Part shown: positions 1 through 64,000 of the stretch, in pieces
Layout: every line of letters starts with the position of its first letter
How positions within the stretch are numbered: position 1 is the stretch's first letter
Origin: Tubulanus polymorphus
Lineage: Eukaryota; Nemertea; Palaeonemertea; Tubulaniformes; Tubulanidae
DNA: 64,000 bases
Reading direction: 5' to 3'
Assembly: GCF_964204645.1 (NCBI RefSeq)
Contig: NC_134035.1
Coordinates: 13,683,951-13,747,950 of the forward strand
The notes under the pieces: model-generated
Databases searched by the model: none
Told to the model about the DNA's origin: nothing
The model's input: the letters and a program-made list of their open reading frames with translations, nothing else
Position numbers and translations under genes: made by a program

Positions 1-2592
1 GGTTTTTAGTTTCTAAGGAAGAGTTAGATCACTATAATGTGTCTCTTAGGAGGTGCTAGCCACCCCCGGATACCGGCATAGGCCGACATTTTTAAGGCTA
101 TTCCTTACGTGGGCCAAACTAAACAGAAATAATCATCTTCACAATTCTTTGCCTGAAAGAACTTTGAAAGTTTAATTGACGAAATAATTTAGAGCGAAGA
201 TACACAACCCGGTAAAAAGTTTGACTCCAGACCCGTTTCAGAGCGGTAAAACCTTGGAGTGAAACTTAAACTGAGATATTGCCGGATCGGGTCCTGGCTG
301 ATAATTATATTCTATAATCAAATCTGTTTCACAGCGGTTGCAGGTGCAATTATGACGTCATCGTCTGGTAATAAACAAACCCTAATGAACTGTGAACGAT
401 CAGCGGGGCCCCTACCCGGCGCCGTTACCTCTGTGTCCATACCCTACCCGAGCGAGTGTCCAGATGCTAACAAGTTTAACTGAGGTTTATTTATTTTGCT
501 AAATTAGACCTCGGACTCTTCATCATCGTCATCAACCGTCTCAAATTTTGTGCCTGGTTTTTAAAATTATTTAACAAGATCCGCCATTTTCAGTTGTTTA
601 TTTGTAACCGGCGCCATTGTTGCGCAATAAAGTATCATCCGTGCCTCGTGACCAAATATAGCGATTTGAAGAGTTTCACGCCGAATTTCCCCATCTGCGC
701 CGGGAGTTTCAATAACAGTGAAATTTTGTATTATACAAATTGCTCGATTGGATACCAGACAGGTTTGTATGTCCACTTGTGGCAAAGAGCTCTCGAAAAT
801 CGTGCCGACAGCGTTTCGACATAGTCACCAAATAAAGACTCGATCTGTCGCTCTTTGTCAGGTCTAGAGTTTAAGGGTATTTTCGATTATCTATCTCATA
901 CGACTCGCGGCCCTTTTCCCCTTTTAATTGTAATTGATCCAATTTGTCCGCGTGTCCGCTACGCAAATAGATACAACACTATAACAACCCTTGACTTCTA
1001 AGCGGTTATCTGAGCTAATGGTTGAACATTCTAAATCTCGAGAAGTTTTGGAACTTTTTGAATTGATTTGTGAGTTTACCAGCGGTAGGTTTTTCAAAAC
1101 TGAAATACTACTTCTTTAAATTTAAATCGAGAGGGGAGAAAGAGAGAGAGATATGGAGAGCCTACTAGCTAGCGTCTAAAGCGATTTGCGGCCTTATTTT
1201 TCAAAATTGCAATATCCTTTCATTTAGGCCAATAGTTAGTTGAAATAAACTGATTCGTAAAATGAGGTGTAAGAACCAATGATATGATGATAATGATAAT
1301 GATATGATAACAAGATCGATTAGGTTTTCTCATTGTTTTCAAATTAGTATAGGCCCTATAATATGATTTCATGGCGTGAGGCGCGAAACTTCAAACCGAT
1401 ATCAAACAACACTTTAACAAAACAATCAAAGCTAATCACAGAAAACTATACCACCGTCGAAAATGACCCGGCATTTAACGAAACCCGATAACACGTGACA
1501 TTAAACCCTAATTAACGCGCGTCGTTCAAACCTTTCAACAATCAAAACCGTTAATTAATAAATTACATTGACTACGTGTAAAAAGGGCTCGACGTTTCTC
1601 TAAAGGCGGGGTGGTTCGTCGACGCACTTCAAAGTGAAGACGATTTGAAGGTGAACTGCTCCTCCGGGTCCCGCCGGGCTATCATCAGATGATGATGTAG
1701 TAATTTAGATGGAAAAATTAACGGCTAAATTACTGGATATAACGACAACCGCGAAATGGCCGCCGTCTGCTGATTAGCGCCTTATTTTCTCGCGTTTGAT
1801 TGTATTGTAATTATTGGACAGGGATTTGACGATCTCAATTTATACAAAACGCGACGCAACGGAATCAAAGGTGAATGAATCGGGAACGGACGATTTCAAA
1901 TGAATTTTCAAGGGGAGAAAAGTTTTTCTAAAAAATTCTAAATTCTGAACGCGGCAAAATGCGCCCGGTTGAGACTCGTACGGCGTGATGAAAAATGCCG
2001 AAAATGTCTAAAATTTTACACAGATACATTTCGTAAAGAATAAAAGGTAATGTCTAAATTTCTAAAACTGATTATAGACAAGTCCGAATGATCTAGTATT
2101 GGGGTTTATCGGCCGCTTTAAATCGAGTATAGAATTTCATTGTTAAATACAAACCATTCATTTACTATAAATATATTATTAATGGTAATAATCATAATAA
2201 CGATACTAATAATAATCCATTGACAAATCTGACTATTGAAAACTCGTGTCTGTGTTATAATATAGCTTACTTGCAGCGTCGCCCGACCAGAAATAAACAA
2301 ACATATTTATTGCAAGTTTTATTTTCAAAACGGACACTAACACTGATCTGCGTCGAGATTTCAATAAAAAGACAAATGACTTTTTAATCTTTACCAAAAC
2401 TCAAGATTATTAACATCCCCGATAGCGATCCGAATATGCGCGCTTAAGAAAGAAAGGTAATCAGAATATCGTGATAAGTCGCAGATTCAAAGTTTTCTAA
2501 GAAAATTATTTTTTGAGAGAGACAGCTCCTTTACGGGCAGTGAGTCGATCGAAATTAGAAAATAAAAACTTAGCAAAATACAATCAAAGGCT
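1..2592. other. No gene seen
   Basis: Ordinary AT-leaning sequence with short GATGAT and GAGAGA runs. Frames present are short and without coding character. Confidence 0.6.
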
Positions 2593-2710
2593 TCAGTTTC
2601 ACGAGGTAGTTATAAACTCAAATTCCTATTCATTACTATTTATGTTTCTTATAAGGACAACTGTTAAAACTAAACCGTTTTAAATGTAAACTCATTTCGG
2701 AGTGAAACTG
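2593..2710. mobile_element. Degraded copy of the CCCAGTTTCACA MITE-like family
   Basis: CAGTTTCAC at the left and GTGAAACTG at the right are inverted. The interior matches the copy at 15287-15408, including ATAAGGACAA and AAACCGTTTTAA. Confidence 0.5.
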
Positions 2711-3044
2711 CTGCGCTCACTTTACAATAGTCGAAATACTAAGATTTGAAAATTAACAACAGATAAACCGCAAAGTGAAATGGAACCAGTGATATATCGG
2801 TCTAACAGAGAGAGAGAGAGCCTGCCTACGTGTTGTAGGTGAGGTGTAAATAAAAAAATGAACGTTACGCGTTTGCATTTGTTCCACTGATTCAACAATG
2901 TTAACTGACTATTGATAAAAATGATAATGACAATGACAATGATAACTAGAGCTCGATTTGTTCTTTCAACTCACAACTCACACACATAGTTAAACCAGCA
3001 CAGAACTATCTGTAATCGATTGTAAATGATTAAGTTAGTTTTAC

Positions 3045-3200
3045 CTGAGTGAAGATCTGAATGTAAGATGATCCGCTCGAATCCGTGTGAAAATCTTTGT
3101 TCAACGTCACTGCAATAATCCAACACGAGGATGATCGGTTCAACGGTTCTCGCAATAGACCCGATTGCACCAAGTCAGTGTAACTAACAAGACTTATATG
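3045..3200 (-). promoter_or_regulatory. Possible TATA promoter and noncoding first exon (minus strand)
   Basis: Read on the minus strand, an ATATAAG box (3199-3193) is followed about 30 nt later by a candidate start region. Roughly 120 nt without an ATG then end in TCACTCAG before GTAAAAC, a good splice donor at 3044. The pattern fits a noncoding first exon of a gene running off the left edge. There is no coding evidence. Confidence 0.22.
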
Positions 3201-4339
3201 AGACCGACCGTCGGTTAATTAAACATCAGAAATACCGGCAACTTATGAGGTGTAAAGCCACGCCTCCTAGCGGTCAGTATATAATCGAAATTGTCGGCTG
3301 CTTCAGACGATTTGCCGGTTCCTTACGCCGAATTTCATCCGACGCGAATTTAACACTCGCTCGAGTTTCTGATTCCGCGCGCGCGCCCTCGTCTGAAATT
3401 CTCTCTCGCAGTAGAAAGTCACACACATACACTTTAAGTCGCTACTGCTACTAAAACAGCGAATGTTTTATTTGAAGTCTTTTCGACTCGCGGATTGAAC
3501 GCCGTTCTGCTATACGACGGTTGTATTTACAAGCCGAGGTTTTATTTCAAGTCGTTCTATTATTTAAGGCGGGGTTTCGTCGCTAAAAGTCTCGCCTACC
3601 GTTAACGCGCGGCCTGCGGGTTTATTACTCGGACCAATGAACGCCGGTTGTCGAGCGCATAATTCGTAATTCACGCGTAACTAAACCGAGGCGTGGCGCT
3701 GCCTGTCACATACCCGCCCGCGCGACAATGGACAGTCATCAATAATTCATAGACGGCTCGACCAATCAGCGAGCGAGCACGAACGCGACACACATAATTC
3801 ATGGATTCAGTTTGCGACGCGAACGCTCGCCGAATGGATGCTGGCTGCATTGTTACGTCCAGCATCCGAGAGAGCGACAAGATGACGATGATACCGAGAT
3901 GATACTCTACAAGGATTTATCTTTAAAACGATCCTGGTTAGAAATCTCAATCGGTAACTCAAGAATATTTAGTCTTAGGGACAAAGTTACTTCATAAAAG
4001 AATATAAGACTGAAACAAACTACAAACGCATTTAGAAAAACGCATTTTGAAAATGAAATAAGTTTGTGTCCCAAGAATTAATCTCAAAAGTTACTAAGAA
4101 ACGATATCTATCGTCTGGGGTGTGAACAGGTTTTTTGTCGGGATCAAAATGATTCTTAGAATCTGTTACGCATCAAATTCGCCTACGTTAAACCGGACTG
4201 AAATTCTGATTCTTGTAAGTAAAATAAATAAAACCGTATTTAACAACAATCAAGAGAATGGAAAACGGTAACGGATAACAAACTGCGCGTGTAGTGATGG
4301 AAAACCGATTTTGTTGTTTTGCAAAATTAGAAATATTCC

Positions 4340-4515
4340 TTATCGAACATTGATGAAACTCCCCGAGTCCGTGTCCTACCGACAATATGCCATATTACAC
4401 CCAACACTCATAAATAAAATCCGAAAAGTCTCCTCGAAACTATTTGAGTTTATTCTCGACGTTTCGACTATTATATCTTAATAGTCATCTCTCTTCAACA
4501 AAGAATGATGATCAA
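4340..4515. repeat. Degraded relative of the 18.2-18.9 kb Penelope-LTR-like repeat
   Basis: It shares CATTGATGAAAC, GAGTCCGTGT, CGACGTTTCGACT and TAATAGTCATCT in the same order as the 18.2-kb block. Confidence 0.45.
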
Positions 4516-5454
4516 TATTGTATCGTCAGTTAGTAGTGATCCTAGTCGTGTGTTAACAATGAGGAAAACGTTGACGAAACACAGTTAAAAATGAGTCCCT
4601 GTTGTAACCACAATACACCTTAAAATCCCAAACTCAGGCAGAAAATGAATATTCCTGATGATGTTCATTAATTAACATGAAATCTTTCTGGACTCACTTT
4701 TCTTTTTGAGTGTAACATTCATTTCTTTTTGTAATAAACATTTCTTGTTGTTTTAACGACCCAAATAATGAGACTTCCCATCCAATGATAGAACATCCCC
4801 GTATAGGGAAAAGATTCCGAACATTCTCTCTCTCACTCATACCCCTAATAATCTGTATAATCTGTTTCGGATCTACTGGAGATACTTTCTTCATCTTCTC
4901 CTAAACCGCATTTCAAATTAGTTACCGATTCCAGCGTCAGGCGTCGCTACAATCTAATAAAAACGGTAGATATCTCGTAAGTCGAGAAAGTCTCCTCGCG
5001 GTGGTGTTAAAGAAATTCATTGTGCCCGAAATTAAGGTCACGCCGCCGCCGACCCGATCTCTTAGCAGACGACAAAACGAGTAATGAATGATGAGTTAAT
5101 CAGGTATCTACAATAGTCGAATCGTCACGACATTCGTGAATATCGGAAATTGCAAACACCCCTCTTTCAGTACGTCGCACGTCACTGCAAACACCCCCCT
5201 CAATATAGACACCTCGGTGTCCGCTAAATGACTCTCTAATTCTTAATGAAGTGTTTAATTCACCTATTTCTCTCGTCTCTGCTACCACTGAATCTACTTA
5301 AGGTTCCTCTTAATTTTTCTGATAAGTAACGAGACGAGTAGTACTGTACTTTTCTGGTAAGTGTGGTCGCTCATTTAGCTGTGGTGACCTGTCAATGATT
5401 CAGTAAAATCATTTTGCACAAAAGAAACAAAAAGTATCGTAAGCCCCAGCGCTG

Positions 5455-5700
5455 AGCCCGTAAGGTATAATCCTAACCCTATCTCCACCATAACCTTAAC
5501 CCTAGCTGGACCGTAACCCTAACCCTAGCAGGACTCGATCCAGCGACCTACACCTCGCCAGCCGAGCATTCTAACCACTAGACCATAGACATGTAGCGAT
5601 TGTAGGGGTTGGGAAGATTATCTGGTCAGTGTGGCGACCTGTTAGTTGTGGTGACCAGTCAGGTGTGGTAACTGGTGACCAGTCAGGTGTGGTGGTTCTA
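5455..5700 (-). mobile_element. tRNA-derived SINE-like element with telomere-like body (copy 1)
   Basis: On the minus strand, TGGTCTAGTGGTTAGAATGC resembles a tRNA A box, and 35 nt later GGATCGAGTCC resembles a B box (5541-5531). After this tRNA-like head come degenerate repeats of TAGGGTTAGGGTTA. Upstream of the head are repeats of CACCTGACTGGTCACC-like sequence. The same arrangement recurs at 43635-43870, so this is a dispersed family, not a tRNA gene. Confidence 0.6.
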
Positions 5701-5854
5701 TTCACTAACAATACCCGCTATACCATCCGACAAAAAGTCCAAAGCAATGAAACATCAGGAGGATTTGGCCAAAGAGGGGATGTTTCTACCAACACGACCT
5801 CAACGGCCTAAAACATCACACATTGCGTTACTATCGAACTCACGTTAAGTAAAC

Positions 5855-5990
5855 GAAGTCATCTCTATTTTTGAGTCTCACTTTGTATTTACAATTCAAT
5901 TTACTAAGTGTAAGTCTTCATTTGGATAAGTTCTCAATATTACTGAAGTCATCTCTATTTTCGAGTCCCAATTTGTATTTCTAATTAAAA
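5855..5990. repeat. Dispersed repeat shared with 61080-61170
   Basis: It contains two related blocks of GAAGTCATCTCTATTTTCGA and AATTTGTATTTCTAATT. The plus-strand block at 61082-61165 shares these and AATTCAATTTACTAAG and TTTGGATAAGT. Confidence 0.5.
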
Positions 5991-6212
5991 AAATTAGGAT
6001 AAATCTATCAGCACTAATGCTGTGGTCCCAACACGACGCCATATTGAATAACGAGTTTCACTGTTACCTGCTCATCTTAGATACGTCATCAGCAGAACGA
6101 TTGTCACAATCACAACGACGTCTTTGTAACCAGATATAAAAAAAGAATATGCGTTAAAGTGTTAAAACAAGTTAAAACAATATCGTACGAGAATTCATTG
6201 TAAAAACTTCAG

Positions 6213-6486
6213 TTGCGAATTCCACTGTTGCGTAAACAGAAAAATAAAACAATTAAGATTTTTTGCCGGTGAAACGAATTTCTTAAACGGTTTTGAAGAC
6301 AAACGACCGCGCAGTAAAAAAGAGTTGTTAAAACGCTTCCTGATTGAAGGCAGTGTTTTAAAAAGCAGACACAGTTTGGAAATGAACCGACTGTGCGAAG
6401 GTGTTACACAAATGGCTGCTTTCCGCGCGTCGGTATCGGATATCAAACACGGACTAAAGAAAATAGATTATCTAAACGCAGTTTAA
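6213..6486 (+). CDS. Possible terminal coding exon, unrecognised
   Basis: After a plausible acceptor (CTTCAG ending at 6212) the plus strand stays open for 91 codons to the TAA at 6484. The reading includes RFFAGETNFLNGFEDKRPRS and KHGLKKIDYLNAV at the C-terminus. The middle (KELLKRFLIEGSVLKSRHSL) is basic and helix-like, and codon use is more coding-like than the surroundings. AATAAA lies at 6608-6613, about 120 nt past the stop. The frame has no early ATG, so it would be a 3' exon only. No upstream exons could be assigned and the minus strand is also open here, so this may be chance or a decayed gene. Confidence 0.28.
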
Positions 6487-7334
6487 CTAGATCCGGATTT
6501 GTGTTGAGCGCGCGCGATAACGCGTTGAAAGGTTTCGACTGAAACCGACACGGCGAAACGACGATTAAAAGTGATATACTCGTCCGGATTTTTCTGATTG
6601 AGCGGGCAATAAAAACAAAACTCATTAACACCCCGCACGAAACGGTGAAATATAAAGACTAGTCGAATCGGACTCCGATATACCAGGTTAATCTGTAGTC
6701 AGAATTTTGTCACATGGTTGCGTGTAGCGTTACTGAAGCGAATGATGCCCAATTTGTTGCTAGGGACACCTGGGGATGCTGGGGATACAGCGAGCCATAT
6801 GCGCAGACGACAGGCCGTATAACATCCATTCAGAGAATGAGAGAGAGAGCTAATGATAAGTTTAGATAAGATAAGATAAGCACTAATTCGACTATAGAGA
6901 TAACAATTAAAAATTATCGTATTTTTTGAAACTGAAGGTAAGAGGCCTGCAACATCTTTTGTCCCGTAAAAATCTTCCGCAAGAAAAACGAGCACTTTGA
7001 AAAAATTCTCAACTCGAAATATTTGTTTACGAAATTCTTTCTTCGTTGTCAATGGCTATGTTCGAGGTAAAATAAGAATCATGACAATTAAGAACAGATC
7101 AAGGATAGCTCCGAATTGAACATAAACCGGATGAGCTCCGAACTGGATATCGATAAACCGGAATAACTCCGAATTGGACATTTGATAGGGTTCATTTCAT
7201 ATTACATTTTCTTTATATCAGTTCCAATAGTGATGATTTAAATATCTACGGACGAGCGCCCCCTCCCCCCCTCCGTACAGGTGCCCGCAAACGTGGGAAA
7301 ACATCAATCTGAGGAATGAAAATTGAATACTTTC

Positions 7335-7442
7335 CCTCTCTCCCTCTATCTCATAGACCCCCGCGTGAAAGGGCCGGGTGTCCTTTCCCTCTCTCTCTCT
7401 ATCTCATAGACCCCCGCGTGAAAGGGCCGGGTGTCCTTTCAT
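7335..7442. repeat. Tandem duplication of 57 bp
   Basis: TATCTCATAGACCCCCGCGT with GAAAGGGCCGGGTGTCC occurs twice in tandem, each after a CCCTCTCTC run. Confidence 0.85.
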
Positions 7443-7738
7443 CATTAGAGGAATATCTACAGTATCTATTGTTCTCTGTTGTTATTGTAACATTACTCTA
7501 AGTATGTGAGATACACGTGTTATATTGGTTATAAAGCCCTGAAGGTGAGGAAACGTTAGCCACTAGCCCCGTAGATATGACCGGTAGGGGAGCTCGCAGT
7601 TTCCGGTTTTAGGTTCTATAGGTTGTGTGATTATCACATGGAGTCGTTTCCGTCAGACACCGCACGTTAACACCGCTATTAATGTGTTATATTCATTTCC
7701 TGTTCATCCGTTATAAACATCATATTACATTCTCATCT

Positions 7739-8035
7739 TTCTCACTCTCTCCCACTCTTTCTCACTCTCTTCCCCTCTTTCTCACTCTCCCTCTCTCCCC
7801 CTCATCTTCCTTTCACTCTCTCCCCATTTTCTCCTCTCTCTCTATCCCCCTCTCTCATCTTACCTCTTCTCTCCTCACCCCTCTCTCCTCTTTCTCCTCT
7901 CATCGCACTCTTTCTTCTTCTCTCTCCTCTTACCCCCTCTCTTCTCTCTTTCCTTCTTTCTTTGCCTCCCCTCTTCATCTTCCCTCTCTCTCCATCTTAA
8001 TTCTCTTTCTGCCCTTTCCCTCACTCTCCATTTTC
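7739..8035. repeat. CT-rich low-complexity tract
   Basis: An irregular polypyrimidine tract; the open reading frame across it reflects a lack of purines, not coding. Confidence 0.9.
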
Positions 8036-8786
8036 AATATCAACTCATTTTAATTATTTTAACTCATGTAACTTTGTCACTGTTTCTTACAAAATCTGAA
8101 ATATTTTCTTATTCTTTGCTTTTTAGTCTCTTACTGACAATAAGCTGAACTATTTCTGTGTAGAGACTGATTCTCCTCCCAGAGTTGTATAGTCGCGCCC
8201 ATCAGTGCAACACAAAACAGAACTTAAAACCTCATGAAACAAATCGCGTTTCGCTCGATTTCATCCAGAAAACACGGGCAAAGAGAAATCCGCGATGCCG
8301 CTGCGGTCGAGCGGAAAATACGGCCGTCGGACTCGAATTCCAGTTTGCACACAGCCGAACGATCACGGTCAATATAATTCAGCTATAATGCCAAATGCCT
8401 CTAGGTATAGCGCGGATTTGATTAAAATGTTTTCTTTGATGAGCTTTTTAATTGCCTCCTCGCTCTCTCTCTCCCTTTCTCCGATTCAGTGTTTGTAGTG
8501 AAACTGTTTTTCGAGTTTTTGTTTCGTACACCACCTAGAGGCCCGGCCGCGGCTGGCTGCAACTCGGGTAAACTCACAACCAAACGGTCGGCAAGTTTAA
8601 ATTATGGAGTTAAGTTCTTAAACACTGGTTAACTCATGAACCAACTTTTGAGGAATGGGCCCTCATTGGGTCCAAACAAAAATTAAAAAGAAGCTTAAAA
8701 CGATTGAAAAAAAAACATGAAGTAGCAAAATCAGAAATCAAACACCAAATTTCTTGTAAAATAAATTCATTCGTTAATTGAAATGG

Positions 8787-8895
8787 TACTTCGATTTCCG
8801 ATTTCAAAATCAAGTCCCCTGTTTCGCTGCCAGCTGGTGTGGTGGACACCAAATTAAAATAAATCTGACCAATTCTTCCAAACAGGGTCAATAAA
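8787..8895. repeat. Dispersed repeat, TTTCCGATTTC family (copy 1)
   Basis: This 100-bp repeat contains TTCGATTTCCGATTTCAAAA, CCCCTGTTTCGC, GGTGTGGTGG and GACACCAAAT. Matching copies lie at 16041-16168 and 22171-22250; a weaker one lies at 43917-43980. Confidence 0.6.
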
Positions 8896-9365
8896 CTCTA
8901 AGATCAGATATAATACATATTTACGAAGGTCGATTCAAGATGTGTCGACACGTTTGCTTTGTTATGGTGAAGGTGGAGCCTGAACTGCATCGTCAGAGCT
9001 CTGTGTGTGACTTTGAACGAGGAGCAGAGATGGAGGCGAGATCAGAGAGAGCGAGGAATCAAGAGCGAGGAATATCGAGAGCAAGGAATCACCGTAGGAA
9101 TCACCGGGTACACACACACACACACACATGTACCTCGTTACGCTGTCTAAAACAGACTCAAAAAACCAAGTTATTTATCGACGAATTCTATTGATCTTTA
9201 ACTCCCCCTGTAAGCACCGTCGCCAGGCCTGAGCCCCTTCGCAGTTATCAGCTGCTCGGTAGAACGGTTTCTGCAGCCCGTAAATATCGATACCGTGTTA
9301 ATGCTTGTCTCGTCGTACATTGTCGAACTCAATTTCGGCTACGTTCGTTTGTTTTTCAGTTTTTT

Positions 9366-9655
9366 TGAGAGGAGGAGGAGGAGAGAAAGAGAGAGAGAGG
9401 AGAGGGGACAGAGAGAGAGGAAGAGAGAGAAGGAGAGAGAGAGGAGAGAGGGTAGGGGAGAGAGAGGAGAGAAGGAGGAGAGGAGAGAGGAGAGATGGAC
9501 GGGGAGGGCAGGGAAAGGAGGGGAGAGAGAGAGAGAGAGAGAGGAGAGAGGGACGAGGGAGAGAGAGATATAGATGCGCCTAATGAAAGGAGAGTGAAGC
9601 GAAGGAGAGAGTGAGAGTTGCTGCTGTGACTAGAGAGAGAGAGAGAGAGAGACAG
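9366..9655. repeat. GA-rich low-complexity tract
   Basis: An irregular (GA)n and GAGG tract, polypurine on the plus strand; apparent frames on both strands are artefacts. Confidence 0.9.
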
Positions 9656-10135
9656 CATTTAGTTGGTAGTGATATAGGAGAACTAACGTTGATTACACCC
9701 TGACTGGACTATCTCAGTAAAAAACACACCCAGTCATCATAAACGATAACTCTGATGAACAAAGAATTTTCTCTTCGGAACAACATTCATGATTCATTCA
9801 TTAGTAAAACAACTAGCAGATCATTCTCTCTACATCTCTCGGCAGACGAGACCTCCATAACCGATCGCTCCGGTATAACAACAATCCCGTAGAACTTCAT
9901 TGTCGAAATACGGTAAAATCACACACGATACAGAAATAAGAAAATGAGGTATTGAAAATTTCCTTGAGCTTAAAGTTAAATTTCAACATTTCGACTTCCT
10001 AAAGTTATCTTCGGAAATACTAATTTTTAAACATGTTTTACCCATTTCAACACGTACAGAGTGCATCATCAACATTACGTTGAAATAATATTCACGATTT
10101 TCTAATCAACTAATTATAGCACATTAATTTATGTC

Positions 10136-10262
10136 AAAACTGTGAAACTGGATCCTGGGTTCAGAGTTAACACTAATTCATGCGTGGAACTGGATCCTGA
10201 GTTCAGAGTAAACTCTAACTCACAACTGTGGAACTGGATCCTGAGTTCACAGTTCACTCTGA
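10136..10262. repeat. ACTGTGGAACTGG minisatellite (small array)
   Basis: Three units of roughly 50 bp with TGTGGAACTGGATCCTGAGT, each followed by AGAGTTAACTCTAACTC-like sequence. The same unit type appears at 16335-16452. Confidence 0.75.
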
Positions 10263-10784
10263 ATCTGATTCTGAACATTTTCAGATTCATAGATTTCACT
10301 AGAGAAATCTTTGTGACGAAATCTACAATTCCTAGAAACGTTAAATTCATGAATACAATTTTCTTAATTCTTTTATTATCGGAATAATTATCGGAATATT
10401 TATCGGAATATTTTCTGGTGCAAAGAAATTCATTATTCCCGATGCTCATTAAGACATAAAGGGTTAACATATGGAGAGATAAAGAGAGTGAGAGAAGGAG
10501 AGAGTTAGTTTACGGTTGACTGAATTCTAGATCAGTTAGAGAAAGAAAATAAGATAACAGCTAGCTGTCAGAGAGTAACAGTGAGAATAGTCGGGTGTAA
10601 ATGATTTAATCTCTACAGGATTAACAACTTCATTCACTACCAGTATAACTATACGATAAGACGTTTATAACCCCTGCGGTCCCGGGTTCAAATCTAATTA
10701 TTGCACCTATCAACACTATGATTATTGGAATGGAGACGTTTGAAGTAGCTATGTAGAGGGAAGTCAAATGTTCACGTCAGTTAA

Positions 10785-10895
10785 CCGCGTTCACTTGATG
10801 TCACAGCGCATCATACTGGCCGTCAAGGAGCAAGTGAAAAATCATAGTTTGACGGCCAGTATGAAGGCAAGTTGACGCATGTGAACCATGTGATA
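10785..10895. repeat. Imperfect inverted repeat (hairpin)
   Basis: TCATACTGGCCGTCAA (10811-10826) is perfectly inverted at 10849-10864 around a 22-nt loop. The arms extend imperfectly outward (GTTCAC / GTGAAC). It could be a small fold-back element. Confidence 0.65.
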
Positions 10896-11089
10896 CTTGT
10901 GACGTCAGTCAGTTTATAGTCAGGTCGTAAACGTGATTTTTATCACGTCAGAATGGCCGGCACCATGTCGACTGGGTTCGGGTTTAATCGGAGTCCATCG
11001 AGCAGTCTGACGTCACTTGCACGACCCTGACCTCTACAGCGCGGTTGCGAAGTTGGAGTTTTAGAATCAAGTCCGCGCGTCAAGCCTTA

Positions 11090-11310
11090 CGGAATTCTTC
11101 AAGAGACTCGAGGAATCGCACTGCAGGAACCGCATACCATAGAGCACTTACAGTTCTATGGTCGATTGAACATTATATCGCCCAGGAATGATAGTATACG
11201 ACATTCCTCAAGGGACTCGAGGAACTGGCAGACGACAGTACGGAAAGTTAAAGTTCTATGGTCGATTGAACATTAGAACGACCAGGAATGAAAGTTATTC
11301 TGGTGACAAC
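11090..11310. repeat. Two tandem copies of a 110-bp sequence
   Basis: Each copy has CTCAAGGGACTCGAGGAAC-like, AGTTCTATGGTCGATTGAAC and CGACCAGGAATGA-like blocks in the same order and spacing. Confidence 0.7.
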
Positions 11311-12111
11311 ATGGGTAAACTTTAGTTTGTAGGATCCGACTAACTCGCTCACTGAAGCTCGCCATAGCTGATCGTATTGAATTGATATTTGAGTGTTTTT
11401 TGTTCGCTGTTGATCTGATTGGGATTCACCTGCGATACAGTCGACTAGATCCACCCCCTACAACTCCATCCTAGCGCTCTAAAACACGACACGATTTATC
11501 TATTTAATGAAATAGTGATGTTTTAGTTTCTTCGTTCATTCTTTTTTTTTTGTACCGATAAATATTTATCCATTTATGCTACAATAATACGATAAAACAT
11601 CTAAAACATCATCATCAGCAGCAGCAGTAGCGGCAGTATCGGAGTTGTAGCTACAGCAGCTGCCAGGGCTTTCAACTTGTTTTTTCCCTCCTCCGAATAC
11701 GACAGATCGACGTATGAGTACACCCCGACACCGCCGCCATTAACGAAATAGATTTTCCATAATATTCATATTTTTCATGTTTTACGCCGGGATGAATCGC
11801 GTTTCATTAAAGGATTCTCGGGCGCGAGTTGTATTTTCCGCTTGGTCGGATTAAAATCTATTCGTTTGGCTGCAGATGTTCCGTAGTTTCGTATTCAATA
11901 ACTCAAATGTGTGACTGGTTACCGCGCGGTGTGACAGAGAGAGACTGGTGCGCGCGTGCTGACTGGTATATCGATCTCGCAGTTAATAAACAGAACTAGA
12001 CTAAGCGTGAATAATAGAAAATAAATTAGTTTTGTTTCTGCTCGATTTTCATCAAATGCTAAACGTTAAAATGTGCCGTTGTTATTTGGCGGCTTGTGCA
12101 ATCTGTCTCTA

Positions 12112-12470
12112 TACTCTCTCTCCCCGCTCTCTCTTCTCTCATTTTAGTCTCCTCTCTCTCTTCTGTCTTCTGACGTCTCCTCTCCCAACTCTCTCCCCTC
12201 CCTCTCACCTCTCTCTCTCCCTCCCTCTCCCCCTCCCTCTCTTACCTCTCCCCTCTCTCTCCCTCTCACGTCTCTTTATCTCCCCACTCCCTCTCTCCTC
12301 TCTCCCCACTCCTTCTCTCCTCTCTCCCCACTCTCTCTCTCTCTCCTCTCTCCCCACTCTCTCCCCTCTCCCTCTCCCTCTCTCTCACACTCTCTATCTC
12401 TCTCCATCACCTCTCTCTCCTCTCTCTCCTTTCTCCTCTCTCCTCGCTCCCTCTTTTCCTTTTCTTCCAC
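12112..12470. repeat. CT-rich low-complexity tract
   Basis: Mostly CTCTCCCC and CCACTCTC units; no coding evidence beyond lack of stops. Confidence 0.9.
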
Positions 12471-12837
12471 TGAAAAAAAACTAAGACCCGATGAGAGGAA
12501 CAAGAGCGAGTGAGAGGACATACCGGCAGATCAAATTACATGTGATGGCAATTAATTTCTGACCAGATTGTAATTTGATGTTGGTCACACTGGAACTGTA
12601 GGGTGTGAAAGTGTAGTGAGGGGGTGTTTAATGATGATACAGTCCACGCACACGACGCACACGCTCGCGCACTGACTACTGATCTCTGTGCGCAGGCCCG
12701 GATTGTCGTTTTTTTCTACGCGACAGTTGTGAGTGAGGGAGGATGGCTCCGGGGCTGAAACTGATCAGCGTAAATTCAGTATCTGACATCACTGCCACAC
12801 ATCTGTTACTGGTAAACAGCGCGGAATGGTTACGAAC

Positions 12838-12880
12838 TGACTGACGGACTGACTGACTGACTGACGGACTGACTGACTGA

Positions 12881-12941
<61 letters not shown>

Positions 12942-13108
12942 TGACTGACTGACTGACTGACTGACTGACTGACTGACTGACTGACTGACTGACTGACTGA
13001 CTGACTGACTGACTGACTGACTGACTGACTGACTGACTGACTGACTGACTGACTGACTGACTGACTGACTGACTGACTGACTGACTGACTGACTGACTGA
13101 CTGACTAG
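12838..13108. repeat. Tetranucleotide microsatellite CTGA/CTGG
   Basis: About 270 bp of (ACTG)n containing one internal block of GGCT repeats, so at least two expansion events of related 4-mers. Confidence 0.97.
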
Positions 13109-14269
13109 CTGACTGGCGGGGTTACAGTGTCTGGCGGCTATATGGTAATTAAACCGACCTTTCCGCTAGTGTTCAAACGCTTAATTACAACAATGCTGGC
13201 GAGATCCGCCGATACAGCAATGTCACAGAGACAGAGAGAGACAGAGAGAGAGAGTACTCTCCTCTCGCAGCGGTACACACAGATAAAGTACCGGTTTTAA
13301 ATCCCTTGAGAGGAATTCAAACTCTGAATCATGATTTTACGTTGTGACCACAAATGATAACGAGATGAACAACGAAAAGAAAATAAGAAAAATGTGTTCC
13401 CAAATTCTGAAAGTGTAATTCCGACTTATCGGTGGTAAACCGCAATTTTGATGTCTGCCTCCACGAACCCCACTATGACATCATCATGATCATTTAAATT
13501 GCCGAGGTGATTTGAAGTCTGCGTTACAAAACAAAAGGTTATTGGTAATCACTGTCGGTGCATGGTTTAATTAACGGGAGCCGCCGAGTTTCCAGGAATA
13601 GTCATCTGACTCTTTACCCAACAGTGTTCAGTCCACTGTAGAACTCATAGTTCTGATTCTATTTCAGTAAATGAAGATTTGAGGACGCAAAAAATGATAT
13701 CATTTAGTTCAACAAACTTAAATCAATTTATTATTTGTGACGACATTCTCATTCTCAATGACTTCAACGATTCATTAAAATTATGAATAGTTACTTTTGG
13801 CGATACTGTATTCCTAGATAACGTAGCTAATGTATTATTATATATTATTATATATTACTATATATTATTATGTATTATGATAATGTGTGATCGTTTGATG
13901 AAATCGATGGATTTATAATCGTGAGATATACAGCCCCGGTGGCGCGGTCGGGATGTGAGAGTGGTAGAATGCAGCGCGTGTAGGGGAGGGGTGTTTAACT
14001 CCCCTCCCTCCCTCTCTCCCCCTCTCTCTCTCTCAGTATTTTGATATTCACGCGTGATTGGTTCAGAATCTTCCAACATCAAACGCTGTTTCAGCGAGTA
14101 ATAATTCCTTCTTCCAATAAGACACACACAACACACACAGACAGATAGCTTGATATCGAGAAGGAAAACAGCACCAGCAGCACCAGCAGCAGCCGTTACT
14201 GATATATTATTAAATATGGCCGCAATTTCAAACATAGCTCCACGTGAACACACGAACGCAATCTTGGGG

Positions 14270-14525
14270 CTACCACGTGACCAACCGTCCGCGGTCACGG
14301 TCACGTGACAGCGAGCGAACAGGTGCTGAGTCTCGTGTCGCTGACGGTGATCACATGACCGACAGGTTCTTGGGCCTAGTAAAAGCTGTAGCACCGGCAG
14401 GTCCCGTCGGTCGCCGCGCTGCCTAGGGTGGCTGTCACGTGACACTGTTATTAATCCTGTCACGTGACCGTGACCGGCGGGTCTGTAGTATGACGTCATC
14501 GCGGTGGCGGAGGTCGTCACGTGTG
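14270..14525. promoter_or_regulatory. Cluster of CACGTG E-box palindromes
   Basis: GTCACGTGAC occurs three times (near 14300, 14435 and 14459), with CCACGTGACC at about 14272 and GTCACGTGTG at 14516. GTCACGTGAC is the CLEAR-type site bound by TFEB-like bHLH-ZIP factors. No gene start could be tied to it. Confidence 0.3.
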
Positions 14526-15286
14526 TAGCGGGTCGGATCTCGAGGTGCTGTAGATGATGATGTCAGCTGGGTGTGCTGTGTCGAGGTGTATCGGGTTACT
14601 GGCACCAGCACCAGCAGCAGCAGCAGCAGTAGTGATAACCACCTGGCCTTACAATTTGTCACTGTATTACAATGTAATTAGCTACTCATCTCCGCGCTCT
14701 GTGGAGAGAGACAGCATCTGAAATGAGCATCCTCGCTGATGATTGTCTGCTGTTGATGCTGGAGAGAGATACGGAGACAGGGTTATCGTCGAATAAGTCT
14801 ATTAACCAGATAATGATAATGATGTTAACTCTATTTTCCCAGTGGTTTTATAGATAACCTGCGCTGATAACGGCCGCCGCTGATGCTGTCGCCGCCGCCG
14901 CTGCTGCTGCTGGTTATAATTGTCATTGTAAAGGATGAGAACCTCGAATCCTCCTTATTAAACTCCAATTAAACTCTCACAACTGCGTTTGCGGTTGCTT
15001 TTGAGTTATTCAAGACTTGTTAAAGCGAGTGTGTTTGAACTTTCTATTGTTTTTAAAGGTACTGTGCGTTGTTATAACGTCAAGCTGTTGGGACCAGTTT
15101 AAAACATGGCGTTATTACAGATTTTTGCAGCATTATAGACAATAGTATTTTCAATTGAATTTGAGTTTGATTAAAGAAGGTTATTCTTTGAAAAAATTTT
15201 GGCGTTAAGTGAACAGTTGCATTAAAAAGTATAACATGACTTTGACTGTAAGAAATGATCAGATTTTGAATATACACGACCATTGG

Positions 15287-15408
15287 CCCAGTTTCACAAA
15301 AAAATGAAGCTTGATTTTTAGTGTAATTCCTATTTTGGTTAGTTCATGTTTTCGATAAGGACAAGCCAAACCGTTTTAACCTGAAACAATTTCAGTGAAA
15401 TTGGACCC
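15287..15408. mobile_element. Copy of the CCCAGTTTCACA MITE-like family
   Basis: It begins CCCAGTTTCACAAA and ends with a degenerate inverted copy (GTGAAATTGGACCC). The interior shares ATAAGGACAA and AAACCGTTTTAA with the copy at 2593-2710, so these two belong to one subfamily. The copy at 51869 has a different interior. Confidence 0.55.
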
Positions 15409-16040
15409 AGCTGTCCATTCAATCTGACGATGAGAATTAGTTAAAATCTAGAATAATGATTTTAAGTTTTTGTTTTAGTGTATTAAGGACATTCTGAAAC
15501 GATTGACAGTGTATTTAAAGTCACTCTGTATCAGCGTGGGTCGGAATCATCATCATATTCATGATTTTGCGCGAATCCCCCTGAGACAGAGGGACAGAGA
15601 GACAGAGAGACATATACTGTCAAATCTGTCATCGTTTGACATAAAAACCCTACGAGAATGATTCCATCGAAATCAGAGACGAGTCGAACGACGAGTTCAC
15701 ACACGATTTCCGAGGAGTTTACGAGAGTTTAAAGAGAGTCGGGGACTCTCTCTTGTGTCTTGAGAATATTTCCAGACATCAGAGATAATTTGAGAGAAGA
15801 ATTTGGAAGAGTTTAGAAGAGCCAGGGTCTTTCTTTCACGGGTAACTATTATAGGAGAAATTTCCGGCGATAGATCGCTATTTGTATTTGAATAATTTGT
15901 CAAACACATGACTAAGATTTATGTAATTCTATATTATTTCGTCAAGTATTTTTTTCTCTAATCGACAGATCTAGAAATATATTATTTGACCATTTGGGGA
16001 TTAATTGTAGTTAACTTTCAATCTGATACAAACAATATCT

Positions 16041-16168
16041 GTACTTCGATTTCCGATTTCAGACTCAAGTCCCCTGTTTCGCTCCCGACAGGTGTGGTGG
16101 GTTTGTAAGGGACACCAAATCAAAAATCAAACGAAATTTACCAATCAAATAAATAACAGGGTCAATCC
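16041..16168. repeat. Dispersed repeat, TTTCCGATTTC family (copy 2)
   Basis: It has the same block order as 8787-8895: GTACTTCGATTTCCGATTTC, CCCCTGTTTCGCTCCCG, GGTGTGGTGGGTTTGTA, GGGACACCAAAT, and CAGGGTCAAT at the end. This is the most complete copy. Confidence 0.6.
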
Positions 16169-16334
16169 CTATTTTAAGATAAAAAAAATCATCTAACCAT
16201 GCACTGCTCCGTGATCTATCATACGTGGAAACTGGATCTGCTGTTTATCTACACATTACTTATGTTTTTAAATCTTGATAAAGTTTAGATTTGACTCCGA
16301 GTTAAAACATTGAAAATGAACTAACTTAAACACG

Positions 16335-16452
16335 TTAACTCTAACTCACAACTGTGGAACTGGATCCTGAGTTCACAGTTAACTCTAACTCACAACTGTG
16401 GAACTGGATCCTGAGTTCACAGTTAACTCTAACTCACAACTGTGGAACTAGA
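16335..16452. repeat. ACTGTGGAACTGG minisatellite (small array)
   Basis: Three 52-bp units of ACAACTGTGGAACTGGATCC and TGAGTTCACAGTTAACTCTA, almost identical to the 10.1-kb array. Confidence 0.8.
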
Positions 16453-17420
16453 TCCCGATTACAAATTTTATGGCGATTTATAAAAGTGATCCGGCCGTTA
16501 AGGAGAAACAAGGTATCAATTTTTTCTAGCTTTAGTTTTACCCGATAAAGAGTACATGTAATTAAAAGGCGATATTTTCTAAACGTACCCAGCTCGTGCG
16601 CAAAGGTAAATAGTCTACCGGTAATTAATCTGTGTCAAAATATTATTAAAAACCCATCAATAATTTCATCTTCCGATAAAACAAATTGTCATCATCAACA
16701 AAAACGGGTCTCTTTTTTTAATCAATTTCAAAATCACGCTAAATTAGTTTCATGAACAAACACCGTGATTTCTGATTTCTGTTAATATTTATATACCGAC
16801 TTTTAATAATCGAAATTAAAATCTAAAAATGTGAGTAAAAGCTCGATAATTTCTTCAGAGAATTTCAAACGTTCATAGAAAAATATCGAATTTCAAATAT
16901 TGACTTTTTTCTGACAGAATTAACTGAAAAACGTTTGACCTTCGCCGCGCAAATAGAGACGTATTCGCGCGGGACAGATTCGAATTGTCGGCTACATTGA
17001 CGGATTGTATTGTGCGCTATTTTGACGGATCGCTCCGCGAGGAGTTGACCGAATTGAGTCGACAGTTTGTTCCGTTGTTGTTCCGCGCATCCAGAAAATT
17101 ACCACGACTACAAAACCTTTCTAGTTCGTTGTTGTTGTAACTGTCGTGTTTGTTGTTGACAATGAAAACGGTTTACGGTTCGGACAGGTAATTTTGAATT
17201 TCGCGTCAGGAGTGGATTATAGTGTTCCCATGGGGAGGAGGGGTACGGAGAGAGAGGAAGGGAGGGTAAGGGGAGAGGGGAGGGGGTGTATCAGTTCTCG
17301 ACGCGCAAATTCGAAATATGAATTCAAAGTTCAAATCATCGCAAACATCAGCCATATTGATGATGTCACAATTAGCACGGAAGTCATGAGTTTCAGTCAA
17401 GCATGTCTTTCACTACCCGG

Positions 17421-17516
17421 TCAGTGTGGCCGAATTGTTAGTACTGTCGCCTCACAACCTGTGCATCCCGAGGTCGAATCCTCTCCGACGATTATTTATT
17501 TTTTCTTTTTTTTTAG
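17421..17516 (+). mobile_element. tRNA-derived SINE-like fragment
   Basis: GTGTGGCCGAATTGTTAGTA resembles an A box and GGTCGAATCC a B box 35 nt later; a T-rich tail (TTTTTTCTTTTTTTTT) follows. The acceptor stem pairs poorly, so it is a pseudo-tRNA or SINE head rather than a functional tRNA gene. Confidence 0.45.
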
Positions 17517-18214
17517 AAAAATACAGAATTATCCCTGTTTAATCTGTTATTTTTGCGCAAGTTGTTCATCAATTAAGATCTTATTCAAGGGAAATGGAAA
17601 CATTTGGTTGTTAAAGTTGGAACTGTGGAACTGGATCCAGAGTAAATTAGCCTCATAAAATAGTGGAACTGATTTCGCAGACTACAGCAACCCTGAGAGA
17701 CTGCTATTACTATCATCTCGGGAACAATCTTAGAACGAGTCGCGAGACAAAAATGTAAAGAAAATGATTCTTTGTCGATGGAGTGCCATCACACAAGCAT
17801 TGAAGACAGTTTTGTCGATTTATCCCGCTACCGTTACTGCTGCTGCTGCTGCTGCTACTGCTGCTACTGCTGCTGTAGCTGGTACCGAGTTTCCCCGATC
17901 AAATATTTATGAGCTCCGCAGAAGAGACTTTATCTGTAGCGATAATAACGCTAGAATGAACACTACCGAATAATCCGGTTTGACAATATGGATGTTTCAT
18001 GTATAACGCTCTAATATAGGGCCGACTCTCTCTCACTCGCTCTCTCTTTCTCTCTTTCTTTCTTTCTCTCTCTCTCTTCTTTTCGCCGGTATACTGAAAT
18101 AATGATTGCTATCTTTCTGTAACCATAAATGTCTTAAACTACTCCAGTGTAACTGCCATTATTTCTTTGAATAATTCCCGTGGTTACTGCGCAGTCCTGT
18201 ATAGTTGTAATTCC

Positions 18215-18870
18215 TATACCAGGAATAAACCAACGACCCTCGTTCTATAAACCATGGATGAAACATGATCTGAGTCCGTGTTGTAAAAACGATATAAAAT
18301 CCCTGCACACTAAGAATGGAAAGGCCCAAAATGTTTCTCTTTGCTAATAGTTTATCATTCAACGTTTCAACTTTATCCTAATAGTCATCTTCAGGAATAC
18401 TGATGTTGTCCTCATTATAACCATTGATGAAACACTGTGAGTCCGAGTTGTAAAGATAATATAAAATCCCTGCACACAGCTGAGAAAAAAAAGAGTTTGA
18501 AATGTTTCCTTGAGCTAGTGTAGTTTATTTGACTTTATCCTAATAATGATTATCATCTTCAGGAATACTGTATTCCTTGAGCTAGTGTAGTTTATTCAAC
18601 GTTTCGACTTTATCCTAATAGTCATCTTCAGGAATACTGTATTCCTTGAGCTAGTGTAGTTTATTCAACGTTTCGACTTTATCCTAATAGTCATCTTCAG
18701 GAATACTGTATTCCTTGAGCTAGTGTAGTTTATTCAACGTTTCGACTTTATCCTAATAGTCATCTTCAGGAATACTTTTGGAGACCATTGATGACAAACT
18801 TTGAGTCCGTGTTGTAAATATGTTAACTACACTAGCTCAAGGAAACGTAGTTCGGACTCTTCTTATTTTT
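18215..18870. repeat. Penelope-LTR-like repeat with 69-bp tandem units
   Basis: Units of 69 bp containing CAACGTTTCGACTTTATCC and TAGTCATCTTCAGGAATAC occur about three times between 18570 and 18778, with degenerate partners upstream. An inverted fragment (ACTACACTAGCTCAAGGAAA) ends the block. ACGTTTCG...ATCTTCAGG is typical of Penelope-like element ends. Related sequence lies at 4340-4515 and a fragment at 34685-34745. Confidence 0.5.
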
Positions 18871-18879
18871 AGTGTTCAG

Positions 18880-20237
18880 GAATTTCATATGTACTTTTTA
18901 TAACTCCAAACCTTGCAAAGTCTTTAATTTTAATACAGCAATTACGGAAACTGCGCAGGTCTATACGAGAAATAATATCTATGTTACACGAAAAACACCG
19001 GTATTAAAAACCTCATCTTTTATCGAAATGGATTTTTCGCGTGGAACAAGAATTTCGAGCTCGAAAAATTAACTACCCAAAATAAGCTACAATAGCTAAA
19101 TCCTTGGACGCTAATGACCTTAATTCGATGCACAGGTGAATCTTAATTCATTAAATCGGTTTTGGGACCGAAGCTTAGTATCTATACGATACTGCTGTGT
19201 ATATGCTCGATGCGCGCTGCTTTTCGCCGAAATTCCCTACATATTTGAATTTTGAAAATAACCGAATTAACGGATTAACGGTCTGCGCCGAATAGTTTTT
19301 AGTTTTAATATTATAACATGGCGTAATTGTGTATGGAGTTTAAGGACCAGGGGAGAGAGAGTAGGACTAACGGGGTAATTATCATACCCGTGAGATTATA
19401 CTTTATTGAAGGGGATTAATCCCGCGTTTAATCGGATGAATAAAAAATGAATGAAGAAGCCATTTCTGCGCGCGCACACGCGCACGTAATGTTGTCGTTT
19501 ATATCTTCGGGGGGTTCGAATCCCGAAATACTTACTTCACTCGAAAACTACTATAAATGCTAAATAATTTATTAATTTATGATAATACAAAATACGTGGT
19601 TAGATTATTATTGATATTAGATATTTTTGTAGATGAATTTGACCTGTGAAGGTGATTACCGAGGAGACCAAAACATTACCTTCATAAACAACCATCGTGT
19701 TTGAACTTTTCAAATAACGGACATTTTGATAATTTCCCTATTTCGATATTTTGATATTCGAGAAAAATGAAAAACATATCGAACCGAGAAAATCATGCAA
19801 TTTTCGAAAATATCAAAATCTCGCTAAAATATCAGAATCTCGCTACGTATTTTTGATGTGTTGTTTTCAAGGCTACTAAATCCAAATATGAACACAAAGA
19901 CGTCACAATGTGATCAACTGAAGCAAATAAGAATTGATAGAAATTTATTCTATATCGGTCTCTCGTACGTTTGCGTCTATAAATAAGAACGCGATAGGTT
20001 TAAAACGAGACTTAGTCACGATCGATATTCACCGACTCCGGTACTGCAATATATACATACACGTGTATATAAATGTATGGTTTTTAAATAAATAGATATA
20101 ATTCGACTGATCACGGTTGAGTTGTCGTCACATATTGAACGATGATTTCGGTTGCGAGTTGTGTTTTTATACACGTGTGTTTGTGGTAATGTGTCAGTGA
20201 TGTGTGTAAAATAGCCTGAAGGTTTTATAATGTATGC
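18880..20237. other. No gene seen
   Basis: Unique-looking AT-rich sequence. GGTTCGAATCCC near 19512 looks like a lone B box. A TATAAAAA on the minus strand near 20170 has no exon evidence after it. Confidence 0.5.
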
Positions 20238-20412
20238 ATCAGGAACCAGCAATCCCCGCCGCCATCACCCGTTCAGGAACCAGCAATACCCGCCGCCATC
20301 ACCCGTTCAGGAACCAGCAATACCCGCCGCCATCACCCGTTCAGGAACCAGCAATACCCGCCGCCATCAACCGTTCAGGAACCAGCAATCCCCGCCGCCA
20401 TCACCCGTTCCA
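20238..20412. repeat. 34-bp minisatellite, five units
   Basis: CAGGAACCAGCAATACCCGC followed by CGCCATCACCCGTT. Open frames here come from the repeat. Confidence 0.9.
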
Positions 20413-20504
20413 CCGTTATTACTGTTACTGTTACAGAGAGATTGAAGGTAGAATCATGTTTTATTCATATCACCGTTTGCCTTGAATTCTGGGCTAGGTC
20501 TCTC

Positions 20505-20758
20505 GATCTCTGTCTCTCCTCTCACCGTCGTCTCTCCTCTCTCCTCTCCCCTCTCTCCTCTCTCCTCTCCCCTCTCTCCTCTCTCCTCTCTCCTCTCTCC
20601 TCTCTCCTCTCTCCTCTCTCCTCTCTCCTCTCTCCTCTCTCCTCTCTCCTCTCTCCTCTCTCCTCTCTCCTCTCTCCTCTCTCCTCTCTCCTCTCTCCTC
20701 TCTCCTCTCTCCTCTCTCCTCTCTCCTCTCTCCTCTCTCCTCTCTCCTCTCTCCTCTC
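20505..20758. repeat. CT-rich tract, CTCTCCT units
   Basis: An almost perfect 7-bp repeat of CTCTCCT over about 230 bp, polypyrimidine on the plus strand. Confidence 0.95.
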
Positions 20759-20759
20759 C

Positions 20760-22170
20760 TGAATAGTTACAAGCATATATATATAATACACCTTTGTGAC
20801 TTTTACAGCCAAACAATAAATATCATTCTACTAATTATTGCGGTATAGTAACCCGTGTATGGCGGAGTGGAGCGCTATCTACCAGACCGGGCCATCCTCT
20901 CGACATTGCTTGAAGATAATAACAATCATATTGAATTTATGGACGAAAAAGAAAGATTTTCAACGGCTGGAATTGTGTCAAAAATACATATTCACTATAA
21001 ATCCCTGGCGCGGTGTTCGAATTTTTGTAGAATTGAAAATAACAGGAAATACTTAAAAATCTCTAAGATTATCTGGAATAATGTGAGCTTTTAATTCGCG
21101 GATCGAAACGATTTAACGGTAAATCGTCCGCCGCGAAACAAAAGGTCGCGAAACGATAAAAATGGCCGGCGGTAAAACGCGTGTAGGAATCGACGGACGG
21201 AATTCACGCTGTTTTCTGTGAGAAAACGGACACAACTCTTAGCAGACGACACTGAACGAGATTCGCGTGTAAAACATTTCGCCAAAAGGCAAACGTCGTG
21301 TCGTTTGTTCGCTTCTATTCCCTCCGATCCCGTCCTTCATAAACGACCGACCGATAATTTAAGCGCTACCATTGAACAACGCGTTGAAAATAGTCAATTG
21401 TTGAAGCGATTGTTACCGCTTACGACTAACATTGTTACCGACAATATTGTATTATATCGTTACATTGTAATATTCGCAGCTGAAGAGTCGTGATGACTTA
21501 ACCTCACAACTCTCCTACTCTCTCCCACTCTCTCTGGGTCTCACCAGTCAATTATCAGTCATTTCTATATGTTACAATTGATGATGCATCCGCAAGAACT
21601 TTCTATTTTCAGAAGCGCCTGATTTTCTTACTCGGTATAAAATATAGTAAACGGTATGAAAATGTCAAATATATTCGATGGAATTTGATGGCGATAAATA
21701 CAGAATTATTGCGTGAGAATAAAATGTGAAGGAATTTCTGGAAATGAAATTGGACCAAATATAAAGCAAGAATTGTGGATTTTTTTAACGGATCGCCAGT
21801 GATGTTTATCGAAATTATATCTCGAATGCGGCATCGGGTGAAATTGAGAATTCTTAATTCATTCTAAAAAATGATAAGATTGACAGTAGAAATCTAGAGG
21901 TTAAGGGATCGTTTCGCAAAGCAAAACATCGGAATTATTTCCTGACGATGTTTGAAAATTATAAGGTTAAATAGATATAAAGGTTTATCGGTTAGATTCT
22001 CTAAATAAAAACTATTATGAATATTTTATATATATATTCTATATACCGCATTTTCTTGTAGAATGTTCTCATAAATATATCATAATTCAAGTCTACAAGA
22101 TTTCCGAATGTTTAACTTCGATTTAGACAACAATTTCTGTAAATCCGACCGATCGCACAATTATATATGT
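20760..22170. other. No clear gene
   Basis: A frame without an early ATG is open on the plus strand at about 21150-21493 with fair codon composition, but it has no good acceptor and no nearby poly(A) signal. The rest is AT-rich. Confidence 0.4.
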
Positions 22171-22250
22171 GCCTTTGATTTCCGATTTCAAAATCAAAAC
22201 CCCTGTTTCGTTCCCGGCAGGTGTGACTGACGGGTTTGTAGGGGAACATG
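22171..22250. repeat. Dispersed repeat, TTTCCGATTTC family (copy 3)
   Basis: It carries GATTTCCGATTTCAAAATCA, CCCCTGTTTCGTTCCCGGCA and GGGTTTGTAGGGG, matching the 16-kb copy up to the GGGTTTGTA block. Confidence 0.5.
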
Positions 22251-22259
22251 TCAAATGGG

Positions 22260-23570
22260 TAGAGAATGAAGTCAATCGATTGAATGAAAAAGATGGAAAA
22301 TCGACGCGAATAAATTTCGTGAATAACTGATGATATTTTCCTGTTTTGGAAATCGACGCGTTTTCGAGAACGTAAAACCGAGATTGAAATTCGCTTAAAC
22401 CGAAATAAAAGAAATCGTGCGCGCATCAGGGGAAGTAAGTTAAATAGAAAACGGATTAGAAATTAATACGGAAAATTAGAAATGTATTGAATGGATCAAA
22501 TAATTTATGATATATAAAAAAAATATCCGTAAAAATGTTCAATAAATGAATTATTCGAACGATAAAAGAAAATGCACAAATTCGGAAAAATCAAAACCAA
22601 AAAATTATGAATATATAATTGATCAAGATTGTAAATAATCACGTAATACAAAGAGAGCTTACCTTCCGATAAAATTTTTCAAAAAAAAAATTATTTTTCA
22701 TATCGTGAAGATATTATCCGATCGTTAGATAGTTTTAAATCCATTTCAATATTGTGTACGGTATATCACACGAGTCCGGTCCTTATCCTAAACTGAAAAT
22801 CGTCGTCGCATTCTGACTTTCACTTTTTCATAATAGGTAATCTATTTATTTCTATAAACTAGAATATAATTCTAGTCTCGAGTTGGCGAGAGTCTCAAAC
22901 CGTAATGTTCTATCAGTTCTTCTTACGTTCGGGAATCTCTCGGTTCTCTCTCTTTCTCTCTAAAACTTGTCGCAACGGCTGCAGACAAATTAACATCATC
23001 CACAAAGGAGCAAAACGGACTTGTTGTTTACGCGAGCAGAAAATCATCCCGACCCGATAGAGCTCAAAGAAATTTGATATAAAGACGAAGCGAGGAATGC
23101 TCTAACTGGAAACAAGGGGCGCTAACCCCGACACCCCCCCCCCCCTCGAGAAGGGGAGAGATGGAGTTTAGAAAAAAATTCAAAAAATGAAATACTTCCG
23201 TTATTTTTATCTCGTAAATAAAAAATGTCTGATGAATAATTTCTGGTTAGTTTGTGATTTGAATCTGTTTGTATTTTCAGCCGCTAACCGAGAGAGGAGG
23301 AGAGAGAGAGGAGGAGAGAGAGGAGAAGAGAGAGGAGCGCGGTTCATTAGATCCTACACACATTAATTACGTCTCGTTAATTATCACGCAAAATTTACTC
23401 TTTACCCAACAAGCCGAAATAACCGGGACAAGCTTACCGCGAAAATATCCCGTACGCCCCCTACCGCCCCGTGACCAGCTCCCCCTCCCCTCAAACGCCC
23501 TATATCACATACGTAAAGTGCGATAGAAATAAAAGTTTTACTGATTTGAATTATAGAAAAACAGAAAGAT
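22260..23570. other. No gene seen
   Basis: AT-rich, with a poly-C run near 23136 and a short GA-rich run near 23290. Confidence 0.5.
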
Positions 23571-23578
23571 GAATTTAC

Positions 23579-23760
23579 CTGTTATGAGAGTTGACGCGTA
23601 GATGATACGGCTGACAGTAGCGGGGTTTACTGAGGACGCTATGACAGACTGTGCGACTGGTACACTCACACCGGGCACCAGTCAACCGAACATAATCAAC
23701 ACCGCGCTCTTAACGCTGATTGGCTGATACAGCCGATAAGCAGCTTCATCATTATATAGC
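23579..23760 (-). promoter_or_regulatory. Possible TATA promoter and noncoding first exon (minus strand)
   Basis: On the minus strand, TATATAA (23758-23752) is followed by a CCAAT sequence and then by about 140 nt ending in CATAACAG before GTAAATTC, a good donor at 23578. The CCAAT box lies on the wrong side of the TATA box for a minus-strand promoter, so a plus-strand promoter is equally possible. The layout resembles the candidate near 3.1 kb, so both could be alternative starts of one minus-strand gene. Confidence 0.18.
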
Positions 23761-24452
23761 GGTAACAGAGCGAGATCCATCCGCGCAGCAGCAGCAGCAG
23801 CAGCATCAGAGAACAGAAAGAGAGAGAGAGAGAGAGGCAGGCAGGATGGATATACCTGATAGTCCTAGACCCTGATCGAGAGAGACCCACAATATCAACC
23901 GTTATTTTTCTTACTTTCATTTTCAAATAAACTCTGAAGAAGGGTGGATTAGTGGATGGGTGGATTGTTAGGTGGATTGGTGGACGGGTGGATGGGTGGA
24001 TTGGTGGACACGAAACGTAAAAATGATTCAAACAATGACAGTTGATACTATGGATTTATCTTCATCGTGACTGGAAATAGTGTTCACTCTTTACAACACC
24101 TGATAGTCTACCCTGATATCCTGGATCCATCACCTCATAAATGATACCTTCAGTTACTTGAACTAGATTTATTTTGCTCAAAAGACAATCAATGTATTTT
24201 TTCCGGTGTATGACTGGCCCGCCCCCTGCTGGGAATGCTTCACAATTATCACTTGTATATACTATTGATTTTCGTGTTTGTTTACATATAATCAACATAT
24301 TCAAATTTGTATCGATTATTTCTATACACGCTGTATCAGTAAATATAGAATTGCGTTAGTAACGGATAAAGATCATTTTCCATTTCAGAAACTTCTGAAA
24401 TTTGATTCCAATTGAAAATAAATCCAGGAAACAATGACAGGGGTAAAAAGGG

Positions 24453-24895
24453 AGAGATTGGAGGGAATGGGGAGAGTGGAGAGGGACAAGGGGAAAATAA
24501 GGGGTACTCTGTGTAATCTATTTTTCTGAGTGTTAAAACACGAATCCTGCCACAGACACCGCATACTCGATGGGAATGGGGAGAGTGGAGAGGGACAAGG
24601 GGAAAATAAGGGGTAGTCTGTGTAATCTAATTTCAGAGTTTAAAACACAAAGCCTGCCACAGACACCGCAGACTCGATGGGAACGGGGAGAGTGGAGAGG
24701 GACAAGGGGAGAATAAGGGGTACTCTGTGTAATCTATTTTTCTGAGTGTTAAAACACAAAGTCTGTCACAGACCACTGACTCCATGGGAATGGGGAGAGG
24801 GATGGGACAAGGGGAGAATAAGGGGTACTCTGTGTAATCTATTTTTCTGAGTTTATAACACAAAGCCTGCCACAGACACCGCAGACACCGATGAC
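24453..24895. repeat. Minisatellite of about 105-117 bp, four units
   Basis: Units contain GGGAATGGGGAGAGTGGAGA, AATAAGGGGTACTCTGTGTA, ATCTATTTTTCTGAGTGTT and CCTGCCACAGACACCGCAGA. Confidence 0.85.
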
Positions 24896-24899
24896 TCTG

Positions 24900-27800
24900 T
24901 ATTTGAGACGCGCGTGAAAAAAGTTCACAACTTTCGATTATATTAATTTGTTTCATTAGCGGAGACTATTCGGGGTATTTTTTTTAGACCGGAGCCACTT
25001 ATCGTTGATTGGTCGGATTGGCTGATCGTACCTGCGAGGCACAGGCAGGTACGATCGTGTCGACTCGGCGCCGTTATCGGATTAGATATTTGAAACACAC
25101 TGACGAAAATCCGGCAAATTCTGACTCGCGCGGATGATGATAATATCAGAGTAAAACCTAACCAAGCGAATATAGCCTCGTCGACAGTATTAACTAACCC
25201 GTAATCTACCAACAGCGACCACTGTATCTGATAAATAAATTTGTCACACCCGTTTTAAAAAAGAAACTAACCGCCTAAAATCATCTCTCTCTGAAATCCG
25301 CGCGCGCATTCCAACAATGAATCTCCCGTAATTACCGACCAATCGGAATTGAGTACTTGCTCGCTATGACGACGCGTTTGTATGTGGGAGAGACGAAGCG
25401 CCAAAATAACATACGACGAAAATATGTTGCGGGCGAAATTAAGATGTAGTTAGTAAGGGATTTTTTACGGTTGTTAGACACAGGGGTGTGCGATACAAGG
25501 GGAGAAGAGAGAGGAGAGAGGAGTCTTCTCTTCATTTTCTCGATTTTTCTAGTTATTAGCCGTGAAGTGTATAAGAAGCTTATATCGGACGAGACGACAG
25601 CAGACGACAGTAGTAGAATCCAGTAGCTGTTTGTATGACTCCCGGAGAATACGATGAAACCAATGTGGCGAAATGAATCTTCCTAAAATCCTCTCCGCTC
25701 TTACACGATGTCATCCATCGTTTAATTTCGGTAAAAGCATCATCATCATTATCGCGCGATATCGCTACCGATGTGGAGACGGTTTCGACGTTCCCCTGAA
25801 ACCCAACGTCGGGTTGTACTTTCAAAAACATGCTAAACTCACACAACTGTGGAACTGGATCCACAGTCAAATAACCCACACAACTGTGGAACTGGATCCA
25901 CAGTCAAATCAAAAACTGTGGATCAAAGTCACCAAACAAAGTTATCTAAAGTAAGCTTTATCGGCAAAGCTATTTACAGGCACCGTACGACCACAGTTCG
26001 GTCACATAAATCGGGGTTCGAACCAGGTCGGTTGTACTGATTAACCGCACGATTAACGGCGAGCAGCACGGACTGACACGTGACGTCACAATACAGGAAA
26101 TCGTTCGATTCGTGAACCATTAACTACCTAATGAACCGACGGACAGACGACACTAGATCTCGAGTGGACGAGATAGCTTTAAAACACACCACACCGCGCT
26201 TATTGTTAAAGATGACCAGAAAACAAAGACTGACTCGATTTATAATCTTGTATAATGTGTATTAATGAGACTCACTCGTTAACTGGGGGTGATTTACCAT
26301 TTTCTGATTTGATGCTCCAGCTAATCTCAACATTCTCTCTACTTTACTCTGGTTATCCATGTAGAATAATCGAGCGTGATCCTTGGGTCGAAATCTTAGG
26401 GGTCAAGTTGGGCAGGATCCAGACCGTTTTAATAGTACAGATAGTTCAAGGGGTTGAGATATCGGGTACCTTTTTGTCCACTGTCACACTTTCCCGCGAC
26501 AATCATCAACAAAATTACACTATAAACTATAAGTATCGTCTTCTATTGTTATATCAAATAAGTCTTAAAAAAAGATTGATAAATCAACTGCTAAGTACAC
26601 GGCACATTTTAGGGATGACAGTTATGCTTTGACAAAATATGTTCATGTGTTAGTGGGTTAGTATGCATAGTATGTTAGTAGGCCGTTTGAATTTCGTAGC
26701 ACTATATCCTAGTGAACTTCTGGAATACTGAATATCCCTTTTAAACATATTGAAGTATTTCATATTAATCAATTTCAGACATAAACATTTCGGACTCCAT
26801 TTTTCAGTTCAAACGTGCATGGATTTTATATCATCATGGTCATTGAATGACTTCTACGTGATATATTTGATCCAGATATCAGCACTATACTGAACCGTAT
26901 GGTACGCTCTAAAAGCCTGCTGAGCTGAAATAAAAAAAGACCCCTAAGCATCGCGGCAAGTGCTCCGAATAGTGCAGTACCAGCAGCGCAGTCAGCAGCG
27001 GCCCACCAATTCTACCCGAGGCACTTAAAGAATCTGTCATCCAGCAATTCCTACGATTCTCTTTAATCAAAGCACTTTAGTATTGAGAGCCGATTTAACA
27101 ATACGTCGGACGATCGAAAATGGAAGGTTGTCTTTAGACGCATCGATACAGAGATTTGAAAGACTACACGATCTATTGTTATATGATTGGTTTGAGTTGA
27201 AGAGGTCCACACTACTAATACTACTACTGCTGCTGCTGCTGCTGCTACTGGTACCGACTCCGACCCGAGCTCATCCACTCTCCCAATACATCTGTTCACT
27301 ATCGGCGCAATAAACGGTACCCTATTGTTCAAACCAATCTCAGAAAAAATCTTTAATCATCTCCGCAGTTTGAAGAAAGTCATTTCGTTTCTCTCGCTCC
27401 GGTCCGGGGTCCGGTGCCTATTAGTTCATTAATTACTCGACAGGGGGCGCATTTACACGTAATCGACTGCGCGTACTAGTTCTGTATAATAGTCTGTTCT
27501 GAAATAAACGGCGCAACCTGTTTCATACAGACGATTAATGACGACTTCAAACGAAGAAATGGGAACCGGTTATCCCACCAGGTGGCGTGCGCGACAATAG
27601 GAGATATCTCTGATCAAAACAAAGATTCACTGACAATTGGAAATTAGACAACTCCTTTGAATCGACATTCTCGTCAACAGGGGGCGTGATCATCGACAAA
27701 TCTCAATAATAGAATTTTAGAATCTATGAATCCGGCATTGATACCTGACTCTACACTAGCGACACCTAGTGGTGGTTCCTCACTAGCCACGAGTGCAATC

Positions 27801-28735
27801 CTCCGAGTCCTACGACCAGCAACCAGCGCCCCTGACGGATCCCCACTTGCCACAAGTGGAATCCTCTATTGTTACAGTAATCGATGTCCTTCTGGACACT
27901 AGCGACACCTGGTGGATCCTTATTTTCTACAGTAGGCTCTGGTTCACTGGTCACGATAGTTGAAATCCAAAAAGCGCACCTAGCGGATCCTCACTTGCCA
28001 GAGTAACTCGTTCCGAATAATAGTCAAAGTTTGATATTATGAATGAATAAAACTCGATATTTCTGAGATGAGTCGATATATGAACCAGCAGTGGCAGGTG
28101 ACCTGCAGAGCGCAATATATGTAGTTCACTAGGCGACCTGCAGAGAGCGCTGTAAGTCTCGTTAATTATACCGGAAATTTAATTTCATACACCAGTGTAA
28201 CCTCTTCTCTGATACTCCTGGAGTATTTATTAATCCGTTACTCTTCGTCGCCGTAAAAAGCAAAAAAATCGTTTAGAGTAATGGTTACTCCCGGTGTGCG
28301 CCCGGTGTGCGCCCGGTGTGCGCGCGACAGGGTCTTCTGTTTGAAACTATAGACGGACAAGACGGAAATCTCTTTTCTTTCGGTTGAAGATGAATCGATA
28401 ATGATTAATCATATCATTTCTTATTTATAAAGATTTCGTTAATTAGAAAATATCGTATTAATGCAGGAATAAATTCGATATCGCAGACACTAATATTATT
28501 AGCCTACAATAGATTTATATAATTAGAGGTTTTTTATATAGAGTGGATACGGATTAATGAGAAAACGACTTCAACAAAGTTTCACTGTATCTAACTGTTG
28601 GTATACTGTATCTAGCTTATAAAAGCAGGGGGCTGGGCCCAGTTCCTTGCTGCTTAGCTTCTAAAGCAAGATCATTGAAAATCTGGGTCCAGTTCCTTGT
28701 GATCGCGTTGATTCGTTATAAATTATGGTATCTAC
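24900..28735. other. No gene seen
   Basis: Mixed sequence with a CTG run near 27226, scattered GCGACACCTAGTGG-type motifs at 27755-27990, and a triple CCCGGTGTGCG at about 28290. An inverted GTACCTGCC / GGCAGGTAC hairpin lies at 25029-25050. Confidence 0.5.
25848..25922. repeat. ACTGTGGAACTGG minisatellite (two units)
   Basis: Two units of CACAACTGTGGAACTGGATC followed by CACAGTCAAAT. Confidence 0.7.
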
Positions 28736-28739
28736 CTCA

Positions 28740-28874
28740 GGGCCAGTTGCTCAAAATTTGGTTAAAGATAACCAGCAAAATGATAACTGGCGGATAAATA
28801 GCATAGTAGCAATGAGCTTAATAGTCACTATAGTCAACTATCCACTGGTTAACTGTAACTAACAACTGCAGCCC
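28740..28874. mobile_element. Second copy of the GGGGCTGCAG MITE-like family
   Basis: It shares AACTGGCGGATAAAT-like and CCACTGGTTAACTGTA-like interior blocks and the CAACTGCAGCCC right end with the copy at 51711-51843. The left end is less well kept. Confidence 0.5.
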
Positions 28875-29199
28875 TTGTTTTACTATACTATCGGCTTATA
28901 TTCGCCCAATGTTATACATTCCTGTAATTTGCAAAGTCTGTTGAGATACTTTACGTAAATAAATACTATGACAATTTGTTATTATCATTTCTATCTTAAC
29001 GCGCGCGACTTTAGAATTTTTTCGAACAATCATCTATCAGAGTCCAGGGTCAAATGATCATTTCAGAGCAAGCGTGTGGGTTCCCCTACTGCTAATTATA
29101 GGGCATTTTCCTCTATTAAGTTAATCATAGATTCGAACAATTGAATTTCCTTTTATTTAAACAATAACGTATAAACCGGTAGTTAAAATTATCGATTAT

Positions 29200-29560
29200 T
29201 CAACTGACTAATTACGCGCGCGAGCACCACGTGACGTCTCGACGCCTTGCGCGTCAGAACGAAGCCGCTTTTTAGACAACATTTTGTCAACAATCGACGT
29301 TTCATTCAGCGTCGTTCACGTTTCGTTTTTAGGATCGATTGACGTCGTTTCCGGTCGCACATGCGCGTTGCGCGTCGCGGCGGAAGTATTTTCGTCACGT
29401 GACGACGAATCGCCCGTGTTCGCACTTCCGGTCGACGATTTGGGCAGACGGCGGGTGCCGTAAACCGGTCGCGATACTGGCGAGGTCGGTATCGATTAGA
29501 ATCGCCGGGGCACTAATCATAATTGGTCTTGTTGTCGCGACCTGTCGACACGATGTCGAC
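29200..29560. promoter_or_regulatory. CpG-rich stretch with ETS-like motifs
   Basis: It is dense in CpG compared with its flanks and contains TTTCCGGTC, CACTTCCGG and CACGTGACG. This could be a promoter or an unmethylated island. No exon was recognised beside it. Confidence 0.22.
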
Positions 29561-30124
29561 ACGATGTCGACATATTTCTTTTATTTCGTAACAATAAGAT
29601 CATAATTAATCGAAGATATTTCAATCAGTGAATTGTTGCCCTGTCTGCGGGGTACCGTACAGGGCGCGTGCTCGCGTGGACCGATCGATAAGTCGGGTCT
29701 CCGGTAACAATCGGGTACGTAGGGAATCCCTGTAAGTCAATGCGCAGCCGCATCGAGCTTCTGTCACACCTGGATCGAGAAGACTTTTTAATGCGAACAG
29801 ATATCTAATTAATGATCACGGACGCTGAGGTTGATGATACGATGAAGACAATGTTGATTTCCGCCCGTCCGTCCGTAACCACGTGACGGTCAGAATAATT
29901 CCACACATGGTGGAACAGGCCGTTAAATATCCCTGGGAAACAGACACAGAAAAAAGAGAGACTATACTCAGGACCGAGCTCCACAGTTTTGGACGCGGGT
30001 GTTTCTGAAACCAGAATCTAAGGTCGAATTAACCCACAAATATAGAAATATATTTTCAAAGATATATAATATCTGATTTTGATGCTTTCTTACTGGGGCT
30101 CGATACTGATCTGGTTGATTTTCT

Positions 30125-30585
30125 GGTCCCTGGGTCTTGGTCTGGTGCTGCTGGTGCTGCTGATGGGTCTGGTGCCGATACTGGCGGCTGCCGCTGGTGC
30201 GGGTGGTGCAGGTGGTAGAACTGGTGCCGGTGCTGGTGCTGCTTGTGCTGGTGCCGATACTGGCGGCTGCCGCTGGTGCTGGTGATGGTGCTGGTGGTGC
30301 TGGTGGTGCCGGTGCTGGTGCTGCTTGTGCTGGTGCCGATACTGGCGGCTGCCGCTGGTGCTGGTGATGGTGCTGGTGGTGCTGGTGGTGCCGGTGCTGA
30401 TGGTGCTGGTGCTGCTGGTGCTGGTTCCGATACTGGCGGCTGCCGCTGGTGCCGGTGATGGTGCTGGTGGTGCTGGTGCTGCTGATGGTGTTGGTGGTGA
30501 TGATGCTGGTGCTGGTGCTGCTGGTGCCGGTGCTGGTGCTGCTGGTGCCGGTGCTGGCGGCTGCCGCTGGTGCTGTTACTGGTGA
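30125..30585. repeat. GCTGGTGCTGGTGCC minisatellite
   Basis: Units of CTGGTGCTGGTGCTGCT with an embedded CCGATACTGGCGGCTGCCGC repeated about six times. Several long open frames of Gly/Ala or Leu/Val are by-products. Confidence 0.9.
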
Positions 30586-31019
30586 ATTAGGCAGGGTAGA
30601 CTTGTTTTAGGACGGAACTGATTGGAACTGACTCGTAAAAACAAACGAGAGATAAATGATAATGATATGGCTTCAGTTGAATTCTAGTGAAGCGAGGCGA
30701 ATGAACGCTGAACCCGAGACTAATGAGTCTTAATACACGAGGATATCATAAACCAATAACTATACACAAGACTGAACCAGCGAATCAGTCAACCAGTTAT
30801 TCCCCTTATCGGTCCCGGCTCTCCAGATTAGATCAATGAAAATATCCATCCCAGTTTTATTCATAAACGATTTTTCATTTTTGACAATTGGAATCATCTG
30901 AACGCAAAGATCAATTACGTGATCACGATTGAGAAATAAAATAAACATATAAACTTAAAACGTAAAAAAATTCTAAAGTATCGTGTGATATGTTGTACGT
31001 CGACATTGTGGGGGTAAAC

Positions 31020-31225
31020 ACGTACTCAAAGCGCACCCTGGTGTAGTGAAAATACACTATAGGTCGTAAAGCGCCCTCCGCTGGCTTAAAGAAGGAACAC
31101 CGTCACATTTTAAGTCGTAAAGTGCCCCCTGGTGTAGATAACAAACACTAGGTTATGAAGTGCCCCCTGGCGTAGAGAACAAATACTAGGTTATGAAGTG
31201 CCCCCTGGCGTAGAGAACAAACATT
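31020..31225. repeat. Minisatellite with CCCCCTGG(T/C)G motif
   Basis: Four to five units of about 45-50 bp: AAGTGCCCCCTGGCGTAGAG, AACAAATACTAGGTTATG. The GCCCCCTGGTG core also occurs singly elsewhere, for example near 52890 and 60510. Confidence 0.75.
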
Positions 31226-32528
31226 ATATAGACTGGTGATGTAAATGATTAGCTGCGCTCGCTCGCAATGATTTACTTATATAACAAGTGTATGCAGATT
31301 ACTGCGCCCATCGAATCGTGAAGCGGCTAAATTGAAATATTGCGCGTTAGTAAATAGTTCTTCTCAATCGGAAATCATCATTTCTCTTGAGTCGAAAGAA
31401 TTGTTGGGTGTGTTTTTGATGGCGTCGCCGCTTACACCATAGTAACATCAAGAGTGGTACTCAATCATGGCCAAAGTCTTAGGATGGATGATTTCTACCC
31501 GGTGCGCCCGACGGGTTTCGTCAATTCACCATGAAATTACTGATTTCCGTTTGACATAACGAATTCGGCAGCTGTGAAAATCAAGCAGTCAATCTGTTGT
31601 GGACCGAATCACGCGCACTAATCTGAGATTTACTGCCGACTCATGCGCAGTCGACTGTATTAGTAGAACCAGTCAGAATTAGATTGAATTCTATCGGTGA
31701 GATGCGCGCGCATCATCGTCAGCGACAAGATCGACTTTACCGTGAAATAATTGCCTAAACTTGTAAGGGTTCTTTGGATGGTTCTGTAGCAGGGTTCTCC
31801 CGGGGAGAGACCGGTGCGGTATGCGGGTAGAATCGATAACGCGACGCTCCGATATTTAAAAGGCTTCCTATTTTTTGAAGTTCGAATCTAACGATCGTTA
31901 ACGGTTCTAATTATTGTAACGTCGGTTTTGTTTCCCGGTCGTTAGATCCGGGTACTTGATCATTTCGCGCCGTGACGACTCGGCCGTGTCACGTGATCAT
32001 TCTGTACCGTTGACCATTTGTGAAATTGGATATCTTTCGGTTGACGAGGGGGAGGCAAGAGTCTGTGCAAAATTAGCTAACTTTCTGGAAACGAACGTGA
32101 TTGCGCAGTCAGAATCGGGGGCAACCGCTGGAAAAAATCTTCCAGACGGCCGCACTCCATAAAATTGTCATTTATACGGTATTCTAGATCGATATTTGCA
32201 GCCGGTGATTGGTTGTCGAAGTAACGGAAACCTTTATAAGTATCGCGGTATAGACGTGATCAGCGCCGAGTTGTGCGCCGTCTGCTAGACTGAACCAGAA
32301 TAAAGCTATAGCACGTATTTTACGGGCCGATGGTCGCTTCATCTTATAATTAGTAATTTGTCATGATCAGAACCGACTGTTAGTGATGGCTGCTGCTGCT
32401 GCTGCTGCTGCTGCTACTACTGCTGCTGCTGCAACAAAAATGATTATAATATTCACGGCCCCAAAATATCGAATAATTTAGCGCTGGTGAAATCAGTGAG
32501 GTGAGAGGGGTGTGACTGCACCAGCAGC

Positions 32529-32574
<46 letters not shown>

Positions 32575-33770
32575 CTACCAGCAATGAGCAGCAGCTTTGT
32601 TTCTTCTTAAATGATATGAATGGCCCTTTCGAAGGAACAAGAATTATATACATCCAACCTTTGGGACAGACACAAGATATATGGGAGGGGGTGAGAAGTG
32701 ATGGAGGCAAGGAGGGAATGAGGAGGGAGGCCAGAAGTGAGGGAGACAAGGAGGGAAGGGGTAATTTATAATAATAGCGAATATATTTCCAGTTATAGAA
32801 CGATTGATCGATTTCGCTGATTCATATAAGTCATAGGTCATATAAGTCAAGCCAACAGTAGAAATCAACAAATTATGAATAAAAGATTTACACAGATCAA
32901 TGCGTTTTTACAAATTATTCGACTCTCTACCGAAAATCTCATTAGTTGAGATCTCAATCTCGTTTTGAGAGTTGATAAATGATAAATCGCAGCGCATCAG
33001 GCTCCACACGAGATGCGCAAGTCGCAAGGGCTGTTTGATCCTTTATTGAAAATCACAGATAGTGTTTTGAGATAACCTGTGTCACGTGTGTTACACTCAG
33101 CCTCGCCGGGCAGACGACTCCACGTGCTATTCAGACAGTAACGGCAATATTTTTCCGCGTTACGGACGAACGCTCTGTTCATCTGCTGGGAGAACGCCCA
33201 GACCCTCGGCGGACTAGTGAATTCAACCAGCCGCGTCGCCAAAAACAATCGGGTTGTTCTTGCGTCAATACGGCGTATCGGAACATCGCCGAGTTTACTA
33301 CGAAACGGACAATAGTTTAAACGCGTTTTCATTGAATATTTTACCAGTTGAACGGTCACATTTTGAACGGACCAATGATAGCCTTTGTAACAACGCCGCG
33401 ACGTGTGACAAACAGGCGAAAGCTTTACGAATTACTAATAGATGTTTTACCGGCAGATAATTCCATCCTACTTCAATAAATCTCCTCTCGAGGATGAAAA
33501 CATTCGCGCGCGCGCAGTGCCGGTGGAAATTAATTACACCTCCGGCAGTTCCTTGATAGAAAATGATCTCTCAACTTATTAAACATCTTGACGAACATAA
33601 CTAAACTCCACAGTCCCACAGTGTGTCCGAGTTAACGACATGCTCCGTGCCGTAAAGCGGTCGACAACAATACCCGTTCTCTATATCCCAGCAACAGCAA
33701 TACAATGATTCTAATATACAATATTTTTTATTCGCATCTTAGAAATGATAACTGCAAAAATTATGCTCTG
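31226..33770. other. No clear gene
   Basis: It contains CTG/CAG runs and a TATA-like CTTTATAAGTA (near 32235) with an inverted CCAAT upstream. Coding-like but unsupported frames lie at 31956-32162 (+) and 33200-33462 (+), overlapped by an open minus-strand frame. Confidence 0.4.
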
Positions 33771-33774
33771 ATCT

Positions 33775-34162
33775 CCTCTTCACTCCCTTCTTTTCTCTCC
33801 TCTCTCTTCCGCTCCCCTCTCTCTCCATCCCCTCTCTCTTTCTCAATCTCTCTCTCATCCCCCTCTCTCCCTCTCTCACTCTCTCCTCTGTCACTATTTC
33901 ATTCTCCCAACTCTCTCCCATCCTCCTCTCTCCCAGCCGCTTTTCTCCATCTACCTTTCTTCTCTCTCCTCTCCCACTCTCTTTCGTTCTCTCAATCTCT
34001 CTCCCATCCCCCTCTCTCCCTCTCTCACTCTCTCCTCTCTCACTCTTTCGTTCTCTCCCCCTCTCCCCTCTCCCAGCCTCCTCTCTCCCTCTACCTCTCC
34101 TCTCTCCCACTCTCTTCCGTTCTCCCCATCTCTCTCCCATCCCCCTCTTCCCCTCTCTGAGC
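33775..34162. repeat. CT-rich tract with longer units
   Basis: Polypyrimidine with imperfect repeats of about 70-130 bp containing TCTCTCCCATCCCCCTCTC, so partly a minisatellite. Confidence 0.85.
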
Positions 34163-34854
34163 CCGCGGGACCCAATTCTTCTAACGCGCGCTGTTATAAA
34201 TGAAACGAATTGTGGAAATCGTTGAAGCTGAAATTTTGCCATATTCCAGTCGACAGCCGCAGTCGATTAGAACACGTTACCGATCGTATCAGCAAAATGC
34301 TTTGAACTCACGAAATCTCATACACCAGGTTCACAGTGAATCAATTCAATATTCGATATTTCAATATTTCACAAATTATGTTTGCGCGCAGGGACTGAAG
34401 CGGCAGCGGCGGCGGTGTACACAGATTCCACGTGATCGGTCGCTGTGAAAATTGAATGAAATTCATGTTTAATTTGCCGTTAATTTCGTATATCAGATTG
34501 AATGAATCTGTGTTTGCTGGTGCTGCTGCTACTACTGGCCTGTCTGGCTGTTACCGAAATCCTCTGTCGAATTGCTATTTATTCAGTTTCTGGCTTGAAA
34601 TGATTGACAATTCCTCCGAATATTTCAGTATCTGCAGATGCGAAGCCAGGATTTTTAAAAGTTATAGAGGCATCTGAACAGGCAGAAGCAATTCGGACTC
34701 TTTTATTTTCAATGTGCAGGAATTTTATAATCACTTATACAACCGGGCCACCCGGTCTCGTGCGTATTGCTAAATCTGTCCTTTTCAAATTAAGTGCCCA
34801 TAAAGACCCAGAGAATCCTAGATCCGCCCTTGGTGTATATGTATAGGAGGGCAG

Positions 34855-34944
34855 AGGGGGGGGGGGAGATGGTAGACTCGGGCTGGTCTGAATCTCTCGC
34901 TCACTGAGAGAGGTGAAGGGGGGGGTTACACTCGGGCTGGTCTG

Positions 34945-34982
<38 letters not shown>

Positions 34983-35126
34983 AGAGAGGTGAAGGGGGGG
35001 GGGGGTAGACTCGGGCTGGTCTGAATCTCTCTCACTGAGAGAGATGAAGGGGGGTAGACTCGGGCTGGTCTGAATCTCTCGCTCACTGAGAGAGGTGAAG
35101 GGGGGGGTTACACTCGGGCTGGTCTG

Positions 35127-35166
<40 letters not shown>

Positions 35167-35254
35167 AGAGAGGTGAAGGGGGGGGGTAGACTCGGGCTGG
35201 TCTGAATCTCTCTCACTGAGAGAGATGAAGGGGGGTTACACTCGGGCTGGTCTG

Positions 35255-35294
<40 letters not shown>

Positions 35295-35597
35295 AGAGAG
35301 ATGAAGGGGGGTAGACTCGGGCTGGTCTGAATCTCTCTCACTGAGAGAGATGAAGGGGGGTAGACTCGGGCTGGTCTGAATCTCTCGCTCACTGAGAGAG
35401 GTGGAGGGGGGTTACACTCGGGCTGGTCTGAATCTCTCTCTCTCTCTCTCTCTCTCACTGAGAGAGGTGGAAGGGGGTTAGACTCGGGCTGGTCTGAATC
35501 TCTCTCACTGAGAGAGATGAAGGGGGGTAGACTCGGGCTGGTCTGAATCTCTCGCTCACTGAGAGAGGTGGAGGGGGGTTACACTCGGGCTGGTCTG

Positions 35598-35643
<46 letters not shown>

Positions 35644-35779
35644 AGAGAGGTGGAAGGGGGTAGACTCGGGCTGGTCTGAATCTCTCTCACTGAGAGAGAT
35701 GAAGGGGGGTAGACTCGGGCTGGTCTGAATCTCTCGCTCACTGAGAGAGGTGGAGGGGGGTTACACTCGGGCTGGTCTG

Positions 35780-35821
<42 letters not shown>

Positions 35822-35958
35822 AGAGAGGTGGAAGGGGGTTAGACTCGGGCTGGTCTGAATCTCTCTCACTGAGAGAGATGAAGGGGGGTAGACTCGGGCT
35901 GGTCTGAATCTCTCGCTCACTGAGAGAGGTGGAGGGGGGTTACACTCGGGCTGGTCTG

Positions 35959-36006
<48 letters not shown>

Positions 36007-36110
36007 AGAGAGGTGAAGGGGGGTTACATTCGGGCTGGTCTGAATCTCTCTCACTGAGAGAGATGAAGGGGGGTAGACTCGGGCTGGTCTGAATCTCTCT
36101 CTGTGATGGT
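34855..36110. repeat. Complex array with CTCTCTCACTGAGAGAG palindromes
   Basis: About 21 units, each with ACTCGGGCTGGTCTGAATCT, a (CT)n run of variable length, the palindrome CTCTCTCACTGAGAGAG, and a G run. Long and short (CT)n units alternate, giving a higher-order period. Confidence 0.9.
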
Positions 36111-36279
36111 GAATGCGAGAAGAGTCGGTTGTATAGAGAGAGGAGAGGAGCCTGCGGCAACCAGGGGAACGTAAACAGACATCTTTCTCGTTGACTGGAT
36201 GCTGCAATTTTCGCGGTGTTTGAAGTCGGTGAGATTTAATGGTTTCCAACACTAATCAGCGGAAAATACAATCAGAACA

Positions 36280-36640
36280 GACACAACACCATCAGAGTCT
36301 CCTCCGTACCGCTGCGTCGAGGGGGGTACAGGGACACGGGACGAGAGAGGGAAGGAGAGAGGAGAGAGGGAGAGGGAGGAGGAGACACCATCAGAGTCTC
36401 CTCCATAGCACTGCGTCGAGGGGGGTACAGGGACACGGGACGAGAGAGGGAAGGAGAGATGAGAGAGGGAGAGGGAGGAGGAGACACCATCAGAGTCTCC
36501 TCCATACCGCTACGTCGAGGGGGGTACTGGGACACGGGACGAGAGAGAGGGCAGGAAAGAGGGAGAGAGAGGAGGAGAGAGAGGAGGAGAGGAGAGAGGG
36601 AGACACCATCAGAGTCTCCTCCATACCGCTGCACGGGAGA
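36280..36640. repeat. Minisatellite of about 115 bp, four units
   Basis: Each unit has CACCATCAGAGTCTCCTCCA, TACCGCTGCGTCGAGGGGGG, GGGACACGGGACGAGAGAG and a GA-rich tail. Confidence 0.85.
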
Positions 36641-37059
36641 GGGTAAACCCGGGACTAGAAATGTAGGGAGAGAGACGGAGAGAAGAGATGGCGCTGTGCA
36701 CTGGTTCCATTGTCTGACAATCAGTAGGAAGTTGATATAATACAAATATATTTTATTTTCAGTCAAATTTAGTGGAAAATAGATTTTATGGTCGGATCAT
36801 TTAACCGGAAATATTTCATCTAAATAGTTCTATTGTTTGGAGAACGCGAGGACATCATCGCCACAGTCTAGTTCAGTCTATCGGATGTATTTATATGAAA
36901 ACGTGTTTGCGATTGTATACATTTTTCACAGCATGATTTAATGTCGATTTCGTGTTGAGTTCGATCAACTGAAAACAGTTAAATCTACCGTGAAAATAAG
37001 TTGTATTTAAATCACGGCTGTTCGCTATGTCCATTAGGATAACAATGCATCATCTCTTT

Positions 37060-37555
37060 ACATCTCTATCTCCCTCTCTCTCTCTCCCTCACTCTCCTCT
37101 CTCCGCTCTCTCCCTTTCTCATTTCACCTCTCTCCTCTCCCCTCTCACCCCATCTCCCCTCCTCTCTCCTCCCTCTCTCCCTTCTCTCCTCACTCCTCCC
37201 TTCTCTCCTCTCTCCTCTCTCTCCTCTCTCTCCTCTCTCTCCTCTCTCCTCTCTCCTCTCTCCTCTCTCCTCTCTCCTCTCTCCTCTCTCCTCTCTCCTC
37301 TCTCCTCTCTCCTCTCTCCTCTCTCCTCTCTCTCCTCTCTCCTCTCTCCTCTCTCCTCTCTCCTCTCTCCTCTCTCCTCTCTCCTCTCTCCTCGCTCCTC
37401 TCTCTTCTATCCCTCTCCTCTCCCCTCTCTCCCTTCTCTCCCCTCTCCTCTCTCCCCTTTTTTTCATTTCCTACCTCTTTCCTTCCTCCCTCTCCCCACT
37501 CTCCCCATCTCCCCCTCTCTCCCCCCTCTCTCCCTCTCTCCTCTTTCTCTCATTT
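37060..37555. repeat. CT-rich tract, CTCTCCT units
   Basis: A core of perfect CTCTCCT repeats (about 37200-37395) inside a longer irregular polypyrimidine stretch. Confidence 0.95.
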
Positions 37556-37616
37556 CGAGTTTGATACTTTTTCAATTTTTCTATCTATAATTCAATTAAC
37601 CTAAATACATTGACAT

Positions 37617-40320
37617 TAACTCAACAGGCAGGGGCTACACCCTTCTCCCTGTCACACCCCATACTCAACAGGCAGGGGGCTACACCCTTCTCCCTGTCAC
37701 ACCCCTTACTCTTATATCTCACCCCACACAATTCGTGTCACGCAACATTAACTGCTTTTAGCTTTCATTTCATGTTTTTATATTATGATTGAACAACATC
37801 CAGTTATACGTATTAATTCCTAACAGTTAATGTATCGTTAATTGGTATCGTATCAAATTTCTTGATATTTCACAGATCTAGTTTTTCCACACCCATATAG
37901 TTTAGGGATTAGATTTCAATTTCAGGCGACCCTCCTGTTGTCCATCGATTGTATTATATAATTCATTCCATTGTCGCTATTGGCGATGTGTCTTTTTGCT
38001 ATAAATTGCGCCTTTGTCAGGCGGAAAAATATTTGTGAAAAAATATTAGAATCAGTTTATTTAATTATTCTCGTTTCGTACGAGCAACGAATGCGTTTTA
38101 AATATCGTAAAATTAATTGAATCATTAAAAGTGATTTCTGCGTAAAATGTTGAAAAAATATTTAAGTGAAATGCAATCAAATATCAATGGTTAAGGTATC
38201 CGCCAAGTCGACACAATACTGAATTCGAATGACTATTCGTGAGCCTCAATTTTCATTTCTAATTCAATAGTCCAAATGCGTCCAAATTTTCTTTCCAAAT
38301 AGTCCAAATGTGTATTTCATATCCAAGTTATTTAGTGTAAATTATCATTAAGGTAATTCGTCAACATAATGACGTCTCAACTACGATTTCAACAGCGAGT
38401 TTGATAGATACAGCTGTATAGCTACTGTTATTGATATCAGATTTTGAAAATATCAAAAATTCATCAAGACTAGTCTTTTTGATAATATCAATATCATTAA
38501 AGCCGTTTTTTTATAATGAAAGAATGTTCATTTTATTATTAAGGATCCTTCCTCGATGAAGCGTCCGATACGACAAACAGCGGGTAACAGACGATCTTTA
38601 CTCAAATCCGGGATTAACAGAATAAAGACCTCGAGTACCCGTGAACAAATAATCCTATAATCCTAATCCTTATCGGGGCGCATAAGAAGGTTGGTATTGT
38701 GGTTTTTGTGTATCGGGGTGAACTGGTCCGTTGGGTCCAGGTATTGTAACACATCCCCGGAGACGTGTAGCTAAGGATGCGCGATGCCTTGTAAGTGATG
38801 TTGTTTGCGAGCTATAGACGACGTCACGCTGATATTGCTAGGATCCACGATCTGATTAACATGCTCAAATCACCATGAATTCAACTCGCCTGATTTGTCA
38901 CTTTATTGCGCGGAGAGAAATCCTTCAATTTGTATCACGCCTGATTTCTGAGAGACCGGCTTTACCTACAGACAGAACCGCGCGGAAAAAGTCTGGAAGA
39001 ATCTCCCGACCGCCCCCGGGCCTCGCGCTGTTCTACGCATCTCTTGATTTCTTTGTCAGGGGGGTGATGTACCAGTGATATCCCATGGCGATTCCTAGCA
39101 GGGATCTCTTGATGCCACGTGGTGTGAGCGACTTAAAGATTAAGACGTTTTAGAGAGACCCTCGCTTGCCGAGGGTGCTAACATAATCTCCGTAACAAAG
39201 GTGTAAATATACGGGTTTTCCGCATTAGAGTCTGCGCGCGCATTATGTGTTACCTGTCAATCATAATTGGATGCGGAATTTTTGATTTAAAACTAATTTA
39301 GACGCAAACATTGATGTGAATAAACACTATTTCTGTCTATGAAAATACATAAATACACAAAATTGTGTCAAGGAGCTTTGAATTCAATTTGTTCAAATCA
39401 AAAAATTTAATCCAATGAATAAGTTTCCAGTTTCTAGGCGCCATATTGTGGCGGTCCCTCGAGGTCCCCATTGTTGCGATTGTCACTCTTTTTTGACTTT
39501 TTTTTAGGATCGAATATCAATTTGCTTTGTAGTCCTTCGCTTGATAAACTTAATTTATACTTTTAACTCTATAACATTGAGTCGAAAAAACCCCAACTGT
39601 GGAACTGGACCCAGCATAGCCAGTAAAACAACATCGCCAACTGTGAGTTGGACCCATAGATCCACAAGCTTCACAATCGTGGTCTATCATATCATACCAT
39701 AAGACAGTTCCAATCGGCCTGAAGAACCAGGTTTGGTCATAGGCTGGGCATAAATCTAAGCCTTAGGCCCGGAGGGTTATTAAACCAATTGACTGTAACT
39801 TGTGCATGGACCCCCGGGTTAAAAGTTAAACTGCCCCGAATGGCTAGAAATTATTTCTAATTGTGAAATCGAATTGATAGAGAAAAAGACGATAAAAAAT
39901 CGACAGCAGGGAGTTGTAAATGTGTGAGAGGTGTGTGTAATACCAGGGGGTCGTCCTGGACACAATACTGGGTGTGTTTATATCAAACTACCACAAATAA
40001 TTCGTTTAATGTTCATCGAAGTCCGGAGTCAATATGGGCGTCGACGGCGCCTGTCCAGGACAACATCAGAAATCAATTCTGGTCAGAAATATATCATTGT
40101 CGAGATATAATTTGTAAGGATCGATATAATATCGGTACGCGCGCGTCAGGCGTTAGGAAAAAAACATGTTTATATAGATATAATGCTAACGATGTGGAAT
40201 TGGCCTCGGGTAGTGAGGACACCCGGTCAGGTTAGGATTGCCCTTCGAGGCAGGGAATCGCTGGACCCAGAGGCATCTTTAGGTCGTTTAGGACAATCGC
40301 TTAACTGAATATGAGAAAAT
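37617..40320. other. No gene seen
   Basis: It starts with two copies of a 43-bp repeat (AACAGGCAGGGGCTACACCC). The rest is AT-rich unique sequence. ACTGTGGAACTGG occurs singly near 39595. Confidence 0.5.
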
Positions 40321-40329
40321 ACATTCTAA

Positions 40330-40665
40330 GCAAATGTGGAATTGGAGCTGGAGTCAAATTAAATCCACACAACTGTGGAACTGGATTCAGAGTCAAACTA
40401 AACCCACACAACTGTGGAACTGGATTCAGAGTCAAACTAAACCCACACAACTGTGGAACTGGATTCAGAGTCAAACTAAACCCACACAACTGTGGAACTG
40501 GATTCAGAGTCAAACTAAACCCACACAACTGTGGAACTGGATTCAGAGTCAAACTAGACCCACACAACTGTGGAACTGGATTCAGAGTCAAACTAAACCT
40601 AAACAATGTGGAACTGGAGCTAGAGTCAAAATTAAACCCACACAACTGTGGAACTGAATCCACCC
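40330..40665. repeat. ACTGTGGAACTGG minisatellite, main array
   Basis: Nine or so 36-bp units of CACACAACTGTGGAACTGG followed by ATTCAGAGTCAAACTAAACC. The unit length keeps frames open on both strands, giving false proteins. Smaller arrays with the same core lie at 10136-10262, 16335-16452, 25848-25922, 50235-50410 and 55365-55468. Confidence 0.9.
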
Positions 40666-41239
40666 CTACAGTTACAGCTATTGCGCCATGTATTCTGCTC
40701 AGGTGGAAGCGAGGTGACACTCTTACAAGACAAGTTAAGCCGATTTGGTGATCAGCAGCGCAGAAAATATTCCTTCAAAATAATCATTTCAGCGCGGCTT
40801 CTAAAGAATCCGTATCGAAGAGAAGGTATAGAAGGCGGTGTGCGCGCGCAGGATGCGCGGTGTCGAGTATAGGACAGGAACTGACGAACCGGAAGTGATG
40901 AGTACCGAAAGCTAGCAAATGAATCTCTGACGATATCAATCTGTGCAGAAATAATGCTTTAATGCAATTGTGATTATGATTAGCCGCTCACTGCCGAAAG
41001 GCCAACAACAAATTACTGTAGGTTTGGACAACCTCGCGACGACGTTGATGATATCGCTTTCTTCATTTGGTTCTTCTTAACGACCATATTACGCATTCAT
41101 TGGGATGCTGCTGATGCTGCTGCTGCTGCCGATGCTGCTGATGCTGCTGCTGTAGGGATGATACGAGAGATACGGCTGAGACCGACAGAATCACGTTGAT
41201 ACGATGTGACATGTGATGATGAGGCAACTTGTCAGTAAT

Positions 41240-41430
41240 TGGGTTCATCCCTTCATCAAGGGAGGTCGGAACACCAACAGGGAGGTCGGAGTCCCAGTTG
41301 GCAGGTGAGGGCACCAACAGGGAGGTGATGGCACGAGCAGGGAGGTCGGAGCCCCAACCGGGAGGTCGGGACACCAACAGAGAGGTGAGGGCACCAACAG
41401 AGAGGTTGAGGGAACCAGCAGGGAGGTCTT
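41240..41430. repeat. Short minisatellite, about 20-bp units
   Basis: GGGAGGTCGGAGCACCAACA repeats with variation about nine times. Confidence 0.8.
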
Positions 41431-42360
41431 GTTTGGAAGACTCTTTTTTTCTCAATTTTTTTCTAAAATTTTGCCCGAAACACACAAATCTGTAAGCTGT
41501 TAATTCAGCCCGAAAGCCAAACTGGAACAGATTTGTATCTACAGGATTTGGGTGTATAACCCTGAGAGGAGAGTATCAGAAAACCCCCCGCAGCACCGGC
41601 GAAAATACGATATCTCTCTAGGGAAACCAGAGAATAATTTCTGGAATCTAATTTCGCAAACACTCGACATTAATAGAGTAATAATAACGATTGAGGAGTG
41701 CGTGGTGCGTGGTGCATGGTGCGTGGTGCGTTGTGCGTGGTGGTCAGTGTTTTAAAGAGTGAAGAGAGTCGCGGATAGATATAGAGGGGGGTGAGAGGAG
41801 GAGGGAGGATTTTGTGTTGTATTAGGGTTTGATTTTATGGATAATTTAACCTGATAATTATACTCAACGATACACTGTTTGAAGATACCGACAAGTCCAT
41901 ATGTCACACACACACACACAGCAGATACCTCGGGATCGTGTACACGGGGAGGATACCCCTACAGGCGCTGTGTACCCGCCGCGGACACGCTCCGGTAAGT
42001 TTCACGGACCGATTTAACAATCGATGAGATCTGGGGGGAAGACGAAATAACGTTTCTTCCAAAAAAAAACTTGTGTATTTTCTGGCAATTGCCAGACACA
42101 GCGCCCCACGGGACCAATAGAATATACCCGCGTCTTAAAGGTACGCAGGAGACAGGGAGAGTGAGAGTGCCGTGACTCCGGCAGCTGCTGAGTAAACAAA
42201 TATAGGAAAATAAAGAAGATATCCATAAATACAGCAGGATTCTGTAGCAACCAGGTTAGGCCTACAGGGCCTGTTACTGGAAAGTTGGTCTGAATATGAG
42301 TTCCATAAACAAAATAACTGTCTATGATTATATTATGAAAATAAACTAAAAGAATAGTAA

Positions 42361-42560
42361 CGTTTAGACTCAATTCTATGAGGCATTTTCAGAAACTAAG
42401 AGACTAGTGACGTTTAGACTCAATTCTATGAACCATTTTCAAAAACTAAGAGAGTAGTGACGTTTAGACTCAATTCTATGAGACATTTTCAAAAACTAAG
42501 GGAGTAGTGTCGTTTAGACTAAATTCTGCCATTTTCAAAACAAAGAGAGTAGTTACGTTT
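42361..42560. repeat. 50-bp minisatellite, four units
   Basis: CGTTTAGACTCAATTCTATG followed by CATTTTCAAAAACTAAGAGA repeats with a 50-bp period; the last unit is decayed. Confidence 0.85.
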
Positions 42561-42599
42561 ATACTCTCTTAAGAATTATGAGGTTTGCTACGGTCCTAG

Positions 42600-43634
42600 G
42601 CTCAGTGGAACTGTGGAACAGTGGAACTGGGTCATCTAGAAATCATTCCACATTATATTCTAGACCGGACATGGGCAACTGATTTCACAAAAGCTCTCTA
42701 ACTAACTAACACTCACAGAACTGCTTTCAATGCGAGCTAATTACTAAATAAAATCAATAACTGTTAATAACCGCCGGTAATTAAAGGTCGCTCGGTGTTA
42801 TAATTAATAATCAGATTCTGTATGAGTGAACTCGAGGCTTGAATTAATTCCCAGTCTCGGTATGAAAGCGAGTGAAGCTAATTTGATATGAACTGCGCCG
42901 ATACTCGTTCATTATTGCTATATTAAGGAAGTTCTGCGAGTTCCGTCGCCTACTTTTTACTCAATCATTAGAATCTCTCCCTCTCTCTCTCTGTCGTGGT
43001 ACGGGCGTTTTTTTCTGTGTTGTATGTGTGGTTATTTCACGCGTGAAAGACCCGACTCAATCGAGTCAGAGACCCTTTGAAGTATAGACCGTACACTTGA
43101 TATCGGTGCGCGCGACGATAAGACGCCGCCGCACCCCGAGTTAGTTAGTTAATCAAATATATCGAATCGGTAACTCGTTTCAGCTAACAGTTCATCCACT
43201 CTAAAACTGGTTTACCCCGAGCAAACCGGTTTAACCTGAACGCTTGATTCGGTTTACAGTTTAAAAGTTTGAAAACTTGCGGTAGATAATCGAATGCATC
43301 ACCCTAACATATTATAGGAGTTGGCATTATTGAAATTATCTCAGTAAAAGACAAACGAAGTTTCTTAGTTTGTCTGATCAGTTCGGTGACTGGGGACCAG
43401 TCAGCTGTGTGGTGACTGGGGACCAGTCAGCTGTGTGGAGCTCTTTTTCACTTACAGACTCGCTGTCACTTAGCGAAAAAATAAAATCGAAAGAAATATA
43501 TATCATTTCAATAGCGTAGCGATGAATTTTCAACCGGTCAAAGATATGTCAACCAAAAAGATACTTAAGTTTTGGCCAGGCCAAAATGAAAAGCCAGGAC
43601 GTCAACCACGCGGCTAACGCGTCCTTAACGGCTG
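42600..43634. other. No gene seen
   Basis: Unique sequence with one ACTGTGGAACAGTGGAACTGG relic near 42607 and a twofold GGGGACCAGTCAGCTGTGTG repeat at about 43390-43440 that resembles the flank of the tRNA-headed element. Confidence 0.5.
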
Positions 43635-43870
43635 GTACCCTAACCCTAGTTCCACCATAACCCTAACCCTAGCTAGATCGTAACCCTAACCCTAGCAGGA
43701 CTCGAACCAGTGACCCCTGGCATGCCAGCTGAGCATGCTAACCACTAGACCATAGACCTGTAGTGACTGTGCTAGTTTGTAAGTTTGGCTGGTCAGTGTG
43801 GTGACCGGTGGTCAGTCGGGTGTGGCGACTGGTCACCAGTCAAGTGTGCGGTGACTCTATATTCACCAAC
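43635..43870 (-). mobile_element. tRNA-derived SINE-like element with telomere-like body (copy 2)
   Basis: The minus strand carries the A-box-like TGGTCTAGTGGTTAGCATGC and a perfect B box, GGTTCGAGTCC, followed by CTAGGGTTAGGGTTACGATC-like repeats. It shares both the tRNA head and the flanking GACTGGTCACC-type repeats with the copy at 5455-5700. Confidence 0.62.
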
Positions 43871-44057
43871 TTTCATTTTTGATTTGACCAACCGTCCAAA
43901 CCTTATCTGTACTTATTTAGGATTTCAGAATCAGATCCACGTTTCGTTTCCTCGGCAGTTTGTAAACCGGGCACACAACAAATAAGTAGAAATCAAATCA
44001 AGTGAAATAAATAAGAAAGAAATCAAGATCAAAGAACAATCAGTGTTGTTTTATTAC

Positions 44058-44059
<2 letters not shown>

Positions 44060-44095
<36 letters not shown>

Positions 44096-44152
44096 TGCAG
44101 CAGCAACAGCAGCATCAGCAGCAGCAGCAGCAGATGCTGCAGCAGCAGTAGC
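44060..44152. repeat. CAG microsatellite
   Basis: (CAG)n, interrupted by ATG and CAA, over 90 bp. Other CAG/CTG runs lie near 17838, 23790, 27226, 32390, 32520 and 41105. Confidence 0.95.
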
Positions 44153-44790
44153 CGTGAATTAAAGACACTGTAGTACCAACCGGAACTATCCCCGTTCCGT
44201 TCGGCAGCTCCTGTCGTCTGTCATCAACCTTCGCGCGCGTGTTTTATTGAAAACTAAACAAAATGTGATTTAGATTATGAAAACGATCTTTTCTTTATTT
44301 TCTATTTACAAATGAATCTCTCCGGCTCTCTCTCTCTCGATCTACCATGTATCATATGGGATATTGTATCTGTTATGAGTATTATCTGGTGTCTATTGTC
44401 AGCAGACGTACGTGCATCCGGCGCGGCTGGAGCTGGTCGTGTTGGTACGTGCGCCATTCATTCAAACTAAAATAAAAAGAATCTCTTCTCTCTCGACTCA
44501 TCGTTTATTTCAAATGACGTGATTTAAACGATATGGCGCCATAAGGTACAACGTCGATTGGTAATCGAACAGACTGTATTGACGGGTGGTGGGGTAGGTA
44601 AAGGAGAGAGGGGCTAGGGGAGGGAGGGGGGTTCATGCTTTCATCGACCATCGGGTTTCGGTTCTCTGTTTGGGCCTCTGTTTTCTGAGGCAGAATGAAA
44701 TCTATTCGAATAACAGCGCCTTATACTCAGACATGGCCTACTGGGACTTTTGACTTACTTGATCAAAAACGAAATCATTTTTACTTTTTA

Positions 44791-45075
44791 GTGGAGAGAG
44801 GAGAGAGGAGAGAGAGAGGAGAGAGGAGAGAGGAGAGAGAGAGGAGAGAGGAGAGAGGAGAGGGAGAGGGAGAGGGAGAGGGAGAGAAAGCGAGGAGAGG
44901 GGAGGGAGAGGAGAGAGAGAGGAGAGCGGGAGAGGAGATAGGGAGGGGGAGAAAGAGGAGAGCAGAGAGGGAGGGGGAGAGAGAGAGAGGAGAGAAGAGC
45001 GGGAAAGGGAGGGGAGAGAGAGGAGAGGAGAGCGGGAGAGGGAGGGAGGGGGAGAGAGAGAGGAGGGGAGAGGTT
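44791..45075. repeat. GA-rich low-complexity tract
   Basis: GAGAGGAGAGAGGAGA type units merging into GAGGGA units; polypurine on the plus strand. Confidence 0.9.
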
Positions 45076-45443
45076 TGAATTGAAAGCTGTCGCTGATTTG
45101 TTTTTTTTTTCTATTTCAGTATGAAGATGAGTGACTTCCTGTGAACACGTGGTGTCACACAAGCTGTTACAATTCTCACTTCACTACAGTCAATCAGTGT
45201 CTATTGCTAATAATTACTAATTGAACTATAACGCACAGATTTTTCAAACACGCGCGTCTATTAATTCTCGACTGTAATTATCGAGGTAAATGATACTATA
45301 ATAATATTGCTTGTACGGGATTGTAGCCGTTATAGATCAACCACCAGCAGGGTCCAATTTTACAAAATAGACTTAATTCTTAAATCCAGCTCTCAACAGA
45401 GTGTACATAGTATGCGATAAGTGGATGGTCGACAACGTGTACA

Positions 45444-45662
45444 GGGGTGTCCCGGGTTCAAACCCGGTAACTGATTTAGAGTGGTCCTGATGCTGAATAG
45501 GGGATGTTGAGGGGTGTCCCGGGTTCGAACCCAGTAATTACTGATACTGATTCAGAGTCGTTCTGATGCTGATGTACAGGGGTGTCGGGTTCGAACCCAG
45601 TAATTACTGATACTGATTCAGAGTGGTACTGATGCTGAATTGAGGATGTACAGGGGCGTCGG
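45444..45662. repeat. Minisatellite carrying tRNA B-box-like sequence
   Basis: Three units of about 67 bp include GGGTGTCCCGGGTTCGAACC and TACTGATTCAGAGTGGTACT. GGGTTCGAACCC resembles a tRNA B box with its T-arm pairing. A related single motif lies near 45825-45850. Confidence 0.7.
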
Positions 45663-46176
45663 GACATAGCGATACCGGTACATGGATTGATATGTTCGCC
45701 ATCTATTGGAATTGTGCTGAACTATCACATATCTCGTTTTTTCAATAGCGAAGATTTGCGAGGTGCTAAATATCACATTCGCCATCTATCGGACACGAAG
45801 GAATTTAAATGTCAATATACATGATGTCCCGGGCTCGAACCAGTTATCCACGTCAATAACAGGACGCCTGTTTTCCCGCGAGAAACAGAAATAATAAAAC
45901 CTGAACACAATCTTAATACTGACACCTTTTTATTTTATAATATAACTTTTGTTATTATAAATCAATATTCACTAGAAGATTGAAAAAACGACGATATATC
46001 TAATACTTTTAATATAAAAACATTGATAAAAGAAAATCTTTTTTATAACAATAAAATTAAAAAGAAAAAACCCACCTTATTGAAATCCATTCACCTAATT
46101 ATTGATTATAAAGAATACACATGTATGATTGATATGGAGCTGTGGTATGGAACAGTCACTTGAAAGCAGTCACTAT

Positions 46177-46410
46177 CTGCTGCAGCCTGTAACCTGCAGC
46201 CCTTCAGACAATCTGCAGCCTGGAACCTGCAGCCCTTCAGACAATCTGCAGCCTGTAACCTGCACCCCTACAGACAATCTGCAGCCTGTAACCTGCACCC
46301 CTACAGACAATCTGCAGCCTGTAACCTGCAGCCCTTCAGACAATCTGCAGCCTGTAACCTGCACCCCTACAGACACTCTACAGCCTGTAACCTGCAGCCT
46401 TTCAAGCAGC
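46177..46410. repeat. 33-bp minisatellite, seven units
   Basis: Units of CTGCAGCCTGTAACCTGCA and CCCCTACAGACAAT repeat downstream of the BBS12-like gene. They keep open frames on both strands, which I treat as an artefact. Confidence 0.9.
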
Positions 46411-46565
46411 ACCCATGATGTATGGAATGTTTTACTTTGGCCGGAATTGATTGACATTTCTAAAGGAATGACATGTGACAATTTACTAGTATTCAATAAG
46501 TTAGTAGAAACCGGGAAAACTAAACCCACAATAAAACAATGATTCAAAACAATCGCAATTTTATC

Positions 46566-46860
46566 TACAGATCCACAGTAGACTACGATCTCTTGTCTCT
46601 GATCTACAGTAGACTACGATCTCTTGTCTCTGATCTACAGTAGACTACATGCTCTTGCCTCAGTGTTGGGACAAATAGATATTCACAGCAAGGCAGCAAA
46701 TGAATTCAGGGACAGTTACAGTAATTCTCTTTGAATAACTATCTACCTTGTAATTAGTTACAGTAATCTTCCTAGAATAATAATCTAACTTGTAATTAAT
46801 TACAGTAATTTTCATTGACTAATAATCTTTGATGTAATAAATTACAGTAATTTCAATTTA
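46566..46860. repeat. Two short tandem repeats at the BBS12-like 3' end
   Basis: ATCTACAGTAGACTACGATC repeats three times (46566-46660), then TTACAGTAAT with TAATAATCTAACTTGTAATT repeats three times (about 46705-46860). The second reaches the last codons and the stop codon of the gene. Confidence 0.7.
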
Positions 46861-49800
46861 TAATCCTCGATACCCGTTATGATTTCTATATCAGTATAAA
46901 TCAACGTAGTCACAGCGTTCGCCGCCGTTCTCCAAACTGCTGCCTTTGTTACCGCGTCGTCATAGGTAACGACGATACCTCGTCCACCGATCAGATCGTC
47001 CGAAGTCGCCGACTGATTTTCGGAATTCTGGCGGATTTTCTCGATGAATTCGTTAAACACTTCAATCATCATCTCGAACACAAGTGTACGATTCGATATC
47101 TCACAATTATCTGAAATATATCAAAAAAGAAAAATGTTCAAAATACACATGTGACCTTCACCTTAAAACAATCCACTTGATGTTTTGAAATCGGCCTATT
47201 TCATAATGGACGAAGCCATCTTGGATTTTGATTAAAACAGCCATTAGCTTGGATATTGAATTTGACGGAATAATCAAAATACAAAATGGCTGCTTACTCA
47301 AAATACAAAATGGCCACTCAAGGAAAATACAAGATGGCTGCTTTGTAGATGTGTTATTCATACCGATAAGTTGTTTCAGTATTTGTATCGAGTGTTGTTC
47401 AGTCGACCCCGCTCCGGGTAAAACCACTCCTCGCTCTATTGCATACTGTAGTCTATACGCGCAGTGTAGAAACTGTTCCTCTTTATGTCTCAAGAGGGCG
47501 CTAGCTGGATGACAACTAACCGCCGTCTGGAAATAGAACAATGACAACAGTTAATGTAAGACAAGGTTTTTACTAATCAGCGAATTCAAAATTCCCCTCG
47601 ACAGATATCCTCAATGAGGGCTGTTTCTTATCAAGAGGTTCCTCGCGCCACTCGTCACCAGCAAGAACAACAAGACACCAAAAACTCAAATTCCCTCAGA
47701 TTATTTTCAAGAAACGAGTCGGAAATCTCTGATTTGCCTGATCTGTAAGAATATTGAAGGTGTGAATCTATTTACCCAGGTTGGATGTCCACAGTCTACG
47801 ATTATGTATGGAAGAAGAGAATCAGAATCCATCCAATCAGCTCGCCAAACTGATAACTTTATTCCACTCGCTACATTATACTACAATAGATAAAGTTACA
47901 ATGTAACATGAACTAGTTACAGTGCCCCAGTTACAATGTATCATGAACTAGTTACAGTGCCCCAGTTACAATGTATCATGAACTAGTTACAGTGCCCCAG
48001 TTACAATGTTTTTGTCCAGATTCTTTTTACGTAAAGGTACACACTGATAAAAGCAATTACTTAATAAGCAATTTAAAAAGCTTGTGCTGCATAGTTTCCC
48101 GACAGCTGAACATGTATATGGTATGGAAAGGAGATATATAGTTAAGAGACCGAAGTATTTTGCCAAACACATTTCCAGAATTTTTCGCACATTTTCATGG
48201 TTTTTCACAGATTTTCATAAATTTTTCACATTTTGCGCATTTTGAAGCAGAAATCAATTTTTCACAGATTTTCAACACATTTTCCACACCAATCCGTGTG
48301 AACCGTGGGCCTGTAATGATAAGACGTTGCACGCTTACCTTGTTAACGTCGCGTATATAAGTGGTAAGTTCAGTTTTAGTAGCCGTTGAAATCGTACGTA
48401 ACACTTTATACGGCACGTGATGAATGACGGCAATCGCAAAGTTTTTAGAATTCAGCGTCAGCAATAAATTCAAATCTACTTCGCCTTGAACTAAAACGGC
48501 TTTTACATTCAACTAGAAAATATACAATACACTCAGGTATTAAAACAAGCTTATTTCATTTAAAAGGCATCGAGAAATTTGAGCAAACTACTTATAAACC
48601 GAGTAGAATTGAGAGTGATATCTGAGTTGGATGGTACAGTAGACTCGGCTCAAGTCTGATCTTATGACTTGACAGTGATATCTGAGTTGGATGGTACAGT
48701 AGACTCCGCTCAAGTCGGATCGTTTGACTTGAAAGTGATATCTGAGTTCATACAGTTGACTCGAGTAGACTCAAGTCGGATCTTTTGACTTGAGAGTGAT
48801 ATCTGAGTTGGATGTTACAGTAGACTCCGCTCAAGTTTGATCTTTTGACTTGAGAGCGATATCTGAGTTGGATGTTACAGTAGACTCCGCTCAAGTTTGA
48901 TCTTTTGACTTGAGAGTGATATCTGAGTTGGATGGTACAGTAGACTCCGCTCAACTTTGATCTTATGACTTGACAGTGATATCTGAGTTGGATGGTACAG
49001 TAGACTCCGCTCAAGTCTGATCTTTTGACTTGAGAGTGATATCTGAGTTGGATGATACAGTAGACTGCGCTCAAGTCTGATCTTTATGACTTGAGAGTGA
49101 TATCTGAGTTGGATGATACAGTAGACTCCGCTCAAGTCTGATCTTTTGACTCGAGAGTGATATCTGAGTTGGATGGTACAGTAGACTCCGCTCAAGTCTG
49201 ATCTTTTGACTCGAGAGCGATATCTGAGTTGGATGGTACAGTAGACTCCGCTCAAGTCTGATCTTTTGACTTGACAGTGGTATCTGAGTTGGATGATACA
49301 GTAGACTCCGCTCAAGTCTGATCTTTTGACTCGAGAGCGATATCTGAGTTGGATGGTACAGTAGACTCCGCTCAAGTCAGATCTTTTGACTTGAGAGTGA
49401 TATCTGAGTTGGATGGTACAGTAGACTCCGCTCAAGTCTGATCTTTTGACTCGAGAGCGATATCTGAGTTGGATGATACAGTAGACTCCACTCAAGTCTG
49501 ATCTTTTGACTCGAGAGCGATATCTGAGTTGGATGGTACAGTAGACTCCGCTCAAGTCTGATCTTTTGACTCGAGAGTGATATCTGAGTTGGATGGTACA
49601 GTAGACTCCGCTCAAGTCTGATCTTTTGACTCGAGAGTGATATCTGAGTTGGATGATACAGTAGACTCCGCTCAAGTCTGATCTTTTGACTCGAAAGCGA
49701 TATCTGAGTTGGATGGTACAGTAGACTCCGCTCAAGTCTGATCTTTTAACTTGAGAGTGATATCTGAGTTGGATGGTACAGTAGACTCCGCTCAAGTCTG

Positions 49801-52800
49801 ATCTTTTGACTTGACAGTGGTATCTGAGTTGGATGGTACAGTAGACTCCACTCAAGTCTGATCTTTTGACTTGAGAGTGATATCTGAGTTGGATGATACA
49901 GTAGACTCTGCTATAAGTAGATCCAGTTCTAGACTCTACGCTGAGTTAAACTCTGGTTATGATAATCAAACTCACATTTTTCAGAATAAGAACACACTGA
50001 TCGATCCATGTTTCTCTAGTTTGTGAAATCGTTTCAACGTCTGTCGTCACCGAGCTGTTCACCGAGTCTTTATGTCCCGTGTGTTTCCATGACGATTTTA
50101 AATCACCGGCGATTAACTGCAACAATAGAATTTACAAACGAACATTCTTCAGCGAAAATATCAATAGTTTACTGGGGTAACATCAAGGGGAAATTTCTTG
50201 TATCACTTGTTTTAACTTGAGAGTCAAATTCTACCCAAGAACTGTGGAACTGGGTCCTAAACTGTGGAACCAGGTCCTGAACTGTGGAACCGGGTCCTGA
50301 ACTGTGGAACCGGGTTCAGAACTGTGGAACTGGGTTCAGAACTGTGGAACTGGATCCTGAACTGTGGAACTGGTCCAAGAACTGTGGAACTGGATCCAGA
50401 ACTGTGAAACTAGTTTCAGTTGTATAATAATTGTAAGACTCACCAGAATGTTATAATCAGTTGAATTGTCTTGTTGAATAATTGAAATGACATCAGTCGA
50501 GGCCGGTAAAATAATACCATCTACAACTGTGGGTTTAACAGATATAGACCCCTGCAGACAGTAACAGTTAACACTAGAAACATCAAACCTGCAATAAAAA
50601 CACATACATCATGCAACAGTCCAGGCTGAGGGGGATGTGAGGAGATGAGAAGGGTGTGAGGGGCTGTGAGGGGAGAGAGGGCTGTGAGGGGCTATGAGGG
50701 GATGAGAGGGGAGAAGATTGATAAACTTACTGTTGTTTGTGATGATGATTTGCTGCTGCTGTTTGTTGTTTGTTGTAAGTCATCATTAACAGATCGGAGA
50801 CATCATCACAATTACGAGTTAATCCACGGATAATCCTCTTTAAATCCACACCCGACGACGAACACGAGATTATCTCGCATTGTCGAGATTTACCCGAGTC
50901 CGGATTATCGTCCGTTGTTGTCGAGGGTGAATCGAATCGGGAAGGAATCAACGATGATTCGATGAAGAAATTCTCACAATTCATCGTCACATTTTCGATC
51001 AGTTTTTCGTTGTATTTCGTGATATTCTCGGTCGCCGTGACGACCGAATCTCGAAACTCGGCGCGTAACCAAGCCTCATTCTCATCGACCAATCGAATCA
51101 AAGCCGATTTACGGTCGGTAACGTCGCGAATCAATTGTTGAAACGATTCCGAGGACACGGCGACGAACGAAGCTCGATTCTCTTCCCAGTGAACGAGCAA
51201 TGATTCGGAATCTACGTTTAGAATCTGTACGAGATTCTGACACTGTCGCTCGGCGACGGGAATCGTACGCGTCGTCGTGGAATCGACGAGGATTCGTTTA
51301 TTCCTCGTAACAATACCGATCGTTTCTCCATGAATCTCGTAGGATTTCATCGTCAATAAACGAAACATCTCGCGAATCTGATTCGTGCAGAGATCGGCGG
51401 AATCATCGAGAGCTTGATTCATCGTCGTTACGATTCTTTCCGTTTTATGAATCGCGGATTCGTGGAATAGTTCTAGTAGTTTTTTAAGCTGGTTACAATG
51501 ACGTTGTAGTAGTGTCGAGTATGAACACATCGATTCACTTATATAATCATACAGAGCAGAACGCTGTTTGAATATCTTACCCAACAATGACTCATCATCC
51601 TACAAATAAATTAATAATTAATATCCGACCCCGAGTCGCGCAGTCGTTTCTTTAATATAAGTTGTCTTATATCTCAAAACTGGTCTTAAATTGTTATTGA
51701 TCTTAAGACTGGGGCTGCAGTAGCTCAAATGTTGGTTAAAAATACCTGGCGGATTTATACCAAAGTTATGACAAACTTCCAACTGTCACTATGTCAGCTA
51801 TCTACTGGTTAACTCTACCCAACTTTTAAACAACTGCAGCCCCTGGATTTTAATTGTTATTGTCCGCGCCCAGTTTCACAAAAATGATAAATGCCTAAAT
51901 CGATTAAAGATAAACTGAATTAATGAAGAAATTATATTGATTTAAGAGTTAAACCTGTTTGTGAAACTGGGACGTGAAGAGTTAAACAGACACTGCAAAT
52001 AAACTGATTTCAACTGAAGAAATTGAAACAAGAGTCAAAGATCTGTAACACCCCCTCGTCCCTCGCTCCCCTCACCCTCCCCCTCCCCCCCCCCACTAGA
52101 GAGGATGATACGTACCTTTATAACGTTAGCCGACAATAATTCAGTTTTCCGATCGACCTCGTCTTTCAAAACTTCAAACGTAGCGTGTAAACTCTCCAAT
52201 AAACTCGATTGATATTGATCGATCATTGATTTCGACGTTGCGAATATCTTCGTTCGTTCGTCGTCGACGGCGACCGATAATACGTCGTCGAGGCAACGAC
52301 GTTTTTTGTCTCGGTGTTCGGAGATGACGTGACGTAACGACAAACATAAACTCTCGATACTCGTATCGATACGCTGATACAACTCAGCGAGAATCTGCCA
52401 TAATTCATCGGTACAATCTCCGATACATTGGTTTATTCTCACTCGAGATACAGGCATTCGCGGTGATTCCCTCCATGGTGATTCCCTACCCAATGATTCC
52501 CTTCCTGTAGATTCCCTCCATACAGATTCCCTGCCCGATGATTCCCTTCCTACAGATTCCCTCCATGCCGATTCCCTTCCTACAGATTCCCTTCCTGTAG
52601 ATTCCCTTCCTACAGATTCCCTCCATGCTGATTCCCTTCCTACAGATTCCCTTCCTGTAGATTCCCTTCCTACAGATTCCCTCCATGCTGATTGCCTCCC
52701 TCGTGATTCTCTCCATACAGATTCCCTCTCAAGCGATTCCCTCCCTGTCGATTCAGTAGCTACTGATACATTCCCCGCAGATTCCCACCATGTTGATTCC

Positions 52801-55800
52801 GTTGTTCCCGGTGATTCCCTCGATTCCGCTGTCACTGATTTACCGTTCAATTTCATGAAGAATTGCTCGTATATAGCGTGTACGTCGAGCGCCCCCTGGT
52901 GTCTGAACGCGTCCATATCACCGGTGAACGATTCACTCGATCGCTCGCTTTTAGACGCCGATACATCCTTGTCGTCGTGGAAACTATCGACCATTGTTTG
53001 AAACGTAGCGTCGAGTTTAGAGTTGAAACTCGCCTGAGTTTTAACGATTCGATTCTCGAGTTTTAAACTCTCGTTTTTAACTCGTTCGATCAAAGAATCG
53101 CAGATTCTCGTAAATATCGTCGAGAACGATTCGTCTCGAATCGACGACGAATCGAGATTCAATATCGCGAGAGATTTCGACCGCGTTGTATCACCGTGGT
53201 AACCGGAGTCGACTCGTGTGTCGACCCTGCGTTTCTCGACCCCTCGTCTCTGGACCCCGCCACCGCCGCCGCTGCTGCTGCTGCTGTCATCGTTATTCAA
53301 ACTCTTCGATGATTTCCCGATCTCAAAACGACGTCTCGTTAACTCAGGAGTTTTAGAACGTAGTATATTCGGTGAAGATTTCGAACTCTTTAAACTCCTG
53401 CTCGTTACAACTCGTTCACGACCGATAAATTTACGATTGGATGACGTGTAAATCATATGTTCAGCGCGCTCCGAGGTGTCCGGTGGATGGTGCATTGAGT
53501 AGGTGTCCGGTGGATGGTGCATTGAGTAGGTGTCGGGTGAATGGTGTGAGCTATAGGTGTCTGGTTGGCGTGAGTTGTAGGTGTCCGGTTGGCGTGAGTC
53601 GTAGGTGTCCGGTTGGCATGAGTTGTAGGCATCCAGTTGGCGTATTGAGTCAGTGTCTGGTTGGCGGTAGGTGTTTGGTTGGCGTGAGTTGTAAGCTCCC
53701 GGTTGGCACGTTGAATAAGTGTCCGGTTGGTACGAGGAATAGGTGTCTGGTTGGCGTGAGTTGTAAGCATCTGGTTGGCGCGTTGAGTAAGGGTCTGATC
53801 CATTCTCTGATCTGTAGTGTCGACTCATCTTCGTAACAATCGGTCGTTTGAATTTTATTTTCTCATTAATCAGATCGTTAATAGATGGCGTTGTTGTAGA
53901 AGTGTTTTCTAGGAACACATCGTCGTCGTGTATTTTCTGTCCGACCGAAAGTTTACGTAATTCACACGTTTTTCCGGTTTCCGTTGATTTCTTTCCGCGA
54001 TCATCGAAACAAGCATCGAATTCATCTTCGTATTCGTGATTCAAACCAGCAGCGATATCTCGTCGATTCAGATTCAGAGGAGAGTTGAGAGGAGGAGGAA
54101 GAGAATTGAGATTCAGAGGAGCAGAATTGAGAGGAGGAGGAGGAAGAGGAAGAGAATTGAGATTCAGAGGAGAATTGAAAGGAGGAGGAAGAGAATTGAG
54201 ATTCAGAGGAGCAGATGGAACCTGAAATGGAACCTCGTCATTTTGAGGCAGTAAATCGACAATCTGAGTCGGCAAATCAGAATATGGAGGCGGGAAGTCC
54301 ACATTTGAAGGAGGGGTGGTAGGAGCCAGGGTGCCTGAAGGTTGGACGCTGGAGAGCAGGTTGCTGGAGGACTGGACGCTGGAGGGCAGGTTGCTGGAGG
54401 GCTGGACGCTGGAGGGCTGGACGCCGGAGAGCTGGACGCCGGAGGGCTCGACGCTGGAGGTTTGGATGCTGTTTGATGATGTAAACTGATTATCATTAAA
54501 CCCGGAGGTTTTTATCCGTTTTTCGATATTTCGTAAGTTGAATAAAACATCACCGGATTTTGTTAAATCTAAACACGATACAAACTCATCGTCATCATCA
54601 TCATCATCACTATCATCATCACTAATCCCTCTTTCCTCTTCATTACTTTGACCTCTAGTTGGAGGAGAGGAGGTAGATAATTCTGTATTATTTATTGCTG
54701 TATTTGAGCTTGGAGCAAATGGAGCAGGAAAATCCTCAATAGGAGGCGGTAGATCTTCAATCCAATGTGGCAGGATTTCTGTTGCAGGCAAGTCTCCTGG
54801 AGCAGACAAGTCCTCATTTGGAGGTGGCAGGATTTCTGTTGGAGGTGGCAGGAATTCTGTCGGCGGCAAATCTTCTGGAGCAGGCAAATCCTCGAATGGA
54901 GGTGGCAGAATATCTGTTGGAGGAGGTAAAATATCTGCTGGAAACGGGATTTCCGGTGGATGAGGCAGGATTTCTGTTGGAGGTGGCAGGAATACTTGTG
55001 TCGGAAGTGGCAGGATTTCTGATGGAGGCAAGTCTTCTGGAGCAGGCAAGTCCTCGATTGGAAGAGTCAAATCATCTGTTTGTAGGTTGCAAGAAGTAAT
55101 GAATATGGATTCATGATTCTCTGTATTGTCGAGCCGTATTTTAATTGAGATATTCTCGAGATTTTTGATACATTCGTGAATTCCTTCATGTAGACCTTCG
55201 CAAACATCAAACACAGGAACCCCCTGAAATATACAATCAATCATCAAACACAGGAACCCCCTAAAACATAAAATCAATTATCAAACACAGGAACCCCCTA
55301 AAATTTACAATCAAAATCTAGTTCTCAGAGTTAAAACGACTCTAACTGAAGTTTTTGAATCAATAACTGTGTAACTGGTATCAGTAACTGTGGAACTGGT
55401 TTCAGTAACTGTGGAACTGGTTTCAGTAACTGTGGAACTGGGTTCAGAACTGTGGAACTGGATCCAGAATTGTGGTGGAGCTGCCTTAGTCTTCTCTCCT
55501 GGGCCTAGCCTTCCAATATTTCCTAGATCCGCCGGATGCGCCCCTATACTGTGGAACTCCGACCACAGTCTTCATTGTGTACATGCAAATTATGCTGATT
55601 ATAACTCAAGAGGTTTTAATCTAGTTAACGAATGATGGATGTTTGATTAAATCACTGACCTGTTGTAGAAGTTTGAGAGATTTATCGAGCCATGCGTTAA
55701 TGAGAAAGTGTAATGTTTTAACACCGCACACGTATGTATCATGATGAGTTTGTATCGTTGACTGGATCAACTCACTTCTTATATCCTAACAATTAAAAAT

Positions 55801-56895
55801 AACGGTCAAAGTGTGATGTCATAGTGGTCACCTGACTATTTACTCAGCCAGGTCATAGGCTGTGACAACACTGGTCATGTGACCTGGTATTAGGGTTGTG
55901 ATTGGCAATGATGTCACTGGTCACCTGACCTAGGGTTAGGGCTGTGATGTCACTGGTCACGTGACTGTCATTGGCTGAGGTGTCATAGTGGCCATCTGCT
56001 GTCATTGGCTGTGAGGTATTAGGGTTGTGATGTCACTGGTCACATGATCAGGTATTAGGGTTGTGATTGGCTGTGATGTCACTGGTCACGTGACCCGGAA
56101 TAGGAATTGTGATTGGCTGTGATATCACTGGTCACATGACCCGGTATAGGGGTTGTGATTGGCTGAGATGTCACTGGTCACATGGCCCGGTATTGGGGTT
56201 GTGATTGGTCATGTGACCCCAGGCGGGGTAGGTTCTTACTTTAATAGGCCGATGTTGCAGTATTTCTGCTGTACAATTTGTAAACGAATATCCACCAGAT
56301 TTTCCACCATTTTCTTCATTTTCTTGTAAACAAAACAAACTATAACGAAATAGAGAGTAATATCAGTTTCATTCCATTTATCATAGAGCATCTAATAGAG
56401 AGGGCACACGCACGCACGTGTGCCCACACGCACAATACGTCGATCATTCTATGACATCAGTCTCTCCGCCAAAGTTTGAATCGATGTCGCCATTGAAGAA
56501 AATAAAGTAAACCAACAGCGATTACGCCAAAAATTTGAGTTTAACTTTTTTTGTGAAACTGGGCCAAGCAGGCACACGCACATGCCAACACGCACACCAC
56601 ACGCACACGCTAGGCTATATGACATCAGTCTCTATATTTTACTCAACGTCTCTGGTTTAATTCATTCACTTTCAAAACAAACGCTATACTAAGCCTACCA
56701 CCAGTAGCGTCGTATTATCAATAAACAAGATTTTTATTAAAGCAAGCTGGGGGCTCAATTTGATGACAAATATATATCAACAGTTGACAATCTGGCTGGT
56801 GGAATGAGAGGGCGCAGAACGGGTTATTGGGGGATAGAAGCTGAACCTGGTCGAGGGAGCAGACAATGTTTCAAATACCTGCAGCTGCCGATCAT
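46842..56895 (-). CDS. BBS12: BBS12-like chaperonin-related protein with a giant insertion (11 exons)
   Basis: Exons, in minus-strand order: 56895-56879, 56339-56240, 55785-55660, 55223-52116, 51599-50731, 50588-50444, 50116-49976, 48512-48339, 47880-47776, 47526-47364, 47110-46842. All junctions are GT-AG and all phases agree; the total is 5,217 nt, 1,738 residues. Family knowledge: BBS12 works with BBS6 and BBS10 in assembling the BBSome for ciliary trafficking. Sequence support: residues 40-110 read like a chaperonin equatorial segment (HHDTYVCGVKTLHFLINAWL, then QGVPVFDVCEGLHEGIHECI). Exon 6 onward gives an apical-type segment (VKAVLVQGEVDLNLLL), then SGIKLSVWRADW, LHCAYRLQYAIE, GAGSTE and a C-terminal TDIEIITG, all close to BBS12 as I know it. 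Odd points: about 1,200 extra residues in the middle, a short N-terminus lacking the usual first equatorial helix, and a degenerate phosphate-binding motif. The five-codon first exon is the least certain part. The nearest clear minus-strand AATAAA is at 45933-45928. Confidence 0.78.
47912..48008. repeat. 36-bp minisatellite, three units
   Basis: CAGTTACAATGTATCATGAA plus CTAGTTACAGTGCCC, in the intron just upstream (minus strand) of exon 9. Confidence 0.85.
48600..49915. repeat. 60-bp minisatellite in a BBS12-like intron (about 22 units)
   Basis: The unit contains GATATCTGAGTTGGATGGTA, AGTAGACTCCGCTCAAGTC and GATCTTTTGACTTGAGA. It fills most of the intron between exons 7 and 8. Because 60 is a multiple of three and the unit lacks stops on the minus strand, a 326-codon frame runs through it; it is not joined to the gene model. 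Confidence 0.9.
50235..50410. repeat. ACTGTGGAACTGG minisatellite in a BBS12-like intron
   Basis: About nine short units (18-20 bp) of AACTGTGGAACTGGGTCCTG lie next to exon 6. Confidence 0.85.
50731..51599 (-). other. BBS12: Exon 5 of the BBS12-like gene: coiled-coil region returning to the chaperonin fold
   Basis: The exon has 869 nt and is open throughout. It begins DDESLLGKIFKQRSALYDYI and carries a long charged, helix-favouring sequence that looks like an extended coiled coil. Near its end DLKRIIRGLTRNCDDVSDLL resembles the BBS12 segment just before the conserved FDIS/FDVS block, which opens the next exon as FDVSSVNCYCLQGSI. So the inserted part appears to end inside this exon. The last bases encode a Gln/His-rich stretch (HHHKQQ) from CAG/CAT-like codons next to the donor at 50730. 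Coiled-coil character is judged by eye. Confidence 0.65.
51711..51843. mobile_element. MITE-like element, GGGGCTGCAG ends
   Basis: GGGGCTGCAG at the left is inverted as CTGCAGCCCC at the right. The interior (TTGGTTAAA, CTGGCGGAT, ACTGGTTAACT) matches the copy at 28740-28874. It lies 25 bp from the CCCAGTTTCACA element in the same intron. Confidence 0.6.
51869..51971. mobile_element. MITE-like element, CCCAGTTTCACAAA ends
   Basis: This 103-bp stretch lies in the intron between exons 4 and 5 of the BBS12-like gene. It has perfect 14-bp inverted ends, CCCAGTTTCACAAA and TTTGTGAAACTGGG. Related copies lie at 2593-2710 and 15287-15408, and a single end is seen near 56545-56562. Confidence 0.65.
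52116..55223 (-). other. BBS12: Giant exon 4 of the BBS12-like gene: insertion with in-frame repeats and coiled coil
   Basis: This single 3,108-nt exon is open throughout (1,036 codons). It starts with the conserved BBS12-like residues GVPVFDVCEGLHEG and then leaves the family. In order it encodes a proline-rich part built on PPPTEILPPP (about residues 130-250 of the whole protein), an acidic DDDSDDDDDDD run (near 286), SSVQPSG repeats (340-383), a PPPY motif, LNLNSLPPP repeats (420-473), TYNSRQPD octapeptide repeats (556-660), a Ser/Gly-rich basic part, a helical segment (770-836), GRESxWRES repeats in 15-nt units (893-1006), and then long charged helices that run on into exon 5. The acceptor (CAG before 55223) and the donor (AG before GTACGT at 52115) are good. 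The octapeptide and RES arrays keep frame because their unit lengths are multiples of three. Confidence 0.75.
55365..55468. repeat. ACTGTGGAACTGG minisatellite in a BBS12-like intron
   Basis: Five units of GTAACTGTGGAACTGGTTTC lie in the intron between exons 3 and 4. Just before them are three copies of ATCAAACACAGGAACCCCCT (about 55206-55300) that duplicate the start of exon 4 with its acceptor. Confidence 0.8.
55805..56222. repeat. Minisatellite with GGTCACGTGACC palindromes
   Basis: About seven units of 50-60 bp carry GTGATTGGCTGTGATGTCAC, TGGTCACGTGACC and TATTAGGGTTGTG. It lies in the intron before exon 3 of the BBS12-like gene. Confidence 0.8.
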
Positions 56896-57222
56896 TATCT
56901 GCTGTTTAACTGTTCGAAATTCACATTTTATTCAGTTTTCAGAGTCAACAATCCGCCATTGTTTCACTAATTACCGCCGATAAGCGAGCGATTCCGGCCA
57001 GACACGACCCGGTGTACCAGCGCGCTCTAATCATCAAATACTCGAGTAACGATCGCATTCTGAAGTACTCGGCGAGCGAGCGCAGAATTCTCGACGCCGT
57101 CAAAGGCTCACATACTTAAACAATGAAAAGCAAAGAATAAAAAACGTCAAAAACAGCGACAATCAAAAGCTCGATTTTCGAAGTTTCGTATTTAAAGTGA
57201 CACGGGTTGAGGTGCGGTGATA
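56896..57222. promoter_or_regulatory. Likely bidirectional promoter between the BBS12-like gene and BAX
   Basis: Only 327 bp separate the two divergent start codons. The centre (about 56950-57115) is rich in CpG compared with the flanking introns. It contains CCGCCATTGTTTC, which on the minus strand reads AACAATGGCGG, a YY1-type motif common near start sites. No TATA box stands out. A promoter here is an inference from spacing and composition. The same bases also hold an open frame, described separately under findings. Confidence 0.5.
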
Positions 57223-60200
57223 ATGGCTGAAGGAGGGCAGGATCCAAACAGGGATAATCCATCAGATCATCCTCTTAATCCCAGTAAGTTTCTTGCTTCC
57301 AATCCAATCGATCCCATTTGGCATTTCCCAAGGCCAACCCGATCCCGAATGAGAACAAAAAACGATTTTTATTTAATTTCGAAGTTTTATGTGTAAGTAT
57401 TTGAATAGGAGCAGTTAAAAAAAATCTTTTGATTTGTAGTTTCACAATGACTGTGATAGGGATTTGGACAGGGGTTCGGTTTTGGGCACTCATTCATCGA
57501 CATTCATCATGGATAGGACAGGAGGTTGGGCAAGGCTCTGGCCCGGGACACTTAACAGTGACAGGGTCAGGGTTAAGGGTAGCTCTACAGCCAGTGCTGC
57601 GAGGCCGCTGTAGGAGGCTGCTACTCCACTATCCCTGTCGGTATTTAAACATGTTACACTTTCGTTTTTTGTTTCAGATTGGCGCAGGTTACAGAGAAGT
57701 TTAAGCCGTCACGATATCGGGAACCAATCACGTTTCTTGTTACATCAGTTCATACACGAGCGTCTAACCGATGAAGGATTGAGGAATGCTCCCGATCTGG
57801 ACACATTAGTCGAACCAGGAACACCTTCAGGTTGTGATAACTGCGGTAATGCTAGCTTAATATAAACACCCTCCCTCCACCCTTTCCCTCCCTCCCCCTT
57901 TCCCTCCCTCACCCTCTCACCCCCCCCTCCAACTCACTCTGATCGAGTGATAACTCCTGGCCATTGGTACCAGGAGAAAAGGGTAAAAAATTGCTTTGAC
58001 CTCTTTATTGGCCACGCTGACCTGTATAATATTGACTAACTATTCGATCCATTTCTGCTACTATTTGACCTGTTTCTTGGTCATAATTGACCTGTTTATT
58101 GGTCACTCCTTGACCTCTGTTCATTGGCTACTATTTGACTTGTTTCTTGGCCACTGCTGACCAATGTCTTCACCACTATTTGACCTGTTTCTTGGCCACT
58201 GTCGATCGATGGCTTTCTTGACTTTTATTTAACCTGTTATTTTGCCACTGTTGACCAGTGTCTTTGCCACTATTGACCTGTTTCCTGGCCTATCTATGCA
58301 CCACTTTTTGCCTTGTTTTGCCACTGTAATTATTTGCCACTCATCACTGTTTTATTTCTCATGAAATTGTGTTATTTTCAAATCGTTTTGAATTCTTCCA
58401 TATTGTATTACATCACGTCACCGGTGACCGGTCACTTCACCGGTGACTGGTCACCTCATGTTTGATTTCCATTCATTTTCAATGTCATTCAATATTCATC
58501 TTATTCTGTGTCTAATAATCAGCTGATACTAATACAGTAGTCATTGACAACTACTGTTTGACTGTCAAAAGGTTTGCCATCAAATGAAATAAACTGTATT
58601 TATGTTTTAGGTCCACCTATTGATAAAGTACGTGAAGTAGCTCGATGTTTACGTATGATTGGAGATGAATTAGACCAGGATGATAGATTACAATGGTAAA
58701 TCATGATATCTCTATCGATAATCTCATTTCCCTCGCGTGGTTCACTGATATTCGATAATCTCAGGTCCCTCATGTGGTTCACCGATATTCGATAATCTCA
58801 GGTCCCTCGCGTGGTTCACTGATATTTGATAATCTCAGGTCCCTCACGTGGTTCACTGATATTCGATAAACTCAGGTCCCTCACGTGGTTCACTGATATT
58901 CGATAATCTCAGGTCCCTCACGTGGTTCACTGATATTCGATAATCTCAGGTCCCTCAACGTGGTTCACTGATATTCGATAATCTCAGGTCCCTCACGTGG
59001 TTCACTGATATTCGATAATCTCAGGTCCCTCAACGTGGTTCACTGATATTCGATAATCTCAGGTCCCTCACGTGGTTCACTGATATTCGATAATCTCAGG
59101 TCCCTCACGTAGTTCACTGATATTCGATTGATTTGATAGATTCTCGTTTTATTTCTTGTCGATAGTTTGATCTCTGAGATTTCACCCGAATCACCACAAC
59201 AGACATTCATGAATGTTGCCAAGGAGATATTCTCCGATGGAATTTACAACTGGGGACGTGTTGTCACTTTATTTTACTTTGCCTTCAAAATGGTGCGAAA
59301 GGTACGTTTAACCCGTCGTGAAATTACTCTATTCTTCTGTAACATGTATTGGTCTAAGTTTAATTGGAAATTAATTCGATATTTTCTATTTTCAGGCGTT
59401 GGATAAAATACCGTTAATAAAAGCAATAATCGATTGGGTCGTAGATTTCATAATAGCATACGTAGCACCTTGGATTATAGAAAGAGGAGGCTGGGTCAGT
59501 ATTCATTTAATTCATATTTCATTTAATTCAATTGGCCATATTCATCATATTGTTAGATTGATATTTCTTTCAATTCAGTATCGGGGCAGATTCAAGGGGA
59601 TCTCATTAGATTTAAACGTGACCCCTGCCCTTCGAAATATCAGGGCACTAAGCGTCAAAATGAGTAAAATTTGTCAGGAAACAAATTGTGAAAAATATCG
59701 GGTCTTTTAAATCCTACAAGTAAAATATTTTAAAGAAGTTCAGGAGTTTCCATCTGTTCAGTTGCAAAAAACCAAACCTCCAAATTTTGAATAAGTTCCT
59801 AATGAAAATCCCCTCTGTATTAACCCTTTCAGTGCGTCTACACCGCAGTGCGGTGTATAAATCAGCGATAGATTTTGCTTGTACACCGCACTGCGGTGTA
59901 TTGATGTAATTAATAATTAGTTTTTATCTCCCTTGAAAGATGGCAGCACATGTCAAACATAGTGAAATATTAGTAACTAACAGACGCACTATAGTGGTAT
60001 TCCCGTTATTCAACACACTAGGGTGGAATTTTTTTAAATTTTAGATTATCTCCAGCACTATAGCGTATTAATTAGTCAGCACTGAAAGGGTTAAATAATG
60101 AAAATCTATATCACCGATAGAAACTAATGATTGTTATGGTATTTTCACACACAGGAAGCGATACAAGAATATTTCGGAACGCCAGCTATTCAAACGTTAG

Positions 60201-60262
60201 GAGTTTTTCTCAGTGGAATCATCTGCAGCGCTGCTTTTATCTGGTGGAAAAATTATAAATAG
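57223..60262 (+). CDS. BAX: BAX-type pro-apoptotic Bcl-2 family protein (6 exons)
   Basis: Exons: 57223-57283, 57678-57830 (or 57845), 58611-58695, 59166-59301, 59396-59494, 60155-60262. The product is 213 residues (218 with the alternative donor); human BAX has 192. Visible domains: a BH4-like helix (SRFLLHQFIHERL, about 38-50), BH3 (VREVARCLRMIGDELDQD, about 78-95, with the LxxxGDE core), BH1 (SDGIYNWGRVVTLFYFAFK, about 123-141), BH2 (WIIERGGWEAIQEYFG, 171-186) and a C-terminal tail anchor (TLGVFLSGIICSAAFIWW, 192-209). The WIIERGGW...YFGTP block is the BAX signature. Family role: it oligomerises in the outer mitochondrial membrane to release cytochrome c. The ATG at 57223 follows a GATA-ATG context and is the first in the exon. 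The gene lies head to head with the BBS12-like gene. A weak ATTAAA lies at 60359, about 100 nt past the stop. Confidence 0.95.
57985..58345. repeat. Degenerate minisatellite in BAX intron 2
   Basis: Irregular units of roughly 27-30 bp are built on TTTGACCTGTTTCTTGGCCA and CACTGTTGACCAGTGTCTT. It occupies the middle of the intron between exons 2 and 3. Confidence 0.7.
58735..59130. repeat. 37-bp minisatellite in BAX intron 3
   Basis: About eleven units contain TTCACTGATATTCGATAATC and TCAGGTCCCTCACGTGG. Two units have one extra base (CAACGTGG). Confidence 0.9.
59824..60090. mobile_element. piggyBac-type MITE in BAX intron 5
   Basis: The 267-bp element is bounded by CCCTTTCAGTGC and its inverted copy GCACTGAAAGGG. 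It is flanked on both sides by TTAA (59820-59823 and 60091-60094), the target duplication used by piggyBac transposases. Inside it are two near-identical palindromes of the form TACACCGCAGTGCGGTGTA, about 25 bp apart. There is no coding capacity, so it would be moved by a transposase supplied elsewhere. Confidence 0.85.
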
Positions 60263-60643
60263 ATTACAACGAGACGGAGAGAGAGACAAATGAACACTAA
60301 TCGATGGATCGGATTGATTGATGGATCGGACTGAATACCGGACTCGAAACGGCCGGCGATTAAAAAAATCTGTTTTATATTCGTGTAAATTAGAGAAATT
60401 ACTGTGAAATAACTTTATAAAACGTGTTAAATATTTGGGGCCAGTTTGACGAGGGTTTTCAACCTCCTCAGGATCCTCACAGATGTTAGTTGATTATTAA
60501 TAGCGCCCCCTAGTGAGTATTTAAAACAACACACTGAATGAACCCGTGCACCTCTAATATATTATATTCGAATTATGTAAAATTGATTAAAGTCAAACTT
60601 GCGATAAGTTGTCATTCGGATATTAAGTCATTACGTTACTGAA

Positions 60644-61080
60644 GCAGACCGGACTACCACTACTATTTCAGGGTAGTTACTACCCTTTTTGAGAGGTCAA
60701 TTACGACCAAAATTATTAAAATGCTCTCAAATCGGAATAGCAGGGTGCGATCTAAGCACTTGTCCGATTGCCCGGGACAAGTATATTTTCATTTAGGGCG
60801 AGTAGGTTATCATTATCACTTGTCCTCCGGGCTAGTGCAATTTTATGTTACAAAGCATTTTTCCCACTCGATACAACGGATGATAGCGCCACCAGTCAAA
60901 CTGCCTGTGTAGGGCAAGTAGATTTTTGAGGTTGCAAGTAAAATTTCACATATGCTTGCCCCCGGGCAAGTGATTCTTATTCCTTAGATCGGACCCTGGA
61001 ATAGTAACTAGTTAATCAACGATTAAGCTACTATTTTCGTTGTCAAATTGTGGCGAAAACTACTATGTTGTCAGGTCTGC
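60644..61080. mobile_element. Outer MITE carrying the nested insertion
   Basis: GCAGACCGGAC at the left and GTCAGGTCTGC at the right are inverted repeats with one mismatch, flanked by TGAA on both sides. Without the 258-bp inner element and its 6-bp duplication it would be about 170 bp. The nesting shows that the outer element is older. Confidence 0.55.
60741..60998. mobile_element. Inner MITE with CAGGGTSCGATCTAAG ends
   Basis: The ends CAGGGTGCGATCTAAG and (inverted) CAGGGTCCGATCTAAG form 16-bp inverted repeats with one mismatch. GAATAG is duplicated directly outside (60735-60740 and 60999-61004). Subterminal motifs CACTTGTCC and GGGCAAGTG repeat in inverted form. The CAGGG ends recall hAT elements, but the duplication seen is 6 bp, not 8. 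It sits inside the larger element at 60644-61080. Confidence 0.75.
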
Positions 61081-61934
61081 TGAAGTCGACTCTTCTATTT
61101 TCGATAATCAATTTGTATTTCTAATTCAATTTACTAAGCATAAGTCATTATTTGGATAAGTCGCTCGTAAGTTTCACGGTATTTTAAATTCTCCGCGGGA
61201 AATTATTTATTAATAATTTCCGACACGTTTGAATATTTATATCCTGCTGAAAAAAGAAGCACAAATTTAATACCTTTTTTTCTCGTTTTCATTTTTATAA
61301 TTTATTCAAATACGAAACGTGTTAATTAGTTAAAAATCAATGAATTTAATACAATGTATAAAAGTTTGCCGGCGGATACTGGTTATAATTTATTCACTTG
61401 TAAAATATCTGTCAATCATGTTTAATCGTTTCTATGGTGATTATGAGACCCATCCCACTATAAACTGTTTAAGTCTCTCATTTCCTGTTTTTTTTGCGGT
61501 TTTTTTTTCAGAGGTAATCTTTTTGTTAACTATAGAATTTAAGATTGATGAAACCACCGCAAGTTTGTGCCGTGGTGTAGAGATTTATGAGAAAAAAATG
61601 AATAAAATAAGATAAAAATTGTACAAATTACGTCGACATTCGTTTGAAATTTACTCATTAAGTTTTGGATGTTTAAATGTACTGTTGGAATTTTTGAGGA
61701 CTGAGACTAAGGATTTTATCTCAACATGGGCCTGCGGGAAGCAATACAGGAACAATCCCTATACAATCAGACAGTTCTGTCAAAGTAGCTCAAAACTCTT
61801 TCAAAAATTAGATTCTACTTTTATTAGCATAATTTTGGAGTTTATAGAATCGCAAGTTTGAAATAAAATGACTATATTGATTACTTTTGATTACTCGCAT
61901 GCCACAGTAGGAACGTAAAACTTCGTCGAATCGT

Positions 61935-62083
61935 TACCGTCAAGTGCTGCCCTGGAAGATATCGTTGACGGCGAACCTGAGAACTAACGTATTACTCGCA
62001 TGCCACAGGTAGGAATATCCAGCAGCGAGGTTACTTCACATATTCGCCGTCAATGTTGTGTAAAGGGGCAGCACTTGACGGTA
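61935..62083. mobile_element. Fold-back element with two nested inverted arms
   Basis: TACCGTCAAGTGCTGCCC (61935-61952) is perfectly inverted at 62066-62083, and the inner TTGACGGCGAA (61965-61975) is inverted at 62043-62053. A direct repeat, TTACTCGCATGCCACAG, occurs at about 61890 (just outside) and 61992 (in the loop). No target duplication was recognised. Confidence 0.55.
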
Positions 62084-62558
62084 AATGTCTGACACTTCGA
62101 GGGCACGGGGCTCAGATGATGATGTGAATTAGGTTCGGGGTCCATTCTCGAAATATCACTTTAAGACCTAACAAAGTCACTCTACGATCCCCAACGGACG
62201 AAAATCAGGAGGAGGAGTCTCTACTGCTATTGTCGTGACAGTAACTGAGGAACGAGTAACTGGGTTAATTTATCGATCACTCAAGAGTGCCCCAGGTTCT
62301 GCCTGTACGTAAAACAGTACTGCGCGCTCATGGAGAGAGTACAGTGCCGCCGCTGCTGCAAATGCCAAGGTTACCCACCGATAGCAGTGCAGTAATACAC
62401 ACAACCTAACCGAACTCGCTCCGCGCAGAGTGTAATTCAGGAGTGATGTGAAATCATCTGATATTTAGTCATCATGAAACACGCCCAGTCATACTGCTCT
62501 TATTTCGCAGTGGTACATATACTGATTAGTGGTAGATACAGATGAGTGGTATCCGGCG

Positions 62559-63149
62559 ATGAGTGGTTGGTTAGAATCTGAGTGGACTATTGATAATTGG
62601 GCTCAGAAAGCCATCACGTGTATCTCAATAGCCGCACTATTCGGTTTTATACTAGTTTTTACGGTCGTGTCGTTCGTAAAAATATGTCGTAAATACTGTG
62701 GGATTTGTTACTGCGGCTTCGATTCAGGTGCAAGAAGGCGACAACAGCTGCGAGTACCTGCGGCTACTGGGGCTGCATCTGTAGCCACATGGAATAAATC
62801 CGATGGACCGCAGTTGTACCCGGGTGGTCCAACAGCAACGGTGACCACCGAGTTAGACGGACCGGCCGCAGAGACGGCAGCGACCTGTGGTGAATCGCTG
62901 CTCCCGGCTAACGATACATCGACGTCGGCACCATCAGCGACCTTTGAGTCTCACACATCAACGTCGGCAACGACCTGCGAGTCAACTACGGCTACAGCAA
63001 GTGACAGCCTGCTGCCGACAGCAAGTGACAGCCTGCTGCTGCCGACAGCAAGTGACAGCCTGCTGCCGACAGCAAGAGACAGCCTGCTACCGACAGCAGC
63101 TAACCCCGAGGAAACACATGTAGTCTCTAATGCACCATCCGTAGTGTGA
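62559..63149 (+). CDS. Small single-pass membrane protein, unknown function
   Basis: The 196-residue frame starts at the ATG at 62559, the first ATG after an in-frame stop at 62523. A splice acceptor (TTATTTCGCAG ending near 62511) just upstream suggests a 5' UTR intron. The protein opens MSGWLESEWTIDNWAQ, then has one hydrophobic segment (about residues 17-40, ITCISIAALFGFILVFTVVS), followed by basic, Cys-rich residues (KICRKYCGICYCGF), as in a type III membrane protein with a cytoplasmic tail. The tail is Thr/Ser/Ala-rich and ends with four copies of a DSLLPTAS-like octapeptide. There is no cleavable signal peptide and no known domain that I recognise. AATAAA at 63680-63685 fits its 3' end. 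It converges with the gene at the right edge. Confidence 0.6.
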   Translation: MSGWLESEWTIDNWAQKAITCISIAALFGFILVFTVVSFVKICRKYCGICYCGFDSGARRRQQLRVPAATGAASVATWNKSDGPQLYPGGPTATVTTELDGPAAETAATCGESLLPANDTSTSAPSATFESHTSTSATTCESTTATASDSLLPTASDSLLLPTASDSLLPTARDSLLPTAANPEETHVVSNAPSVV

Positions 63150-63187
63150 CGAGTGACTGGAGATAATCGAATGTAGACCGAGATTAA

Positions 63188-63268
63188 GGGTATAAGGGGA
63201 GGGAGAGGGGAGGGGGAGGGGGAGAGGGGGAGGGGAGGGGGAGAGGGAGAGGAGAGGGGCGGGGGAGG
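63188..63268. repeat. G/A-rich tract in the 3' UTR region
   Basis: GGGGAGGG and GGGAGAGG units, 40 nt after the stop of the small membrane-protein gene. G runs could form a quadruplex on this strand. Confidence 0.8.
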
Positions 63269-63838
63269 GTTGTCGTTGTGAGCGAAGTTACTGATATTAT
63301 TTATGTGAAGTGATTCTTGATTCAAATACTCAATGAAACAGTTTATATGCAATTTCACAATTCGATTGTGCTTTTCGGGAAGATGAATTCATCTATGGAT
63401 TGGTCACATCTAGAACTGCCCCCGATACAGAGATTTTCTATCAAGAAAAATACTCGAGTCTTTGGGATGAGCTCAAAAATGACCCATCACTCATGTAGAT
63501 CGGAATGTACCCGATCATTATAGATATATATCTAATGTTTCTATCGAGTATGAAATACGATTTGTCGAAATAAGAACTAAGATAGATTTTAGTAAAATAT
63601 AAATTACTTGATCTAAAACGAAACTGTTAATTTATAATTCTAAATGGATTAAAAACGTATATTTCATGTATTCATTTGCAATAAAAACGTATTTTTTATT
63701 ATTCAATATTCATTTATTTGTTTCCACATTATTCCGTCAAATCACATTTTAAAAAAGTTTTCATCACAATTTAAGAACAAACTATTATCATTGATATTAT
63801 TATGTAGCCACAATCGTCTTGGAGCAGTTCCTCATTCG

Positions 63839-64000
63839 TTAATTAGGCAACGCATTTTCATCGATAAACCAAACAAGTTTCGCGTCCGTTTCAGGAGAGA
63901 TTGATAAGATCGGGTAAGCGGGTTTATCACTGGTGCTGGTGGAGGTCAGCTGAATCTTATCGAGTATCGAACGTTTAGATTGGCCGAGGACTAGTACTGA
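63839..64000 (-). CDS. C-terminal exon of an unrecognised gene, cut by the window edge
   Basis: On the minus strand the frame is open from the window end (64000) to a TAA at 63841-63839, giving the last 53 residues of a protein. The sequence includes VLGQSKRSILDKIQLTS and ends AKLVWFIDENALPN. Codon choice looks coding, and minus-strand AATAAA signals lie 120-145 nt beyond the stop (63718-63713 and 63700-63695). I do not recognise the family. The start lies outside the window, and an intron acceptor inside the shown part cannot be excluded. Confidence 0.5.
   Translation of the reverse strand, partial: SVLVLGQSKRSILDKIQLTSTSTSDKPAYPILSISPETDAKLVWFIDENALPN

Follow-up and report, generated by a model that had tools for sequence, protein, structure and literature searches.

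A gene on the minus strand of the window (the whole 64,000-nucleotide stretch of Tubulanus polymorphus DNA that we analysed) probably encodes a BBS12 in which insertion 1 has grown about ninefold and is translated within a single protein of ~1,732 residues, whose helical stalk could dock or multimerise the complex; we put the probability of this reading at roughly 0.62. Human BBS12 has 710 residues. The structure of the predicted gene, the chaperonin homology flanking the insert, the insert's position and its coding character were established from the genomic sequence, as set out below.

Gene model

The gene runs from 56339 to 46842 in ten exons with GT-AG borders and in-phase joins (Table 1). 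The spliced model comprises 1,699 residues plus 33 from the exon at its N-terminal end, close to the 1,738 proposed in an earlier, sequence-only reading of this DNA, with the start codon not located and the extreme N-terminus not fixed. That reading had claimed exons 4 and 5 as open, which they are, and had singled out the junctions at 55223, 52116, 51599 and 50588, all of which proved to be GT-AG and compatible in phase. A search for an N-terminal exon with the human N-terminus, in the upstream part of the window and 10 kb beyond it, returned nothing convincing, and a candidate start, MATSIQTLAERL, near 56490 was rejected because the Pfam score was no higher with it (33.4 vs. 33.8). The coding sequence occupies at least ten exons, in contrast to the single coding exon given for human BBS12 in passages of a review (PMC5534436).

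Table 1. Exons of the predicted BBS12 gene and segments of its insert
Feature	Coordinates	Strand	Remarks
N-terminal chaperonin exon (LFCLQENEENGGKSGGYSFTNCTAEILQHRPIK)	56240..56339	-	donor gtaagaac; raises N-part Cpn60_TCP1 from 27.9 to 33.8 bits
Exon 3, equatorial segment DIRSELIQ...LLQQ	55660..55785	-	phase 0, donor gtcagt
Exon 4, BBS12 GVPVFDVCEGLHEG segment, then most of insert	52116..55223	-	1,036 codons, no stop; acceptor score 6.0, donor 9.3
Insert, Pro-rich LPPPTE-type repeats (33% Pro)	54702..55067	-	
Insert, acidic Asp-run segment	54567..54701	-	
Insert, SSVQPS and PLNLNSLPPP repeats	54045..54566	-	
Insert, mixed charged linker	53814..54044	-	
Insert, RQPDTY repeats	53457..53813	-	
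Insert, basic Ser/Arg-rich segment	53160..53456	-	
Insert, helical segment 1, 106 residues	52842..53159	-	helical amphipathy vs. shuffles p 0.016
Insert, RES repeat array	52449..52841	-	15/30-bp units
Insert, helical segment 2, exon 4 part	52116..52448	-	AlphaFold2 helix
Insert, helical segment 2, exon 5 part	50949..51599	-	amphipathy; AlphaFold2 mostly helical, low pLDDT
Exon 5; final ~38 codons (DLKRIIRGL...KQQ) may be return into chaperonin	50731..51599	-	joined to exon 6 in phase 2
Exon 6, FDVSSVNCYC..., where secure C-terminal chaperonin homology starts	50444..50588	-	Cpn60_TCP1 from profile position 156
Exon 7, LIAGDLKSS... apical segment	49976..50116	-	
Exon 8, LNVKAVLVQGEVD... apical segment	48339..48512	-	
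Exon 9, YNVASGIKLSVWR...	47776..47880	-	
Exon 10, TAVSCHPASALLRHKEEQFLHCAYRL...	47364..47526	-	44% identical to a provisional human BBS12 sequence
Terminal exon, containing the stop; VWRTAANAVTTLIYTDIEIITG C-terminal block	46842..47110	-	

Chaperonin homology and identity of the gene

The N-terminal part of the model matched Pfam Cpn60_TCP1 over profile positions 23-123 (33.8 bits, slightly below the cut-off of 34.3) and the C-terminal part over positions 156-419 (41.9 bits, above that curated cut-off). The two matches flank the insert in profile order, with the insert falling between positions 123 and 156, and cover equatorial, intermediate and apical segments. Exons 4 and 5 in full, taken without their neighbours, did not match the Cpn60_TCP1 model in Pfam; the match emerged once the flanking exons were joined. 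No counterpart of the first ~20 profile positions, which include the Gly-Pro ATP-site residues, turned up in the gene model, whose first exon was not located with confidence; excerpts of one study describe a Gly-Pro ATP-binding dipeptide as conserved in the N-terminal part of BBS12 (PMC2846930). By eye, no GDGTT-type ATPase motif was seen in the window gene or in human BBS12, and DTYVCGVKTLHFL occupies the site of NTYRTGISTLLFL in the provisional human sequence.

Compared with provisional versions of the human sequences, the window gene scored 102 bits against BBS12, 23 against BBS10 and 20 against MKKS, and exon 3 with the start of exon 4 aligned to this human BBS12 with a z of 19. MKKS/BBS6 and BBS10 are likewise chaperonin-like partners in BBSome assembly, but they match far more weakly than BBS12, and this genome seems to have both; its MKKS-like and BBS10-like genes could be matched through the insert region and have no comparable insert. 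When the provisional human BBS12 was compared with the window and with 15 further stretches, those containing the other chaperonin matches of this genome, the window alone matched. The chaperonin blocks have the same order and content as in vertebrate BBS12, although the stretch from the GAGSTEQ block to the C-terminal block is shorter in the window gene. CCT/TRiC subunits share the Cpn60_TCP1 fold family with it; a PDB search with its C-terminal part, up to E 10, returned no CCT chain and had a designed protein as its sole match (E 0.013). The Pfam matches, together with the scores against BBS12, BBS10 and MKKS, support the identification of the window gene as this animal's BBS12, in agreement with the BBS12-like label given to it earlier. 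A genome scan with Cpn60_TCP1 listed 53 places, none of them in the window; since the scan therefore misses diverged BBS12 exons, a second BBS12 copy may still exist.

Extent and composition of the insert

The insert, from TLPIEDLP to directly before DLKRIIRGL, spans 1,235 in-frame residues of exons 4 and 5, near the "about 1,200" first estimated. It consists of Pro-rich, acidic, Ser/Gln and RES repeats followed by 328 strongly amphipathic helical residues. Human BBS12 carries an insertion at the same place, of ~138 residues in the provisional sequence. The sequence-only reading had noted that insertions in BBS chaperonins are known, but knew of none of such size or character. That reading had also described a return into a BBS12-like DLKRIIRGL...FDVSS block, of which the FDVSS portion in exon 6 is secure, whereas the DLKRIIRGL stretch alone gave p 0.29 against human BBS12.

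According to passages of a 2017 review, the insertions of BBS12 lie in the intermediate and equatorial domains, one of them after the N-terminal equatorial part; insertions 1 and 3 are assigned to the same face of the intermediate domain, and an additional domain with specific roles is raised as a possibility only (PMC5534436). The window insert looks like an extreme enlargement of an insertion already known in BBS12, which by the order of parts would be insertion 1, between the N-terminal equatorial part and the intermediate domain. Searches of one open-licence literature collection showed no paper describing an insert of comparable size.

Helical segment 2 (328 residues) showed an amphipathy z of 7.5 over shuffles, and segments 1 and 2 together contain a single proline in 434 residues, as read from the sequence. 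For 52454-52116 alone, AlphaFold2 predicted a single 111-residue helix, with a mean pLDDT of 94.1 in the best model; the remaining four models ranged from 56.5 to 89.4. From single sequence, exon 5 was predicted as mostly helical with a mean pLDDT of 42.5.

Possible role of the enlarged insertion

The chaperonin core would be expected to fold as in other BBS12 proteins and to contribute, with CCT and MKKS, to assembling the BBSome. The points where the insert leaves and rejoins this fold may share a face of the intermediate domain, with ~640 residues of flexible repeats serving as a tether for the long helical stalk, which might serve to dock the BBS/CCT complex or to multimerise it, for example at the basal body. 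The earlier proposal of a scaffold or ciliary-targeting addition is a conjecture. We consider it rather doubtful that this lineage's BBS12 has two parts, a subunit resembling a chaperonin and a helical stalk that folds by itself and is held by a long flexible tether; if it did, the BBS/CCT assembly complex would be anchored or multivalent, and vertebrate BBS12 would need separate proteins for that function. If the insert is translated, a single site in the intermediate domain of a group II chaperonin relative can accommodate >1,200 extra residues, which limits how BBS12 can sit beside CCT subunits. BBS12 is a cilia-disease gene, and an insert this large would remodel a known protein in an unusual way; the window gene offers a natural experiment on the role of BBS12 insertions.

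Coding character of the insert

Tandem-repeat periods were divisible by 3 in all 17 rows of exon 4, compared with 34 of 129 elsewhere in the window. Because of this difference, and of the amphipathy of helical segment 2, the observation goes beyond chance. Differences among repeat units leaned to the third codon position in two repeat arrays (24/51 and 11/16) and hardly did so in two others (3/7 and 3/8), all four counts being small. A synonymous codon-usage test did not separate exons from introns and is uninformative here. Frame, phases and repeat periods support the prediction that the insert is translated within one protein.

A translated insert might nevertheless be neutral, a permissive loop expanded in a repeat-rich genome with no function of its own. 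The window is indeed full of tandem repeats (146 TRF rows), seven or so arrays lie in the insert, and vertebrate BBS12 is reported, in excerpts of one study, to evolve ~8-10 times faster than CCT8 (PMC2846930). Slippage is not, however, an obvious origin for helical residues that are amphipathic (strongly so in segment 2) and almost devoid of proline, and we regard neutral expansion as somewhat unlikely.

Searches for relatives of the insert

The lack of detectable similarity between the human and window inserts (p 0.42), and the difference in character between the helical part and the repeats, would also fit a fusion, the helical part having come from some other coiled-coil gene and not from growth of the BBS12 insertion. 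No second copy of this part was found in the genome, however: among three candidates scored, the best match outside the window reached only E 0.6 (15.6 bits). Nor did any Pfam or NCBIfam family match the insert above its curated cut-off. Pfam Apolipoprotein (E 0.0009, 19.4 bits vs. a cut-off of 90), Mga, TRIM_CC and two weaker Pfam matches to the helical part were taken as generic helix matches, as were PDB chains of apolipoprotein E and Nup54 (E 0.1 to 0.5), none of them convincing; two NCBIfam models (E 0.01 and 0.07) fell far below their cut-offs. Capture from another gene is improbable.

Splicing alternatives

We consider it very unlikely that there are two genes or alternative transcripts, with BBS12 proper made by splicing out the bulk of the insert, and a different product encoded by the long frame: secure BBS12 homology on the C-terminal side begins only at exon 6, a TAA overlapping the exon 5 donor would end an unspliced transcript, and a fairly good donor at 52789 (score 6.4) could join exon 6 in frame, but splicing there still retains ~811 codons of exon 4, skipping exon 5 yields a stop, and skipping exon 4 keeps the frame at the cost of the conserved GVPVFDVCEGLHEG block. 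Within the initial 1.2 kb of exon 4, the two donors that score >3 are in the wrong phase for exon 6, and the two acceptors scoring >3 in 51400-50740 of exon 5 are likewise unsuited in phase. At its N-terminal end, the insert frame runs on unbroken from BBS12 sequence.

Gene model

The minus-strand BBS12-like gene of the window is a real, extreme variant of BBS12 that is probably translated. It has at least ten coding exons, compared with the single one described for human BBS12 (PMC5534436). The surrounding genome contains introns and totals 267.8 Mb across 77 contigs. The exons are numbered 2 to 11 because the first exon is missing from the model, whose product comprises 1,699 residues plus 33 from exon 2 (start codon not established). 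Scored with an approximate weight table, acceptors ranged from 5.4 to 9.6 and donors from 4.6 to 10.9. The exon 4 acceptor and first codons (AGGGGGTTCCTGTGTTTGAT) are present at 55201-55314 in about three tandem copies with a 37-bp period, and the long frame opens from the last copy only.

Exons of the window gene and parts of its insert, in N- to C-terminal order
Feature	Position	Strand	Description
Exon 2	56339-56240	minus	GT-AG, in phase; adds 33 residues
Exon 3	55785-55660	minus	GT-AG, in phase
Exon 4	55223-52116	minus	GT-AG, in phase
Exon 5	51599-50731	minus	GT-AG, in phase
Exon 6	50588-50444	minus	GT-AG, in phase
Exon 7	50116-49976	minus	GT-AG, in phase
Exon 8	48512-48339	minus	GT-AG, in phase
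Exon 9	47880-47776	minus	GT-AG, in phase
Exon 10	47526-47364	minus	GT-AG, in phase
Exon 11	47110-46842	minus	GT-AG, in phase; ends at stop codon
Insert part 1			Pro-rich repeats, 33% Pro
Insert part 2			acidic run
Insert part 3			SSVQPS/PLNLNSLPPP repeats
Insert part 4			charged linker
Insert part 5			RQPDTY repeats
Insert part 6			basic Ser-rich stretch
Insert part 7			helical segment 1, 106 residues
Insert part 8			RES array
Insert part 9			helical segment 2, 328 residues
Insert part 10			short Ser-rich tail

Chaperonin identity and the insert

Two pieces of the product matched Cpn60_TCP1, the N-terminal one at positions 23-123 (33.8 bits, just below the curated cut-off of 34.3) and the C-terminal one at positions 156-419 (41.9 bits); when each was scanned on its own as a whole exon, exons 4 and 5 gave no match to this family. 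The sequence-only reading had called the ends BBS12-like, and this was borne out: against provisional human sequences, the core without its insert scored at best 102 bits with BBS12, 23 with BBS10 and 20 with MKKS. Residues 61-135 of the provisional human BBS12 aligned with residues 1-75 of the model (1,699-residue version) at 19 SD above shuffles, and the C-terminal part was 28% identical to the same human sequence over 261 aligned positions. Together with the exon count, this identity points to a probable non-vertebrate animal. Searched against the PDB up to E 10, the C-terminal part gave a single match, a designed protein (E 0.013), and no CCT chain.

Between the two pieces lie 1,235 residues, in agreement with the roughly 1,200 first proposed. 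The counterpart interval in the provisional human BBS12 sequence is residues 129-266. A review describes as many as five insertions across the intermediate and equatorial domains of BBS12, with insertions 1 and 3 jutting from a single face of the former (PMC5534436); what the window gene shows is thus the expansion of an already known insertion site. Its order in the chain suggests that it corresponds to "insertion 1".

Helical segments 1 and 2 together contain one proline. Amphipathy at the helical period exceeded that of shuffles in segment 2 (z 7.5) and segment 1 (z 2.5, p 0.016), compared with p ≥ 0.09 in the remaining eight insert segments. AlphaFold2 without an alignment gave a continuous 111-residue helix for the end of exon 4 (best-model pLDDT 94.1; 56.5 to 89.4 in the other four models) and a mostly helical, low-confidence structure for exon 5 (pLDDT 42.5).

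For the helical part, no Pfam or NCBIfam family above cut-off, no convincing PDB sequence match and no further genomic copy was found; the genome search, in which three candidates were scored, gave one match besides the window (E 0.6, 15.6 bits). The insert may have grown in place, or may have been captured as a domain that is now unrecognisable.

Coding evidence and splicing

An open frame alone is weak coding evidence within repeats, because a 60-bp minisatellite in a neighbouring intron is also open in one frame, over 356 codons. This array (about 22 copies, 48609-49912) lies between exons 7 and 8. Repeat periods are stronger evidence: in all 17 rows within exon 4 they are divisible by 3, versus 34 of the other 129 rows in the window, and although rows overlap, counting seven independent arrays still gives a chance of about 1e-4. 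Helical segment 2, which has no TRF row, is open throughout, with 111 codons in exon 4 and 217 in exon 5. A codon-bias test was uninformative on coding status.

Skipping exon 5 leads to a stop and skipping exon 4 keeps the frame with loss of the GVPVFDVCEGLHEG block, and a normal BBS12 is not obtained by whole-exon skipping. Two donors scoring >3 lie within the initial 1.2 kb of exon 4, and neither can join exon 6 in frame. A donor at 52789 might give a shorter isoform, from which helical segment 2 and the bulk of the RES array would be missing.

The DLKRIIRGL block late in exon 5 had also been read as BBS12-like; taken alone, its likeness to the human counterpart is within chance (p 0.29), so BBS12 homology is secure again only from exon 6 onwards. 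The weak point of the chain is the passage from exon 5 to exon 6, for which splice sites and phase are the basis.

The words AACTGTGGAACTGG are common to short tandem arrays that recur within introns and at other places in the window (55360-55475, 50238-50411, 40351-40656 and others), as if derived from one dispersed repeat family.

Related genes, possible role and neighbouring gene

When the window was compared with 15 genome stretches holding other chaperonin matches, the provisional BBS12 sequence matched the window only. An MKKS-like gene elsewhere in the genome (L011) scored 150 bits to the provisional MKKS sequence, its frame matching Cpn60_TCP1 positions 1-294 across 900 bases. A BBS10-like single-frame gene (L020) scored 56.6 bits to the provisional BBS10 sequence and covers profile positions 1-363 within 387 residues, and therefore has no giant insert. 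It is one unbroken frame of 575 codons at G000:C31:5500-10500, and its contig is small, at 110,711 bases.

Vertebrate BBS6, BBS10 and BBS12 are described as acting with CCT subunits to stabilise BBS7 and start BBSome assembly, and as localising to centrosomes and basal bodies (PMC10356136, PMC5534436). The core of the window gene appears to have the blocks for such a role. In the proposed model, the insert would extend from the intermediate domain with about 640 flexible residues, then form helical stalks and come back at the same face, and might act as a docking or multimerising arm.

Next to the BBS12 gene, two exons of a Bcl-2 family gene lie on the other strand at 59140-59707 (+) (Pfam Bcl-2, E 7e-12 and E 6e-5, the second below the Pfam cut-off). 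Judged by eye, the C-terminal anchor of this Bcl-2 family gene may correspond to a hydrophobic frame near 62526.
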